The translations under genes were made by a program, and so were the position numbers. A model generated the notes under the pieces. That model searched no databases. It was not told the origin of the DNA and worked only from the letters and a program-made list of their open reading frames with translations. A stretch of 42,368 nt of DNA, taken from IMG/VR virus record IMGVR_UViG_3300036826_000094, positions 1 through 42,368 of that record; one strand, given 5' to 3'. The stretch is from a virus. This document shows, one piece after another, positions 1 to 42,368 of the stretch (positions are counted from its first letter, which is position 1; every line of letters begins with the position of its first letter).

Positions 1-127
1 ACCAGGTTCCCCAACGCCAGGGATGCTGTGGTTCGACAGCGCCGGCACCCAGCTTTACATCTGGTATAACGACGGGACTTCCTCGCAGTGGATCGCCGCC
101 GCCGCCTCCGGGGGCAGTGGCCGCGCC
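1..127. repeat. Left copy of 127-bp terminal identity
   Basis: Bases 1-127 are identical to 42242-42368. The open reading frame entering at base 2 is the continuation of the one starting at 42120, so the two ends are the same locus. Exactly 127 bp is a common largest k-mer of short-read assemblers. This is therefore most simply an assembly overlap marking a circular map, not a biological terminal repeat. Confidence 0.93.
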
Positions 128-451
128 TCGGCGCGGATGCAGGCGCAATGGGTGTCAGGCGCCATCGTCATCAATGATACGATTTACTTCGCCTTCGACA
201 CGCCCTATGGCGGCACCATCAACGCGCTGACCTATTTCACCGGTAACGGCTCGTTCAGCGTCGCGGTGCAGATCAACGGGGTGAGCGTCACAGGCCTGTC
301 GGCAATCAGCGTCAGCAGCGCCACGCCGACGACGGCGAATGCCACGGGGGCGAACACGTTTGCCACGGGCGCGCGCATCACCGGGGTGATCACGGCAGCC
401 ACCGGCTCGCCGACCGATGCGTTGCTCAGCCTCAACGTGACCTGGAGCTGA
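1..451 (+). CDS. Collagen-like tail/fibre protein, C-terminal part (gene starts at 42120)
   Basis: This is the right part of a gene whose start lies at 42120. Read across the circular junction it encodes 190 aa. The N-terminus has collagen-like Gly-X-Y triplets (GPKGDKGDPG). A short segment with PTPGMLWFDSAG and LYIWYNDG follows, of the type placed in phage fibres after collagen repeats. The remainder (from about base 130) is a beta-rich domain with many Thr, Val and Gly residues. It probably forms a trimeric fibre or virion decoration. The gene lies first in the tail series and is followed by 456-656. It looks like the downstream half of a longer gene interrupted by the HNH gene at 41635-42072. 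The structural role is inferred from composition and position, not from a close family match. Confidence 0.75.
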   Translation, partial: PGSPTPGMLWFDSAGTQLYIWYNDGTSSQWIAAAASGGSGRASARMQAQWVSGAIVINDTIYFAFDTPYGGTINALTYFTGNGSFSVAVQINGVSVTGLSAISVSSATPTTANATGANTFATGARITGVITAATGSPTDALLSLNVTWS

Positions 452-455
452 GCGC

Positions 456-656
456 ATGTGGTTTTTTGGCGATGGCGTTGAGCACTGGCTGATGCCCAAT
501 GCTGCTGCACGAGCCACGCAATTGGTTTTGGAGCAGTGGGGACCGGGCGGAACCACGACGCCGCTCGCGGTGGTCACAACCGTCGCTTTGGAGCAGTGGG
601 CCGTCGCCGCCGCCGCGAACCGCGCCGCACCAATGATCTCGATCATCAGGGCCTGA
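456..656 (+). CDS. Small hypothetical protein in tail operon
   Basis: A 66-residue ORF starts five bases after the preceding stop and ends four bases before the next gene, as expected in a packed structural operon. It carries two copies of a short motif (VLEQWG and ALEQWA), with the DNA string ttggagcagtggg present twice, and is otherwise rich in Ala and Thr. There is no signal peptide and no obvious membrane helix. The function is not recognised. Tight spacing and shared strand are the main support for it being real. Confidence 0.55.
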   Translation: MWFFGDGVEHWLMPNAAARATQLVLEQWGPGGTTTPLAVVTTVALEQWAVAAAANRAAPMISIIRA

Positions 657-660
657 AACC

Positions 661-2937
661 ATGCCGTTCGACTTCCCGTCGTCGCCCTCGACCGGACAGC
701 AGGTCACCACGCCGGGCGGCACTTATGCGTGGGACGGCGTCAAATGGACCGCCTACGGCTCGGGGCCGTTTCTGCCGCTCACCGGCGGGGTAATGACCGG
801 AGCGGTGACCCTGGCGAGCGGCTCCACCGCGCCGACACCGGCTCCTGGTGATAACACGCAGCAGATCGCTACCACCGCGTTTCTGACGGGCAACTATCTG
901 GCACTTGCCGGCGGCACGGTGACAGGGGCGACAACGTTTAATGGCGGCGTGACGGTGCAGGGTGCTCCAGCGTTGCACGTCAGTGGAGCGGCGGGAGCCT
1001 ATCGCACGCTGCGCTTTGAGACGGCCGGCTCGGCACGGTTCAGCTTTGGCCTGGATAACACGGCCGAAAGCGGTGGTAACGCGGGCAGCAACTTTATCGT
1101 GTCATCGTCTGATGACACAGGTGCGGTGCTGAATAATCAGTTTCTTTCGATCAACCGGCTCACCGGTAGAACCACATTCCAGAAACCCGTCGTATTCAAC
1201 GCCAGTATGGGAACCACGTTCGGGCCGGGAAACACCAACGGCATCTGGCAGCAGGCCAATTTTTCGGGGGCGATTACAAACAGCCCGCTGGCGGCATTTA
1301 ACCAGTGGACAGTTCCGAGTGATAATATGGCCTATACAGGCCAGGGTCTGTTCCTGGATGGTCTGTTCTACAATTTCGGTGGTTCGAACTTTTCGGGTAA
1401 TCGCGGCGGTCTGTTGATCCTGATGACGCAGACCGGCCCGGCTGGGGGATTATCTGGCAATGGCGGCATGGTTTGCGGCCAGTTCGGTTGCGTAGTCAAT
1501 AATACCCTCGGCGGATCGGCCGCTGCCTACAAGGGCGGCATATTCGGACTGAATATTTACAACCGCATAGCGGCCACTTCTCAGTTCGTCGACGGATCGG
1601 TTGGCATTGAGGTTGACATTGAGAGTAACGCCGGCTCGACCTACCTGACGCAAACGGGCATCTCTGTTGTTGCCACGACCGGCCATAAACAGACGCCGGT
1701 TGCGTTTTCGAGCGGCTACGTGCTCGCTGGACAGACCAGCTCAATTGGCATTGATCTCGGCGTGCTGGTGAACAGTTGGGGACTGCACGCCAACAGTACG
1801 TTCATCATGGCGGACTGGGCCAACGACCATCCTGCGTTCCCGATCAGTCGTGGCATTGATCTGCGCGCCATGACTTTTTCCAGCGATGCGTTTTCGACAG
1901 GCGCGTTCGCTATTACCTCAGGCAATGGGGCACGCATCGGCACCGGCACCATCGACCCGACCCCCACAGGGATGAGCGTTCACGTTGACGGAGCGATCTG
2001 CACAGCAGGCACGCTCACCGGGACAGTGACGACAGCTTATGCGCTGGATGGGAACCACTATTGGCTGGACGACGCTTACGGAGGGGTTTGGGAAATTGGT
2101 TATAGCGGGGCTGGCAGCACATCAATTACCTCCATCGTTCAGACTGTGCGTGGCTATGCACAGACACCGCCAGCCAATCCCGTCACGCTGACACCCAGGG
2201 GACAACTCAAGAGATTTGTCCCAGGGCCGATCACGGCCAACCTGACCTGGGACACCTCGCGCACCGCGCTGTCGGTGCAGCCGTCCGGTGGTGCGACCAC
2301 GTTTGGCGGCCCGGTGACACTCGCGGCTGACCCGGCCACGAGCATGCAGCCAGTAACGCTGCAATACTACAATGCGCATCTGCCGACATCATTGTCGCCA
2401 TCAGGGACAGCCGGTGGCGAGCTTAGCGGGACCTATCCCAACCCGGTGCTTGCCGCGACCGCTGTTGGCGCCGGCAGCTATACCTACGCTTCGCTGACGG
2501 TGGATGCCAAAGGCAGGTTGACCGCAGCATCGAGTGGCGCTGCGCCGTTATTGCTGACCGGCGGGACGGTTACAGGTAATCTGGCCGTGGCCGGCACTGG
2601 CACGTTTACGGGTGGAGTAACCGGCCCATTAACGGTTGGCATTGCTGGCCAGGCAGACCTTATCATTACTCCTGGTCCGGCTACGTCTAATGCCGTCACC
2701 ATATCCTCGTCTGGAACGGGTGGCATCACCATTGCTGGTGTTCCCATCGCCAGCGGGGCTATCGGTGCTGTGCAGTTCAACAGCACGGCGCGCTTCAACG
2801 GCACGGTTGGTTTCAACAACACCGCGCCGATTGCCAAACCTACCGTATCCGGTGCCAAAGGCTCGAACGCAGCGCTCGCCAGCCTGCTCACCGCGCTGGC
2901 GAATTACGGTCTGATCACCGATAGCAGCTCGGCATGA
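661..2937 (+). CDS. Tail fibre / tailspike-like protein
   Basis: This 758-aa protein starts MPFDFPSSPSTGQQ and continues with a GGTYAWDGVKW segment, a common N-terminal virion-attachment module of phage fibres. Repeated fibre motifs of the type LTGGxMTGAxTL occur near residues 38-50, 80-95 and 630-655. A segment LSGTYPNPVLA followed by VDAKGRLTAASSG near residue 600 is also characteristic of fibre shafts. The central 400 residues are Gly, Ser and Thr rich with no recognised enzymatic motif. The protein most likely contributes to host recognition. It ends in an ATGA overlap with the next small gene. The family assignment as a fibre is confident; the receptor and fold are unknown. Confidence 0.8.
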   Translation: MPFDFPSSPSTGQQVTTPGGTYAWDGVKWTAYGSGPFLPLTGGVMTGAVTLASGSTAPTPAPGDNTQQIATTAFLTGNYLALAGGTVTGATTFNGGVTVQGAPALHVSGAAGAYRTLRFETAGSARFSFGLDNTAESGGNAGSNFIVSSSDDTGAVLNNQFLSINRLTGRTTFQKPVVFNASMGTTFGPGNTNGIWQQANFSGAITNSPLAAFNQWTVPSDNMAYTGQGLFLDGLFYNFGGSNFSGNRGGLLILMTQTGPAGGLSGNGGMVCGQFGCVVNNTLGGSAAAYKGGIFGLNIYNRIAATSQFVDGSVGIEVDIESNAGSTYLTQTGISVVATTGHKQTPVAFSSGYVLAGQTSSIGIDLGVLVNSWGLHANSTFIMADWANDHPAFPISRGIDLRAMTFSSDAFSTGAFAITSGNGARIGTGTIDPTPTGMSVHVDGAICTAGTLTGTVTTAYALDGNHYWLDDAYGGVWEIGYSGAGSTSITSIVQTVRGYAQTPPANPVTLTPRGQLKRFVPGPITANLTWDTSRTALSVQPSGGATTFGGPVTLAADPATSMQPVTLQYYNAHLPTSLSPSGTAGGELSGTYPNPVLAATAVGAGSYTYASLTVDAKGRLTAASSGAAPLLLTGGTVTGNLAVAGTGTFTGGVTGPLTVGIAGQADLIITPGPATSNAVTISSSGTGGITIAGVPIASGAIGAVQFNSTARFNGTVGFNNTAPIAKPTVSGAKGSNAALASLLTALANYGLITDSSSA

Positions 2938-3125
2938 GAGGGCAAATGCAACCATTTGAACCAGCGGCAGTGATCACCATCGCGCTTGAGGCGCAGCAGT
3001 GGAATTTAGTGCTGGCTGCATTAGGTGAAGCACCATACCGCGTATCTGCGCCGCTGATCGCGGCAATCACTCAGCAGGCGACGCGCGGCGTTACCGCTAA
3101 CCAGCCCGCGACAGACTCCGAATAA
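2934..3125 (+). CDS. Small hypothetical protein following the fibre gene
   Basis: A 63-aa ORF overlaps the stop of the fibre gene by four bases (ATGA) and is followed one base later by the next start, which is strong operon-style spacing. An alternative start four codons in (MQPFEPAAV) is possible. The protein is Ala, Gln and Ile rich with a predicted helical middle part. There is no recognised domain. It could be a small fibre-associated protein or chaperone, but that is inferred only from its position. Confidence 0.6.
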   Translation: MRGQMQPFEPAAVITIALEAQQWNLVLAALGEAPYRVSAPLIAAITQQATRGVTANQPATDSE

Positions 3126-3126
3126 T

Positions 3127-3717
3127 ATGCAACAAACTCTGTATCTGCCCTATCTGCGCACCTCCCCGGTGCATATCCCGCGCCGCGACCTCGTGCTGTC
3201 AGCCGCCGACAGCCTGCTGCTGAGCGCCATCGTCGTCGAGAGCGACCATCCGAACGCGCAGACGCTGATCCTCACCACCGACGCTGACGGCCCATCAATG
3301 CAGCTCGTGATCTGGGACGACACCACATCGCCCGTCGGCAACCACGATTACGGCTGGCGCGCCCCCGCCGGGGCGATCCTGCAGTCCATTTCCGGCATCC
3401 CCGGCAACGCCTCCGGCTCGTGGGATTTCCATATCCCGACCGGCACCTTCTCCGCCGTTCCGCTGCGCTGTGGCTGGGCCATCCTGCTGTTGTGGGGCAA
3501 CAGCGCGAAGTCTGAGGTGCTGAGCCAGGGCATCATCAACATCCTGCGGCCGTTCTTCAAAGGCGTGCCGATCTCGGAGATCCCGCCGATCGAGACGCCG
3601 CCGATCATCCCGCCCGGCGCACCGTCGCTCCTGGGGCTCACCACCGACGACCTGCATCCGATCATCTGTTCCGACACGAGCGGCCCGAATACGGGGCTGC
3701 AACTGGAGACCTCGTAA
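3127..3717 (+). CDS. Putative virion structural protein
   Basis: A 196-aa protein between two fibre genes. It has a beta-rich N-terminal two thirds (several VIWDD and AILLLWG-type strands). A proline-rich stretch follows around residues 150-170 (PISEIPPIETPPIIPP), then a short C-terminal tail. It lacks transmembrane or catalytic motifs. Its stop overlaps the start of the next gene (TAATG), so the two are translationally coupled. It resembles small baseplate or fibre-linker proteins in architecture, but no family is firmly recognised. Confidence 0.6.
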   Translation: MQQTLYLPYLRTSPVHIPRRDLVLSAADSLLLSAIVVESDHPNAQTLILTTDADGPSMQLVIWDDTTSPVGNHDYGWRAPAGAILQSISGIPGNASGSWDFHIPTGTFSAVPLRCGWAILLLWGNSAKSEVLSQGIINILRPFFKGVPISEIPPIETPPIIPPGAPSLLGLTTDDLHPIICSDTSGPNTGLQLETS

Positions 3718-4898
3718 TGTCCGGCAGCATCCGCGTCATCGACCTACCCGACCTCGGCGCCGTCACCGATGCCTCGTCGGTCGTGGCCGACAAGGGCGGG
3801 ACGGGGCGCTATTCGGCGCTGGCACTCAAAAGCTATTGCGCCGTCGCCACCATCCCGGAAGCACCGTTTACCAACATCCCCTATGGCCGCATGAACGGCG
3901 CCTGGACCCCGGTGCTCGGCGACGCGCCGTCCAATGGCATCGCCTTTGCGCGGCTCAACGCCACATGGAGCGCAGTGCTGCCCGAGGCGCCCGTCACCGG
4001 CAGCGTCTATGGCCGCGGCAGCAGTGCGTGGACGCCGGTGCTGCCGATCGCCGGCGGCACGATCAGCGGCTACCTCAGTGTTACTGGAGGCATCACAAGT
4101 ACGAATATCTATGCCAACACGCTGAATATGTCGTCGGCTGACGGTTACGAATGGACCTTCCTGGTTCAGCCCGGGACGGGCGATCACATCCAGCAGGACC
4201 GTAGCGGGTGGTATCAACGCTGGGAGTCCTCGGGCGGCGCGCGGTCGTGGAACAACCCCTCGGGCGCGATGATGACGCTCGGCGGCGGCGGTGATCTTTC
4301 CGTCAGCGGTTTAGCGGTCGCGTCACAGTTCTGGGTAGCGGGCACGTCCAACACCTTCGGCCTCTCGCTCGGCGGTTCTGGCCGGATACTCTCGTGGCAG
4401 ACTTCGTTCTATCTCGATTTCGCGACCTCCGGGCCGACCGCTGGGACGCTGCAATATGTCGATACGGGCGGTCCGTTGTGGGTGATGCGCGCCTCCGACC
4501 AGTTCTGCTTCAACCCGCAGAGCACCGTCGGCGGCAACGGGGCGTATCTGAACATCTCCGACCGCCGTGCGAAATCGGACATCACGCCCACCACCAAGGG
4601 CCTCGCCGAGGTGCTGCAATTGCAGCCGGTGTCATTCGCGCGCAGCAACCCCGCCACCCCGGCCGGCGCCCCGCAGGAAATCGGCTTCATCGCCCAGGAT
4701 GTCCAGCCGATCGTGCCCGAAGCGGTATGGCAGGCGGCGATCCCGATGAAGGACGGAACCGGAGGTCTCGGCAGCACCGAGCCGACGCTGGCGATCTCGG
4801 AGGCGACGCTGACCGCGCTCAACGTCAACGCCATCAAGGAACTCAACGACATGATCACCGCGCTCACCGTGCGCGTGAAGACGTTGGAAGCGCGCTGA
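3717..4898 (+). CDS. Tail fibre with C-terminal S74 intramolecular chaperone
   Basis: A 393-aa fibre protein. The N-terminal region has two imperfect repeats (YGRMNGAWTPVL and YGRGSSAWTPVL) and a fibre motif GGTISGYLSV. The C-terminal ~110 residues are a peptidase S74 / intramolecular chaperone domain. The diagnostic SDRRAKSDI (Ser281 and Lys286, the expected Ser-Lys pair) is followed by LQLQPVSF and EIGFIAQDVQPIVPEAV, then a terminal helix. In this family the domain drives trimerisation of the beta-stranded shaft and cuts itself off. The gene overlaps the next one by one base (TGATG). The domain call is firm; the ligand bound by the fibre is unknown. Confidence 0.88.
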   Translation: MSGSIRVIDLPDLGAVTDASSVVADKGGTGRYSALALKSYCAVATIPEAPFTNIPYGRMNGAWTPVLGDAPSNGIAFARLNATWSAVLPEAPVTGSVYGRGSSAWTPVLPIAGGTISGYLSVTGGITSTNIYANTLNMSSADGYEWTFLVQPGTGDHIQQDRSGWYQRWESSGGARSWNNPSGAMMTLGGGGDLSVSGLAVASQFWVAGTSNTFGLSLGGSGRILSWQTSFYLDFATSGPTAGTLQYVDTGGPLWVMRASDQFCFNPQSTVGGNGAYLNISDRRAKSDITPTTKGLAEVLQLQPVSFARSNPATPAGAPQEIGFIAQDVQPIVPEAVWQAAIPMKDGTGGLGSTEPTLAISEATLTALNVNAIKELNDMITALTVRVKTLEAR

Positions 4899-6394
4899 TG
4901 TCGGAGGCGCAGCAGCAGCCCCAGCCACGAATGCGGCGGATCCCGTTTCCGCTGGAATCATACGAACATCCAAGCCTACCGCTAAGCGCTAAAAGATTGT
5001 TGAACGTCATGGCCGAGAAGGCACCGGACGACGCGCGCACCGCCGCCGCCCTGGTCTCCACGCCCACGCTGCAAGCATGGACCAGCGCCGCGGGAGGGCC
5101 TGGGGCGATCGGTGCCGGGCCCATTCTGGCCATGAATGACGACATGCCGGGCCGCGTCTACGTGGTCAGCGGCACGCACTTCTACCGGCTCAGCTTCCCG
5201 CTCGCCGGCGGCGTGACGGTCGAGGACCTCGGCGCCGTCGGCAGTGCGGATTCCGGCACCGGGACGTGGAACTCGTTCGTAACGATCGCCGCTGGACCTA
5301 CCGCCTGCGTCGTCTGCGTCGCGCCGAACGCCTACACGTGCAGCAACGACGTGGGAACACCGCTCAACCAGATCACCGACCCGGATTTCCCGGGCGCGTC
5401 CAGCGTCGCCTATGTCGATGGCTATTTTGCGTTCAGCAGCCTCGGCAACACCTCGCAGTGGTTCATCTCGCGGCTGCTCGACCCGCTGTCCTTCGATGCG
5501 CTGGATTTCGTCTTCTCCGATGCCGTGCCCAACGTCATCCGTCGCGTCGTCTCCCATCGTGGCCAGCTCTGGACCGTCGGTGAAGGCGGTTTCGAGGTGT
5601 TCTACAACGCCGGCTCGTCGGGGCTGGAGACGACCGGCGGCACATCGTTCTTCCCGTTCCGCCGCGCCTCGGGTGGCGTGGTGCCGATTGGCACCTCCAG
5701 CCCCATGTCAGTCTGTCGCGCCGATCAGTCGCTGTGGTGGCTCGGCCTCGACGGCCTGGTCTATCGCAGCAAGGGCTACAATCCGCAGCGGGTCAGCACC
5801 CACGCCATCGAGGCGATCATTGGCACCAACACGGTGGGCCTGCATGCGCTCACCCATCCGTATCGCGGCCACTGGTTCTACTGCCTCACGACCGCCGATA
5901 ACCGCACGCTGGTCTATGATGTTGACACCGGCAACTGGCACGAGCGCTCGACCAGCACGGATGGCAACGGACCATGGAAGGCGGCAACCGCAGCCGTGGA
6001 CAACAATTCCATCCATCTGCTCGGCGACCGCACCACGGGGATGCTCTACACGCTGGACATGCTGCCCAACGATGCCGGCGTGCTGACAATCCGCCAGGCC
6101 ACGCTGCCGCCACTCTGGGCCGGCACCTATCGCGCGTTCTGCGCCCGCGTCGAGATCGAGATGGAGTGCGGCGGGGCAGAGTCGCCGGGGCCGGTGCTGC
6201 TGGAATGGTCCGACGACGGCGCCCGGACCTGGGGGCCATCGCGCACCATGTCGGCCGGCGTGCCGGGCGATTATCGGCATCGCGTCTATGCCACGCGGCT
6301 CGGCTCGTTCCGGCAGCGCACGTTCCGATTCTCCACGCACGGGCTAAGCCGGTTCTATGCGGTCGACGCCGACATCGTCGGGGGCAACGCCTGA
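4898..6394 (+). CDS. P22 gp10-like packaged DNA stabilisation / tail protein
   Basis: A 498-aa protein, close to the length of the P22 gp10 hub protein (472 aa). The start overlaps the previous stop (TGATG). The N-terminus RRIPFPLESYEHPSLPLSAKR and the following repeats with GRVYVVSGTHFYRLS, GYFAFSSLGNTSQWFIS and DGLVYRSKGYNPQRVS are typical of the beta-propeller-like gp10 family. In P22, gp10 binds below the gp4 ring, closes the portal channel after packaging and carries the tail needle and spikes. Context fits: fibres lie upstream and ejection proteins downstream. Family identity is by motif pattern and position; no alignment was run. Confidence 0.8.
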   Translation: MSEAQQQPQPRMRRIPFPLESYEHPSLPLSAKRLLNVMAEKAPDDARTAAALVSTPTLQAWTSAAGGPGAIGAGPILAMNDDMPGRVYVVSGTHFYRLSFPLAGGVTVEDLGAVGSADSGTGTWNSFVTIAAGPTACVVCVAPNAYTCSNDVGTPLNQITDPDFPGASSVAYVDGYFAFSSLGNTSQWFISRLLDPLSFDALDFVFSDAVPNVIRRVVSHRGQLWTVGEGGFEVFYNAGSSGLETTGGTSFFPFRRASGGVVPIGTSSPMSVCRADQSLWWLGLDGLVYRSKGYNPQRVSTHAIEAIIGTNTVGLHALTHPYRGHWFYCLTTADNRTLVYDVDTGNWHERSTSTDGNGPWKAATAAVDNNSIHLLGDRTTGMLYTLDMLPNDAGVLTIRQATLPPLWAGTYRAFCARVEIEMECGGAESPGPVLLEWSDDGARTWGPSRTMSAGVPGDYRHRVYATRLGSFRQRTFRFSTHGLSRFYAVDADIVGGNA

Positions 6395-6909
6395 TGGCCA
6401 GCCCGCGCAAAGTCGTCGAGCCACCGTTCTACGACCCTCCCATCGCGGATTTCCCGTCCGGTCAGCAGCACTCGCATGCGTGGACGCAGTATCATCAGAG
6501 CGTTGCCGACGCGCTCGCCAACGTCCACGCCGGCATCAGCGACGGCTCGGACGCAGCGCCAGGACAGATCGGCGAATACATGACCTCGACCAGCACCGCG
6601 GTCGGAGTCGGAGACGGCGCCGTGACCAATCTCGCGGCAGTCAACCTGACGCCTGGGGACTGGGACGTGTCCGGGTATGTCGCGTTCAACGCCGGCGCCG
6701 GCACGCACAGCTTTTTTGCCTGTGGTATAATTAGCGTCGATACGTTCCTGGTGGCGACCTTCCCGACCGGGGCGCTGTCGCAACTGCTGCCGACCACCAC
6801 CCATCGCGTGAACATCACCGTGCCGACGACGGTCTGGGTGGTGGGGCAGACCAGCTTCACCGGCTCGATGACCGCGCAGGGCTCGATCCGCGCGAGGCGA
6901 ATGCGCTAG
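6394..6909 (+). CDS. Putative tail fibre / virion protein
   Basis: A 171-aa protein with its start overlapping the stop of the gp10-like gene (TGATG). An N-terminal segment with FYDPPIADFPSGQQHSHAWT is followed by GQIGEYMTSTSTAVGVG and LTPGDWDVSGYVAFNAG. This IGEY...LTAGDWDVSG pattern recurs in small phage tail proteins. The rest is predicted beta strands ending in a basic tail (RARRMR). It probably is a minor fibre or tail-associated domain. The precise role is unknown. Confidence 0.7.
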   Translation: MASPRKVVEPPFYDPPIADFPSGQQHSHAWTQYHQSVADALANVHAGISDGSDAAPGQIGEYMTSTSTAVGVGDGAVTNLAAVNLTPGDWDVSGYVAFNAGAGTHSFFACGIISVDTFLVATFPTGALSQLLPTTTHRVNITVPTTVWVVGQTSFTGSMTAQGSIRARRMR

Positions 6910-6911
6910 GA

Positions 6912-7967
6912 ATGAGGCCGTTTGTCGCCTTTGCACTGCCGCGGTCCCGCACCGCGTGGATCAGCCGGTTCCTGAGTTACTGCGACTGGCAATGTGGACA
7001 TGACGAGATCCGCCACTGCCGCTCGCTGGACGACGTTGCCTCATGGTTCGGCCAGCCCTGCACTGGCACGGTGGAGACCGCCGCAGCGCCATTCTGGCGT
7101 CTGTTGGAGCGCTTCGGTGATGTTGGAGTGGTGGTGGTGCGGCGTCCGGTCGCGGACGTTGTGACGAGCCTCCGGGCGGCGGCGCCTGGGTGTTTCGATG
7201 CGCCGGCCGTGACAGTCGCAATGCAGCGCCTTGACCGCAAACTGGAACAGATCGGATGTCGGGTTCCCGGTGCGCTGTCGTTGACGTTCGAGGAGCTTGG
7301 CACCGAGGCAGGATGCCGCCGGCTCTGGGAGCACTGCCTGCCTTACCCGTTTGATGCGGCATGGCATGCGATGCTGGCGCCGGTGAATATCCAGATCAAT
7401 ATGGGCCTTCTGCTGCGATATTATGCCGCGCACCAGCCGCAACTAACGAAACTGGCAAAGCTCGCTGAGCACCGCATCATTGCCGGCATGCGCCAGCCAG
7501 AGCGCGAGTTTGATGGCATGACGTTCCAGCATGAGCCGTTTCGCGAGTTCTACCGTGATGCCGGCCCGTTGTTCGCGGAGCACCTGGTGCAGACCGGGCA
7601 GGCGCCCGACGACCACGCACGCAAGAACCTGGCTCTCCTGCAAAAGTTGGACGACATCGGTGCTCTGCAGACGATGACCGCGCGCGCCAATGGCCGGATG
7701 TTCGGCTACCTGATGTCGATCATCGCGCCGTCACTTGATGCGCCAGGCCGTATTGTCGGAGAACATACGATCTTCTTTGCGTCGCGTGATGTGCGTGGCC
7801 TCGGTATGCGGCTGCAACGTGCGGCACTTGATGCGCTGCGGGCGCGCGGCGTGCATGAGGTCATCATGCGAGCCGGTCACCGCGGCAGCGGGCCGCGACT
7901 TGGCACGTTCTACCGCCGGCTCGGGGCGGACGAGTTTGGACAACTCTACCGGCTGGAGATTGCGTAA
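6912..7967 (+). CDS. Sulfotransferase-like / GNAT acetyltransferase fusion
   Basis: A 351-aa protein with two enzyme-like halves. Residues 8-17 (ALPRSRTAW) match the PAPS-binding loop of P-loop sulfotransferases (PRSGTTW). Residues 73-87 (VVVVRRPVADVVTSL) match the second PAPS motif (RxPxDxxxS). The C-terminal ~100 residues resemble a GNAT acyltransferase: strands around HTIFFAS, an acetyl-CoA loop RDVRGLGMRL at 292-301, then GTFYRRLGADEFGQLYRLEI, the usual last GNAT strands. It lies between virion genes in the same operon, two bases after the previous gene, and its stop overlaps the next start (TAATG). A role in modifying a host surface or a virion protein is possible. The substrate is unknown and the sulfotransferase half could be inactive. 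Confidence 0.68.
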   Translation: MRPFVAFALPRSRTAWISRFLSYCDWQCGHDEIRHCRSLDDVASWFGQPCTGTVETAAAPFWRLLERFGDVGVVVVRRPVADVVTSLRAAAPGCFDAPAVTVAMQRLDRKLEQIGCRVPGALSLTFEELGTEAGCRRLWEHCLPYPFDAAWHAMLAPVNIQINMGLLLRYYAAHQPQLTKLAKLAEHRIIAGMRQPEREFDGMTFQHEPFREFYRDAGPLFAEHLVQTGQAPDDHARKNLALLQKLDDIGALQTMTARANGRMFGYLMSIIAPSLDAPGRIVGEHTIFFASRDVRGLGMRLQRAALDALRARGVHEVIMRAGHRGSGPRLGTFYRRLGADEFGQLYRLEIA

Positions 7968-8686
7968 TGGGACTCGGAGCTGGAGCCGTTGCAGCGATCG
8001 GCGCGGGCGTGTCGGCAGCGAGCGGCATCGCCGGGAGCCTGCTGCAGAAGGGCGCCGCACAAAAAGGTCAGGACGAGGCCCTGGCGGCGCAGCAGCAGGC
8101 TCTGGAGCAGGAACGCGCCGACCTCGAGCCGTGGCGCACCACCGGCGGCCAGGCGCTCGGCGCCACCGCCGATCTGCTCGGACTGAACGGGCCGGACGCC
8201 GCTACCGCAGCAATGGCGCGCTACCAGACTTCGCCCGGCTATCAGTGGCAGCTCGGACAGGGGCTGCGCGCGGTGGACGCGGGCGCCGCGGCCCAGGGCA
8301 TGCTGCGCTCAGGCGCCACGCTGAAGGCCGAGCAGACCTTCGGCCAGGGCCTCGCCGACCAGGACTTCGGCCAATACTACGCCCGGCTGGCGAATCTGAG
8401 CGGGCAGGGGCTGACCGCGGCGGGCGACCTCACCAGCGCCGGGCAGCAAAACGCCAACGCGGTCAGCACCATCGATACTGGCGCCGCCAACGCACAGAGC
8501 AGCATCTACGGCAACATGGCTGGTGGTCTCCAGGGGACCATAAACAATCTGCTCAGCAACAAGGACTTTCAGTCCTGGCTTAATGGCGGCGGCAGTGTCG
8601 TCAGCCCGGCCACGGTGGCAGCCAATCAGTTGTATCAGAACCAACAATTCGCGGCCAATCCCGGTCAGACGGGACCGTTTTGGTAG
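7967..8686 (+). CDS. DNA transfer / ejection protein
   Basis: A 239-aa protein. An N-terminal Gly/Ala-rich hydrophobic segment (residues 3-28) precedes an Ala/Gln-rich helix (30-52). Next comes the signature of phage DNA-transfer proteins: YQTSPGYQWQLGQG, then AAAQGMLRSGATLKA and FGQGLADQDFGQYYARLANLSGQG. Such proteins (the P22 gp7/gp20 type by function) are packed in the head and ejected to help DNA cross the envelope. Its start overlaps the preceding stop, and the next gene begins nine bases downstream. The family is recognised by motif. Confidence 0.8.
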   Translation: MGLGAGAVAAIGAGVSAASGIAGSLLQKGAAQKGQDEALAAQQQALEQERADLEPWRTTGGQALGATADLLGLNGPDAATAAMARYQTSPGYQWQLGQGLRAVDAGAAAQGMLRSGATLKAEQTFGQGLADQDFGQYYARLANLSGQGLTAAGDLTSAGQQNANAVSTIDTGAANAQSSIYGNMAGGLQGTINNLLSNKDFQSWLNGGGSVVSPATVAANQLYQNQQFAANPGQTGPFW

Positions 8687-8695
8687 GCATAGCAG

Positions 8696-10855
8696 ATGTC
8701 AGGCACCCAGGTTTCGTCATTCGGCAATGCGGCGCAGAACGCGCTGTTCGATCCGCTGATGGCGCGGAGACAGACGGAATACGATATTGCCAACCAATAC
8801 GCCCCGGCGCGCAATCAGTTGTTATTGGAACAGGGGCAGCAGCAACTCGGCGCGAACGAAATCGAATACATGGCGCGCGCCGCACAGGGCGTGCTGGGCT
8901 TGCCGGCCGAGCAGCGTCCGGCGGCCTACTCCAGCGCGGTGGCAGACCTGCAGCGCTATGGGTTCGCCCGCAACGCACCGGCGCAGTATCCCGGGGACGC
9001 GGCCATCCAGCGCGTCGCCGCGATGGGCACATCGAGCGAGAAGCAGGCCGAGTTCGCCGCCAATCTTGCCGCCAACCGTGCACTGCTGGGCGGCGGCACC
9101 GCACCGCCGGCTGCGGGGACGGGCACAGGAACAGCCGGTGGCTCCACTGGCCCCGTGGCGCTCGGGATGCGGCAGAACAATCCCGGTAATCTGATGTTTG
9201 CCGGACAGCCTGGCGCAACTCCGGGACAGGGCAACCGCTTCGCCACCTTCCCCGACATGCCGACCGGGGTGGCCGCCACCGCCGATCAGCTCGCACGCAA
9301 TCAGACACAGCACGGCCTTAACACCGTCCGCGGGCAGGTAACGCGCTGGGTCAGCGACCCGAAAGCCGATCTGACCTCCTACATCGCCGACATATCCAAG
9401 GCGCTTGGGGTCGGCCCTGACACGCCGATTGATTTCACCGATCCAAAAGTCCAGGCCGCTTTCATCCTCGCCCAGCAGCCGCACGAAAGCGCCGGCGGTG
9501 GCGCGGTGCTCAATCCGGCCGATGTGGAGAAGGGCGTGCAGATGGCGGCGGCACAGCGCGGCCAGATCGTGCAGGCGCGTCCTGCCAGCACGCAGACCGC
9601 CACAGCAGCCCCACAAGGCGGCGTGGCGGCGCGCACGGGCGGGACCGACGTCGCAGGACCTGGAGCGGGCACAGGCGCTCCAGCGGCCACGACAGCCCCG
9701 CTACTGGCCGCACCAGCGCCGGCAACCGCACCAGCAGCGGTGTCACCCGCGCCACCACAACCGACCGCAGCGCCAGAGCCAGCACCCGAACCAACCGCCG
9801 CACCCCGACCGGCATCCGCGCCGATACCCCCGCCCGCCCAGTTGCAACTGGACGCGCAGGGCCTGACAGCGCAGGACCGAGCCGTATTACAGACGTTGGG
9901 CACGGTGCCAGGAATGAAGCCAGTAACCCTGGCCACAACCATGGCTGAGATGGCGCAGCGCAATCAGGCCACGAACGAAAAGGCGCTCGCCGACTGGAGA
10001 GCCGCCGAGACGCAGCGACGCCAGGATGCGCAATTCGGCGAGACGCAGCGCCAGCATGACATCGAAAACCAGCGCGCGCAGGCGGCCGCAGCCCGTGCCG
10101 AGGAGCAACTCAAGATCGCCCAAGCCGAGGCGACGAGGAAAGCTAAGCAGGCAGCGCAGCCGTATCAGGGAACCGATATCTCGGCGCAGGATACCAACGT
10201 CCTGATGACCGCGCAGCCGAGTTCGAAGGAATACGCCATCGCCTACGAACGTATGGCGCAGCCGATTCGCACTCAGGATGGTAGCCTGATTTACCCGAAT
10301 CTCAGCGCGTTCGAGAAGCCCACTTATAAGCCGCCAGGTGGGGCCGAGACGCCGGACTATAGCACACCCAAAGTCACGGCGCCGACCATCATGACGCAGG
10401 ACCAGGCGCGCGCCGGCACCTATGCCGATCGCATGCAGAACTCCAACGCCGTCATCAGCCAGCTAGATGCCGCCGCAACCAACTGGTGGCAACGCCGCCT
10501 GTCCCATGTCGGAGGCGCGATCGATTTCGGTCTGAACAGTTCCGATTTCCAGAAGGTCAAGCAGGCGCAGGAGAATTTCGTCAACGCAGCACTGCGGCTG
10601 GAAAGCGGCGCTGTCATCAGCAAAGACGAGTTCGATCGGGCGGCCAAGCAGTATTTCCCACAGCCTGGAGATTCGGCCGAGGTCATCGCGCAGAAGAAAG
10701 CCAACCGCGAGGCCGAGATTGCCGGCTTCGTGCGCGAGGCAGGGCCAGCATACAAGCCGCCGAAGCAGGCCGATCCCCTTGAAGGTCGCACCGCGACTGG
10801 GCCGAACGGACAGAAGCTCTTCCGACGCAACGGTAAATGGGAGCCGCTGCCATGA
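8696..10855 (+). CDS. Virion-associated transglycosylase-like / DNA ejection protein
   Basis: A 719-aa multidomain virion protein. Residues ~160-270 carry a lysozyme-like fold: MRQNNPGNLMFAG, then RFATFPDMPTGVAATADQLARN and a downstream helix set. This 'RNNPGNL' family is found in phage structural proteins that open the peptidoglycan at entry. A ~100-residue Pro/Ala/Thr linker (about 300-390) is followed by a Gln/Ala-rich coiled coil (425-490). The C-terminal domain has FVNAALRLESGAVISKDEF and YFPQPGDSAEVIAQKKANRE, a conserved module of ejected proteins, and ends in GQKLFRRNGKWEPL. It likely is an internal head protein delivered into the periplasm. It overlaps the next gene (ATGA). Confidence 0.78.
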   Translation: MSGTQVSSFGNAAQNALFDPLMARRQTEYDIANQYAPARNQLLLEQGQQQLGANEIEYMARAAQGVLGLPAEQRPAAYSSAVADLQRYGFARNAPAQYPGDAAIQRVAAMGTSSEKQAEFAANLAANRALLGGGTAPPAAGTGTGTAGGSTGPVALGMRQNNPGNLMFAGQPGATPGQGNRFATFPDMPTGVAATADQLARNQTQHGLNTVRGQVTRWVSDPKADLTSYIADISKALGVGPDTPIDFTDPKVQAAFILAQQPHESAGGGAVLNPADVEKGVQMAAAQRGQIVQARPASTQTATAAPQGGVAARTGGTDVAGPGAGTGAPAATTAPLLAAPAPATAPAAVSPAPPQPTAAPEPAPEPTAAPRPASAPIPPPAQLQLDAQGLTAQDRAVLQTLGTVPGMKPVTLATTMAEMAQRNQATNEKALADWRAAETQRRQDAQFGETQRQHDIENQRAQAAAARAEEQLKIAQAEATRKAKQAAQPYQGTDISAQDTNVLMTAQPSSKEYAIAYERMAQPIRTQDGSLIYPNLSAFEKPTYKPPGGAETPDYSTPKVTAPTIMTQDQARAGTYADRMQNSNAVISQLDAAATNWWQRRLSHVGGAIDFGLNSSDFQKVKQAQENFVNAALRLESGAVISKDEFDRAAKQYFPQPGDSAEVIAQKKANREAEIAGFVREAGPAYKPPKQADPLEGRTATGPNGQKLFRRNGKWEPLP

Positions 10856-12261
10856 GCGACACCCTTCCGCCCGGCTTCACGCTTGATCCGCAGTTGCCCC
10901 CTGGGTTTAAGCTAGATGACCCTGGACAGCCCGCGCAGCCACCAGCGACGCAGACTACTCCTCCCCCAGCGTCGTCCGGGGGGCTGTTTCTTTCTCCAGA
11001 GACGGCAGACACGTTGCGCAATGCGCTCGCGCCGGAACCGAACACAACATACGGGTCGGTTCTGCCACTGGCGCGCGATGACAAAACTGGCGAGATCCGA
11101 TTGGCAATGCCTGGCATCATCCGTGCTCCGTTACAAGGCGCCATTGATCTGCTCCAGGGGCCAGGCGGCATGCAGATCAACCCCCACACTGGCACGATGA
11201 CGCTGACGCCAGAAGCAACTTCCACACTCGCCATGATCGGGGGCAGACCGCTTCAATTCAGTCGCACCAATCCTCTGGCTCCCGAACCGCTGGGCACTTT
11301 CGATCGTCGCGCCAATCTGCCGCCCGAGTTCAAGGAGGCGCCCTACGCCTCAGAGCGGGCCGGCACAGGCACCGAAGCAGGCCCGTCAACACCAGCCGCC
11401 ACACCACCGCCCGGTGTATCGGCTCCGCCCACAACGGCAGATGAAGCGAAGGCCATAGCCAGCAACCTATACAAACGAGCCGAGACCGCGGGCGGCACGC
11501 TTACTCCGCAATTCACCAACAAATTCATCGACAGTCTGGCAGAAGCCGGCCCGAAAACCGAACTTGGAGCTACGGTGCCAGGAAGTCAGGTGGCAAAGCA
11601 AATTACTACCGATCTGCAGAACTTCAGGGATAAGCCTCTGACATTGGAAGCGGTGCAGGAATTTGACGAGCGGATCGGCAAGCTTATCAATGCTGACTAT
11701 AAGGCGAACAGGGGTCTGAGCGATACAGGTCAGGAACTTTTGGACATCCAACAGAAGCTTCGCAGCCAGATCGAGAATGCCGCCGAAGGCAATATTGCTG
11801 GCGGCACCGCAGGCTTCAAATCGCTTTCCGATGCGCGCAAGGCGTATTCGCAGGCGATGAAAATGCGTGACCTGGAAAATGTCAGGTATCGTGCGGACGC
11901 GACTGACAATCCTGCAACGAGCTACAAGAACCAGCTCAATACGATACTGAACAATGCGAAAAGCCGCGGCTATACGGATGAGGAAAGGGCCGCAGTGGAG
12001 AACGCCCGCGATCGTGGCGTGCTCGGCGGGACGTTGCATGTATTTGGCAGCCGCTTGATTCCGATAATTGCAGGCGCGACCGAAGCCGGCACTGGCGGGA
12101 TAACTCGCGGTCTGGCTGCGGCTGGAGTGACACATACCGTGGGGACGGCCCTTCGCGCGGCGGCCGCTACGCTCCAGCGAAACAAGCTCGGCAAGGCTCT
12201 GACTGTGATGGGAGAGAGCGTGCCAACTAATCCGCTGACCCCGCCTTGGCTGGCGCCTTAG
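10852..12261 (+). CDS. Large internal virion / ejection protein
   Basis: A 469-aa protein whose ATG overlaps the preceding TGA (ATGA); an upstream in-frame ATG exists but would extend into the previous gene. The N-terminus has tandem LPPGFTLD and LPPGFKLD elements seen in large internal proteins of podophages. A Pro-rich stretch follows, then a helical region from about residue 190 (TADEAKAIASNLYKRAE) to 380, rich in charged residues, and an Ala/Gly-rich amphipathic or membrane-prone end (about 400-440). This resembles the ejected proteins encoded next to transglycosylase genes, which form the periplasmic conduit. Its last codons overlap the end of the convergent gene at 12258 by four bases. 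Confidence 0.68.
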   Translation: MSDTLPPGFTLDPQLPPGFKLDDPGQPAQPPATQTTPPPASSGGLFLSPETADTLRNALAPEPNTTYGSVLPLARDDKTGEIRLAMPGIIRAPLQGAIDLLQGPGGMQINPHTGTMTLTPEATSTLAMIGGRPLQFSRTNPLAPEPLGTFDRRANLPPEFKEAPYASERAGTGTEAGPSTPAATPPPGVSAPPTTADEAKAIASNLYKRAETAGGTLTPQFTNKFIDSLAEAGPKTELGATVPGSQVAKQITTDLQNFRDKPLTLEAVQEFDERIGKLINADYKANRGLSDTGQELLDIQQKLRSQIENAAEGNIAGGTAGFKSLSDARKAYSQAMKMRDLENVRYRADATDNPATSYKNQLNTILNNAKSRGYTDEERAAVENARDRGVLGGTLHVFGSRLIPIIAGATEAGTGGITRGLAAAGVTHTVGTALRAAAATLQRNKLGKALTVMGESVPTNPLTPPWLAP

Positions 12262-12611
12262 ACGTCAATTCCCAGGAACCGGCAAAGGCCGCGTGGTGGA
12301 TATAGTTGCAGCATTACATAGATGATGGTCATGATCAGGCCCATACCCCAGAACAGATAAAGCGCTGCTCCCCTAAGCCCTGTGATGGATAGCAAGGGAG
12401 GGGAATACGGCTGATATGAAGGGACCGGGATATCCACGAAGATTACCTTGGGAACCACGATTGTCTCTGGTTTAAGCACGTTTTGCCAGGAGACACCGAG
12501 CTTGCGCCGGAGCGCCTCGGCCTGAGTGGCAGCAGCGAGGCGCTCGCCGTCGTGCGCGCTGCCCAGCATGCCGAGGATCGCCGCCAGCCGCTCGCGCTCG
12601 GTGTCAGTCAT
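12258..12611 (-). CDS. Small membrane protein, conserved phage type
   Basis: A 117-aa protein ending the minus-strand small-gene operon. The N-terminal 45 residues form a charged helix (TERERLAAILGMLGSAHDGERLAAATQAEALRRKL, positions 4-38), a motif frequent in small phage proteins. One membrane-spanning helix lies near residues 80-102 (ALYLFWGMGLIMTIIYVML). Its start overlaps the stop of the upstream gene and its 3' end overlaps the convergent structural gene by four bases. There is no identified function; a lysis or envelope role would be a guess. Confidence 0.65.
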   Translation of the reverse strand: MTDTERERLAAILGMLGSAHDGERLAAATQAEALRRKLGVSWQNVLKPETIVVPKVIFVDIPVPSYQPYSPPLLSITGLRGAALYLFWGMGLIMTIIYVMLQLYPPRGLCRFLGIDV

Positions 12612-12832
12612 GGTGCTTCCAGATGGCTGACGCGTTCCGCCAAGTCGTCAATCTGGCCTTGCAGGTCCTCGATTGCCTCGGTGCCCTGCTTGGTCAGCCG
12701 GCGTTCGAGCAGCGTCATGCGACCGCCCAGCCGACGCAGCTCGGTCCTGGTCTCCTCGCGAAAGGTTCTGACCTCGTCCAGCGTGCGCTGGATCAGGCCC
12801 TGTAGCATTTCCAAGCTGACAGCGTCAGACAT
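12608..12832 (-). CDS. Small coiled-coil protein
   Basis: A 74-aa protein starting at MSDAVSLEMLQGL; the longer upstream reading runs through the preceding gene and is less likely. Nearly the entire chain shows heptad spacing of Leu/Val/Met with Arg/Glu (RTFREETRTELRRLGGRM and LERRLTKQGTEAIEDLQ), so it should form a coiled coil. Its start lies inside the end of the upstream gene, indicating translational coupling. It looks paralogous to that upstream gene, sharing MSD(A/T)(V/I)SLE at the N-terminus. The function is unknown. Confidence 0.65.
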   Translation of the reverse strand: MSDAVSLEMLQGLIQRTLDEVRTFREETRTELRRLGGRMTLLERRLTKQGTEAIEDLQGQIDDLAERVSHLEAP

Positions 12833-13112
12833 CGTCCTGATCCACCCCGACCTTGAGTGCGATCCGGCGCACAAGCAGCAGCAAACGCGCCTGGGTTTCC
12901 TCGAACCGGCTCTGCCGGTCGACCATCGCATCCATCCGTTGTTCGAGCGACGACATGCGTTTGCCGAGGCTCGTCATTTCGTCGCGCAGCCCGCTTAGCG
13001 CATCACGCGAACTTTCGCGGAAGCTGACGAAAGAGCGGCGTAGATCGTGGACATCGTTCTGCACGGCGTCCAGTCTGTAGCCAATAAATTCGAGGCTGAT
13101 TGTATCACTCAC
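12825..13112 (-). CDS. Small coiled-coil protein, paralogue of its neighbour
   Basis: A 95-aa protein with a GTG start preceded by a purine-rich GGGGAG. The sequence MSDTISLEFIGYRLDAVQND is followed by a long heptad-patterned helix (MTSLGKRMSSLEQRMDAMVD) and a Leu/Val-rich end. The family of short 'SLEF...' coiled-coil proteins is frequent in temperate phages of Alphaproteobacteria, without known function. The downstream gene starts inside its 3' end. It may oligomerise with its paralogue. Confidence 0.65.
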   Translation of the reverse strand: MSDTISLEFIGYRLDAVQNDVHDLRRSFVSFRESSRDALSGLRDEMTSLGKRMSSLEQRMDAMVDRQSRFEETQARLLLLVRRIALKVGVDQDDV

Positions 13113-13127
13113 GCCCGCAACTCCCCA

Positions 13128-13352
13128 TCAGTGCCAGAGATGGCCGATGATCGCGACGATGGCGCCACCAGCGACCGACGCCAGCAGCACCAGCGGCGCC
13201 AGCCAGCGGTCCCGATCGAGCTTGCGCGATTCTGAGATGAGCTTGCGTTGTTCGGCGGCGAACTTCTCCGCCTCCGCTCGGTCGCGGTCGATCCGCGCGA
13301 TCTCCGCCCGCAGATCGAGCCGCTCGCGATAGTCGGCAGGAATATCGCTCAT
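13128..13352 (-). CDS. Coiled-coil protein with C-terminal membrane anchor
   Basis: A 74-aa protein. The ATG overlaps the stop of the upstream gene (TGATG); a GTG one codon earlier is possible. Residues 1-48 are a charged helix (EIARIDRDRAEAEKFAAEQRK). Residues 50-71 form one membrane helix (WLAPLVLLASVAGGAIVAIIG), giving a C-terminally anchored topology. This layout is compatible with a spanin-like or holin-like part of a lysis set, and no other lysis genes are recognisable in the genome. No signature proves that role. Confidence 0.6.
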   Translation of the reverse strand: MSDIPADYRERLDLRAEIARIDRDRAEAEKFAAEQRKLISESRKLDRDRWLAPLVLLASVAGGAIVAIIGHLWH

Positions 13353-13561
13353 CACTCAGCCCCGTCGGTGCCGGTGCGGTCGAGCACGAGGCTGTAAGCC
13401 AGCCACCACTGGCTCTGCCGCTCAGCCTGCCGGGCCTCGCCAATAGCGCCCAGCTCGGCCAGCTGGAGCGCCGAACCCTGGAGAAACCGCGCGATCTCGC
13501 GCGCCCGGGCCGGGCTCATCAGCGGCGGCAGCGGCGGCGGGATAAACGGATTGTCGCTCAC
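13352..13561 (-). CDS. Small hypothetical protein
   Basis: A 69-aa protein with a GTG start overlapping the upstream stop by four bases (GTGA) and a stop overlapping the downstream ATG. An N-terminal Pro stretch (NPFIPPPLPPLMSP) is followed by a helical Ala/Arg/Leu-rich remainder (REIARFLQGSALQLAELG). There is no membrane segment and no known domain. The chained overlaps within the operon are the main support. Confidence 0.6.
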   Translation of the reverse strand: MSDNPFIPPPLPPLMSPARAREIARFLQGSALQLAELGAIGEARQAERQSQWWLAYSLVLDRTGTDGAE

Positions 13562-13692
13562 TTGCCGCCCCTGACCTGGTCGATGATCCGGCGCAGCAGC
13601 TCGCCAACCGTCAGGCCCAGCCGCTTTGCTTCACGCTGAAGCCAGCTCTGCTGCGGTGGTGTCACGGTGATGTTCAGACGTGGATTTGCCAT
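13558..13692 (-). CDS. Ribbon-helix-helix (Arc/CopG-type) regulator
   Basis: A 44-aa protein with ATG at 13692 and TGA at 13558. An N-terminal strand PRLNITVTPPQQ is followed by two short helices (SWLQREAKRLG and TVGELLRRIIDQV), the minimal RHH fold of dimeric DNA-binding proteins. A perfect 16-bp palindrome ends directly before its start codon, fitting autoregulation of the small-gene operon it heads. The downstream GTG overlaps its stop (GTGA). It is so short that it may be missed by gene callers. The fold call rests on pattern only. Confidence 0.6.
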   Translation of the reverse strand: MANPRLNITVTPPQQSWLQREAKRLGLTVGELLRRIIDQVRGGK

Positions 13693-13708
13693 AACGCATA
13701 TATGCGTT
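13693..13708. promoter_or_regulatory. 16-bp perfect palindrome, likely operator
   Basis: The string aacgcatatatgcgtt is its own reverse complement and abuts the start codon of the RHH gene. RHH dimers bind short palindromes, so this is a natural operator for autorepression. It could also affect anything read rightward from this point. Confidence 0.55.
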
Positions 13709-13761
13709 GGGCACGACGCACAGTCAAGCCCAATCAGGAGACATACGGATGCGTGTCAGCC

Positions 13762-14040
13762 ATGTTTGACGCACCTGTAATCATCGCCGACCGCTTCACC
13801 GCCAAGGCTCCGATGCCCTGGTACGGTGGGAAATCACAAGCTGCCCCGCTGGTCTGGCAACTGCTCGGCGACGTGGACCACTATTGCGAGCCGTTTGCCG
13901 GATCGCTGGCTGTGCTGCTGAGCCGGCCGCATCCGTGCAATCGGCCATATTACTCCGAAACCGTGAACGACGTGGACTCACTATTGGTCACTGCGGCGCG
14001 CGGACTGCGCGTTGAAGCCTGTCGAGGGGCACCGCACTAA
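13762..14040 (+). pseudogene. Truncated D12-class DNA adenine methylase
   Basis: The reading frame shows the N-terminus of a Dam-type adenine methylase. PMPWYGGKSQAAP is the FxGGK-like SAM motif, YCEPFAGSLAVLLSRP follows, and then ETVNDVDSLLV. Homology-like sequence stops near base 13989. The normal protein continues well past 200 residues and includes the catalytic DPPY motif, which is absent here. The frame instead runs into an insertion-sequence remnant and stops at 14040. It is therefore inactive as a methylase. The gene faces away from the RHH operon. Confidence 0.75.
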
Positions 14041-14083
14041 GCGGCCCGTTGAAGCAGGAACCAGCCTGGAGTTGGCAGCGTGA
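13991..14083 (+). pseudogene. C-terminal remnant of tnpB (IS200/IS605-type)
   Basis: In the frame starting CTG at 13991, about 30 codons ending in TGA at 14083 read like the extreme C-terminus of TnpB proteins (PVEGHRTKRPVEAGT). The rest of the transposase-associated nuclease is missing; immediately upstream lies the broken methylase. An insertion followed by deletion would explain the arrangement. The fragment is too short for a certain family assignment, but the right-end structure directly downstream supports it. Confidence 0.55.
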
Positions 14084-14128
14084 GCCGCCGCTCGGGAACC
14101 CCGGTCCTTCAGGGCCGGGAGGAGGTCA
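14030..14128 (+). mobile_element. IS200/IS605-type right end with omegaRNA-like hairpin
   Basis: The tract gttgaagcaggaacc is followed by a stem-loop at 14099-14119 (ccccggtccttcagggccggg, one G-T pair) and ggaggaggtca. This order is the usual 3' end of tnpB-bearing IS200/IS605 elements, where the same DNA encodes the scaffold of the guide RNA (omegaRNA). No tnpA, left end or complete tnpB is present, so this is a scar. If transcribed, the sequence after 14128 would take the guide position, which falls on the start of the next gene. Confidence 0.5.
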
Positions 14129-14153
14129 GCTGTTTCACCTCATGGAGGCGTAA

Positions 14154-15203
14154 ATGAGCACCCTTCTCGTCGGCAAGGACAAGAAGTTCCAGACCATCGC
14201 CGCGGCCGTGGCGGCAGCGCAGGACGGCGACACCATCCGCGTCGATGGCGGCCGATATCTGAATGACTTTCCGCCGGTCATTCGCGTCTCGCTGAAATTC
14301 GAGGCGGTCGGATCGCGTGTCGTCATGGAGGCTGACAAACCTATACCCAACGGTAAAGGGTTGATCATCGCCGGCGGCACCAACACCAACCCAACGATAT
14401 CGTTCGATGCATTCGACTTCGTAGGTGCTCAGGTGCGCGACAAGAACGGCGCAGGAATTCGCTATCAGGCCGGCGACCTCACCTGCACCAACTGCGTCTT
14501 CCGCAATTGCCAGGACGGCATTCTCGCCACGCCGCTCATCAAGGGCATCGGCACCATCGTCATTGACCGCTGCGAGATCGACGGCTGCGGCGCAGGCGAT
14601 GGGCAATCGCACAATCTCTATATCGGTTTCATCAGCAATTTCGCGCTGACGAACAGCTATTCGCACGACTGTAAGGTCGGGCATCTCGTGAAGACGCGGG
14701 CGAAGACCTCAACGATCACCAATTGCCGGTTGTTCGATAACGGCCAGACAAGCAGCTACGCCGTCGACTGCCCGAACGCGGGCGACCTGTTCGTCTCGAA
14801 CTGCCAGATCCAGCAGGGCGCCAAAGGGCAGAATCCGTTCTTCTCGACCTACGGCGTGGGCGACAGTTCCAATCCGGGACGGACGGCGCACATCACGTCA
14901 TGCGTCGTCGTCAATGACGCGAAACAGGTCAAGCTGATGTATAACGCAGTGACGGACACGCCTGCGGTGTGGACCGACTGCCAGTTCTGGGGCGTGCCGG
15001 ACACGCTGGTGGCGCGCGGCAGGGGGCTGGTGACCGTCAACAACCCGACATGGCTCACCGCCCGGCCGTTGCTCGACATTGTGACGCCGCCCTACGGCCC
15101 TGTGGCTACGCACCGGGAAGAGCCGGATGTGGGCGAGGATGACGACGATTTCGAGCCGCCGCCCGACCAGCAGGACCCGGAGCCAGACGATGACACCTGT
15201 TGA
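14154..15203 (+). CDS. Right-handed beta-helix protein, pectate-lyase-like fold
   Basis: A 349-aa protein. It opens with the typical start of beta-helix proteins (LVGKDKKFQTIAAAVAAAQDGDTIRVDGG). About eight coils follow, with recurring short strands and Asn/Cys positions (CTNCVFRNCQDGI, IDRCEIDGCGAG, ITNCRLFDNGQ, VSNCQIQQGA). The end is an acidic, Pro-rich tail from about residue 320 (DVGEDDDDFEPPPDQQDPEPDDD). The fold is shared by pectate lyases and phage tailspike depolymerases. No signal peptide is seen. Its place outside the tail operon suggests an accessory gene. It may act on a surface polysaccharide; catalytic residues cannot be assigned. Confidence 0.75.
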   Translation: MSTLLVGKDKKFQTIAAAVAAAQDGDTIRVDGGRYLNDFPPVIRVSLKFEAVGSRVVMEADKPIPNGKGLIIAGGTNTNPTISFDAFDFVGAQVRDKNGAGIRYQAGDLTCTNCVFRNCQDGILATPLIKGIGTIVIDRCEIDGCGAGDGQSHNLYIGFISNFALTNSYSHDCKVGHLVKTRAKTSTITNCRLFDNGQTSSYAVDCPNAGDLFVSNCQIQQGAKGQNPFFSTYGVGDSSNPGRTAHITSCVVVNDAKQVKLMYNAVTDTPAVWTDCQFWGVPDTLVARGRGLVTVNNPTWLTARPLLDIVTPPYGPVATHREEPDVGEDDDDFEPPPDQQDPEPDDDTC

Positions 15204-15381
15204 GCGACAGCAGCGACGTCAGGCGCACGACGCGTTCTGGCAGGATATCCACTTTGTGCAGGGCCTGATGGCTGAAGGTATGCCGCAGGCCGCGATCCTG
15301 CGCAGACTCGAGGCCCAGGCAGGCCTTAAGTGGGACGCCGAGTGGCAGGCATACATCGACCTTGATGGCGAAGGGCGGTAA
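15190..15381 (+). CDS. Small hypothetical protein coupled to the beta-helix gene
   Basis: A 63-aa ORF starting inside the 3' end of the beta-helix gene (overlap of 14 bases), MTPVERQQRRQAHDAF. It is mostly helical and charged, with a segment GMPQAAILRRLEAQAGLKWD that reads like a small recognition helix. There is no membrane segment. The function is unknown; overlap and shared strand suggest co-expression with its neighbour. Confidence 0.55.
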   Translation: MTPVERQQRRQAHDAFWQDIHFVQGLMAEGMPQAAILRRLEAQAGLKWDAEWQAYIDLDGEGR

Positions 15382-15547
15382 CGGACAATTCCGTGGTCAC
15401 AGGACGGCAAAACGGACAAAACCGTTGCGTCGGGTAGGGTGACACGTTTTTGCGTAATTCAAGAATTTCGCAGCAATTTTGGGCCGTTGATTTCATTGCC
15501 TGATTTTGCTGCGAAACATAGGTGCGAAATGACGCGCCTTGCGACGC
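15382..15547. other. Non-coding AT-richer region between convergent genes
   Basis: No gene is seen. The region is richer in A/T than its surroundings. It carries a 10-bp inverted repeat (tttcgcagca at 15466-15475 and its complement at 15507-15516) and short hairpins such as acgga/tccgt at 15381-15394. It may contain transcription ends of the two converging units or a site such as an attachment site. Neither can be shown from the sequence. Confidence 0.5.
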
Positions 15548-15550
15548 TCA
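15528..15550. repeat. 23-bp direct repeat, copy 1
   Basis: Matches 15821-15843 with one mismatch (C/T). On the minus strand it contains the TGA stop of the zinc-ribbon gene and the bases after it. Confidence 0.8.
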
Positions 15551-15817
15551 TGTGGGCTGTGCATCCGCGAAAAGATGACAGCGTCCGCAATAGCGATGAG
15601 AAATGTCATGTGGACCGAAGCTGACCGCACCACAGTGCGGACAGGTAAGGCTCGGCCCGTATGTCGTATCGCGGATTTCGCGCAACCAGTCGCATAGCGC
15701 GCGGCTCGTCGCATCGTCCTTTCCGGTGATCTGGCGCCAGCGCGCCTGCTTGGCTTCTCCCCAAGGGGGAGCCGAGAAATACAACAACACGGCCTCGATA
15801 ACTAAGGACATATCCAT
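15548..15817 (-). CDS. Small zinc-ribbon protein
   Basis: An 89-aa protein beginning MDMSLVIEAVLLYFSAPPWGE. A helical middle part is followed by a C-terminal zinc-ribbon: CPHCG and CGRC at about residues 61-65 and 79-82. This four-Cys layout with an HDISHRYCG segment is frequent in short phage proteins of unknown role. The upstream coding possibility to 15970 lies mostly over the neighbouring gene, so the internal ATG is preferred. The gene is bracketed by a 23-bp direct repeat that also marks the end of its upstream neighbour. Confidence 0.65.
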   Translation of the reverse strand: MDMSLVIEAVLLYFSAPPWGEAKQARWRQITGKDDATSRALCDWLREIRDTTYGPSLTCPHCGAVSFGPHDISHRYCGRCHLFADAQPT

Positions 15818-15820
15818 GCG

Positions 15821-15843
15821 AATGACGTGCCTTGCGACGCTCA
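15821..15843. repeat. 23-bp direct repeat, copy 2
   Basis: Second copy of the repeat at 15528-15550. It contains the TGA stop of the 65-aa gene upstream on the minus strand, then the leader of the zinc-ribbon gene. Confidence 0.8.
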
Positions 15844-16038
15844 CTGGCCCATAAGCCGCTTCACGGCCGAATAGCTGTCGATCCAGTTTACCAACGCGCG
15901 ATAGACCTCGGGCTCTAGCGCCACAAAATGGTCGCCGCCAACACGAGGCGCGCGTAGGACAATCTGCCATCCATCAAATGACACATAGAGGCCGTCACCG
16001 AGATATGTCTCGCGCCCTTGCTCGGGCAGACCGGTCAT
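15841..16038 (-). CDS. Small conserved hypothetical protein
   Basis: A 65-aa protein starting MTGLPEQGRETYLGDGLYVS. A clear ribosome site GGAGG lies seven bases before its ATG, which fixes the start inside a much longer open frame. The pattern YLGDGLYVSFDGWQIVLRAPR followed by LEPEVYRALV is a conserved small protein of phages and bacteria, predicted to be a compact beta-rich domain. No function is known. It is divergent from the small membrane gene at 16127. Confidence 0.75.
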   Translation of the reverse strand: MTGLPEQGRETYLGDGLYVSFDGWQIVLRAPRVGGDHFVALEPEVYRALVNWIDSYSAVKRLMGQ

Positions 16039-16126
16039 TCTCAAACCTCCGCAGCAGTCCCAGGGAACTCTCCGCGGAACCGATCGCGTATCATCTCCAC
16101 GTCGTCCAAGAGGACAGGCGCTAATC

Positions 16127-16237
16127 ATGTGGCCGCTGATCCTCGGCGCTTTCATCGCCGGCTTTTTCGTCGGCGCCACCAGCGTGGTGCTGTTTGCGGC
16201 AATGGTCTGGCGGCCACAACCGGGCGGCTGGTTCTGA
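16127..16237 (+). CDS. Single-helix small membrane protein
   Basis: A 36-aa ORF (MWPLILGAFIAGFFVG...) made of one hydrophobic helix with a Gly-xxx-Gly pattern and a short Trp/Pro-rich tail (WRPQPGGWF). A purine-rich agagga lies about 12 bases upstream. It precedes another tiny hydrophobic gene by four bases. Helix-packing Gly motifs suggest oligomerisation in the membrane. The function is unknown. Confidence 0.5.
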   Translation: MWPLILGAFIAGFFVGATSVVLFAAMVWRPQPGGWF

Positions 16238-16241
16238 TTCC

Positions 16242-16412
16242 ATGTCGCTGCTCGGCCTGATCCTGATCGTGGTTCTGGTCCTGCTGCTGCTCGGTGGCGG
16301 CTAGGGTTATCACGCCGGCTGGGGCGCTGGTCCATACTTTGGTTACGGGTTCAGCGGTATCGGCCTCGTGCTGGTGATCCTGCTGGTGCTGCTGATCTAC
16401 TGGTCAATCTGA
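16242..16412 (+). pseudogene. DUF3309-like membrane protein interrupted by an amber codon
   Basis: The frame reads MSLLGLILIVVLVLLLLGGG, then TAG at 16302-16304, then GYHAGWGAGPYFGYGF and a second hydrophobic helix (LVLVILLVLLIYW) to TGA at 16412. The two-helix pattern with a Gly/Tyr-rich link matches the small DUF3309-type proteins. The intact relative at 33544 has Trp (TGG) exactly where TAG stands, so a single G-to-A change would explain the stop. Without readthrough only 20 residues are made. TAG ends several normal genes in this genome (for example the portal gene), so genome-wide recoding is unlikely. Confidence 0.7.
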
Positions 16413-16414
16413 CT

Positions 16415-16630
16415 TCACTGCGGTCTAATCACCGACGGCGCGCACGACACGCAGACCCGCATAGGCTCCCTCGGGACATCTGGCCGATGTTGCACCACGC
16501 AGCCGCACACACCGCACCGACCTCGCTGGTTATCGGGCAGGATCGGCGGATCCGACCACTCTACGCAGACAAGCACATCGGCCGTCGCCGCTTCTTCGCG
16601 TGACACGAACTGGATGCGAGGTCGCTTCAC
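16415..16630 (-). CDS. Small zinc-ribbon protein
   Basis: A 71-aa protein with a GTG start that overlaps the upstream stop by four bases (GTGA). The C-terminal half has CGVCGC and CVSC, spaced about 20 residues apart, as in a zinc ribbon, with RPDVPREP between. The N-terminal part is beta-rich (PRIQFVSREEAATADVLVCVEW). It is coupled to the 84-aa gene before it. The function is unknown. Confidence 0.65.
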   Translation of the reverse strand: MKRPRIQFVSREEAATADVLVCVEWSDPPILPDNQRGRCGVCGCVVQHRPDVPREPMRVCVSCAPSVIRPQ

Positions 16631-16881
16631 AGCGGGTCGATCCCGGCGTCCAGCGCCCGATCGAGCCAATCCTCAATATCCGCCCGCGTAGTGATCTCCT
16701 CGACCTGCGTGCGCAGCACATCGATCATCGGGCCTTGCCAGGGTCCCTGCATCCACTGCCGCAGATAGGCGCGCATCGCGGCGATCTGTCGCGGCGTCAG
16801 CGGCCTGCCGTTCAGGTAATCCTCGATCACCGGGCGCAGCACGCCGCTCGTTTCATGCGTCCAATAACCCGGTACTTCCAT
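16627..16881 (-). CDS. Conserved hypothetical protein, YLRQWM type
   Basis: An 84-aa protein starting MEVPGYWTHETSGVLRP. The helical core ALTPRQ-like segment PLTPRQIAAMRAYLRQWMQG and the end DRALDAGIDPL are recognisable as a small protein family common in alphaproteobacterial phages and prophages, with no known function. It diverges from the PEP-CTERM gene, with only 27 bases between the two starts, so any promoters must overlap. Confidence 0.7.
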   Translation of the reverse strand: MEVPGYWTHETSGVLRPVIEDYLNGRPLTPRQIAAMRAYLRQWMQGPWQGPMIDVLRTQVEEITTRADIEDWLDRALDAGIDPL

Positions 16882-16908
16882 CTTACTCACCACAACAAGG
16901 AGACTCCC

Positions 16909-17616
16909 ATGCGCCTGATCACCTCCCTTGCTGTCGCCGGGCTCGCCCTGACGGCAATTCCCGCCCACGCCACGCTGCAATTCGCTGCCAGCGCCAATGG
17001 CAGCAGCTTCTTCTGCGCCGACAACACCGGCTGTGACCAGAACCCGACCGCTGGCATCTTGCAGATCGCCGACCAGACGATCGGCGGCGTCGAGGTTAAT
17101 GGCTCGATCTCTACCGCCTCCGCTGCCAGCGGCTTCAACCTGCTCAGCGTGTCGTCGCTCTCAGTCATCAACCACAACGGCAGTGCTGTGCCGATTGACG
17201 TGACAGTGGGCGCCACAGGCTTTGTTCCACCTGTCAACCACGTGCAAACGACCGGCTCGGGCACCTGGACGGAAGCGACGGGCTCGACGGTGACCTATAC
17301 GTGGTTTGACGATCCGCAGAACCGCCAGGGCGCCAATACCGCGGGCGATACGCCGGGCGATCTGGTGGACACGTTCACCAGCGCGGCGGCGAGCCCGCTG
17401 CAAAGCTTCGCGCACGACAACACCAGCCTGATTTCCGATCTGCTGCCGTTCGCGATGGCGCTCGATGCCTCGGGCACGCTGACGGCGGGCGGCGAGCTGC
17501 TGAACCGCGGCCAGGCCGAGATCAAGACCAACATCCCGGAGCCGGGCAGTCTCGCGGTGCTGGGCGTTGGCCTGCTTGGGCTGCTGGCGCTCCGGCGCAA
17601 GCGCGGAGGTGCGTAG
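16909..17616 (+). CDS. Secreted PEP-CTERM sorting-domain protein
   Basis: A 235-aa protein. A strong ribosome site (aaggag) precedes the ATG at 16909. Residues 1-21 are a classical signal peptide ending AIPAHA, followed by TLQF. The middle is a Ser/Thr/Asn-rich beta-type domain (SVSSLSVINHNGSAVPIDVTV) with one C-x5-C pair (FFCADNTGC). The C-terminus from residue 210 has PEP (PEPGSLAVLG), a hydrophobic helix (VGLLGLLAL) and a basic cluster RRKR: the complete PEP-CTERM tripartite signal recognised by exosortase in exopolysaccharide-making bacteria. It should be exported and processed by the host exosortase. Such a protein is unusual on a phage genome. It may alter the surface of a lysogen; that is inference. 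Confidence 0.88.
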   Translation: MRLITSLAVAGLALTAIPAHATLQFAASANGSSFFCADNTGCDQNPTAGILQIADQTIGGVEVNGSISTASAASGFNLLSVSSLSVINHNGSAVPIDVTVGATGFVPPVNHVQTTGSGTWTEATGSTVTYTWFDDPQNRQGANTAGDTPGDLVDTFTSAAASPLQSFAHDNTSLISDLLPFAMALDASGTLTAGGELLNRGQAEIKTNIPEPGSLAVLGVGLLGLLALRRKRGGA

Positions 17617-17873
17617 GGGCAGACCGTAGCCTGACGGTTGTATGTCCACACCCCGCAGAAGGTGTATTATGGAAACCCAATCGAAATAATCACCCAGTCC
17701 CGGTAAGTCCCCAAAGGGCCGTTCCGGTCCCATCGCCCGTTTGACTGGTTCAACCATAGTAAAAACCGCCTCGCATGGCGCCGCGAATACTCCAGCTCGC
17801 GCGCCCGAGCCCGCCCGGTCCCGCCATCGCCGGACGCCGAAGCATGGCACCACAACCCTAAAGGAGCATACCC
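17617..17873. other. Non-coding stretch between PEP-CTERM gene and next gene
   Basis: No gene is seen in 257 bases. Several G/C-rich short inverted strings are present (for example near 17700-17720), but no terminator with a T run is clear. A good ribosome site (aaaggag) at the right end belongs to the next gene. Confidence 0.5.
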
Positions 17874-18284
17874 ATGGCCGCAGTCGAGATCACTCTCAGC
17901 GGCGTGCTGTACGACAAGCTCAGCCGCACCACGCAGCAGGTCGTGCTGATCGGCGATGCGTCGCTGACCGGCCTCGGTGTCGGCGGCGGCCCGATGCCAC
18001 CAGGGCAGGGTGGTGGACAGCCCCCTGGCATATGGGGAGGCCCGATTGATCCCTATCCGGGCCATGGGTTGCCTGGAGCGCCCGGCACCTGGCCGGGGCA
18101 GAACCCGCCGCATCCGGCGCATCCGATCGTCACGCCGCCCGAAGGCCCACCGAACGGCGGACAACCCCCCGACCCGCCGACCGCGGACAAGCCACCTCCC
18201 CCAGAAGGCGGCTGGGGGTGGATGGCGTCTGCCAGCCAGTGGGGATATTTTCTGGGACCGCAGCAAGCGCAGCCAAAGACCTGA
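17874..18284 (+). CDS. Gly/Pro-rich conserved phage protein
   Basis: A 136-aa protein with a strong ribosome site (aaaggag). The N-terminal 40 residues form a beta-type domain (VEITLSGVLYDKLSRTTQQ, VVLIGDASLTGLGVGGGPM). A long Pro/Gly-rich region follows (PGHGLPGAPGTWPGQNPPHP, PPEGPPNGGQPPDPP), ending in a Trp-rich segment (GGWGWMASASQWGYFLGP). The layout recurs in temperate phages of Alphaproteobacteria and Burkholderiales, without a known function. A surface or virion-decoration role is possible. Confidence 0.7.
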   Translation: MAAVEITLSGVLYDKLSRTTQQVVLIGDASLTGLGVGGGPMPPGQGGGQPPGIWGGPIDPYPGHGLPGAPGTWPGQNPPHPAHPIVTPPEGPPNGGQPPDPPTADKPPPPEGGWGWMASASQWGYFLGPQQAQPKT

Positions 18285-18293
18285 GAGGTGGTC

Positions 18294-18530
18294 GTGACAG
18301 GCCACTGGCTGCTGGCTGGTGGCCTGCTGCTGCTCACGCTGCACGGGCCGGACGGGCAGCTGTTCTACGTCAATCCACATGAAATCGTCGCGCTGCGTGC
18401 GCCACGCGGTGATGACCTCGGGCATTTCGCGCGCGGCACGCGCTGCATCCTGTCCACGGTGGACGGGCACTTCATCCCGGTCCGGGAAGACTGCGAGGAC
18501 GTGCGCAACCGCCTCGAGGTGCGACCATGA
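18294..18530 (+). CDS. Small conserved protein with hydrophobic N-terminus
   Basis: A 78-aa protein. The GTG at 18294 is chosen because gagagg lies about six bases upstream; a GTG two codons earlier is possible. A hydrophobic N-terminus (WLLAGGLLLLTL) may be a signal or anchor. A compact domain follows, with GPDGQLFYVNPHEIVALR, HFARGTRCILSTVDGHFI and PVREDCEDVRNRL. The two Cys residues could form a disulfide if exported. The pattern is conserved in phages, function unknown. Its stop overlaps the next start (ATGA). Confidence 0.65.
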   Translation: MTGHWLLAGGLLLLTLHGPDGQLFYVNPHEIVALRAPRGDDLGHFARGTRCILSTVDGHFIPVREDCEDVRNRLEVRP

Positions 18531-18700
18531 TATCGAAAGCAGAACGGAACTACCGCTGGGCGCGCGATGAGTGGAAGCGGGCGCTGCAGCGGCTGCGCGA
18601 GGCCAAGGCGGCACTGAGCGACGAGGAGCGTCTGCGCCTGCACCGCGAGTATATGCAGGCCTGGAAGGCCCGGCGAGCCGCCGACTGGCATGCTTCCTGA
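18527..18700 (+). CDS. Small helical charged protein
   Basis: A 57-aa ORF overlapping the previous stop (ATGA). It is entirely Arg/Ala/Glu-rich helix (ARDEWKRALQRLREAKAALS, EERLRLHREYMQAWKARRAA). There is no known domain; it could bind nucleic acid or form a coiled coil. Its end lies just before the direct repeat flanking the methylase cassette on the opposite strand. Confidence 0.55.
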   Translation: MISKAERNYRWARDEWKRALQRLREAKAALSDEERLRLHREYMQAWKARRAADWHAS

Positions 18701-18702
18701 CT

Positions 18703-18738
18703 GCGCGCGGCCAACCAGGATCACTTCGCGCCGGCCAT
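18703..18738. repeat. 36-bp direct repeat flanking the cytosine methylase, copy 1
   Basis: Identical to 19935-19970 except for one base. On the minus strand it contains the codons MAGAK and a stop, which are the end of the recT gene in copy 2. Copy 1 lies just after the methylase stop. Confidence 0.88.
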
Positions 18739-18742
18739 CTCG

Positions 18743-19900
18743 TCAGGGCGCATCTATGGCCTCCCTGGCGGCGGCGATGAACTCTGCGGCGACCTGGGGG
18801 ACGATCGCATTCCCGTAGGCGCGCAGCTTGGCCACGTCGCCGGGATGCCTTGGAGCCAGCGGGGAAATTCCACGTTGAGAAGGCCGCCACCGTCCGTCGC
18901 GGCATGCGATCCATTCAAGCTCGCGCCAGGGATCTGATGGGCGACTTGGTTCTGGAGCTGCTCGCCCTTCGGCCCGCCACCTCGCTCCAGATACGTCCGG
19001 TGGTTCGGCGTGCGGTAGTCCCGCTGTGCCGGCGTCGCCCACCCGGTCAGGAGCTTCACCTGCGAATGCAGGTTGTCCGGTTGCTTCCCGCTCGCCTGGC
19101 GCTTCGCCGAAAAGCCCGTGCTCTCCGCGTCCTCCGCTTTCGGCGTGGCCCATCCGGCTGTCTGCACCATGACTTGCAGCGAGGTGATCGCGGTCCTGTT
19201 CGCGTTCGTCCCATCCCTCTCGCCCATCCGCTGCTTCATCCGCAGATGCGCTTCCGGCGTTTTGTTGTCGTCCCGCGCTACCGGCGTCGGCCATCCCGCC
19301 AACTGGGCTATCGTCGCCACCGTTGCTCCGCGCGCCTGTCCCTTCCACGACGATCCTGCCGTCGCGATGTCGTCCGCTGTGCCCTGGTTCTGATCGCTCG
19401 CCCGAGGTGTCGGCCACCCAGAACAGCCGCTCGCGCCTGTGCGGTGCGCCGACACTGCAAGCCGGCACACTGGCAATCCCAACCCGATATCCCAGGTCTT
19501 CCAAGTCATGACGAACAGCGGCGATCCACGTCCCGCCAAGCGCGCCCGCAACCTGCTCTCCAAACACCGTTGGAGGTCTGCACTCGGCGATGAGGCGGTA
19601 AAAAGCGGGCCACAAGTGTCGTTCGTCGAGATGGGCGCGGCTCCGCCCTGCAGCGCTGAATGGCTGACAGGGGCACGATCCGGTCCAGACAGGCCCAATC
19701 CATCCGGCAAGATCGAGGGCGTGATCCCAGAGACCGATGCCGGCGAACAGGTGGACGCGCTCGTATCCGGCGAGATCGCCGGGAGCGAGGTCGAGGATGG
19801 AGCGCCCGTCAACGGTTCCGGGAGAAATAAGTCCGGCTGCCACGAGGTTACGGAGCCAGCCGGCGCAGTGGGCATCGTTGTCATTGTAAAACGCCCTCAA
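18743..19900 (-). CDS. dcm: C5-cytosine DNA methyltransferase (orphan)
   Basis: A 385-aa enzyme transferring methyl from SAM to cytosine C5. The motifs appear in order: VHLFAGIGLWDHAL (motif I), GSCPCQPFSAAG with the catalytic Cys (IV), GEQV replacing the usual ENV (VI), CSVGAPHRRERLFWVA (VIII), a long variable region with repeated MADAG/VGDAG-like units, then RAYGNAIVPQVAAEF (X). A TTG at 19900 is preferred because it gives MRAFYNDND, the usual start of phage relatives; the frame is open farther upstream into recT. No cognate restriction enzyme is present, so it probably protects phage DNA. It is flanked by a 36-bp direct repeat. A second long ORF overlaps almost all of it. Confidence 0.85.
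   Translation of the reverse strand: MRAFYNDNDAHCAGWLRNLVAAGLISPGTVDGRSILDLAPGDLAGYERVHLFAGIGLWDHALDLAGWIGPVWTGSCPCQPFSAAGRSRAHLDERHLWPAFYRLIAECRPPTVFGEQVAGALGGTWIAAVRHDLEDLGYRVGIASVPACSVGAPHRRERLFWVADTSGERSEPGHSGRHRDGRIVVEGTGARSNGGDDSPVGGMADAGSAGRQQNAGSASADEAADGREGWDEREQDRDHLAASHGADSRMGHAESGGRGEHGLFGEAPGEREATGQPAFAGEAPDRVGDAGTAGLPHAEPPDVSGARWRAEGRAAPEPSRPSDPWRELEWIACRDGRWRPSQRGISPLAPRHPGDVAKLRAYGNAIVPQVAAEFIAAAREAIDAP
18754..19884 (-). CDS. Second long ORF inside the methylase gene, +1 frame
   Basis: A 376-aa frame lies on the same strand over nearly the whole methylase gene. It begins ATG with GAGGG nine bases upstream. It shows organised content unusual for an accidental frame: SSPSADLQRCLESRLRARL, FVMTWKTWD, and repeated GW(P/A)TPxARD-like units (GWPTPRASD, GWPTPVARD, GWATPKAED, GWATPAQRD), then RGGGPKGEQLQNQV and FPRWLQGIPATW. 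Similar proteins are seen with phage cytosine methylases. Each GW(P/A)TP unit is the shifted reading of a VADT/MADA-like unit in the methylase. It may be a true overlapping gene or the mirror of the methylase repeats. Function unknown. Confidence 0.45.
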   Translation of the reverse strand: MTTMPTAPAGSVTSWQPDLFLPEPLTGAPSSTSLPAISPDTSASTCSPASVSGITPSILPDGLGLSGPDRAPVSHSALQGGAAPISTNDTCGPLFTASSPSADLQRCLESRLRARLAGRGSPLFVMTWKTWDIGLGLPVCRLAVSAHRTGASGCSGWPTPRASDQNQGTADDIATAGSSWKGQARGATVATIAQLAGWPTPVARDDNKTPEAHLRMKQRMGERDGTNANRTAITSLQVMVQTAGWATPKAEDAESTGFSAKRQASGKQPDNLHSQVKLLTGWATPAQRDYRTPNHRTYLERGGGPKGEQLQNQVAHQIPGASLNGSHAATDGGGLLNVEFPRWLQGIPATWPSCAPTGMRSSPRSPQSSSPPPGRP

Positions 19901-19934
19901 GACGCTTCGGACGCCACCCGGATACGCTCGGACA

Positions 19935-19970
19935 GCGCGCGACCAACCAGGATCACTTCGCGCCGGCCAT
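19935..19970. repeat. 36-bp direct repeat flanking the cytosine methylase, copy 2
   Basis: Matches 18703-18738 with one mismatch. It covers the last codons and stop of recT, so this copy is probably the original site. Confidence 0.88.
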
Positions 19971-20948
19971 GGCAGGATCCGGTGCATCTCCCGGCCAGTC
20001 GTCGAACTTCTCCGGCGGCTCCGGCCAGATGCGATCGACCATCGCCTGACGCGCGGCCAATGCGCGGTCACGAACATCTGGGTTGATCTTCAGACCCGGA
20101 TCATCCAGCCGTATGACCCGCTCCTCCCTAAGAATAGCATTTGCCTCATCCTCGGTTTTGGCTTCGGCGCAGCGGCTCTCCAGATCATCGAGAAATTCTC
20201 GCAAGGTCATTTTCTTAATGTTTGGGTTTGCTGTCAGAGGAACATCGGCGACGCGGACGTCCGTCTGGATGTCCATGGGGACATCGCGATTGATCTGCTC
20301 GCGCAGATCAGCAGACGGCGGAGCGCCCGCTGCGGGTGGATACGCCACCGCGCCGGCCTGCGGCTCAGGACTTGCCTTGGCGTCGATCGTGGTGCCGTTG
20401 AATGGCGCCGACTGCGGTTGCGGAATGTCACCGGCCTCCTCGGCGGTAATGAGACCGCGCAGCACATCGGCGAAGCTATCGCGCAGACAGAACCCACGCG
20501 CGCGTAGCTGCAACATCCGCTGCGGGTATTGTGTCCAAGGTCCCTGCTTGCCCCACAGGCCCGCTCGCTTGGCATCGGCCACTGAGAAAGTGGTGACGGT
20601 CTCGCCTTCCTGGCCACGCCTTGCAGCCTTGCAGGTGGCAACCATCGCCTCACCCTGGCCGGTTACGCTCTCATGGACGTAGGCGCACACCTCGGAGGCG
20701 CGCACCAGCGCGAGGGCGGTGTCACCAAACACCGCTGGTCGTCCGTTAATGACGGCGATACCCTGCAGAGCCTGCATCGGGCTGAGACCGATTTCGTAGC
20801 CCCACTGCATCGCCACGAACACATTCTCCGGCTTACCGCGGAACTCCTGCGGCACCAACGAGGACTTCGCCAGCATCTGGGAGAACGTCACCGCCTCGGC
20901 CATCGAGGTTGGCTCCAGCGAGACCCGGGATTTGGTGAGGGCGTTCAT
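19953..20948 (-). CDS. recT: RecT-family single-strand annealing protein
   Basis: A 331-aa recombinase. The family pattern is clear in residues 15-170: AEAVTFSQMLAKSSLVPQEF, GKPENVFVAMQWGYEIGLSP, MQALQGIAVINGRPAVFGD, DAKRAGLWGKQGPWTQYPQR and MLQLRARGFCLRDSFADVLRG. RecT proteins anneal complementary single strands in phage recombination and replication. The C-terminal half is less ordered (Pro/Ala-rich about 180-220) and then helical. No RecE-type exonuclease gene is recognised beside it. Its start overlaps the upstream gene stop (ATGA). It belongs to the leftward early operon, about 1.5 kb downstream of PL. Confidence 0.88.
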   Translation of the reverse strand: MNALTKSRVSLEPTSMAEAVTFSQMLAKSSLVPQEFRGKPENVFVAMQWGYEIGLSPMQALQGIAVINGRPAVFGDTALALVRASEVCAYVHESVTGQGEAMVATCKAARRGQEGETVTTFSVADAKRAGLWGKQGPWTQYPQRMLQLRARGFCLRDSFADVLRGLITAEEAGDIPQPQSAPFNGTTIDAKASPEPQAGAVAYPPAAGAPPSADLREQINRDVPMDIQTDVRVADVPLTANPNIKKMTLREFLDDLESRCAEAKTEDEANAILREERVIRLDDPGLKINPDVRDRALAARQAMVDRIWPEPPEKFDDWPGDAPDPAMAGAK

Positions 20949-21427
20949 GCGGCCTCCTGTTTGCGGGTGCGGATGACCAGACTTTGCTCGTTCGGAATGC
21001 CGAGCGAGCAGCCGGGAACTTCGATCCCATCCTTCAGCGCGCTCAACACCGCGCGCTTATCCAGCGCCGGCGGTGGCTGGACGTAGTAGTCACGCGGTAT
21101 CGCGGTCGCGTCGGCGATGGCGACGAATGCCGGCTTGCGCGCCAGATGCGCCGCATGATGCGTGCTCTGGATCGCGGAGGCACCGGTTTCCGACATGACG
21201 TTGGATAGTGCCGCGCGCAGCGAGCGCACTGCGGCGTCGGCGGCATCATGCAGCGCCTCGGCGGCGACGATCAGATCGATGGTCCGTGCCATCGAGCCGA
21301 CCACATCGGTTTCATCGCGGACTTTCGTGTGCGCGTGGGCAAACCGCGCGCCGGCATCGAATGCGGCGCGATAGGCATCGACCGCCGCGGCCCGCAGCGC
21401 CGCCACCGCCTCTGATGCGCCGGACAT
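20945..21427 (-). CDS. Gp157-like protein of the recombination module
   Basis: A 160-aa protein starting MSGASEAVAALRAAAVDAYR. The N-terminal half is helical and Ala-rich. The C-terminal part has AIPRDYYVQPPPALDKRAVL followed by ALKDGIEVPGCSLG and SLVIRTR, the end pattern of siphovirus Gp157-type proteins found next to phage recombinases. It may assist or control recombination; some such proteins have been linked to phage resistance. Start and stop overlap the neighbours, so it is co-translated with recT. The assignment rests on the C-terminal motif only. Confidence 0.6.
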   Translation of the reverse strand: MSGASEAVAALRAAAVDAYRAAFDAGARFAHAHTKVRDETDVVGSMARTIDLIVAAEALHDAADAAVRSLRAALSNVMSETGASAIQSTHHAAHLARKPAFVAIADATAIPRDYYVQPPPALDKRAVLSALKDGIEVPGCSLGIPNEQSLVIRTRKQEAA

Positions 21428-21648
21428 CACGCGGCCTCCGGGAGCGGCACCAGGCGCGGCTTGCGCGGCGTCCTGGTGGCTTTGGCGCGCGTCTCGATGA
21501 CCTCTTGGGAATGCTTGAACTGCGCGCCTTGTTCTTTGATGGTCTGCAACGCTGCATACCACGGCACCTTGACCGACTGGATGATGACCGACGCATCGAA
21601 CAGGTCATCGGGCAGATCGATCACGGCTGAGAGCAAAAGCTGTTTCAT
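21427..21648 (-). CDS. Small early-operon protein
   Basis: A 73-aa protein starting MKQLLLSAVIDLPDDLFDAS. Its stop overlaps the next start (ATGA), and its own start lies within the end of the upstream gene. A beta-strand N-terminus is followed by a helix (WYAALQTIKEQGAQFKHSQE) and a basic C-terminus (RAKATRTPRKPR) suited to nucleic-acid contact. The family is not recognised. Confidence 0.6.
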   Translation of the reverse strand: MKQLLLSAVIDLPDDLFDASVIIQSVKVPWYAALQTIKEQGAQFKHSQEVIETRAKATRTPRKPRLVPLPEAA

Positions 21649-21914
21649 CGGTGCGGCTCCGGCAGCTCGCCGTTGAGGATCGCGTCGAGCAGCCGCTCCG
21701 CACCGCACCGCCAATGCGGCGTCCCGGCTATCGCATCCCGCAGCACTTCGACCAGTTCCCAGGCGCGCAGCTCGGCGGCGACCAGGCGCACGCGGGCCTC
21801 AGCGTCCTCGTCAAAGCGATCATCGTGGAGCGCGCCGGCGACGCGCATGCGGCGGTCGAGCGCCGCGCCCGACTGCTGATCGAGCACACGCTGCTCGTGG
21901 TCCGTGTAGGTCAT
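21645..21914 (-). CDS. Small early-operon helical protein
   Basis: An 89-aa protein starting MTYTDHEQRVLDQQSGAALD, chosen over a longer upstream reading that overlaps the neighbouring gene. It is helical and rich in Arg, Glu, Asp and Ala (RFDEDAEARVRLVAAELRAW). No motif is recognised. It is coupled to the 73-aa gene by a four-base overlap. Confidence 0.55.
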   Translation of the reverse strand: MTYTDHEQRVLDQQSGAALDRRMRVAGALHDDRFDEDAEARVRLVAAELRAWELVEVLRDAIAGTPHWRCGAERLLDAILNGELPEPHR

Positions 21915-21966
21915 GGGGTGATCCTGTTGAAGATGTCGCAGATGAGATGCAGGACGCTGGCTTCGT

Positions 21967-22152
21967 TCAGCGGGTGCGGCCGTCGTCGCGGCGCAGCACC
22001 GCGGCCAGCCGGCGTTCCAGCAACCCCAGCGCTTCGCGCACATTGCGTGACAGCCGCATTTGCAGAATCCCGAGGATGCTCCGATAGGCATCGTCGAGGG
22101 CGGCCTGCATCTCCGGATACGACAGGCCCTTTGGCCCGGGCCGGCGCGTCAT
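21967..22152 (-). CDS. First small gene of the leftward operon
   Basis: A 61-aa protein. The ATG at 22152 has GGAG six bases before it; an ATG four codons earlier would place that ribosome site inside the gene. The sequence RRPGPKGLSYPEMQAALDDA followed by YRSILGILQMRLSRNVREAL is helical with a basic C-terminus. Function unknown. It is the first gene read from the PL promoter about 310 bases upstream. Confidence 0.55.
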   Translation of the reverse strand: MTRRPGPKGLSYPEMQAALDDAYRSILGILQMRLSRNVREALGLLERRLAAVLRRDDGRTR

Positions 22153-22460
22153 GTTTTTCTCCATCGTGATTGGTTATTATCTGGACGCGCGATACGGTTG
22201 GTCTCGCTATCGTTTCACAGCGCGTTGATGTCGGATTGACGGGCGATAAACGGTCAGGCGCCGAATCGTTGGCAAGCTGGCTGGGAAAGCCGCTTGGTCG
22301 TCGGGACGGCTCGGTTACTCTCGCTTGATGACAGGGAGGCAGGCGGCCAGCACCGCTCCCGCTACCTAAGATAGAGCCGGAGGCAGCATGCCCAGCCGAT
22401 CCGCCAGCGCCGTTGTGTTTGCCGTCCATGAAGGTGGCCTCGCATCAGGTGATGGAGGCT
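22153..22460. other. Long leader of the leftward operon
   Basis: About 300 bases lie between PL and the first leftward gene. No minus-strand gene is evident. On the plus strand a frame starts at 22388 behind a good ribosome site (ggagg) and could encode 85 aa to 22645, but most of it lies antisense to the operators and the repressor, so it is doubtful. The leader could hold an antitermination or regulatory RNA site; none is recognised. Confidence 0.45.
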
Positions 22461-22489
22461 GTCTTAGCAGAGCTAAGCGGATAAGTCAA
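22461..22489 (-). promoter_or_regulatory. Putative PL promoter of the leftward early operon
   Basis: On the minus strand TTGACT (22489-22484) and TAAGAC (22466-22461) are separated by exactly 17 bases. The -35 matches consensus at five of six positions and the -10 at three. The operator at 22463-22477 covers the -10. The same arrangement, with -10 TAAGCC, occurs at the divergent PR. Confidence 0.6.
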
Positions 22490-22512
22490 AGGGAAAGATT
22501 AGCGAAATTAAG
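22463..22512. promoter_or_regulatory. Left operators OL1 and OL2
   Basis: Two 15-bp sites of the form CTTA-N7-TAA(G/T). OL1 at 22463-22477 (cttagcagagctaag) is a near-perfect palindrome. OL2 at 22498-22512 reads cttaatttcgctaat on the minus strand. Between them is a partial match starting cttatccgc. The same motif occurs at OR, so one repressor probably controls both sides. Confidence 0.65.
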
Positions 22513-22531
22513 CGGGCTGCTTAATGGTCCG

Positions 22532-22915
22532 TCAGGAGACGATCCGGCGACGATCCATTTCGTGGCGCTGGCTCTCTGGAACCTGGCTGAGCTCGGTTCC
22601 AACCTTCAAGAGTTCCCGGTAAATATCCTGCTGCCTTTTAGATAGACTGCGATACAGTATAACGAGGCTGATTTCGTGCGGATTATCAAGCACCAGCTGA
22701 TCGGCTGGTGTCGGTTCGCCGAGTAGTTCTGACGGCCGAATTCCCAAGACCCTGGCGACTTCCACCAGGTTCGATGTCTTAATGCCGCCTTTACCACCGC
22801 CCCCGCCTTCCCATTGCGCGACGGCGCTTTTATCGACGCCCAGAAGCGCCGCGAGGACGCGTTGCGTCAACCCCGCCTTGACACGCGCAGCACGAATCCG
22901 GTCGCCGATGTTCAC
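22532..22915 (-). CDS. CI-like HTH repressor
   Basis: A 127-aa protein if it begins at the GTG at 22915; longer in-frame starts up to 23020 would place coding over the operators. The N-terminus NIGDRIRAARVKAGLTQRVL, then LGVDKSAVAQWE and VEVARVLGIRPSELLG, is a canonical XRE helix-turn-helix. The C-terminal part (LVLDNPHEISLVILYRSLSK) is helical and lacks the LexA-type Ser-Lys peptidase, so induction is not by classical self-cleavage. An oddity is a run of Gly/Lys (EGGGGGKGG) inside the HTH domain. It is divergent from the Cro-like gene and flanked by operators on both sides. Confidence 0.8.
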   Translation of the reverse strand: MNIGDRIRAARVKAGLTQRVLAALLGVDKSAVAQWEGGGGGKGGIKTSNLVEVARVLGIRPSELLGEPTPADQLVLDNPHEISLVILYRSLSKRQQDIYRELLKVGTELSQVPESQRHEMDRRRIVS

Positions 22916-22939
22916 CGGGATAAAGTGGACTGCCCGCGG

Positions 22940-23000
22940 CTTATCCGCAGTCAGCAAAAAGCCGGGCGACGACTTGCGCTCATCGCTTAATACTGCTAAG
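22940..23000. promoter_or_regulatory. Right operators OR2 and OR1
   Basis: OR2 at 22940-22954 (cttatccgcagtcag) and OR1 at 22986-23000 (cttaatactgctaag) share CTTA-N7-TAAG with the sites at OL. OR1 overlaps the -10 of PR; OR2 lies closer to the repressor gene, where it could control repressor synthesis. Confidence 0.65.
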
Positions 23001-23002
23001 CC
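22974..23002 (+). promoter_or_regulatory. Putative PR promoter, leaderless
   Basis: TTGCGC (22974-22979), a 17-base spacer, then TAAGCC (22997-23002). The Cro-like ATG is at 23009, about where transcription would start, so the transcript would be leaderless. No ribosome site precedes that ATG, which agrees. OR1 lies over the spacer and -10. Confidence 0.55.
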
Positions 23003-23008
23003 AGTGGG

Positions 23009-23218
23009 ATGCGCGATCAATGCCTTGACCGCCTGATGCAGATCCGCGGCGCGACCAAGCGCCTGGCCAGGGAACTAGGCATCTCGACGGCTGCCGTCTC
23101 GCAGTGGGAGCGCGTGCCGCGCGACCGCGTGGTGGAAGTCGCTGCCATCCTGGGCGTCTCGCCCGAAGAACTGCGGCCTGATCTGTATCGCACAGAAGAA
23201 CCAGCGGAAGCCGCCTGA
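23009..23218 (+). CDS. Cro/YdaS-like HTH regulator
   Basis: A 69-aa protein with a compact helix-turn-helix: RGATKRLARELGISTAAVSQ followed by WERVPRDRVVEVAAILGVSP. This is the YdaS-like Cro type, where the second helix pair reads 'GISTAAVSQW'. It is divergent from the repressor and begins the rightward early operon. It would bind the CTTA-N7-TAAG sites and reduce repressor synthesis. No ribosome site is seen before the ATG, consistent with a leaderless message. YdaS homologues are also known as toxin-antitoxin-like prophage regulators, but a YdaT partner is not recognised. Confidence 0.75.
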   Translation: MRDQCLDRLMQIRGATKRLARELGISTAAVSQWERVPRDRVVEVAAILGVSPEELRPDLYRTEEPAEAA

Positions 23219-23272
23219 TGTCCTGACCTGACAGCCGCGCGTCGGGGCACGCGCAAGGAGGGAGAGAACGCC

Positions 23273-23323
23273 ATGGCATCGCTCAATAGCCTCCCCGTCA
23301 CGCCGTGTCTGGACGTGCGGTGA
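23273..23323 (+). CDS. Possible 16-codon leader peptide
   Basis: A perfect ribosome site (aaggagg, 23255-23261) lies 11 bases before ATG at 23273, which opens only 16 codons (MASLNSLPVTPCLDVR) before TGA at 23323. The GTG of the next HTH gene starts four bases after the stop. It may be a coupling peptide for that gene. No function is known. Confidence 0.35.
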   Translation: MASLNSLPVTPCLDVR

Positions 23324-23326
23324 ATC

Positions 23327-23740
23327 GTGGATGATTGCCTCACTGTTCTGACTGCCGCGTTCCGCGCCTTCGGCACCGCCAAGCAACTGGCCCGCGCCGG
23401 CGGCTGCTCGGTGCCCACCGCACAACGCTACCAGCGCGGCGAAACCACCCCGGACGTGCTCACCCTCGCGCGCCTGATGGCGCAGTCACGCGCTATCGCT
23501 GACGCTATGCTGCGCCTCGCCGGACTCGATGACCTGTCGCTGGACATCGAGCAAGCGCGCCTGGTGCGTTCCCTGGCTGATCTCGAGCAGAAGAGGCTCG
23601 CGGCACATGAAGCTTTGGAACGCGCTCGCGCGTCGCATCGCGCTCATCCGGGCGGCCTTGGCGCAGCGCCGGGCATCGCGGGAGTTCGAGCGGGCGAGGC
23701 GGCTGGCGCAGGCGGCCGCGCGACGGAGCCCGCGCCATGA
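23327..23740 (+). CDS. HTH protein of the early rightward operon
   Basis: A 137-aa protein with a GTG start. Residues 10-60 (FRAFGTAKQLARAGGCSVPT, AQRYQRGETTPDVLTLARLM) form a helix-turn-helix of a kind widespread in alphaproteobacterial phages (S..TAQR..RGET.P). A helical linker and a Gly/Ala-rich tail follow. In the shifted frame, an ATG at 23607 opens MKLWNALARRIALIRAALAQ, which could be a separate small gene, so the true end of this protein is less certain. It overlaps the next gene start (ATGA). Probably a regulator. Confidence 0.65.
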   Translation: MDDCLTVLTAAFRAFGTAKQLARAGGCSVPTAQRYQRGETTPDVLTLARLMAQSRAIADAMLRLAGLDDLSLDIEQARLVRSLADLEQKRLAAHEALERARASHRAHPGGLGAAPGIAGVRAGEAAGAGGRATEPAP

Positions 23741-24141
23741 GCGGGGAGTGGATGACCACTGAGAACGTGCGCCGCGGCCGCGCGATGTGGGACGCGGGCG
23801 TGTCGGTGCGCCGCATCGGCGCCGCACTCGGCTGCTCGCATAATGCCATCATCGGGTTCGCCCGGCGCTCGGGCTGGCCGCCGCGGCAGTCGCCGATCGC
23901 GAACGCTCCGCCGCGCCGCCAGCCGGCCCCCGCGGTAACCGCCCGGCCGCCATCGCCTCCGGTCCCGCCGGCACCACCATCGCCGTTTCTGTCCGTGCGC
24001 AGCTGCCAGTGGCTTGAAGGCAACGACCGTCGGAGTTGGACCATGTGCGGCGCGCCCGCGGTGCAGGGATCCGCGTGGTGCGCGGACCATAGGGCGCGCG
24101 TCTACACCCGCACGCCGAGCCGCATTGAGCCCATATCATGA
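23737..24141 (+). CDS. GcrA-like cell-cycle regulator homologue
   Basis: A 134-aa protein built like GcrA of Alphaproteobacteria. The N-terminal HTH has RRGRAMWDAGVSVRRIGAA and LGCSHNAIIGFARRSGWPPR. A Pro-rich linker spans residues 58-84. The C-terminal motif has CQWLEG at Cys90, Cys104, then WCADH with Cys115 and His118, and a VYTRT end. GcrA binds sigma70 RNA polymerase and prefers promoters with adenine-methylated GANTC. A phage copy could redirect cell-cycle transcription. The genome also carries a ParB-linked DNA methylase. The start overlaps the previous stop (ATGA). Confidence 0.8.
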   Translation: MSGEWMTTENVRRGRAMWDAGVSVRRIGAALGCSHNAIIGFARRSGWPPRQSPIANAPPRRQPAPAVTARPPSPPVPPAPPSPFLSVRSCQWLEGNDRRSWTMCGAPAVQGSAWCADHRARVYTRTPSRIEPIS

Positions 24142-24410
24142 CGGCGCGCGCGTGGACCGCAGCGGAACAACGCGACGCGCTGCGCTGGCGGCTTGAACTG
24201 CGCATGAGCCTCGGCGAGATCGCTGCGGCGCTCGGGCGCTCGGAGAAGAGCGTCGAGGTCGCATTGTACCGCATGGGCTATTCCGCCGCGTCGCATCGCG
24301 AATACGACCAGTTGCACGCCAGGACGGCGCTCGATGTGGAGATCGCCCGCGCCCGCGAGGAGTGGGACACCGCTAAACCGTTCAAGCCGGGGCGAATCGA
24401 GTGGGCATGA
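24138..24410 (+). CDS. Small SANT/HTH-like DNA-binding protein
   Basis: A 90-aa protein overlapping the GcrA-like gene stop. The N-terminal half reads RAWTAAEQRDALRWRLELRM, then SLGEIAAALGRSEKSVEVAL and YRMGY. This is a Myb/SANT-like tri-helical fold with the typical 'WTxxE...IAxxLGRSxxSV' signature, often found beside GcrA-like proteins in phages. The C-terminal half is charged and helical. It may work with the GcrA-like protein on DNA. The precise function is unknown. Confidence 0.65.
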   Translation: MTARAWTAAEQRDALRWRLELRMSLGEIAAALGRSEKSVEVALYRMGYSAASHREYDQLHARTALDVEIARAREEWDTAKPFKPGRIEWA

Positions 24411-24991
24411 GCGGCGGGATCCTGGCGCTCGACCTCGCCTCCACCACCGGGTGGGCCTACGGCACGCAGGCGTGTGCAGCCCCCGAGGTGGGAACATGGA
24501 GGCTCGGTAAGGGATCAGAGGTCGCCCGTATGGGGGCCTTTGGTTCCGAATTATCTGATTTCGTAAGGGCGCATCGCCCGTCCGTCATTCTGCTCGAGGC
24601 GCCGATCTCGTTTCGCGTGATGCGACGCTTCGCGGATGCCGCGCAGCAACTCGGGTTGCGGGCCGTTGCAATGGCCATCGCCTGGCAGAACGAGACGCCG
24701 TGCCATGAGATCGAATGCCTGCGTGTGCGGGCCGAGATGCTCGGCAGCCGCAACTTTCCCAGGGGCGAGGTGAAGGGCGTGGTCATGGCGTATTGGCAGC
24801 GCCGTGGTGTGCCAATGCCAGACCACAACGCAGCGGACGCGGCGCTGATGTGGGAGTGGTATCGTTTGCGACTGACGGGCAAGCCGCCGCCTTTGGTGCT
24901 GGCGCCTGTTCGTCTCTCGCCGGGGCTGAGCATGCGGCGGAGCCGGGCGAGCATCGTGCGGGAAAGCGATATCAGGAGGATACATGCTTGA
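24407..24991 (+). CDS. RuvC-like Holliday-junction resolvase
   Basis: A 194-aa protein. The RNase H-fold acids are visible in the RuvC order: ALDLASTTGWA (Asp9), VILLEAPISF (Glu64), then MPDHNAADAALMWEW (Asp139 and Asp144). Between them lie a helix and a strand typical of phage RuvC-like nucleases that resolve branched DNA before packaging. The ATG at 24407 overlaps the preceding stop; a GTG two codons earlier is possible. Its C-terminus is basic (MRRSRASIVRESDIRRI). It overlaps the next gene by eight bases. Confidence 0.78.
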   Translation: MSGGILALDLASTTGWAYGTQACAAPEVGTWRLGKGSEVARMGAFGSELSDFVRAHRPSVILLEAPISFRVMRRFADAAQQLGLRAVAMAIAWQNETPCHEIECLRVRAEMLGSRNFPRGEVKGVVMAYWQRRGVPMPDHNAADAALMWEWYRLRLTGKPPPLVLAPVRLSPGLSMRRSRASIVRESDIRRIHA

Positions 24992-25688
24992 TCAGTTGAC
25001 CAAATCGACGAAGGAGACCCCTAGGCGGCTCAAAATTCCGGCGATGAGCGCCGAGGAAATCGCCGCCTCGGCGAGGCCGGAGATCGTCCGCATCTCGCCG
25101 CCAAAGCTGCGCACCGCAACGATCTCCATCCGCGGCATTACGCCCTATGTCCAGCACGCATTTTCCGAAAAGCAGCGCAAGCAGATGGAGGACACGCAGC
25201 GCGCCGGCCAGCAAAGCCGCGGCAAGAGAGTGCGCAAGCCGAAGGATTTCGAGGCGGTTTACGAAGCCGCCAAGCACTACAGCGAAGAAGGCTGGATTGG
25301 TATTCCGGCGGCCGCCTTCCGCAAGGCATGCATCGCTGCCTGCCGCTTGGTCGGCTTCAAGATGACGCACGCCAAGCAGGCGATATTCATCCAGGGGGAC
25401 GGTCTCGACCGCAACGACGGCACGCCCCTGGTGCGTATCGTCGGCGAGCCACGCATTCACGAAATGCCGGTGCGCAACGAGAGCGGTGTGGCTGACATCC
25501 GCTGGCGGCCGATGTGGGAGCAATGGAGTGCGGCGGTGCGCGTGACCTGGGACGAGGATCAGTTCTCGGCCACCGACGTGTTCAATCTGATGATGCGAGC
25601 CGGGCTGCAGGTAGGCATTGGCGAGGGACGCCCCAGCTCGCCCAACAGCGACGGACTGGACTGGGGCCGTTTCGAGGTGCTCGAATGA
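24984..25688 (+). CDS. Conserved replication-region protein
   Basis: A 234-aa protein. It has an N-terminal basic tail, then ISIRGITPYVQHAFSEKQRK, a Lys-rich linker (RGKRVRKPKDF), EEGWIGIPAAAFRKACIAAC, VGFKMTHAKQAIF and a C-terminal AGLQVGIGEGRPSSPNSDG. This pattern is conserved in temperate phages next to recombination and replication genes. It has no established function; a RAMP-like or nucleic-acid-binding fold has been suspected for such proteins by context only. It overlaps both neighbours (ATGA at the 3' end). Confidence 0.65.
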   Translation: MLDQLTKSTKETPRRLKIPAMSAEEIAASARPEIVRISPPKLRTATISIRGITPYVQHAFSEKQRKQMEDTQRAGQQSRGKRVRKPKDFEAVYEAAKHYSEEGWIGIPAAAFRKACIAACRLVGFKMTHAKQAIFIQGDGLDRNDGTPLVRIVGEPRIHEMPVRNESGVADIRWRPMWEQWSAAVRVTWDEDQFSATDVFNLMMRAGLQVGIGEGRPSSPNSDGLDWGRFEVLE

Positions 25689-26134
25689 GCGAACGAGTTG
25701 AAACCATCGCCGCCGAATTGCTGCGACTGCGCACCGGTGACGGCAGGATATGCGCCCCTGACGCAGTCAGATGGGCGCGTGAGCATCCGGAGTCACGGCT
25801 GCATGCGTCGTTGCAATGGGACGATGCGATCGCCGGAGAGGCGTACCGCGTCTGGCAGGTGCGCACGCTGATTGCGGTGCATATCGTGGATGCGGAAGGC
25901 GCGCGGCGATTTGTATCGCTCTCGATTGATCGCGCTGAAGGCGGGTACCGGCAGATCAGCGACGTGATGCGCAGCCGCGATATGCGCGCGGTGATGCTGA
26001 GCGACGCATTGGCCGAGTTGGAACGCGTCCAGAGGAAATATCGGCATTTGCAGGAGCTTGATGTGGTTTGGGCGGCGCGGGACAAAGTTTCGCGCCGTTC
26101 GAAGGCGTCCGTCGTGGATGATGCGGCGGACTGA
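25685..26134 (+). CDS. Conserved phage hypothetical protein
   Basis: A 149-aa protein starting at the ATG that overlaps the previous stop. The pattern ICAPDAVRWAREHPESRLHA, LQWDDAIAGEAYRVWQVRTL, RFVSLSIDRAEGGYRQISDV and ALAELERVQRKYRHLQELDVV is common to small phage proteins placed in this position. It is largely helical. Function unknown. Its stop is followed directly by the pentanucleotide array. Confidence 0.65.
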   Translation: MSERVETIAAELLRLRTGDGRICAPDAVRWAREHPESRLHASLQWDDAIAGEAYRVWQVRTLIAVHIVDAEGARRFVSLSIDRAEGGYRQISDVMRSRDMRAVMLSDALAELERVQRKYRHLQELDVVWAARDKVSRRSKASVVDDAAD

Positions 26135-26135
26135 C

Positions 26136-26395
26136 GTGGCTTGGCATGGCGAGGCAAGGCACGGCCCGGCGTGGCTCGGCAGGCTCGGCAGGGCAGGCGT
26201 GGCGTGGCGGGGCACGCTTTGGCAGGGCGTGGCCCGGCGGAGCAGGGCAGGCTCGGCATGGCAGGGCACGGCGTGGCTTGGCAAGGCGGGGCAGGGCAGG
26301 CTCGGCATGGCAGGGCTCGGCTGGGCGTGGCAAGGCGGGGCGTGGCATGACAGGGCAGGCGTGGCCCGGCTGGGCTTGGCAAGGCGCGGCAGGGC
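26136..26395 (+). repeat. About 260-bp GGCNN pentanucleotide array
   Basis: On the plus strand GGC recurs every five bases for nearly the whole stretch (ggcat, ggcga, ggcaa, ggcac, ggccc ...), about 50 units with a few one- or two-base phase shifts. Only the last two bases of the unit vary. G far exceeds C on this strand. Frames on both strands remain open merely because of composition, and no real gene is seen. Paired G runs could fold or form R-loops. Confidence 0.85.
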
Positions 26396-26413
26396 TAGTT
26401 GTCCGATGACGCT

Positions 26414-26435
26414 CGCTCGCTGGCCGAAGCGAGCG
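26414..26435. terminator. 8-bp stem hairpin after the array
   Basis: The arms cgctcgct and agcgagcg flank a six-base loop. There is no T run after it, so a simple intrinsic terminator is doubtful. From here to 26635 no certain gene is seen. The endonuclease frame is open from 26399, and an ATG at 26465 is a possible earlier start. A second stem (cacccc/ggggtg) occurs just before the endonuclease ATG. Confidence 0.4.
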
Positions 26436-26635
26436 TGCCGACAGGCCCAGAAGGCGACGGGCCAATGACGTTGCAGGAACCGTGGAATCCGGCCATAATA
26501 CGCATTGAGCGCCGTGCGGGAAACACGACGCTCAACTGTAACTTTCACAACTGCCGGTTGGGCAGCGATACGCTCAGGACCTCAACACCCCTGAATGTAA
26601 AGCACCCCGAGGGCAGAGCGCAAGGGGTGTGTCTC

Positions 26636-27469
26636 ATGAGGAATGAATCGGCGGAAGCCAGGGCCAGGCGACTGGCGGGACAAGCGCGGTGGCGCAAAGC
26701 TAATCCTGGGTATCACCAGAAATGGCGTAAGGCTCACCCCAAGGTCGAATCTAAGCTGGGACCGGACTATTACAGACAGTGGCGCAAAGCGCATCCTGGA
26801 TATTCCAGCAGATACAGCGAGAAGAATAAGGCGAGGAAGGCGCTTTGGCGTGCCAGCCCAGAAGGCAAGGCGGCTCAAGCCGCATTGCTGGCTAGTCCAG
26901 AATACAAAGCCAAATGGGCCGAGATACGTGCGACCCCGGAATACAAAGCCAAGTTGGCGGCCTATCGGGTAGCCAACCGTGGAAAAATCAAAGCTGGCAG
27001 AGCTGCTTACCTCGCCAGCCCAAAAGGCAAAGCATATAAAGAACGAGCTAAAGCAAAGAATCTGGCCTATCAGCTAAAGCCTGAGGTAAAGGCGGCGCGA
27101 AACCTTCGTAACAAGAAGCGCTATGCTGCCATTCATACAATAAACATTAGTCGCCGCATGTCGAGTGCGGTCCGTAGTTCTCTCCGAAGATATTCGGACA
27201 AGAATAAATCGTGGAACACTAAATGGATCGGTCTGGTCGGCTACACTGTTGCGGAGTTGTGCGCCCACATCGAACGGCAATTCCTGCCGAAAATGGGTTG
27301 GCACAACATGCCGAAATGGCATGTTGACCACATAGTCCCACTTGCATCGTTTCGCTACATATCGGAGACCGATCCAGAGTTCAAGGCGGCCTGGGCTTTG
27401 ACAAATCTGCGGCCCATCTGGGCTGCGCAGAACTTTAAAAAACACGCGCGGCGGGAGTTCTTGCTGTGA
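26636..27469 (+). CDS. HNH homing endonuclease with repeated DNA-binding units
   Basis: A 277-aa protein preceded by aaggggtg about seven bases before its ATG. Residues 20-160 contain repeated basic units (WRKANPGYHQKWRKAHP, ASPEYKAKWAEIRATPEYKA, LASPKGKAYKERAKAKN) that probably contact DNA. The C-terminal part is an HNH nuclease: GYTVAELCAHIERQF, WHVDHIVPLASFRY and FKAAWALTNLRPIWAAQN. It has noticeably more A and T than its neighbours, suggesting recent arrival. It sits directly before a dnaA-like gene, with its stop overlapping that gene's GTG. Confidence 0.82.
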   Translation: MRNESAEARARRLAGQARWRKANPGYHQKWRKAHPKVESKLGPDYYRQWRKAHPGYSSRYSEKNKARKALWRASPEGKAAQAALLASPEYKAKWAEIRATPEYKAKLAAYRVANRGKIKAGRAAYLASPKGKAYKERAKAKNLAYQLKPEVKAARNLRNKKRYAAIHTINISRRMSSAVRSSLRRYSDKNKSWNTKWIGLVGYTVAELCAHIERQFLPKMGWHNMPKWHVDHIVPLASFRYISETDPEFKAAWALTNLRPIWAAQNFKKHARREFLL

Positions 27470-27861
27470 GCCGCCGTCATGTGTGCGCCCACTCGCTGGG
27501 CCTTTGGTGCCAGGAAGTCTGGGCGTATCCGGTGTCTCCAAAAATCGCCGTTATCCAGGCCGCCGTAGGCGCCCGCTGGCGCGTCTCGGTCGCCGACCTG
27601 CAGTCGCGCCGGCAGAGCCGGGCGGTGGTCTGCCCGCGCCACGTCGCGATGTGGCTCGCCCGGCATCTGACGCCGGCATCCCTGCCCGAGATCGGGCGCG
27701 CATTCGGCGACCGCGACCACACCACGGTGATGCACGCGCTGGCGCGCATCGATCAGCGCATGGCCGAGAGCCCGCTGTTCGAGGGCGTGGTGCTGGACTT
27801 GGCGGAGCAGCTTTCACCCATAGCCGGCGCCGAGCAGCGCGCCATCAGGAGGGCGGCATGA
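27466..27861 (+). CDS. DnaA domain-IV-like DNA-binding protein
   Basis: A 131-aa protein if it begins at the GTG overlapping the HNH stop; a GTG at 27532 (109 aa) may be the original start. The sequence RVSVADLQSRRQSRAVVCPR, HVAMWLARHLTPASLPEIGR and AFGDRDHTTVMHALARI reproduces the C-terminal DnaA domain, including the DHTT signature that contacts DnaA boxes. No AAA+ domain is present. Such short proteins occur in phages beside replication initiators and could bind origin DNA or compete with host DnaA. It overlaps the next gene (ATGA). Confidence 0.78.
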   Translation: MSRRHVCAHSLGLWCQEVWAYPVSPKIAVIQAAVGARWRVSVADLQSRRQSRAVVCPRHVAMWLARHLTPASLPEIGRAFGDRDHTTVMHALARIDQRMAESPLFEGVVLDLAEQLSPIAGAEQRAIRRAA

Positions 27862-28727
27862 GCAACGGCAACGGGCACCATTGGTCGAAGTTTTGCTGGC
27901 GCGACTGGCAGACCGATGACGGCCTGCGGAACTGCAGCCTGGCTGCTCGGGGGTTCTGGATGGAGTGCCTGGCGGTCATGCACCGGGCAACTCCGATCGG
28001 GCATCTGGTTATGAACGGTAAGGCGATGACGCCCAAGCAACAGGCGACGAATGCCGCCTGCACGGAGCGAGAGGCGGTGAAGCTGCTCGCTGAACTGGAA
28101 GCAGCCGGCGTGTTCAGCCGCACAGCCGAGGGTGTCATCTACTGCCGGAGAATGGTCAGGGACGCTGCCGCATCAGAAGCGGGCAAGGAACACGCTATGA
28201 AGCGCTGGGGGACCTCCGACCCTAATAGGGACCCTATAAGCCCCCCTAATAGGTCAAATGGACAATCCCCCATTGGCCCCCCCAATGGGGACCCCAATGG
28301 GGACCCCAATGGGGACCCCAATGCGGACCCCAATGCTAAGAATCAGAGTCAGAGTCAGAGTCAGAAAAAGAACCCTCCCGTAGCCCTCCCACGCGGTGGG
28401 AGGGCTGCAGGCACCCCGCCCAGCGGGGACCCCGCCAACGCGAGCGCTCAGATCGTCGATATCGCAACGAAAACCCCCAGAGAATCCGGCACCAACCCCC
28501 GAGCACTCGGCGCAAACCCGAGAGCAACGGGCACAAATCCACGCGCCAACGGCACCAACGCCCGCGCCAAACCCACCCGGTTCGCCGGCTGGAGCGTGGC
28601 CGAGGCCCAGTGCGACGCCCGTGCCGGCCCGGTCATCAACGCAACCGCCGAATCGGGTCTGCCACACGACAACCTCAACGATTACGGCCTCGTCCCGCCA
28701 GCCCCGCTGAGGATCACCAATGGCTGA
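27858..28727 (+). CDS. Phage replication initiator (DUF1376/HTH type)
   Basis: A 289-aa protein. The N-terminal ~115 residues carry a winged-helix-like replication domain: WSKFCWRDWQTDDGLRNCSL, AARGFWMECLAVMHRATPIG and AAGVFSRTAEGVIYCRRMVR. A low-complexity part follows, with tandem NGDP units (residues 141-156), a Gln/Ser run and later NPRA(T/N)GT repeats (220-240). In lambda-type initiators the origin iterons lie inside the initiator gene; the 12-bp DNA repeats at 28280 fit this plan. It starts in an ATGA overlap with the DnaA-like gene and overlaps the next gene by eight bases. Confidence 0.72.
   Translation: MSNGNGHHWSKFCWRDWQTDDGLRNCSLAARGFWMECLAVMHRATPIGHLVMNGKAMTPKQQATNAACTEREAVKLLAELEAAGVFSRTAEGVIYCRRMVRDAAASEAGKEHAMKRWGTSDPNRDPISPPNRSNGQSPIGPPNGDPNGDPNGDPNADPNAKNQSQSQSQKKNPPVALPRGGRAAGTPPSGDPANASAQIVDIATKTPRESGTNPRALGANPRATGTNPRANGTNARAKPTRFAGWSVAEAQCDARAGPVINATAESGLPHDNLNDYGLVPPAPLRITNG
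28280..28339. repeat. 12-bp tandem repeats, iteron-like
   Basis: Three exact copies of ccccaatgggga (28280-28315), one copy with one change (28316-28327) and a partial fifth (28328-28334). Related strings (cccccattgg) lie just upstream. They sit inside the replication initiator gene, as origin iterons do in lambdoid phages. Confidence 0.8.
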
Positions 28728-29187
28728 CCGGTCCCGCGTCGATGCCTGGCTGATCGACCTCGGGCGTCTCACCTCGGCTCGAATCACCGCCGAAGACGCC
28801 ATGGAGTTCGTCGATCGCTACGCCCCTCTGCTCGCCCAGCGTTTTTCCGACAGCGCCTTCTCCCGCGCCTCAGCCGAGCATGTCGCCGCCGAGTGCAAAT
28901 TCCTGCCAACCTATGGCGAGATTGTCGCCCTCCTGCGCACCTTCCGTCCCAAGTCCCTCGCTGCGGTCTTCGCCCTCAGCGACAACATCGGCCTCAGCCC
29001 CGATGCCCGCTGCTGGGTTAATTATTACGAGACCCGACGCGCCGAGGACTTCGCCCCGCTGCGCGAAGACGACGGCCGCCTCGCCAGGCCCGAGATCACC
29101 AACTGGGAGGCACACACCGCCAACCTGATCCGCACCAACTGCCCGGAAGCCTGGGATTACCTCTGCGGCAAGCGAGGCGCCGCATGA
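28720..29187 (+). CDS. Conserved protein, possible helicase loader
   Basis: A 155-aa protein overlapping the initiator gene by eight bases. It is helical: VDAWLIDLGRLTSARITAED, RYAPLLAQRFSDSAFSRASA, EHVAAECKFLPTYGEIVALL. Proteins of this kind follow the initiator in many temperate phages and occupy the place of the lambda P helicase loader. No nucleotide-binding motif is present. The loader role is inference from gene order. Confidence 0.55.
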   Translation: MADRSRVDAWLIDLGRLTSARITAEDAMEFVDRYAPLLAQRFSDSAFSRASAEHVAAECKFLPTYGEIVALLRTFRPKSLAAVFALSDNIGLSPDARCWVNYYETRRAEDFAPLREDDGRLARPEITNWEAHTANLIRTNCPEAWDYLCGKRGAA

Positions 29188-29342
29188 CCCCCACCGCCCG
29201 CCTCTGGCACGCCCCGCGCCGCCCGCCCGACCCAGACCTCGCCGCCATCCGCGGCGCCCTCTGGGGCATCCTCCTCGCCATCCCGCTCTGGACCGTCCTC
29301 GGCCTCATCGCCTGGAGCCTCCGCCGATGCACCCACGCATGA
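29184..29342 (+). CDS. Small single-helix membrane protein
   Basis: A 52-aa ORF overlapping the previous stop (ATGA). The N-terminal half is Pro/Arg-rich (LWHAPRRPPDPD), followed by one membrane helix (GALWGILLAIPLWTVLGLIA) and a short basic end. Its stop overlaps the next start. There is no known family; it could affect the host membrane during infection. Confidence 0.55.
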   Translation: MTPTARLWHAPRRPPDPDLAAIRGALWGILLAIPLWTVLGLIAWSLRRCTHA

Positions 29343-29584
29343 CCCGCGCCCAGCAGCTCACCGCCGAGCATGACCGCCTGCTCGATCTCCTCATCACCGC
29401 GCTCGACGGCCACGACCCCTGCGTCTGCCTCGCCGCTCTCGGCACCGCCGTGCTCACCGTCGCCGCCACCCTGCCCGACGCCGACCGCGGCACGGTGCTC
29501 CGCGGCTGGATCGCCTGCCTCGCCACTGGCACCGGACCATCCGGCGGCTGCAACGAAACCACACCACACACAACCCGCCACTGA
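29339..29584 (+). CDS. Small Ala/Thr-rich protein
   Basis: An 81-aa protein beginning MTRAQQLTAEHDRLLDLLIT; the ATG overlaps the preceding stop. An alternative ATG lies four codons earlier. It is helical, with three Cys in DPCVCL and WIAC. It belongs to the same chain of overlapping genes. No function is recognised. Confidence 0.55.
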   Translation: MTRAQQLTAEHDRLLDLLITALDGHDPCVCLAALGTAVLTVAATLPDADRGTVLRGWIACLATGTGPSGGCNETTPHTTRH

Positions 29585-29586
29585 GC

Positions 29587-30168
29587 ATGCTTGACAGCCT
29601 CGCAATCCCGCGATCAGATACCGATTCCCCAGGGGACTCGTTCTCTGCGGAGAACGAACTCCCTCGCGGATGCTATTGGGCCGTCGCCTACACCCACAGC
29701 CAGTCAGAACGCTGGGCCGAGGCCAATCTCCGCAATCGCGGTTACAAAACATACCTCCCGCTCACCACCGTCCGCCGCCCCGACCGCGTGGTGAAATCCA
29801 TCATCCGCCGCGTCGAAATCCCACTCTTCCCGCGCTACCTGTTCGTCGTCACCGACGGCCACTGGACCCCCATCCAGCACACCCTCGGCGTCCACCACCT
29901 CATCATGGCCGAGCCCGGCAAACCCGGCATCGTCGCTAGCCCGGTTTTAAGCGCGCTACAGGCCGCCCTCGCCGAGGCCGCTACCCAACACCAGAAAACG
30001 CCCGCACCCGCCTCAGGCGCCTCCGTATGCCTCGCACGCGGGCCTTTCGCCGGCAGCCACGCCGTCGTCCTCTCAACCCACCGCGACACCGCCAGACTCG
30101 CCGTTATGATCCTCGGCGGCCTGCGCACCCTCTCCGCACCCCTCAAGTGGCTCACTCTCCGTGAATGA
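29587..30168 (+). CDS. NusG-like transcription factor
   Basis: A 193-aa protein. The N-terminal domain has the NusG (NGN) pattern: YWAVAYTHSQSERWAEANLR, NRGYKTYLPLTTVRR, RVEIPLFPRYLFVVTDGHW and LGVHHLIMAEPGKP. The C-terminal part (ASVCLARGPFAGSHAVVLST, ARLAVMILGGLRTL) corresponds to a KOW-type barrel. NusG and RfaH relatives ride on RNA polymerase and control pausing and termination. Its place just before the late packaging genes suggests a phage antiterminator. Its end overlaps the methylase start. Confidence 0.78.
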   Translation: MLDSLAIPRSDTDSPGDSFSAENELPRGCYWAVAYTHSQSERWAEANLRNRGYKTYLPLTTVRRPDRVVKSIIRRVEIPLFPRYLFVVTDGHWTPIQHTLGVHHLIMAEPGKPGIVASPVLSALQAALAEAATQHQKTPAPASGASVCLARGPFAGSHAVVLSTHRDTARLAVMILGGLRTLSAPLKWLTLRE

Positions 30169-31459
30169 CCGGGACATGAATTTGGCGTTACCTTCCCCGA
30201 GAAATATTATTGCGCGGATCGCGGAAATCCGGCCTTACTCTAGGAACACACGCACGCATTCTCCCTATCAAATCGAGCAAATCGTTGCGTCTATACGCGA
30301 GTTCGGCTTCACCAACCCGGTGCTCGTCGACGAGCAAAACACGCTCATCGCCGGCCACGGGCGGCTGCTTGCCGCGCAGAAGCTCAGCCTGGCCGAGGTG
30401 CCCGCCGTCGTCCTCGAGGGCCTCAGCGAGCCGCAGAAGCAGGCGCTGCGCATCGCCGACAACAAGCTGGCGCTGAATGCCGGCTGGGACGACGACTTGC
30501 TGCGCACCGAGCTGCTCGACCTCCGCGACGGTGGCTTTGACCTGGCGCTAACCGGCTTCGGTGAGGACGAGCTGGCGGACCTGTTCGCCGACCGCACCGA
30601 GGGCCTCACCGACCCAGACGACGTGCCCGAGCCTCCGGCTGAGCCGATCAGTAAGCCGGGCGACGTGTGGCTGCTCGGGAACCATCGGCTGGTGTGCGGC
30701 GATGCGACAAACGAGGTCGACGTGTCGCTGTGCCTGGGGGCCGTCCGCCCGCATCTGATGGTCACCGATCCGCCTTATGGGGTGGATTATGACCCCGACT
30801 GGCGCAATCGGGCTGACCGCGCTAACGGTAAGCCCTATGGCGCGAGCGCCATAGGGCTGGTGGAGAACGACACGCGTGGCGATTGGCGCGACGCGTGGGC
30901 GCTATTTCCCGGTGAGGTCATCTACGCATGGCACCCGCCGGGTGCCATGCAAATCGAGCATCATGCCGCGCTGGTTGCTGCTGGGTTCGATGTCCGCATG
31001 CAAATCATCTGGGCTAAGTCGCACTTTCCAATCGGCCGCGGGAACTATCATCTGCAACATGAGCCGTGCTGGTATGCGGTGCGCAATAATGCTCACTGGC
31101 AGGGTGATCGCAAGCAAACGACACTGTGGCAAATTGATAAGCCAGTGAAATCCGAAACCGGCCACAGCGCGCAGAAGCCGGTCGAATGCATGCGCCGGCC
31201 GATCGAGAACAACAGCTCGCCGGGACAGGCGGTCTACGACCCCTTCGTCGGCTCCGGCACCACGATCATTGCAGCGGAAATGACCGGGCGCGTCTGCCAC
31301 GCCATCGAGATATCGCCGCAATACGTCGACGTTGCCGTGCTCCGCTGGCAGAACTTCACCGGCAAGACTGCAACCAAACCTGACGGCACAGCATTCGGAG
31401 CAGAGCATGAACGGCAAAGGCCACCAACTAGGGCCGATCAAGTATCAGCCGACGCCTGA
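30161..31459 (+). CDS. ParB-domain / DNA (N6-adenine or N4-cytosine) methyltransferase fusion
   Basis: A 432-aa protein starting at GTG 30161, or ATG 30176. Residues 15-110 form a ParB/sulfiredoxin-like domain (ARIAEIRPYSRNTRTHS, LIAGHGRLLAAQKL, EPQKQALRIADNKLALNA). From ~165 a methylase begins: VTDPPYGVDYD, with catalytic DPPY at 203-206, then DPFVGSGTTIIAAEM at 360-374 (SAM site), giving the beta-class order. This fusion is typical of phages just upstream of terminase genes. It methylates phage DNA, often against host restriction. The recognition sequence cannot be read from the protein. It overlaps the terminase small subunit gene by 53 bases. Confidence 0.88.
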   Translation: MNDRDMNLALPSPRNIIARIAEIRPYSRNTRTHSPYQIEQIVASIREFGFTNPVLVDEQNTLIAGHGRLLAAQKLSLAEVPAVVLEGLSEPQKQALRIADNKLALNAGWDDDLLRTELLDLRDGGFDLALTGFGEDELADLFADRTEGLTDPDDVPEPPAEPISKPGDVWLLGNHRLVCGDATNEVDVSLCLGAVRPHLMVTDPPYGVDYDPDWRNRADRANGKPYGASAIGLVENDTRGDWRDAWALFPGEVIYAWHPPGAMQIEHHAALVAAGFDVRMQIIWAKSHFPIGRGNYHLQHEPCWYAVRNNAHWQGDRKQTTLWQIDKPVKSETGHSAQKPVECMRRPIENNSSPGQAVYDPFVGSGTTIIAAEMTGRVCHAIEISPQYVDVAVLRWQNFTGKTATKPDGTAFGAEHERQRPPTRADQVSADA

Positions 31460-31847
31460 ACAACGCCGCCAGGTCATGTCAATGGCCGGCATGGGTATCA
31501 TTCAAGCGCAAATCGCAACCTGGCTCCAGATCGACCTTAAGACGCTGCGCAAGCACTTCCGCCGCGAACTCGACACCGGCGCTATCGAGGCCAACGTGCG
31601 CGTCGCCAACGCGCTCTACACGAACGCTGTCAAGCACAACCAAGTCACCGCTCAGATCTGGTGGACCAAAGCGCGTATGGGTTGGAAGGAAACCCAGGTC
31701 AACGAGCAGACCGGGCCGGACGGTTCCCCGCTGACCTACGTGGTCCGGGCCCCGATGCCGATCGAGAGCGCGGCAGAATGGTTGCGCGCCTATGCGCCGA
31801 AAAACCTCGGCGCCGAAATCGAAATTGATGGCGAAGTCTCCGACTGA
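31407..31847 (+). CDS. terS: Terminase small subunit
   Basis: A 146-aa protein starting inside the end of the methylase gene (MNGKGHQLGPIKYQPTPEQR). The N-terminal HTH, VMSMAGMGIIQAQIATWLQI followed by DLKTLRKHFRRELDTG, binds the packaging site. An oligomerisation helix follows (ANVRVANALYTNAVKHN) and then WWTKARMGWKE, which is common in these small terminases. It lies directly before the large subunit, overlapping it by 20 bases. Packaging start sites are expected in or near this gene, as in P22-type phages. Confidence 0.78.
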   Translation: MNGKGHQLGPIKYQPTPEQRRQVMSMAGMGIIQAQIATWLQIDLKTLRKHFRRELDTGAIEANVRVANALYTNAVKHNQVTAQIWWTKARMGWKETQVNEQTGPDGSPLTYVVRAPMPIESAAEWLRAYAPKNLGAEIEIDGEVSD

Positions 31848-33258
31848 TCAGCGCATCACCGCGTGGACGCCACAGGAAGGCCCACAAGCCGCGTTCGTCG
31901 CATGCCGCATCTACGAGGTGTTTTTTGGCGGCGCCCGCGGCGGCGGCAAAACCGATGCGATGCTTGGCGAGTGGGTCAGCCACGCTGCTGAGCACGGGCC
32001 AAACGCCATCGGCCTGATGGTGCGCCGCACGCGGACCGAACTGCTCGAAACCTTCGAACGGGCGCGCGCGATCTACAGCAAGATAGGCGCTGTCGCTACA
32101 TATAACCCGATGCGGTTCACCATGCCGAATGGCGCACGCATCACCTACGCCTATCTCGATCGCGATTCCGACGCCGAGGTGCAGCAGGGGGCGTCCTATA
32201 CGCGAGTGTATATCGAGGAAGCTGGCAACTTTCCGTCGCCACAACCGATCATGAAGCTGATGGCGACCCTGCGCAGTGGCGCCGGTGTGAAAGTCGGCAT
32301 GCGGCTCACTGGCAACCCTGGCGGGCCAGGCCATCAATGGGTGCGCGCCCGCTATATCGACCCCGCGCCGCAAGGATGGAAGATCATCCGCGACCGCAGG
32401 ACAGGATTGCAGCGGACCTTCATTCCGAGCCGCGTCGCGGATAACAAGTATCTCGGCCCCGACTACGTGCAGCGCCTCAAAGCCTCCGGCTCGCCCGAGC
32501 TGGTCCGCGCCTGGCTCGAAGGCGACTGGTCCGTCGTTTCAGGCGCATTCTTTCCCGAGTTCAGCATGGACCGCCACGTCATCGCGCCGCGCGAACTGCC
32601 CGAGCACTGGGCCCGCTTCCGCTCGTTCGACTGGGGCAGCGCACGCCCGTTCTGCTGCCACTGGTGGGCGGTATCGGACGGCACCATTCCCTCGATCGCC
32701 CGCGGCGCGCTGGTGCTCTATCGCGAGTGGTATGGCATGCGCCCAGGCGAGCCCAATGTCGGCCTCAAGATGACTGCCGAGGCCGTTGCCGCCGGCATCC
32801 GCGAGCGTGAGGAAGACGACCCGCAGCCGATGGTCGGCGTGGCCGATCCCGCGATGTTCGCCGAGGACGGCGGCCCCTCGATCGCGCAGCGTATGATTCA
32901 GGCGGGCGTGATCTTCCGCCCGGCCGACAACAAGCGGGTGCCGCAGCGTGGCGCCATGGGCGGGTGGGATCAGTTGCGTTCGCGACTGGTTGGCGATGAC
33001 GACGGCCGGCCGATGGTGCTGTTCTTCTCGACCGCGCGTGATCTGATCCGCACGCTGCCGGCGATGCAGCACGACGACGCAAGGCCAGAGGATTTGTCGA
33101 GCGAGGGCGAAGACCACGCGGCAGACAGTTGCCGCTACGGAATGATGGCGCGGGCCTGGGTCAAGGACGCGCCCAAGGAAGTGGTGCGGGATAGCTGGGA
33201 CGCAGCTTTCCAACGCATGAACGATGCCGAGCAGGCAGCCACCTGGAGGATCGCGTAA
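31828..33258 (+). CDS. terL: Terminase large subunit
   Basis: A 476-aa packaging motor. The start is MAKSPTDQRI. Walker A is FFGGARGGGKTD (residues 33-43), Walker B with the catalytic Glu is RVYIEEAGNF (126-135), and LTGNPGGPGHQW is the usual ATPase coupling segment. The nuclease domain shows FRSFDWGSARPFC, GVADPAMF and HAADSCRYG, supplying the metal-binding Asp residues of an RNase H fold. It translocates DNA into the procapsid and cuts concatemers. The P22-like virion set suggests headful packaging, which would agree with circular permutation of the map. Confidence 0.92.
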   Translation: MAKSPTDQRITAWTPQEGPQAAFVACRIYEVFFGGARGGGKTDAMLGEWVSHAAEHGPNAIGLMVRRTRTELLETFERARAIYSKIGAVATYNPMRFTMPNGARITYAYLDRDSDAEVQQGASYTRVYIEEAGNFPSPQPIMKLMATLRSGAGVKVGMRLTGNPGGPGHQWVRARYIDPAPQGWKIIRDRRTGLQRTFIPSRVADNKYLGPDYVQRLKASGSPELVRAWLEGDWSVVSGAFFPEFSMDRHVIAPRELPEHWARFRSFDWGSARPFCCHWWAVSDGTIPSIARGALVLYREWYGMRPGEPNVGLKMTAEAVAAGIREREEDDPQPMVGVADPAMFAEDGGPSIAQRMIQAGVIFRPADNKRVPQRGAMGGWDQLRSRLVGDDDGRPMVLFFSTARDLIRTLPAMQHDDARPEDLSSEGEDHAADSCRYGMMARAWVKDAPKEVVRDSWDAAFQRMNDAEQAATWRIA

Positions 33259-33443
33259 TGGCCAAATCAACAGCGGGCATCGGGCCCAAGGGCAAGGCGA
33301 AAGTTGCGACTGTTATGCACGAATGGAAAGCAGGAGATCTCCATTCTGGAAGTGCATCCGGTCCCAAGATTAAGTCTCAACGCCAAGCTGTGGCTGTGGC
33401 TTTGTCGGAGGCAAGGCGGGTATCTCGAGCCGGCAAGAAGTGA
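33258..33443 (+). CDS. Small basic protein, DUF6496-like
   Basis: A 61-aa protein beginning in TAATG overlap with the terminase stop. The sequence KGKAKVATVMHEWKAGDLHS, then KIKSQRQAVAVALSEARRVS and a Lys-rich end, matches the small DUF6496-type proteins often coded between terminase and portal genes. It is very basic and probably nucleic-acid binding. The function is unknown. Confidence 0.75.
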   Translation: MAKSTAGIGPKGKAKVATVMHEWKAGDLHSGSASGPKIKSQRQAVAVALSEARRVSRAGKK

Positions 33444-33543
33444 CCCCCTTGGCGATTTCTAAGTAAGCAGCCGTCTTGGAGTTCAATTTGAGGTCGTTGG
33501 AGCTCGGTTTGAGCTCCGTTGGAGCTTCGTTGGAGTTTGGCCG
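33444..33543. other. Short non-coding region with TTGGAG repeats
   Basis: No gene is seen. Four copies of ttggag(t/c)t, with two ttgag variants between them, occur within 33476-33537, which is unusual low-complexity DNA. It may supply ribosome-site-like strings for the next GTG gene. Confidence 0.5.
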
Positions 33544-33711
33544 GTGATCACCATCATCCTCATCGTGCTGCTGATTCTGCTGCTGGCCGGCGGCGGCTGG
33601 GGCTATTCCACCGGCTACGTCGGCACCAACCCGCTCGGGCTGATCCTGCTGGTGCTGGTGATCCTGCTCGTGCTCGGCGCGTTCGGAGGGCCACGCTTTG
33701 GCTGGTGGTGA
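33544..33711 (+). CDS. DUF3309-like two-helix membrane protein
   Basis: A 55-aa protein with a GTG start. One helix (ITIILIVLLILLLAGGGW), a Gly/Tyr-rich turn (GYSTGYVGTNP) and a second helix (LGLILLVLVILLVLGAFG) form the small DUF3309-like plan. The purine-rich ttggag lies upstream. It is the intact relative of the amber-interrupted gene at 16242. In Alphaproteobacteria such proteins are associated with stress-related gene sets; the phage role is unknown. Its end overlaps the next gene. Confidence 0.6.
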   Translation: MITIILIVLLILLLAGGGWGYSTGYVGTNPLGLILLVLVILLVLGAFGGPRFGWW

Positions 33712-33889
33712 CAGTAAGACCGGCCGCGAGTTCATCCGCGAGGCCGGCGACGATCTCGACAAGTGGACCGACGCGATGGCCGAAAGCGCCGCGCGCGAGG
33801 GCCACACGCTCGAACGCGAGTGGCTGCGCGCGTGGCTCGGGGACGCCATGGACGCCGCGCGCAAGGCCAAGCCGCCACCGATCCCGTAG
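33698..33889 (+). CDS. Small charged protein before the portal
   Basis: A 63-aa frame using TTG at 33698, overlapping the previous stop. It is helical and acidic/basic mixed (REFIREAGDDLDKWTDAMAE, LEREWLRAWLGDAMDAARKA) and ends PPPIP. No family is recognised. The weak start codon lowers confidence, but codon use is like that of the neighbours and there is no other gene here. Confidence 0.5.
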   Translation: MAGGDSKTGREFIREAGDDLDKWTDAMAESAAREGHTLEREWLRAWLGDAMDAARKAKPPPIP

Positions 33890-33895
33890 GGAGAC

Positions 33896-34035
33896 GAGGC
33901 CCGCGGGTCACCACGACCACATCGGGCCTCTGACCAGACGGGTGAGAGGAGCCGCTACCCGTAATGGCTGCGGAATAACGTGCCCTGTCCAGGGGAATGT
34001 GTAAACCGACATGTCGGATACCGCGGTCGTAAGCC
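33896..34035 (+). ncRNA. Structured leader upstream of HNH gene
   Basis: Four stem-loops can be drawn in 140 bases: gaggccc/gggcctc (33896-33930) followed by tgacca; acgggt/acccgt (33938-33962); ccctg/caggg near 33972-33985; and the 12-bp palindrome ccgacatgtcgg at 34007-34018. The first stem and the trailing ctctgacca are shared with the leader of the HNH gene at 39285. It may be a cis-acting or guide-like RNA, or a relic of the mobile element. Confidence 0.45.
34011..34032. repeat. 22-bp copy of the portal start, upstream
   Basis: Matches 34757-34778 at 20 of 22 positions, beginning with the same ATG. Read on, it gives MSDTAVVSLHRF and soon stops. It looks like the old portal start left behind upstream of the inserted HNH gene. 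Confidence 0.75.
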
Positions 34036-34068
34036 TCCACCGGTTCCGTAACACCAAAGGAAGGTAAT

Positions 34069-34755
34069 GTGTTATGGTGGCGTATGGATATCGTCACCAG
34101 AGCCGAGGCAAAAGCCAACGGGTTGCCCCGGTATTTCACCGGCAAGCCTTGCAAGCATGGGCACATTGCCCAGAGGGTGACAGTCAACGGATCTTGTTGG
34201 CCATGTTCGGCGGCAAGGGCGAAAGCTCACCGGCCGGCATGGGCTGTGAAAAACCGCGATAGGCTCAACGCTTACAACAGAGAACTTCGCCGTCAGCATC
34301 CTGAACGATGGCAAGCTTATTATGCAAAGAGCGGCGATCGAATTCGAGAGCGCGAGCGTAACCGAACAGCCGCTGATCCAGAGACAAATCGCCGCCGCAC
34401 TAAGGAATGGGCCAAGGCAAATCCTGAGGCTGTCAAGCGCAATCACCGTAAATGGGTATTAGCTAACCCAGAGAAGGTCGCCGCAGCGGACAGGAAGCGT
34501 CGCGCACGGAAGCTGAAAGCTGAAGGTATTCACACAGCAGGAGAGGTATTAGACCTATTCAAACGTCAGCGCGGGAAATGCGCCTACTGCTCTACCTCGC
34601 TTAAGGCCGGTTACCATGTGGACCACATCACACCATTGGCCAGAGGTGGCTCTAACTGGATCAGCAACATTCAGTTGACCTGTGCCAAGTGTAATTTCAG
34701 CAAAAACCGCTCCGATCCCATCGACTTCGCAAAGAGGCTTGGAAAGCTGCTCTGA
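34069..34755 (+). CDS. HNH homing endonuclease beside the portal gene
   Basis: A 228-aa protein. The GTG at 34069 has ggaagg five bases before it; the ATG at 34084 is an alternative. The N-terminus has a zinc-finger-like element (RYFTGKPCKHGHIAQR with C-x-x-C farther on, CWPC). A basic helical centre follows (RERERNRTAADPETNRRR, WAKANPEAVKRNHRKW). The C-terminal HNH carries KCAYCSTSLKAGYHVDHITP and LARGGSNWISNIQLTCAKCN. It is a relative of the gene at 39285 (YFTGKPC, GGSNWISNIQLTC). Its base composition is lower in GC than the flanks. It stops one base before the portal ATG. Confidence 0.85.
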   Translation: MLWWRMDIVTRAEAKANGLPRYFTGKPCKHGHIAQRVTVNGSCWPCSAARAKAHRPAWAVKNRDRLNAYNRELRRQHPERWQAYYAKSGDRIRERERNRTAADPETNRRRTKEWAKANPEAVKRNHRKWVLANPEKVAAADRKRRARKLKAEGIHTAGEVLDLFKRQRGKCAYCSTSLKAGYHVDHITPLARGGSNWISNIQLTCAKCNFSKNRSDPIDFAKRLGKLL

Positions 34756-34756
34756 A

Positions 34757-34778
34757 ATGTCGGATACCGCTCTCGTAA
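34757..34778. repeat. 22-bp copy of the portal start, downstream
   Basis: This copy holds the portal start now in use. See 34011-34032. Confidence 0.75.
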
Positions 34779-36955
34779 TCACTGCCCAGCCGATCGGAGG
34801 GCGGGCAAATCTCGTCGCTTCTGACGCGGGTAGCGACGTTGAGTTCCCAAGAGATTTGGACGAACTGCTCGTTCGTCTCATTCGTTGGTTTGAAGAAAGT
34901 GAACGGGCTACGCAAGATTCTCGAGAATTGTCGAGGACATGTCGCAACTATGTCGATGGAGTCCAGTGGACTAAACCAGAGCAGGATGCATTGAGATCAA
35001 GAGGACAACCTGAGATCGTAATTAATTATTGTAGAAGGAAGCTCGACCTACTCTGCGGCCTCGAGCGCAAGGCACGCACGGACCCCAAAGCCTTCCCGCG
35101 CACCCCGGCCGAGGACGACCGCGCCGACGCCGCCACCCAGGCGCTGCGTTTCATTGCCGATGACAACGACTTCCAGGTGTTGCGCAGCCACGTGTTCGAG
35201 GAAATGCTGGTCGAGGGCTTCGGCGGCGTGGAAGTGGGCCTCGAGGACGATCGACAGGGCGGCGCCAACGTCACCCTCACCCAGGTGCCGTGGGACCGCA
35301 TCTGGTATGACCCGCACAGCCGGCAGACCGACTTCCTCGATGCGCGATACAAGGGCCTGGTCATCTGGATGGACCAGGACCAGCTCTATGAGCTCTATCC
35401 CGGCGCCGGCGATGTCATCGACACCAGCTTCAGCGCGAACGATGCCACGCAATACGCCGACCGGCCGGATTACCTGGTCTGGACCGACAGCCAGCGCACC
35501 CGCGTTCGCGTCGTGCAGTGCCACTGGAGCGACAACGGAACGTGGTGGAGCGCCACTTATACGCGCTCGGGCTTCCTCGCCGTGCCCTCGCGCTCGCGGT
35601 TCAAAGACCGCAAGGGCCGCAGCGCCTGCCCGCTGATTCTGCAAAGCGCTTACGTCGATCTGGACAACAACCGCTATGGCATGATCCGCGACCTGATCAG
35701 CCTGCAGGACGAGATCAACAAGCGGCGCAGCAAAGCGTTGCATCTGTTATCAGTGCGTCAGGTCGTCGCCGAACAGGGCGCGGTGAAGGACGTGGACCAC
35801 GCGCGGCGCGAAGTGGCCCGGCCGGACGGCTATGTCGAGATCATGCCGGGCATGAAGTTCGAGGTCAGCCAGGGTGGCGAACTGGCCACCGGACAGTTTC
35901 AGTTGCTGCAGCATGCCACGCAGGAAATGCAGTTGAGCGGGCCGAACGCGGCGATGAGCGGGACCGATCCGCGGGAGTTGAGCGGACGCGCGATCCTGGC
36001 GCAGCAGGCGGGCGGGGCGACACAGAACGAGCCGCTGGCCGATAGCCTGCGGATGTGGGCGCGGCGGGTCTATGAGACGTGCTGGATGGCGGCGCGCGAA
36101 TACTGGACCGCCGGCAAATGGGTCCGGGTCACCGACGATCTCAACCAGACCCGCTGGGTCGGGATCAACCGGCCGATCCGGCTGATGGACGAACTGGCGC
36201 AGATGCCGCAACAGCAGCGCGCCATGGCGATGCAACAACTGCAACTCATGCCCGGCGATCCACGGCTGGCCCAGGTGGTGCGCATTGAGAATGATATCAC
36301 CGATCTCGATGTCGATATCACCATCCAGGAAGGCCAGGACGTGCCGGCGCTGCAGGCCGAGGACTTCCAGTCGCTGGTCCAACTGGCGAGCCTGCAGCCG
36401 GGACTGATCCCGGGCGACGTGCTGGTGGCGGCGAGCAGCCTGCGCAACAAGGACGAGATCCTTCAGCGCATGCAGCAGCACCAGCAGCAGCAGGGGCAGG
36501 TGGCGGCGCAGGCGGGCCAGTTGGCGACGCAAAAGACCCAGGCCGGGATTGCCAAGGATCAGGGCCAGGCGGCGGCGAATTTCGCGCTGGCCATGGAGCG
36601 GCGCCACAACGTCGTGCACGGCGCGCATCAGATGCAGATGGACCTGAACGCGCCGCCGGATAATCCGCAGACAGTGCAGCAGCCTGACCCGGCGCAGATG
36701 AGCCCGGAAGTCGCGCTCGCGCATCACATCGCCGATCTGGCGCAGAAGCACGCGGCGATTCAGAAGACGCAGGCCGATACGGCGCTGGCGGCGGCGAAGG
36801 TGTCTCAGGTGCCGCACCAGAACATGCAGGCGCAGGCGAACGTGGTGAACACGCTGCACCAGGCGGCGAACACGGCGGTGACGACCAACCGGCTGGCGCG
36901 CACGCCGATCCCGCAGCCCGCGCCGGGTCCGCAACCAGGGCAGACAGGACCGTAG
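34757..36955 (+). CDS. P22-type portal protein
   Basis: A 732-aa protein, near the length of P22 gp1 (725 aa). Recognisable portal segments are VQWTKPEQDALRSRGQPEIV, NYCRRKLDLLCGLERKARTD, RIWYDPHSRQTDFLDARYKG, NNRYGMIRDLISLQDEINKR and LSGRAILAQQAGGATQNEPL. The C-terminal ~130 residues are Gln/Ala-rich helix (from about 560), corresponding to the P22 barrel. Twelve copies form the vertex through which DNA passes. The first ~280 bases are about 48% GC, rising abruptly to about 70% from 35041, so the 5' end appears to come from another phage together with the HNH gene. The stop is TAG. Confidence 0.9.
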   Translation: MSDTALVITAQPIGGRANLVASDAGSDVEFPRDLDELLVRLIRWFEESERATQDSRELSRTCRNYVDGVQWTKPEQDALRSRGQPEIVINYCRRKLDLLCGLERKARTDPKAFPRTPAEDDRADAATQALRFIADDNDFQVLRSHVFEEMLVEGFGGVEVGLEDDRQGGANVTLTQVPWDRIWYDPHSRQTDFLDARYKGLVIWMDQDQLYELYPGAGDVIDTSFSANDATQYADRPDYLVWTDSQRTRVRVVQCHWSDNGTWWSATYTRSGFLAVPSRSRFKDRKGRSACPLILQSAYVDLDNNRYGMIRDLISLQDEINKRRSKALHLLSVRQVVAEQGAVKDVDHARREVARPDGYVEIMPGMKFEVSQGGELATGQFQLLQHATQEMQLSGPNAAMSGTDPRELSGRAILAQQAGGATQNEPLADSLRMWARRVYETCWMAAREYWTAGKWVRVTDDLNQTRWVGINRPIRLMDELAQMPQQQRAMAMQQLQLMPGDPRLAQVVRIENDITDLDVDITIQEGQDVPALQAEDFQSLVQLASLQPGLIPGDVLVAASSLRNKDEILQRMQQHQQQQGQVAAQAGQLATQKTQAGIAKDQGQAAANFALAMERRHNVVHGAHQMQMDLNAPPDNPQTVQQPDPAQMSPEVALAHHIADLAQKHAAIQKTQADTALAAAKVSQVPHQNMQAQANVVNTLHQAANTAVTTNRLARTPIPQPAPGPQPGQTGP

Positions 36956-36963
36956 GACTATCC

Positions 36964-37842
36964 ATGGCCGACAATCAGCAGCTCGACGGCTTCCTGGCCG
37001 CAGGAACGCCTCCAGAGGCGCCCGAGGCTCGAGGCGCACCCGAACCACCGCCGGAGGCTCAGAAGCCGGTAGAGGCCGCTCCCAAGCCGCTGGCACCCAT
37101 TCCGAAGCCCGAGGCCCCTAAGGCCAAGGAGCCCGAGCCCGAGCCGGAGGACGATACCGGCTTGGACGGCGGGACCATGGTGCCGTTTGGCGCCCTCGAG
37201 AAGGCCCGCAACGCCCGCAATGATTGGAAGAGCAAGGCCGCCGCCGAGAAGGCCAAGGCCGATCTGCTGGCGCAGCAGCTTGAGGAACTGAAGCGCCAGC
37301 CGGCCGCACCGCAGGCGCCAGCCCCCGCAGCCCCATCGGTCATGCAGTTTCAGGCCCTGCCCGATTTTGCCACCGACCCGAACGGCTGGGCGCAGGTCAT
37401 CGTCGCCAATCAGCAGCGCGCACTGCTCAACGAGCGGTTGAACCACAGCGAAGCGCTGGTGCGCGAGCGGATCGGCGCGGAGGAACTGGCGCAATACATC
37501 GCCGACTTCAAATCTGCCGCCGAGCAGGAGCCCACATTGTGGGGTAAGTTATATTCGCAACCGTCGCCCTATGCGTGGATGACGAAAGAGGTCGATCGGC
37601 TGCGCAAGCGGGCCGAGATCGGCGACGATCCGGCGGAGTATGAAAAGCGGTTGCGCGCGAAATGGGAGGCCGAGCAACAGGCCGCTACGCCGCAGCCCGC
37701 GCCGGTCTCGCCTGCCGCCGGGATGGCGCCCTCGTTGGCCGGCGTGCGCAGCATGGCCGCGCGCGGCAGCACGCCGTTCACCGGACCGCCTTCACTCGAT
37801 GAACTCTTCCGGCGTCCCGACAAGCGCGCCTCACGTCACTGA
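36964..37842 (+). CDS. Scaffolding protein
   Basis: A 292-aa protein between portal and capsid genes, the usual scaffold place. A Pro/Glu-rich N-terminus (residues 15-60) is followed by a Lys/Ala/Glu coiled coil (PFGALEKARNARNDWKSKAA, EKAKADLLAQQLEELKRQ; 72-110), a helical middle part and a conserved end with LAGVRSMAARGSTPFTGPPS. Such acidic-to-helical proteins guide capsid assembly and leave before DNA enters. No protease motif is present. Confidence 0.78.
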   Translation: MADNQQLDGFLAAGTPPEAPEARGAPEPPPEAQKPVEAAPKPLAPIPKPEAPKAKEPEPEPEDDTGLDGGTMVPFGALEKARNARNDWKSKAAAEKAKADLLAQQLEELKRQPAAPQAPAPAAPSVMQFQALPDFATDPNGWAQVIVANQQRALLNERLNHSEALVRERIGAEELAQYIADFKSAAEQEPTLWGKLYSQPSPYAWMTKEVDRLRKRAEIGDDPAEYEKRLRAKWEAEQQAATPQPAPVSPAAGMAPSLAGVRSMAARGSTPFTGPPSLDELFRRPDKRASRH

Positions 37843-37844
37843 TA

Positions 37845-37875
37845 CCATATCGGGCGCCTCCCCTGCCCGATATGG
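37845..37875. terminator. Perfect 11-bp hairpin after the scaffold gene
   Basis: The arms ccatatcgggc and gcccgatatgg enclose nine bases. It begins three bases after the scaffold stop. No T run follows, so it may act as an attenuator or RNA-stability element between scaffold and capsid messages, which are needed in different amounts. Confidence 0.5.
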
Positions 37876-37948
37876 CCAGAGACCCGGTGCTGGGTCGCAG
37901 CAGCGCCGGGCCTCGCTTACGTGCCGTGCCGACCCCGCCGCCGGGGGC

Positions 37949-38022
37949 AATCGGGCGTCTTGAGCCGCCGCCGGGCTGGCTAAATCGGGCGTCCCGCTGC
38001 CGCCGAGCGTAATCGGGCGTCT
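37949..38022. repeat. Three aatcgggcgtc repeats before the capsid gene
   Basis: Copies start at 37949, 37983 and 38011. Each is followed within 3-6 bases by a gccgccg-like string or a degenerate form of it. An ATCGGGCG core is also part of the hairpin at 37845. The 258-base gap (37843-38100) holds no gene. Confidence 0.7.
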
Positions 38023-38100
38023 CCTGTCGCCGAGGTCACGGGCGTTGTTGGTAACGAAATCGACGGCAATCCCTCAACCTCACGGCAGGAGAATACCCCC

Positions 38101-39210
38101 GTGGCTGACATGAATGTCACGCCGGCCAGAGCCGGCTTAACCCCGCTAATCTGGGACAGCGACTTCTTCAGTGAGTATGTTCGCAAGAACCAGTTCGCGA
38201 AATACATGGGCACTTCCACCGGATCGCTGATCCAGGTGCGCGAGGACCTCACCCGCAAAGCCGGCGATACCGTGGTGTTCCCCGCCCTGCGCCGCCTGAT
38301 CGGTGCAGGTGTAACCGGCAACACCGTCCTGGAGGGCAACGAGGAAATCCTCAACCTGCGCTCCATGAATCTCGTGGTGGCCGCGTTCCGCCACGCGGTC
38401 GCGGTGTCCGACTGGGACGAACAGAAATCCGTCGTCGACCTGCGCGAAGCCGCCCGCGAAGGCTTGATGACATGGGAACTCGAGAAAATGCGCACCGACA
38501 TCATCACCTCGCTCGGGGCGATGACGGCGGACGGCAACGTGCAGATCAGCTACGGCGCGGCCACAGCGGCACAGCGCAACACCTGGATGGTCAACAACGC
38601 CGACCGGGTGCTGTTCGGGCACCAGAAAGCGAACGCGGTATCAGGCGTCATGGCGACCGCGCTGCTCACCCTGGCCTCGCCCGGCGATCGCATGAGCACG
38701 GCGATCCTCACGCTGGCCAAGCGCATGGCGCGCACAGCCAACCCGCGCATCCGGCCGATCACGGTCAACGATGACGAGGAATGGTTCGTCTGCTTCATGC
38801 CGAGCCTGGTGTTCCGCGATCTGCTGCTCGACACCGTGCTGACGAACTCGCTGCAATACGCGTGGAACCGTGGCAGCGACAACCCGCTGTTTACCGGTGG
38901 TGATCTCATTTACGACGGTATCATCATCCGCGAAATCCCGGAACTCAACGTGATCACCGGGGCTGGTGCCGGCGGCGTCGACGTCGCGGCCTCATTCCTG
39001 TGCGGCGCGCAGGCATTGGGCGTCGCCTGGGCGCAGCGCATGAAGTCCACCACCAATGTGCGCGATTACGGGTATTTCCATGGAATCGGAATCCAAGAAA
39101 TCAGGGGCATTGGGAAACTGCGCTTCGGCACCGACCCGTCCGTCGATACCACCAAACCGGTAGACAGCGGCCTGATGACCATCTTCACGACCGCAGTTGC
39201 CGATGCGTAA
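38101..39210 (+). CDS. Major capsid protein, N4-gp56 family
   Basis: A 369-aa protein with a GTG start, aggag about ten bases upstream; the ATG three codons later is less well placed. The pattern DLTRKAGDTVVFPALRRLIG, then GVTGNTVLEGNEEILNLRSM and FRHAVAVSDWDEQKSVVDLR, is the hallmark of the N4-gp56 capsid family, an HK97-type fold. The C-terminal end has DYGYFHGIGIQEIRGIGKLR. It builds the icosahedral head with the scaffold encoded upstream. Sequence near 39070-39120 is lower in GC than the rest, close to the HNH gene that follows. Confidence 0.9.
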   Translation: MADMNVTPARAGLTPLIWDSDFFSEYVRKNQFAKYMGTSTGSLIQVREDLTRKAGDTVVFPALRRLIGAGVTGNTVLEGNEEILNLRSMNLVVAAFRHAVAVSDWDEQKSVVDLREAAREGLMTWELEKMRTDIITSLGAMTADGNVQISYGAATAAQRNTWMVNNADRVLFGHQKANAVSGVMATALLTLASPGDRMSTAILTLAKRMARTANPRIRPITVNDDEEWFVCFMPSLVFRDLLLDTVLTNSLQYAWNRGSDNPLFTGGDLIYDGIIIREIPELNVITGAGAGGVDVAASFLCGAQALGVAWAQRMKSTTNVRDYGYFHGIGIQEIRGIGKLRFGTDPSVDTTKPVDSGLMTIFTTAVADA

Positions 39211-39224
39211 TACTGTGCTATAAT
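39197..39224 (+). promoter_or_regulatory. Strong sigma70-type promoter
   Basis: TTGCCG (39197-39202), a 16-base spacer, then a perfect TATAAT (39219-39224). It lies over the capsid stop and would start transcripts at the structured leader of the HNH gene. It is the best consensus promoter noticed in the window. Confidence 0.65.
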
Positions 39225-39229
39225 ACAGC

Positions 39230-39269
39230 GAGGCCCAGCGTTGCTGAAACAGCGCTGAGCCTCTGACCA
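39230..39269 (+). promoter_or_regulatory. Hairpin leader shared with the other HNH gene
   Basis: gaggccc (39230-39236) pairs with gagcctc (39257-39263), with inner pairing agcg/cgct, followed by tgacca. The stem and trailing bases match the leader at 33896-33936. The start of transcription from the TATAAT box would fall at the base of this stem. Confidence 0.5.
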
Positions 39270-39284
39270 CAGCGAGCAGGTTGG

Positions 39285-40013
39285 ATGCCCGACATGGCTA
39301 CCGAATACGTGCCCTATACAGGGCCGATTGTCACACTTAAACAGGCGCGGACAAACGGACTGACCCGCTACTTCACGGGTAAGCCGTGTGCGCGGGGCCA
39401 TCTCAGCCAACGACGAACGGTCAATCAGACCTGCACAGAGTGTGAATGGAAAAAGCGCTGCCGCGATGCTCGTAATGCGTCCGACCGTAAGGCAAGGGAG
39501 CGTAATCCAGAGTCCGAAAGAGCGCGCGTCGCTCGATACCTTGCGACCGACAAAGGCAAGGCCAATCGACGAGCTTACTATTTCGCACATATCGACGACA
39601 TAAAGCGCCGAGCGAAGGAGTGGAAAGAGCAGAACCCGGCGCGTGTGTTAGAACTCCGAAGGGCTGATTACGCGGCCAACAAGGCTAGGATCGTTCAGCG
39701 CGTTGCGGAGTGGAATGCGCTCAATCCTGATGGCCCCCGCACCCGTGGGCGCAACTACCGCGCCAAGCTCTATGCCGCTGAAGGCAATCACACGCGGGAA
39801 GAGATCAAGGCGCTGCATGAAAAACAGAATGGTCGCTGCGTCTACTGCTATCGGCGACTTGGTGAAGAATACCACGCCGATCACATAGTCCCGCTTTCCC
39901 GCGGCGGTTCCAACTGGATCAGTAACATTCAACTGACTTGCGGGCCCTGCAACAATCGCAAACGAGCCACTGACCCGATCGAGTATGCGCGACGCATCGG
40001 GCGGCTGATCTGA
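39285..40013 (+). CDS. HNH homing endonuclease after the capsid gene
   Basis: A 242-aa protein starting MPDMATEYVPYTGPIV; a second ATG three codons in is possible. The N-terminal zinc-finger-like part has RYFTGKPCARGHLSQRRT and C-x-x-C (CTEC). A long basic helix region follows. The HNH domain has RCVYCYRRLGEEYHADHIVP and LSRGGSNWISNIQLTCGPCN, ending in DPIEYARRIGRLI. It is clearly related to the protein at 34069 in both ends. It is probably expressed from its own promoter at 39197. Confidence 0.85.
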   Translation: MPDMATEYVPYTGPIVTLKQARTNGLTRYFTGKPCARGHLSQRRTVNQTCTECEWKKRCRDARNASDRKARERNPESERARVARYLATDKGKANRRAYYFAHIDDIKRRAKEWKEQNPARVLELRRADYAANKARIVQRVAEWNALNPDGPRTRGRNYRAKLYAAEGNHTREEIKALHEKQNGRCVYCYRRLGEEYHADHIVPLSRGGSNWISNIQLTCGPCNNRKRATDPIEYARRIGRLI

Positions 40014-40035
40014 TCGCGCATAAGGAGGCAAGCAA

Positions 40036-40374
40036 ATGGCACAAGCACCCACCGAGAAGCCGGCGGGGTCCGACAGGCACGCTGCGGCCGAGGACCGCGA
40101 GGCGCGCCAAGCCGCGTCAATCGGCGCCCAGGTCATCCTCGACTACAACGAGGATGCCGCTGTGGCCGCACGCGGCGGCGCCGCCGCCACAATGGACGAG
40201 AATGTAGCGATCCGGGACAAACACCTGCTGTCGCTCGGCCTCGATCCACTCTCGCCCTCCGGGCCGCCGGTGCCGGGCAGGGCGAAGGCCGCCGCAAAGG
40301 AACCCGCGCCACCAGACCCGGCGCTGAAAGTCCCCGCCAAGGCAACGCGCGCCTCCAGTCTGGCAGCCGGCTAA
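40036..40374 (+). CDS. Small virion or assembly protein
   Basis: A 112-aa protein with an excellent ribosome site (aaggaggc) nine bases before ATG. It is Ala-rich and partly disordered (EKPAGSDRHAAAEDREARQA, ENVAIRDKHLLSLGLDPL), with a Pro/Lys-rich end. It is located between capsid and adaptor genes, where P22-like phages carry head-completion factors. No family is recognised. The adaptor GTG follows its stop with no gap. Confidence 0.65.
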   Translation: MAQAPTEKPAGSDRHAAAEDREARQAASIGAQVILDYNEDAAVAARGGAAATMDENVAIRDKHLLSLGLDPLSPSGPPVPGRAKAAAKEPAPPDPALKVPAKATRASSLAAG

Positions 40375-41325
40375 GTGGCGGTTTCCGTTGCGACAATCGC
40401 TGAAAGAGCGTTGCGCCGGCTCGGCGTGGCCGTGGTGCCGGTTGCCGACCGGCCGGCGCTCAACACCGCAGTTTCGCCAGCCTCCATCGCCACCAATGCG
40501 CTGATCGAGCTCGGGATCATCGCCACCGGGCAGGTGCCGCTAACCCAGGCAACGGTGGTCACGTCCGACGCCATCGCCACGCTGGCGCTGGTCAAGCTCG
40601 GCGTCATCGCCGCCGACGAAACACCGTCCACGTCCGACATGACGCTGGCACAGAACGCGGTCGCTGCGGTGCACGCAAACCTGGTCGCGCAGGGCAACGT
40701 GGACTGGACCAGCGATGCGATCACCAGCGCGGTCAGTGAGGAATACGCCGCGCTGACCGCGCTGCATCTGGCTTCGTCGTTCGGGAGACCCGCCGACCCG
40801 GCGATGCTGCCGGTCATGGAGCAGCGCATCGCCACCGTCGCGCGCCTGATCCGGGCGCAGACCCTGGCGCTGACCAAGGTGCAGGAGGTGCAAGCCTCGC
40901 TCGCCTCGCAGGCCAACGTCTCATGGGATAATACCGGCATCCCGACCGCGGTCGCCGAGGAATACACACGACTGACCGCGATGGCGCTGGCTTCAAGCTT
41001 CGGCAAGCAGGTCGATCCGCAGATGCTTGCGGTGTGGGAAGCGCGGGTGCGGCGCATGGCGCAGATCCTCGAGGCGCCCAATTCGGCCAACGATGCCGTG
41101 CAGGCGGTGCACGATGCGCTGGTCGCGCGCGGGCTGGCGCGGTGGTCCGTCTATGACATCGCGCCGGCTGCCGAGCTGCCTTACGAGATGCTGGCGGCCA
41201 ACCGGCTCGCGCCGCTGTTCGACAAGCAGCCCGACCCGAACGCCGACCTCCTGGCCAGCCGGACGCTCGCGCAGATCATCGCGCTGGGAAGCTCCGGTGA
41301 GCGCACTCAGGCGGAATACTTCTGA
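40375..41325 (+). CDS. Head-tail adaptor (P22 gp4-like) with internal repeats
   Basis: A 316-aa protein starting at GTG directly after the previous stop. Three N-terminal elements read IAERALRRLGV, IATNALIELGI and IATLALVKLGV, the motif of phage head-completion adaptors. After that, three ~65-residue repeats align: VHANLVAQGNVDWTSDAI...LHLASSFGRPADP, VQASLASQANVSWDNTGI...MALASSFGKQVDP and VHDALVARGLARWSVYDI...NRLAPLFDKQPDP. Each has a Trp and an LxxxFxxxxDP end. gp4 of P22 forms a ring below the portal; this protein is longer through repetition. The assignment to that role is inferred from motif and place. Confidence 0.7.
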   Translation: MAVSVATIAERALRRLGVAVVPVADRPALNTAVSPASIATNALIELGIIATGQVPLTQATVVTSDAIATLALVKLGVIAADETPSTSDMTLAQNAVAAVHANLVAQGNVDWTSDAITSAVSEEYAALTALHLASSFGRPADPAMLPVMEQRIATVARLIRAQTLALTKVQEVQASLASQANVSWDNTGIPTAVAEEYTRLTAMALASSFGKQVDPQMLAVWEARVRRMAQILEAPNSANDAVQAVHDALVARGLARWSVYDIAPAAELPYEMLAANRLAPLFDKQPDPNADLLASRTLAQIIALGSSGERTQAEYF

Positions 41326-41633
41326 TGACGCCGGGCGACGACCTCAGCTTCGGCGGCGTGACCACGACCTCGCCGGACGACGGGCTGGATTTCGGCGGCT
41401 ACCCGCAGCCTTCGCCGATCCCGCCCGACCCGACCGGGGAGGGCTGGCGCGGCCCACAGGGAATCCCAGGCCCACCGGGACCGGCTGGAAAAGACGGCGA
41501 GGACGGCGAGGACGGCGAGGACGGCGAGGACGGCATCTCATTCCTCTCAGGCACAGGCCCGCCGGCTGGTGTGCAACCCGTAGGGACGACATATCTGGAC
41601 GCATCGACGGGCGATCTATGGGTCTATACTTAG
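41325..41633 (+). CDS. Collagen-like fibre protein, upstream half
   Basis: A 102-aa protein overlapping the adaptor stop (TGATG). An acidic N-terminus (DDLSFGGVTTTSPDDGLDFG) is followed by collagen-type GPQGIPGPPGPAGKD and four GED units coded by a 9-bp tandem repeat, then PPAGVQPVGTTYLDASTGDL and a stop after WVYT. A fibre of this kind usually continues with a further collagen part. That continuation is found at 42120 in the same frame, after the opposite-strand HNH gene. It is probably the front of a split gene. Confidence 0.7.
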   Translation: MTPGDDLSFGGVTTTSPDDGLDFGGYPQPSPIPPDPTGEGWRGPQGIPGPPGPAGKDGEDGEDGEDGEDGISFLSGTGPPAGVQPVGTTYLDASTGDLWVYT

Positions 41634-41634
41634 A

Positions 41635-42072
41635 TCAGATATTCAGCGGGTCCTCAGCAGCCCACTTTGCGCGGAGACGTTTCTGTTTCGCTCGCTCGCA
41701 GACAGAGCAATATCGCTGTCCGCCGTATTGTCGATCGAACGGATGACCGAGCGGGCAAGCGGTCTTGCGAGCATTGATTGCTGGCATGGACATGGAGTTA
41801 TGAAACACATTCTCTGTGACCGAGACGGCTGTCAGGTGGTCAGGATTGACGCAGGCCCGATTACGACACGTGTGGTTGACGACATATCCATCCGAAAGAT
41901 CGCCCCTGGACGAATACCAAGCGACGCGATGGGCTCTTCTGTTCAGGCGCCGGAAGTAGAACGTACCGTAACCATCCTTGTCTAACGGGGACTGCCAAAT
42001 CCAGCAGCCTGCATCGTCGATGCGATATTTCGAGGCGAAACGAGCCGCCTCCTTTTCGGTCATATTGGACAT
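41635..42072 (-). CDS. HNH endonuclease, opposite strand, within the fibre gene
   Basis: A 145-aa protein. The HNH_3-type core has GCWIWQSPLDKDGYGTFYF, RAHRVAWY and YVVNHTCRNRACVNPDHL, then TAVSVTENVFHN. A C-terminal zinc finger follows (CPLGHPFDRQYGGQRYCSVC) and a basic end (AKQKRLRAKWAAED). Its stop lies one base after the stop of the collagen-like front part, and its start is ~50 bases before the rear part. It is the only minus-strand gene in the late module. Its insertion probably separated the two halves. Confidence 0.82.
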   Translation of the reverse strand: MSNMTEKEAARFASKYRIDDAGCWIWQSPLDKDGYGTFYFRRLNRRAHRVAWYSSRGDLSDGYVVNHTCRNRACVNPDHLTAVSVTENVFHNSMSMPAINARKTACPLGHPFDRQYGGQRYCSVCERAKQKRLRAKWAAEDPLNI

Positions 42073-42119
42073 TCCGCAAGGCTACATGGCCCGCATGGCA
42101 TCCGGCAAGGGAAACCGTT

Positions 42120-42368
42120 ATGGCGTGGGCACTCGAAGGTAACCTGAAAGGTCCTAAAGGGGATAAGGGCGACCCCGGTGCTGCCAGCACTGTCCCAGGC
42201 CCGGCAGGGCCAGCCGGCACCACGGTCGTGGCCGATGCCCCACCAGGTTCCCCAACGCCAGGGATGCTGTGGTTCGACAGCGCCGGCACCCAGCTTTACA
42301 TCTGGTATAACGACGGGACTTCCTCGCAGTGGATCGCCGCCGCCGCCTCCGGGGGCAGTGGCCGCGCC
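42120..42368 (+). CDS. Collagen-like tail/fibre protein, N-terminal part (continues at base 1)
   Basis: The gene begins at ATG 42120 with aaggga some eight bases upstream, and leaves the window in frame, continuing at base 2 and ending at 451 (190 aa in all). The start MAWALEGNLKGPKGDKGDPG resembles the inside of fibre proteins, where a '..W.LEGNLKG' segment follows a 'GDLWVY' segment. The first half of that pattern ends the gene at 41633. So this start may be a rescue start after the HNH insertion. The distance between 41325 and 42120 is a multiple of three. Confidence 0.75.
   Translation, partial: MAWALEGNLKGPKGDKGDPGAASTVPGPAGPAGTTVVADAPPGSPTPGMLWFDSAGTQLYIWYNDGTSSQWIAAAASGGSGRA
42242..42368. 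repeat. Right copy of 127-bp terminal identity
   Basis: Identical to bases 1-127. See the entry at 1-127. Confidence 0.93.

Follow-up and report, generated by a model that had tools for sequence, protein, structure and literature searches.

Why should a phage carry the gene of a protein that looks made for a surface-sorting system of its host? The question is raised by positions 16,909 to 17,616 of a viral record of 42,368 nucleotides (IMG/VR record IMGVR_UViG_3300036826_000094), the whole of which is referred to here as the window. PEP-CTERM proteins and the exosortase tie the cell surface to the exopolysaccharide (EPS), and for this system it is established that proteins exported by Sec are anchored by their tail, processed by exosortase and delivered to the surface or the EPS (PMC12188702; PMC9012009). 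The system is linked with exopolysaccharide, biofilm and floc formation, and its substrates are largely obscure.

The gene (16,909..17,616, + strand) is an open reading frame of 235 codons plus a stop. It starts with ATG and has an AAGGAG ribosome site a few bases 5' of the start, just as the preliminary description had it. With the help of Pfam/TIGRFAM, AlphaFold2 and a family alignment of 65 members (A4), the product of 235 aa was divided into a signal peptide (residues 1-21), a jelly-roll body (22-208) and a PEP-CTERM tail (209-232). The signal peptide, MRLITSLAVAGLALTAIPAHA (16,909..16,971, +), begins with MRLIT, continues into a hydrophobic core and ends in a signal peptidase I site, read from the sequence, between AHA and TLQ. 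The alanine before the cut, A21, is kept in 65/65 family members and A19 in 62/65. The mature body contains 23% Ser+Thr and has cysteines at 36 and 42. A search around the gene gave no sigma-70-like promoter, and the terminator-like matches behind it include none that is clear.

The tail, PEPGSLAVLGVGLLGLLALRRKRGGA, consists of the PEP motif, a hydrophobic helix and RRKR (17,533..17,601, +). The window protein scores 29.4 bits with PF07589 (E 7.8e-7; Pfam cut-off 20.7) and 21.3 with TIGR02595 (TIGRFAM cut-off 16). In a six-frame search of the whole record, the PF07589 match reached E = 2.7e-9, with matches in 0/14 control genomes, so it is not due to chance. Judged by these profiles, the product is a PEP-CTERM protein whose exosortase-type sorting signal is intact; the complete tail and the signal peptide reported earlier both stand. 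The best NCBIfam match is PepA (NF033554); membership was rejected, as the match has 33 bits against a cut-off of 80 and is confined to the last ~53 residues. For the body, no NCBIfam PEP-CTERM subfamily scored above cut-off, either with the window protein or with L047, a central member of its family.

The gene was also said to stand divergent from its small neighbours. Upstream this is true: an 84-aa gene (16,627..16,881, -) points the other way, and its start codon and that of the PEP-CTERM gene lie 27 bp apart. Downstream, a gene for a Pro-rich protein, called PGIWGG here (17,874..18,284, +), is co-oriented with the PEP-CTERM gene, so the divergence holds on one side only. The pair is followed by a small gene of 80 aa (18,288..18,530, +), the product of which has homologues in L014, L018 and G006/G008 (41-55% identity, tblastn); its weak FlbD-like match (E 0.025) is below the cut-off. 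Upstream of the cassette, at 14,154-15,203, lies a gene for a right-handed beta-helix protein of 349 aa, possibly surface or depolymerase-like.

The next point is whether the gene belongs to the phage at all. The record ends in a 127-bp direct terminal repeat and encodes the terminase large subunit, portal, major capsid protein and ejection proteins, along with a RecT-type annealing protein and a ParB-methyltransferase. The end repeat, together with the terminase, portal and capsid, makes it a complete phage genome, and the PEP-CTERM gene is therefore phage-borne. Contamination with host DNA was considered and ruled out by the end repeat, the completeness of the genome and the status of the entry as an IMG/VR virus record; nowhere does the contig run into host DNA. 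Among its other genes are one for a protein with a DnaA DNA-binding domain (27,466-27,861; PF08299, E 3e-25) and one for a NusG-like antiterminator (29,587-30,168; phrog_6386). There was no match to Rfam or to an anti-phage defence profile.

The protein is not a solitary one. The first search of viral contigs gave one homologue, and patterns placed outside the tail gave 14 viral loci. In this tail-independent set, all 12 further records matched PF07589 at E <= 0.001, and ten of them exceeded the cut-off. A 13-member profile with two patterns matched 191 viral stretches, part of which were inspected, and 80 loci were kept; the firm count is these 80. Most of the 65 members of A4 share 25-50% identity with the window protein. 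A21, P210, E211 and G219 are invariant in 65/65, and Cys36/Cys42 are kept in 59 of 65. The invariance of the PE pair is partly ascertained, since one of the two search patterns contains the PEP motif. Such constancy of the PE pair and the signal peptidase site among sequences this divergent indicates that selection acts on the export and sorting signals, and dN/dS values of 0.08-0.46 in close pairs show purifying selection at the sequence level.

Phage PEP-CTERM proteins are still more diverse than this. A motif search of phage genomes, which the preliminary description had suggested, found the DNA pattern PEPxTW[A/V]M in at least 120 viral stretches, and only 18/82 ORFs among the matches listed belong by body profile to the family of the window protein (P0001). 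The PEP-CTERM tail occurs on at least nine bodies that are distinct by BLAST; the protein of L005, for example, has the tail alone in common with the P0001 family.

Outside environmental viruses, 84,980 prokaryote genomes were scanned twice by pattern, at a sensitivity of ~40% per member, and no member was found. The second pattern matches 32/80 of the known viral members, so absence of the family from bacteria is likely on these scans but not proven. By tblastn, neither P0001 nor L047 matched any of 50,697 phage records, nor did L047 match any of 72,556 plasmid records. PF07589 was found in 0/8 cultured relatives. A 46-aa tail query gave nothing among cultured phages; this query is insensitive, as it detected one plasmid only, at E 9, from Sphingomonas and with a similar PEPxxWA-CTERM tail. 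Relatives are spread over scores of environmental phages that are not otherwise related, and none was found in sequenced bacterial genomes, so phages seem to have a lasting family of their own that borrows the host exosortase pathway. The view of the gene as an unusual cargo is not supported in that form: it is recurrent and phage-maintained in environmental viruses, though absent from cultured phages. An exosortase was sought in 56 records, window included, and none was found, so the window protein would depend on the enzyme of the host.

These results also bear on the idea that a bacterial gene was captured recently, or host DNA mis-binned, and that the gene has no role in the phage. The tail type is otherwise bacterial, and the Sphingomonas plasmid is a case in point. 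Nevertheless, the gene lies in a complete phage genome with an end repeat, its family counts at least 80 phage loci and shows purifying selection, and no full-length homologue was seen in the prokaryote genomes at the above sensitivity of 32/80. We regard recent capture as very improbable.

The fold of the protein was examined next. With 65 sequences, AlphaFold2 predicted a beta domain at 24-207 and a helix at 212-232 (pLDDT 90.6, pTM 0.81). A search of solved chains with the protein sequence gave nothing significant (best E 0.16). When the predicted structure was compared by VIA-align, the closest structure was SGBP-B (Z 10.0, rmsd 3.4, 133 aligned), followed by Bd1399 (Z 9.6), the K2-2 tailspike (9.3) and CBM61 (8.6); a Z of 10 is modestly over the background of 7-8 stated for the tool. 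The nearest structures thus include proteins that bind glycans (SGBP-B, CBM61 and the tailspike domain). Jelly rolls are widespread, however, and glycan binding is put forward here as a hypothesis.

Comparison with complete relatives shows how the gene behaves in phage genomes. G083 and G086 are complete genomes with 127-bp end repeats like that of the window, to which they are 75-76% identical in the terminase (TerL 76% for G083 and 75% for G086), 76-78% in the capsid and 60-63% in the portal. In the window, the PEP-CTERM gene is flanked by the ejection module on one side and a cytosine methyltransferase on the other. In G083, its homologue (43% identity) lies at 40,385-41,083 in the tail-fibre region, with a PGIWGG-type gene adjoining it across the record ends, while in G086 both genes are absent. 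Moved in one close relative and missing in the other, the gene is accessory and variable in position, as a moron is.

The PGIWGG gene is a recurrent partner. It is found in 19 viral loci (L003-L021), and PF07589 was above the cut-off in 6/19 of the PGIWGG records searched, window included. Across 64 family loci, PGIWGG-type ORFs cluster near the PEP gene: 128 kb-windows no farther than 1 kb from it held 14 of them, and 200 such windows at 3-5 kb held none (Fisher p 1e-6, the ORF test being a crude regular expression). The protein carries a 'PPGIWGG/HPAHPI' motif and a conserved N-terminus, MAAVEITLSGVLYDK...GLGVGGGPMPP, and is common to phages with unrelated packaging genes. It has no match in Pfam, NCBIfam or PHROGs. 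A search for it in TerL relatives, run without a positive control, was negative; tblastn matches it in G083 at 35%. The PEP-CTERM gene thus moves as an accessory cassette, often with the PGIWGG gene.

Around the family genes, 64 loci showed a portal in 20, a terminase in 17, an SNF2-type helicase in 13 and an M15 endolysin in 9, and a second, different PEP-CTERM gene adjoins in 12 of the 64. Several phages carry two PEP-CTERM genes, and tandem second genes of other families occur at L067:5736-6533, L073:5134-5820 and L087:5773-6546, among others. In L007, a phage of low third-position GC, a PEP-CTERM-like gene lies inside the head gene region (2534-3199), with the PGIWGG gene downstream; the record yields no PF07589 match at E <= 0.001.

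Neighbours such as portal, terminase and endolysin, as well as the likeness to the C-terminal domain of a tailspike, would suit a virion or lysis protein, the jelly roll working in the particle or in envelope disruption and the tail serving as a mere membrane anchor. For a core structural or lysis gene, however, the position varies too much, and the complete G086 does without it. Further, virion proteins of tailed phages would not be expected to carry a Sec signal peptide, and the conservation of the PEP motif exceeds the needs of an anchor. A part in the virion or in lysis is considered improbable.

The question then arises as to when in infection the gene would be used. The preliminary description likened it to a lysogenic-conversion gene, expressed from the prophage and altering how the lysogen adheres or forms flocs. 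Its own ribosome site and divergent start agree with this, as does a repressor-like HTH in the window (22,532-23,020). A tyrosine integrase is present in 11/56 records searched (55 PEP-CTERM carriers and G086), the close relative G083 among them. In L211, L243 and L270, the identifiers of which look, we infer, like IMG isolate-genome numbers, a PEP-CTERM gene is reversed among capsid, tail or lysis genes, the classic position of a moron, and an integrase is present in one of these records. The window itself, on the other hand, has no tyrosine integrase, nor was any integrase matched among its proteins scanned with Pfam and PHROGs (part of the ORFs), and the majority of carriers are without one.

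A podophage clade of 14 contigs, the best-sampled clade and one collected by its terminase, points in the same direction. A complete PEP-CTERM gene is present in 12/14, the thirteenth contig (L176) is cut inside one, and none was seen in G103. In this clade, the gene sits between terminase and portal and on their strand, a position that points to lytic-phase expression and so speaks against lysogenic conversion as the only role. At this site, four contigs have a different body, while signal peptide and tail stay. In L174, L175, L176 and L179, it is a second phage PEP-CTERM family (TLQIEVFDNG...) that replaces the first. Going by their gene content, temperate and apparently non-integrating phages both carry such genes, so 'lysogenic conversion' is too narrow a term; as the sole account of the gene it is unlikely, and what stands of it are the HTH, the integrase of G083 and the reversed genes. 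As for the hosts, the nearest cultured capsid and portal relatives of the window are Pseudanabaena phages (38-39% identity), too distant for host assignment, and the capsid, portal or terminase relatives of the podophage clade (Ochrobactrum/Sinorhizobium/Rhizobium) are not decisive.

The explanation that fits best, and which we hold to be rather likely, is that of an accessory moron which displays its body on the surface via the host exosortase, probably shielding or altering glycans. The protein would be produced during infection (or in a lysogen) and directed by its signal peptide into the Sec pathway, and the PEP-CTERM helix would hold it in the inner membrane. The host exosortase would then recognise it, remove the tail and release the jelly-roll body towards the cell exterior and the exopolysaccharide layer. 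There, the CBM-like body would probably bind a surface or capsular glycan and alter or shield it. A cell shielded in this way may exclude further phages, and the progeny may be spared loss on kin cells or debris, a role functionally akin to that of a lytic- or lysogenic-conversion surface protein. Of these steps, export through the host exosortase is considered quite likely. Modification or shielding of surface glycans is the most likely function, but as a specific claim it is held tentatively.

A wider proposal, on which we are evenly divided, is that many environmental phages keep diversified exosortase substrates of their own, exchange them in cassettes along with a Pro-rich partner gene, and depend on the sorting route of the host to remodel its surface glycans during infection. 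If it is true, exosortase is a host factor for phage fitness. A phage-specific, selected family of substrates would show that phages exploit the exosortase route, would offer small natural test substrates for the enzyme, and would connect infection with surface glycans and aggregation in environmental communities.

In the literature searched, where subscription journals and preprints are mostly outside coverage, no description of phage PEP-CTERM proteins was found. The known kinds are exosortase substrates and phage morons, and use of the host exosortase as a phage strategy is undescribed there. With the substrates of exosortase (EpsH, Xrt; PF07589, TIGR02595 and, for the PEPxxWA type, NF035944), the window protein shares the layout of signal peptide, variable body, PEP, helix and basic end; it differs in being encoded by a phage that has no exosortase. 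With the flocculation-associated PepA, the C-terminal region only is shared. To the CBM jelly rolls (CBM4/16/61, SGBP-B), the likeness of the body is one of predicted fold alone (Z 8-10); by sequence, none of the solved chains matched significantly. Lytic conversion of the T5 Llp type is an example of a moron or conversion surface protein of phages. Proteins of this type are likewise accessory, exported, mobile in position and kept by selection; they use a lipoprotein or plain membrane anchor, whereas the window protein would take the exosortase route of its host.

Follow-up and report, generated by a model that had tools for sequence, protein, structure and literature searches.

A GGCNN repeat array next to a vipr gene in a phage genome is very probably a VIPR guide array

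The 260-bp GGCNN array in the window, i.e. the whole 42,368-nucleotide stretch of viral DNA that was analysed, is very probably a vrRNA guide array of a phage VIPR system, with a silencing role that would follow by homology. VIPR is a recently described relative and proposed ancestor of CRISPR which consists of the RAMP protein Vipr, an accessory gene and RNAs made of GGY/NN repeats, and it is thought to serve phages against rival phages by silencing their genes (PMC13142463). In these vrRNAs the GGY is kept and the NN is hypervariable, with 9-16 repeats per guide; the NN pair with double-stranded DNA while one base is skipped in between (NNxNNx...), usually the wobble base of a codon. The vipr gene adjoins a vap gene and long non-coding intergenic guide regions, mostly in phage or prophage genomes (PMC13142463). 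As judged from sequence, membership of the window locus in VIPR is well supported by the array, the protein family and its fold, the gene order, the co-occurrence across phages and the module periodicity. The locus is a new addition to this recently described kind: its copy is full and compact, and about five guides can be read from it. By homology, it would probably act in the RNA-guided silencing of competitors. The features concerned are the following.

24984..25688, + strand: vipr, encoding a 234-aa single-domain RAMP with RRM core and C-terminal G-loop GIGEGRPSSPNSDGLDWGRFEV; guide-RNA partner by homology
25685..26134, + strand: accessory gene, candidate vap, 149 aa, phrog_15946, between vipr and the array
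26128..26181, + strand: putative guide 1, (CT GT) TT AT GA AA AC CC GT TC, then GGCA; from sequence, spacing and the junction at 26178
26182..26195, + strand: 14-nt remnant GGCTC GGCAG GGCA between two junctions
26196..26249, + strand: putative guide 2, GT GT GG AC TT AG GT CC GG AG, then GGCA; from sequence, spacing and junction
26250..26298, + strand: putative guide 3, TC AT AG AC GT TT AA GG AG, then GGCA; from sequence and junction
26299..26357, + strand: putative guide 4, TC AT AG TC TG GT AA GG GT AT AG, then GGCA; from sequence and junction
26358..26395, + strand: putative guide 5 (last), GT CC TG TT AA GC AG, running into GGCTAGT, with no GGCAGGC junction
26411..26436, + strand: 8-bp stem-loop directly 3' of the array, CGCTCGCT...AGCGAGCG; predicted fold

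The array of about 50 units described in the first-pass annotation is real and had been placed correctly to within 2 nt. Its GGC chain comprises 48 units at 26138-26395 on the + strand (50 GGC in the whole region), with spacings of 5 nt (41 times), 4 nt (five times) and 10 nt (three times), and each of the 10-nt spacings is due to a single mutated GGC, by which the scaffold is lost. The autocorrelation that had been proposed as a check amounts to 0.65 at lag 5 and 0.58 at lag 10, and 41 lag-5 GGC pairs were observed in the 260 bp, compared with 3.3 on average and 5 at most when the window was simulated 200 times with a second-order Markov model. While GGC is held, the NN elements do vary freely as had been claimed, 12 of the 16 dinucleotides being used and TA being absent among the spaced units. 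No second GGCNN array occurs elsewhere in the whole window. The earlier view that phase shifts are freely tolerated, in contrast, has to be abandoned: all five 4-nt steps (26178, 26192, 26246, 26295 and 26354) are the identical junction in which a GGCA unit is followed directly by GGC, and therefore do not represent random slippage.

The array is intergenic and starts 3 nt past the stop codon of the preceding accessory gene, which itself falls within one or two degenerate array units (GGACT GACGT), so that the first one or two units of guide 1 overlap this stop. The region might be taken for a gene encoding a low-complexity protein with a G-x-A-x-x pentapeptide repeat, which we consider very improbable. 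As five is not a multiple of three, all three frames give the same repeat and such a gene would tolerate frame shifts; two of the three + frames are open, ORFs of 87 and 136 aa cross the array, and some phage annotations list a hypothetical protein at the array. However, when 113 arrays from Vipr loci were checked, every + frame was closed in 19 and a single + frame was open in 27, and the junctions keep a nucleotide rather than a codon grammar, which agrees with the former proposal that the 5-nt rhythm is maintained for nucleic acid and not for protein.

The reading as a vrRNA guide array draws in the first place on the protein encoded two genes upstream, which ends in the glycine-rich loop. 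This protein belongs to phrog_4652, the same PHROG as Vipr of the Escherichia phage SUSP1, to which it is similar by BLASTP (E 3e-8) and hhalign (probability 99.8%). A profile built from 67 homologues retrieved PDB 36pp, the SUSP1 Vipr protein, with an E-value of 2e-40 and nothing else below 0.2. In its AlphaFold2 model (pLDDT 90) all Foldseek matches at E<0.001 belong to type III or type VII CRISPR complexes, as RAMP subunits of the Csm3/Cas7 type, and the leading structural alignments with this type reach Z 11.5 over 148 residues at 3.6 A. Sequence and model thus agree in identifying the product as Vipr, a small RAMP with predicted RRM core and G-loop. The fold is shared with Csm3/Cas7 of type III CRISPR, and Vipr and Csm3/Cas7 have in common a G-loop and a thumb which hold the guide RNA and interrupt pairing periodically (PMC13142463). 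In contrast to type III CRISPR, the window locus has no CRISPR repeats or cas operon, but a single small protein and a predicted gapped two-base code; a tandem-repeat scan revealed no CRISPR repeat-spacer array at the locus, and neither Pfam cas nor PADLOC matches were obtained among the locus genes tested.

The accessory gene overlaps vipr by ATGA, both reading frames being intact. Its AF2 model (pLDDT 94) shows an N-terminal winged-helix-like arrangement followed by C-terminal helices, and finds weak matches only, many of which are winged-helix DNA-binding domains (residues 2-96, Z about 5), faintly suggesting that the protein may bind DNA. Among the collected loci, 45 of 46 accessory homologues (the window copy included) lie in loci with vipr. 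Of the genes vap1-6, SUSP1 vap1 was compared with it; BLAST detected no similarity, and the hhalign probability was 0.4%. The gene is best regarded as a candidate vap of a family other than SUSP1 vap1.

To survey phages for the same kind of array, as the first-pass annotation had proposed, IMG/VR was scanned with a pattern of seven GGC at 5-nt spacing. At least 120 loci matched, showing that such arrays are common in phages. Although these loci were picked by DNA pattern alone, 83 of the 120 listed encode the Vipr family, with array and vipr on the same strand in 81 of the 83 and a median gap of 14 bp. The frequency in bacterial genomes was 5 out of 120, which is a rough control only, as those loci were picked with a longer pattern and may include simple tandem repeats. 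Since most phage matches to the GGCNN pattern alone turned out to carry Vipr, raw sequence allows such arrays to be detected and decoded. The 37 IMG/VR loci with no detected Vipr (e.g. L009, L037 and L113) may be cut contigs, contain a divergent Vipr or represent unrelated repeats. BLAST with the array DNA finds the phages Quico, Florinda, Cy-LDV1 and Pipp, and tblastn with the Vipr protein finds the same phages. As many independent contigs and sequenced phages have arrays beside the same gene, an assembly artefact was ruled out.

The F1 mycobacteriophages Quico, Florinda, Donkeykong and Brocalys, the Gordonia phages Pipp and ODay and the cyanophage Cy-LDV1 carry a Vipr of the same clade as the window (31-51% identity) and share with it the accessory family and the GGC/NN arrays. 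They differ from the window in their hosts and guides, and their proteins are annotated as hypothetical only. The position of the array also differs, as it lies upstream of vipr in Quico and directly after vipr in Pipp. GGCNN arrays are themselves annotated as hypothetical proteins in Pipp (gene 43, L262:4614-4883) and in Florinda (37481-37662).

These neighbourhoods bear on the earlier suggestion that the array is a replication origin, a replication primer region or a recombination hotspot, where a G-rich repeat would open or pair DNA. A resolvase-like gene upstream, an endonuclease VII-like gene downstream and a local positive GC skew would fit such a role. The partner gene, however, encodes a RAMP RNA-binding protein and not a replication or recombination protein, and arrays of unrelated phages adjoin this gene even where, as in ODay, the array sits among tail genes. 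The array is indeed strand-asymmetric, but the local excess of G is the array itself, and the cumulative GC-skew minimum lies near 32 kb, away from it. In addition, iteron-like repeats are found elsewhere, and we give an origin or hotspot role hardly any credence. The half-helical-turn period noted in the first-pass annotation appears coincidental, the unit being one RNA repeat read by Vipr in the published mechanism (PMC13142463). The iteron-like repeats at 28280-28335 comprise 4.7 copies of the 12-bp unit CCCCAATGGGGA within ORF 27483-28727, for which no PHROG or Pfam match was obtained; as a candidate origin they are more plausible than the GGC array.

For a vrRNA guide array, the course of events that we infer from the published system (PMC13142463) comprises RNA production, DNA binding, the skip rule and silencing. 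Transcription of the operon, from the + strand, would include the array. In the resulting RNA, Vipr would hold the GGC units as scaffold, and the NN would serve as two-base guide elements which are matched to double-stranded DNA and leave out one base in between, usually the wobble base. Genes of competing phages or prophages would be bound and silenced by Vipr carrying such an RNA, and RNA-DNA hybrids would arise at the target and not at the array. A scan of 22000-27600 for sigma-70 promoters gave no + strand site, which is uninformative for this host, and an Rfam search of the whole window gave no match.

In 21 loci of the clade GGCAGGC junctions tend to lie 44, 49, 54 or 59 nt apart (5n+4), corresponding to a module of 8-11 five-nt units plus one 4-nt unit, and in several relatives GGCAGGC ends the array at its 3' side and is followed by unrelated sequence. 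The recurrence of junctions every 44-59 nt together with their presence at the 3' ends of arrays suggests that a guide has its 3' end at GGCAGGC. With this delimiter the window array would hold about five guides of 7-11 units each, arranged head to tail and without tails. Read from the sequence alone, the module size is 9-11 units in guides 2-4, and guide 5 is shorter; the junction spacing of the clade comes near the 9-16 repeats that have been published for a vrRNA (PMC13142463). Guides 3 and 4 have TC AT AG ... AA GG in common, so that one may have arisen from the other by copying and retargeting. The junction grammar also suggests how multi-guide arrays can be cut into guides, which is needed for target prediction.

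The SUSP1 locus (KT454805.2, minus strand; vipr at 28474-29061 and vap1 at 28031-28471) served for comparison, its vipr having been recognised by gene order, size and flanking GGT/NN repeats. Both loci are phage-borne and have the order vipr, accessory gene of 146-149 aa and downstream GGY/NN array. They differ in the scaffold, which is mostly GGT in SUSP1 and GGC in the window, and in the family of the accessory protein. Moreover, SUSP1 has a structured tail per guide and one guide upstream, whereas the guides of the window are tail-less and follow the GGCAGGC junction. Of the traits of type II (SUSP1/P. fulva), one of the seven published VIPR types (I-VII), both vap1 (by BLAST and hhalign) and a structured 3' tail per guide are absent from the window, in which a single hairpin follows the last array unit and the guides stand head to tail. 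Going by its sequence features, the window VIPR therefore falls outside type II, taking SUSP1 vap1 and tails as the definition. The hairpin might possibly be a 3' end, processing or stability element, but the evidence is weak, as its folding z-score is just -0.84 and no common 3' tail or hairpin was seen after the arrays of relatives.

It is conceivable, although we hold this only tentatively, that the clade represents a distinct VIPR architecture, with one tail-less multi-guide transcript, the GGCAGGC junction as sole delimiter resetting the phasing of Vipr, and an accessory protein of winged-helix-like type that has no relation to SUSP1 vap1. Should guides terminate at the junction, the 5n+4 grammar would take over the role of tails and of processing signals. 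A tail-less multi-guide architecture may already be covered by the "staggered arrays with overlapping vrRNAs" of PMC13142463.

A true member of VIPR could also have decayed, its guides matching no circulating target and its scaffold mutations weakening the array. Guides 2 and 4 contain three mutated scaffold units (GCTTT, AGCAG and GACAG), two of these degenerate units being in guide 2, and in addition there is the 14-nt remnant and the failure of target scans to find a convincing target. On the other hand, the vipr and accessory reading frames are intact with their ATGA overlap, 41 spacings are perfect, and close relatives have similar scaffold errors in much longer arrays. An inactive array is therefore rather unlikely, though less so than the protein gene or the origin.

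In 381 guides (3,873 NN) the NN composition is best matched by codon positions 1-2 in phage genes, with both strands mixed 56:44, ahead of positions 2-3 by 0.038 and of positions 3-1 by 0.171 log units per NN. This agrees with a derivation of the guides from coding DNA in which the wobble base is passed over, although composition is no proof by itself. Exact NNx scans of IMG/VR, limited by exact matching and by a host that is only hinted at, gave 0 matches for guide 2, 1 for guide 4, 7 for guide 3 and 23 for guide 1, none of them convincing. In nearly all 23 matches of guide 1 the NN coincide with codon positions 1 and 2, but any in-frame match dictates the peptide concerned, and the matches, three of them in a portal-like segment (YYKTLLDTGVFSIN), were rejected as they lie in unrelated proteins of mostly low-GC phages. 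The candidate for guide 4, on one contig of 33% GC, was likewise rejected, as about this number is expected by chance. In 2.6 Mb of the collected loci, which is too little sequence to inform, matches at skip 1 were no more frequent than with shuffled guides.

A GcrA-like regulator gene at 23737-24141 (Pfam PF07750, E 2e-10) hints at an alphaproteobacterial host. An NNx scan of 385 genomes around an alphaproteobacterial centre, allowing one mismatch, gave one chance-like match, with one mismatch, and the same genomes contain only one Vipr, a distant one. Guides common to relatives were also compared with IMG/VR (1 and 7 matches, not convincing). The related phages L256 and L257 share one guide with 19 of 20 NN bases kept and scaffold units mutated in L257, and three F1 mycobacteriophages have most of one guide in common. 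Such single guides common to related phages (L256/L257; L129, L264 and L265), next to neighbouring guides that differ, are expected of guide turnover. On the - strand of L080 several arrays are split by a near-constant GGGAGCAGCAGCATCCGGCGYAAAGGGATGGAC after GGCAGGCAC, which looks like an inter-guide tail. Finally, the window contains a perfect 9-bp tandem repeat, GACGGCGAG, in 4.7 copies at 41493-41534.
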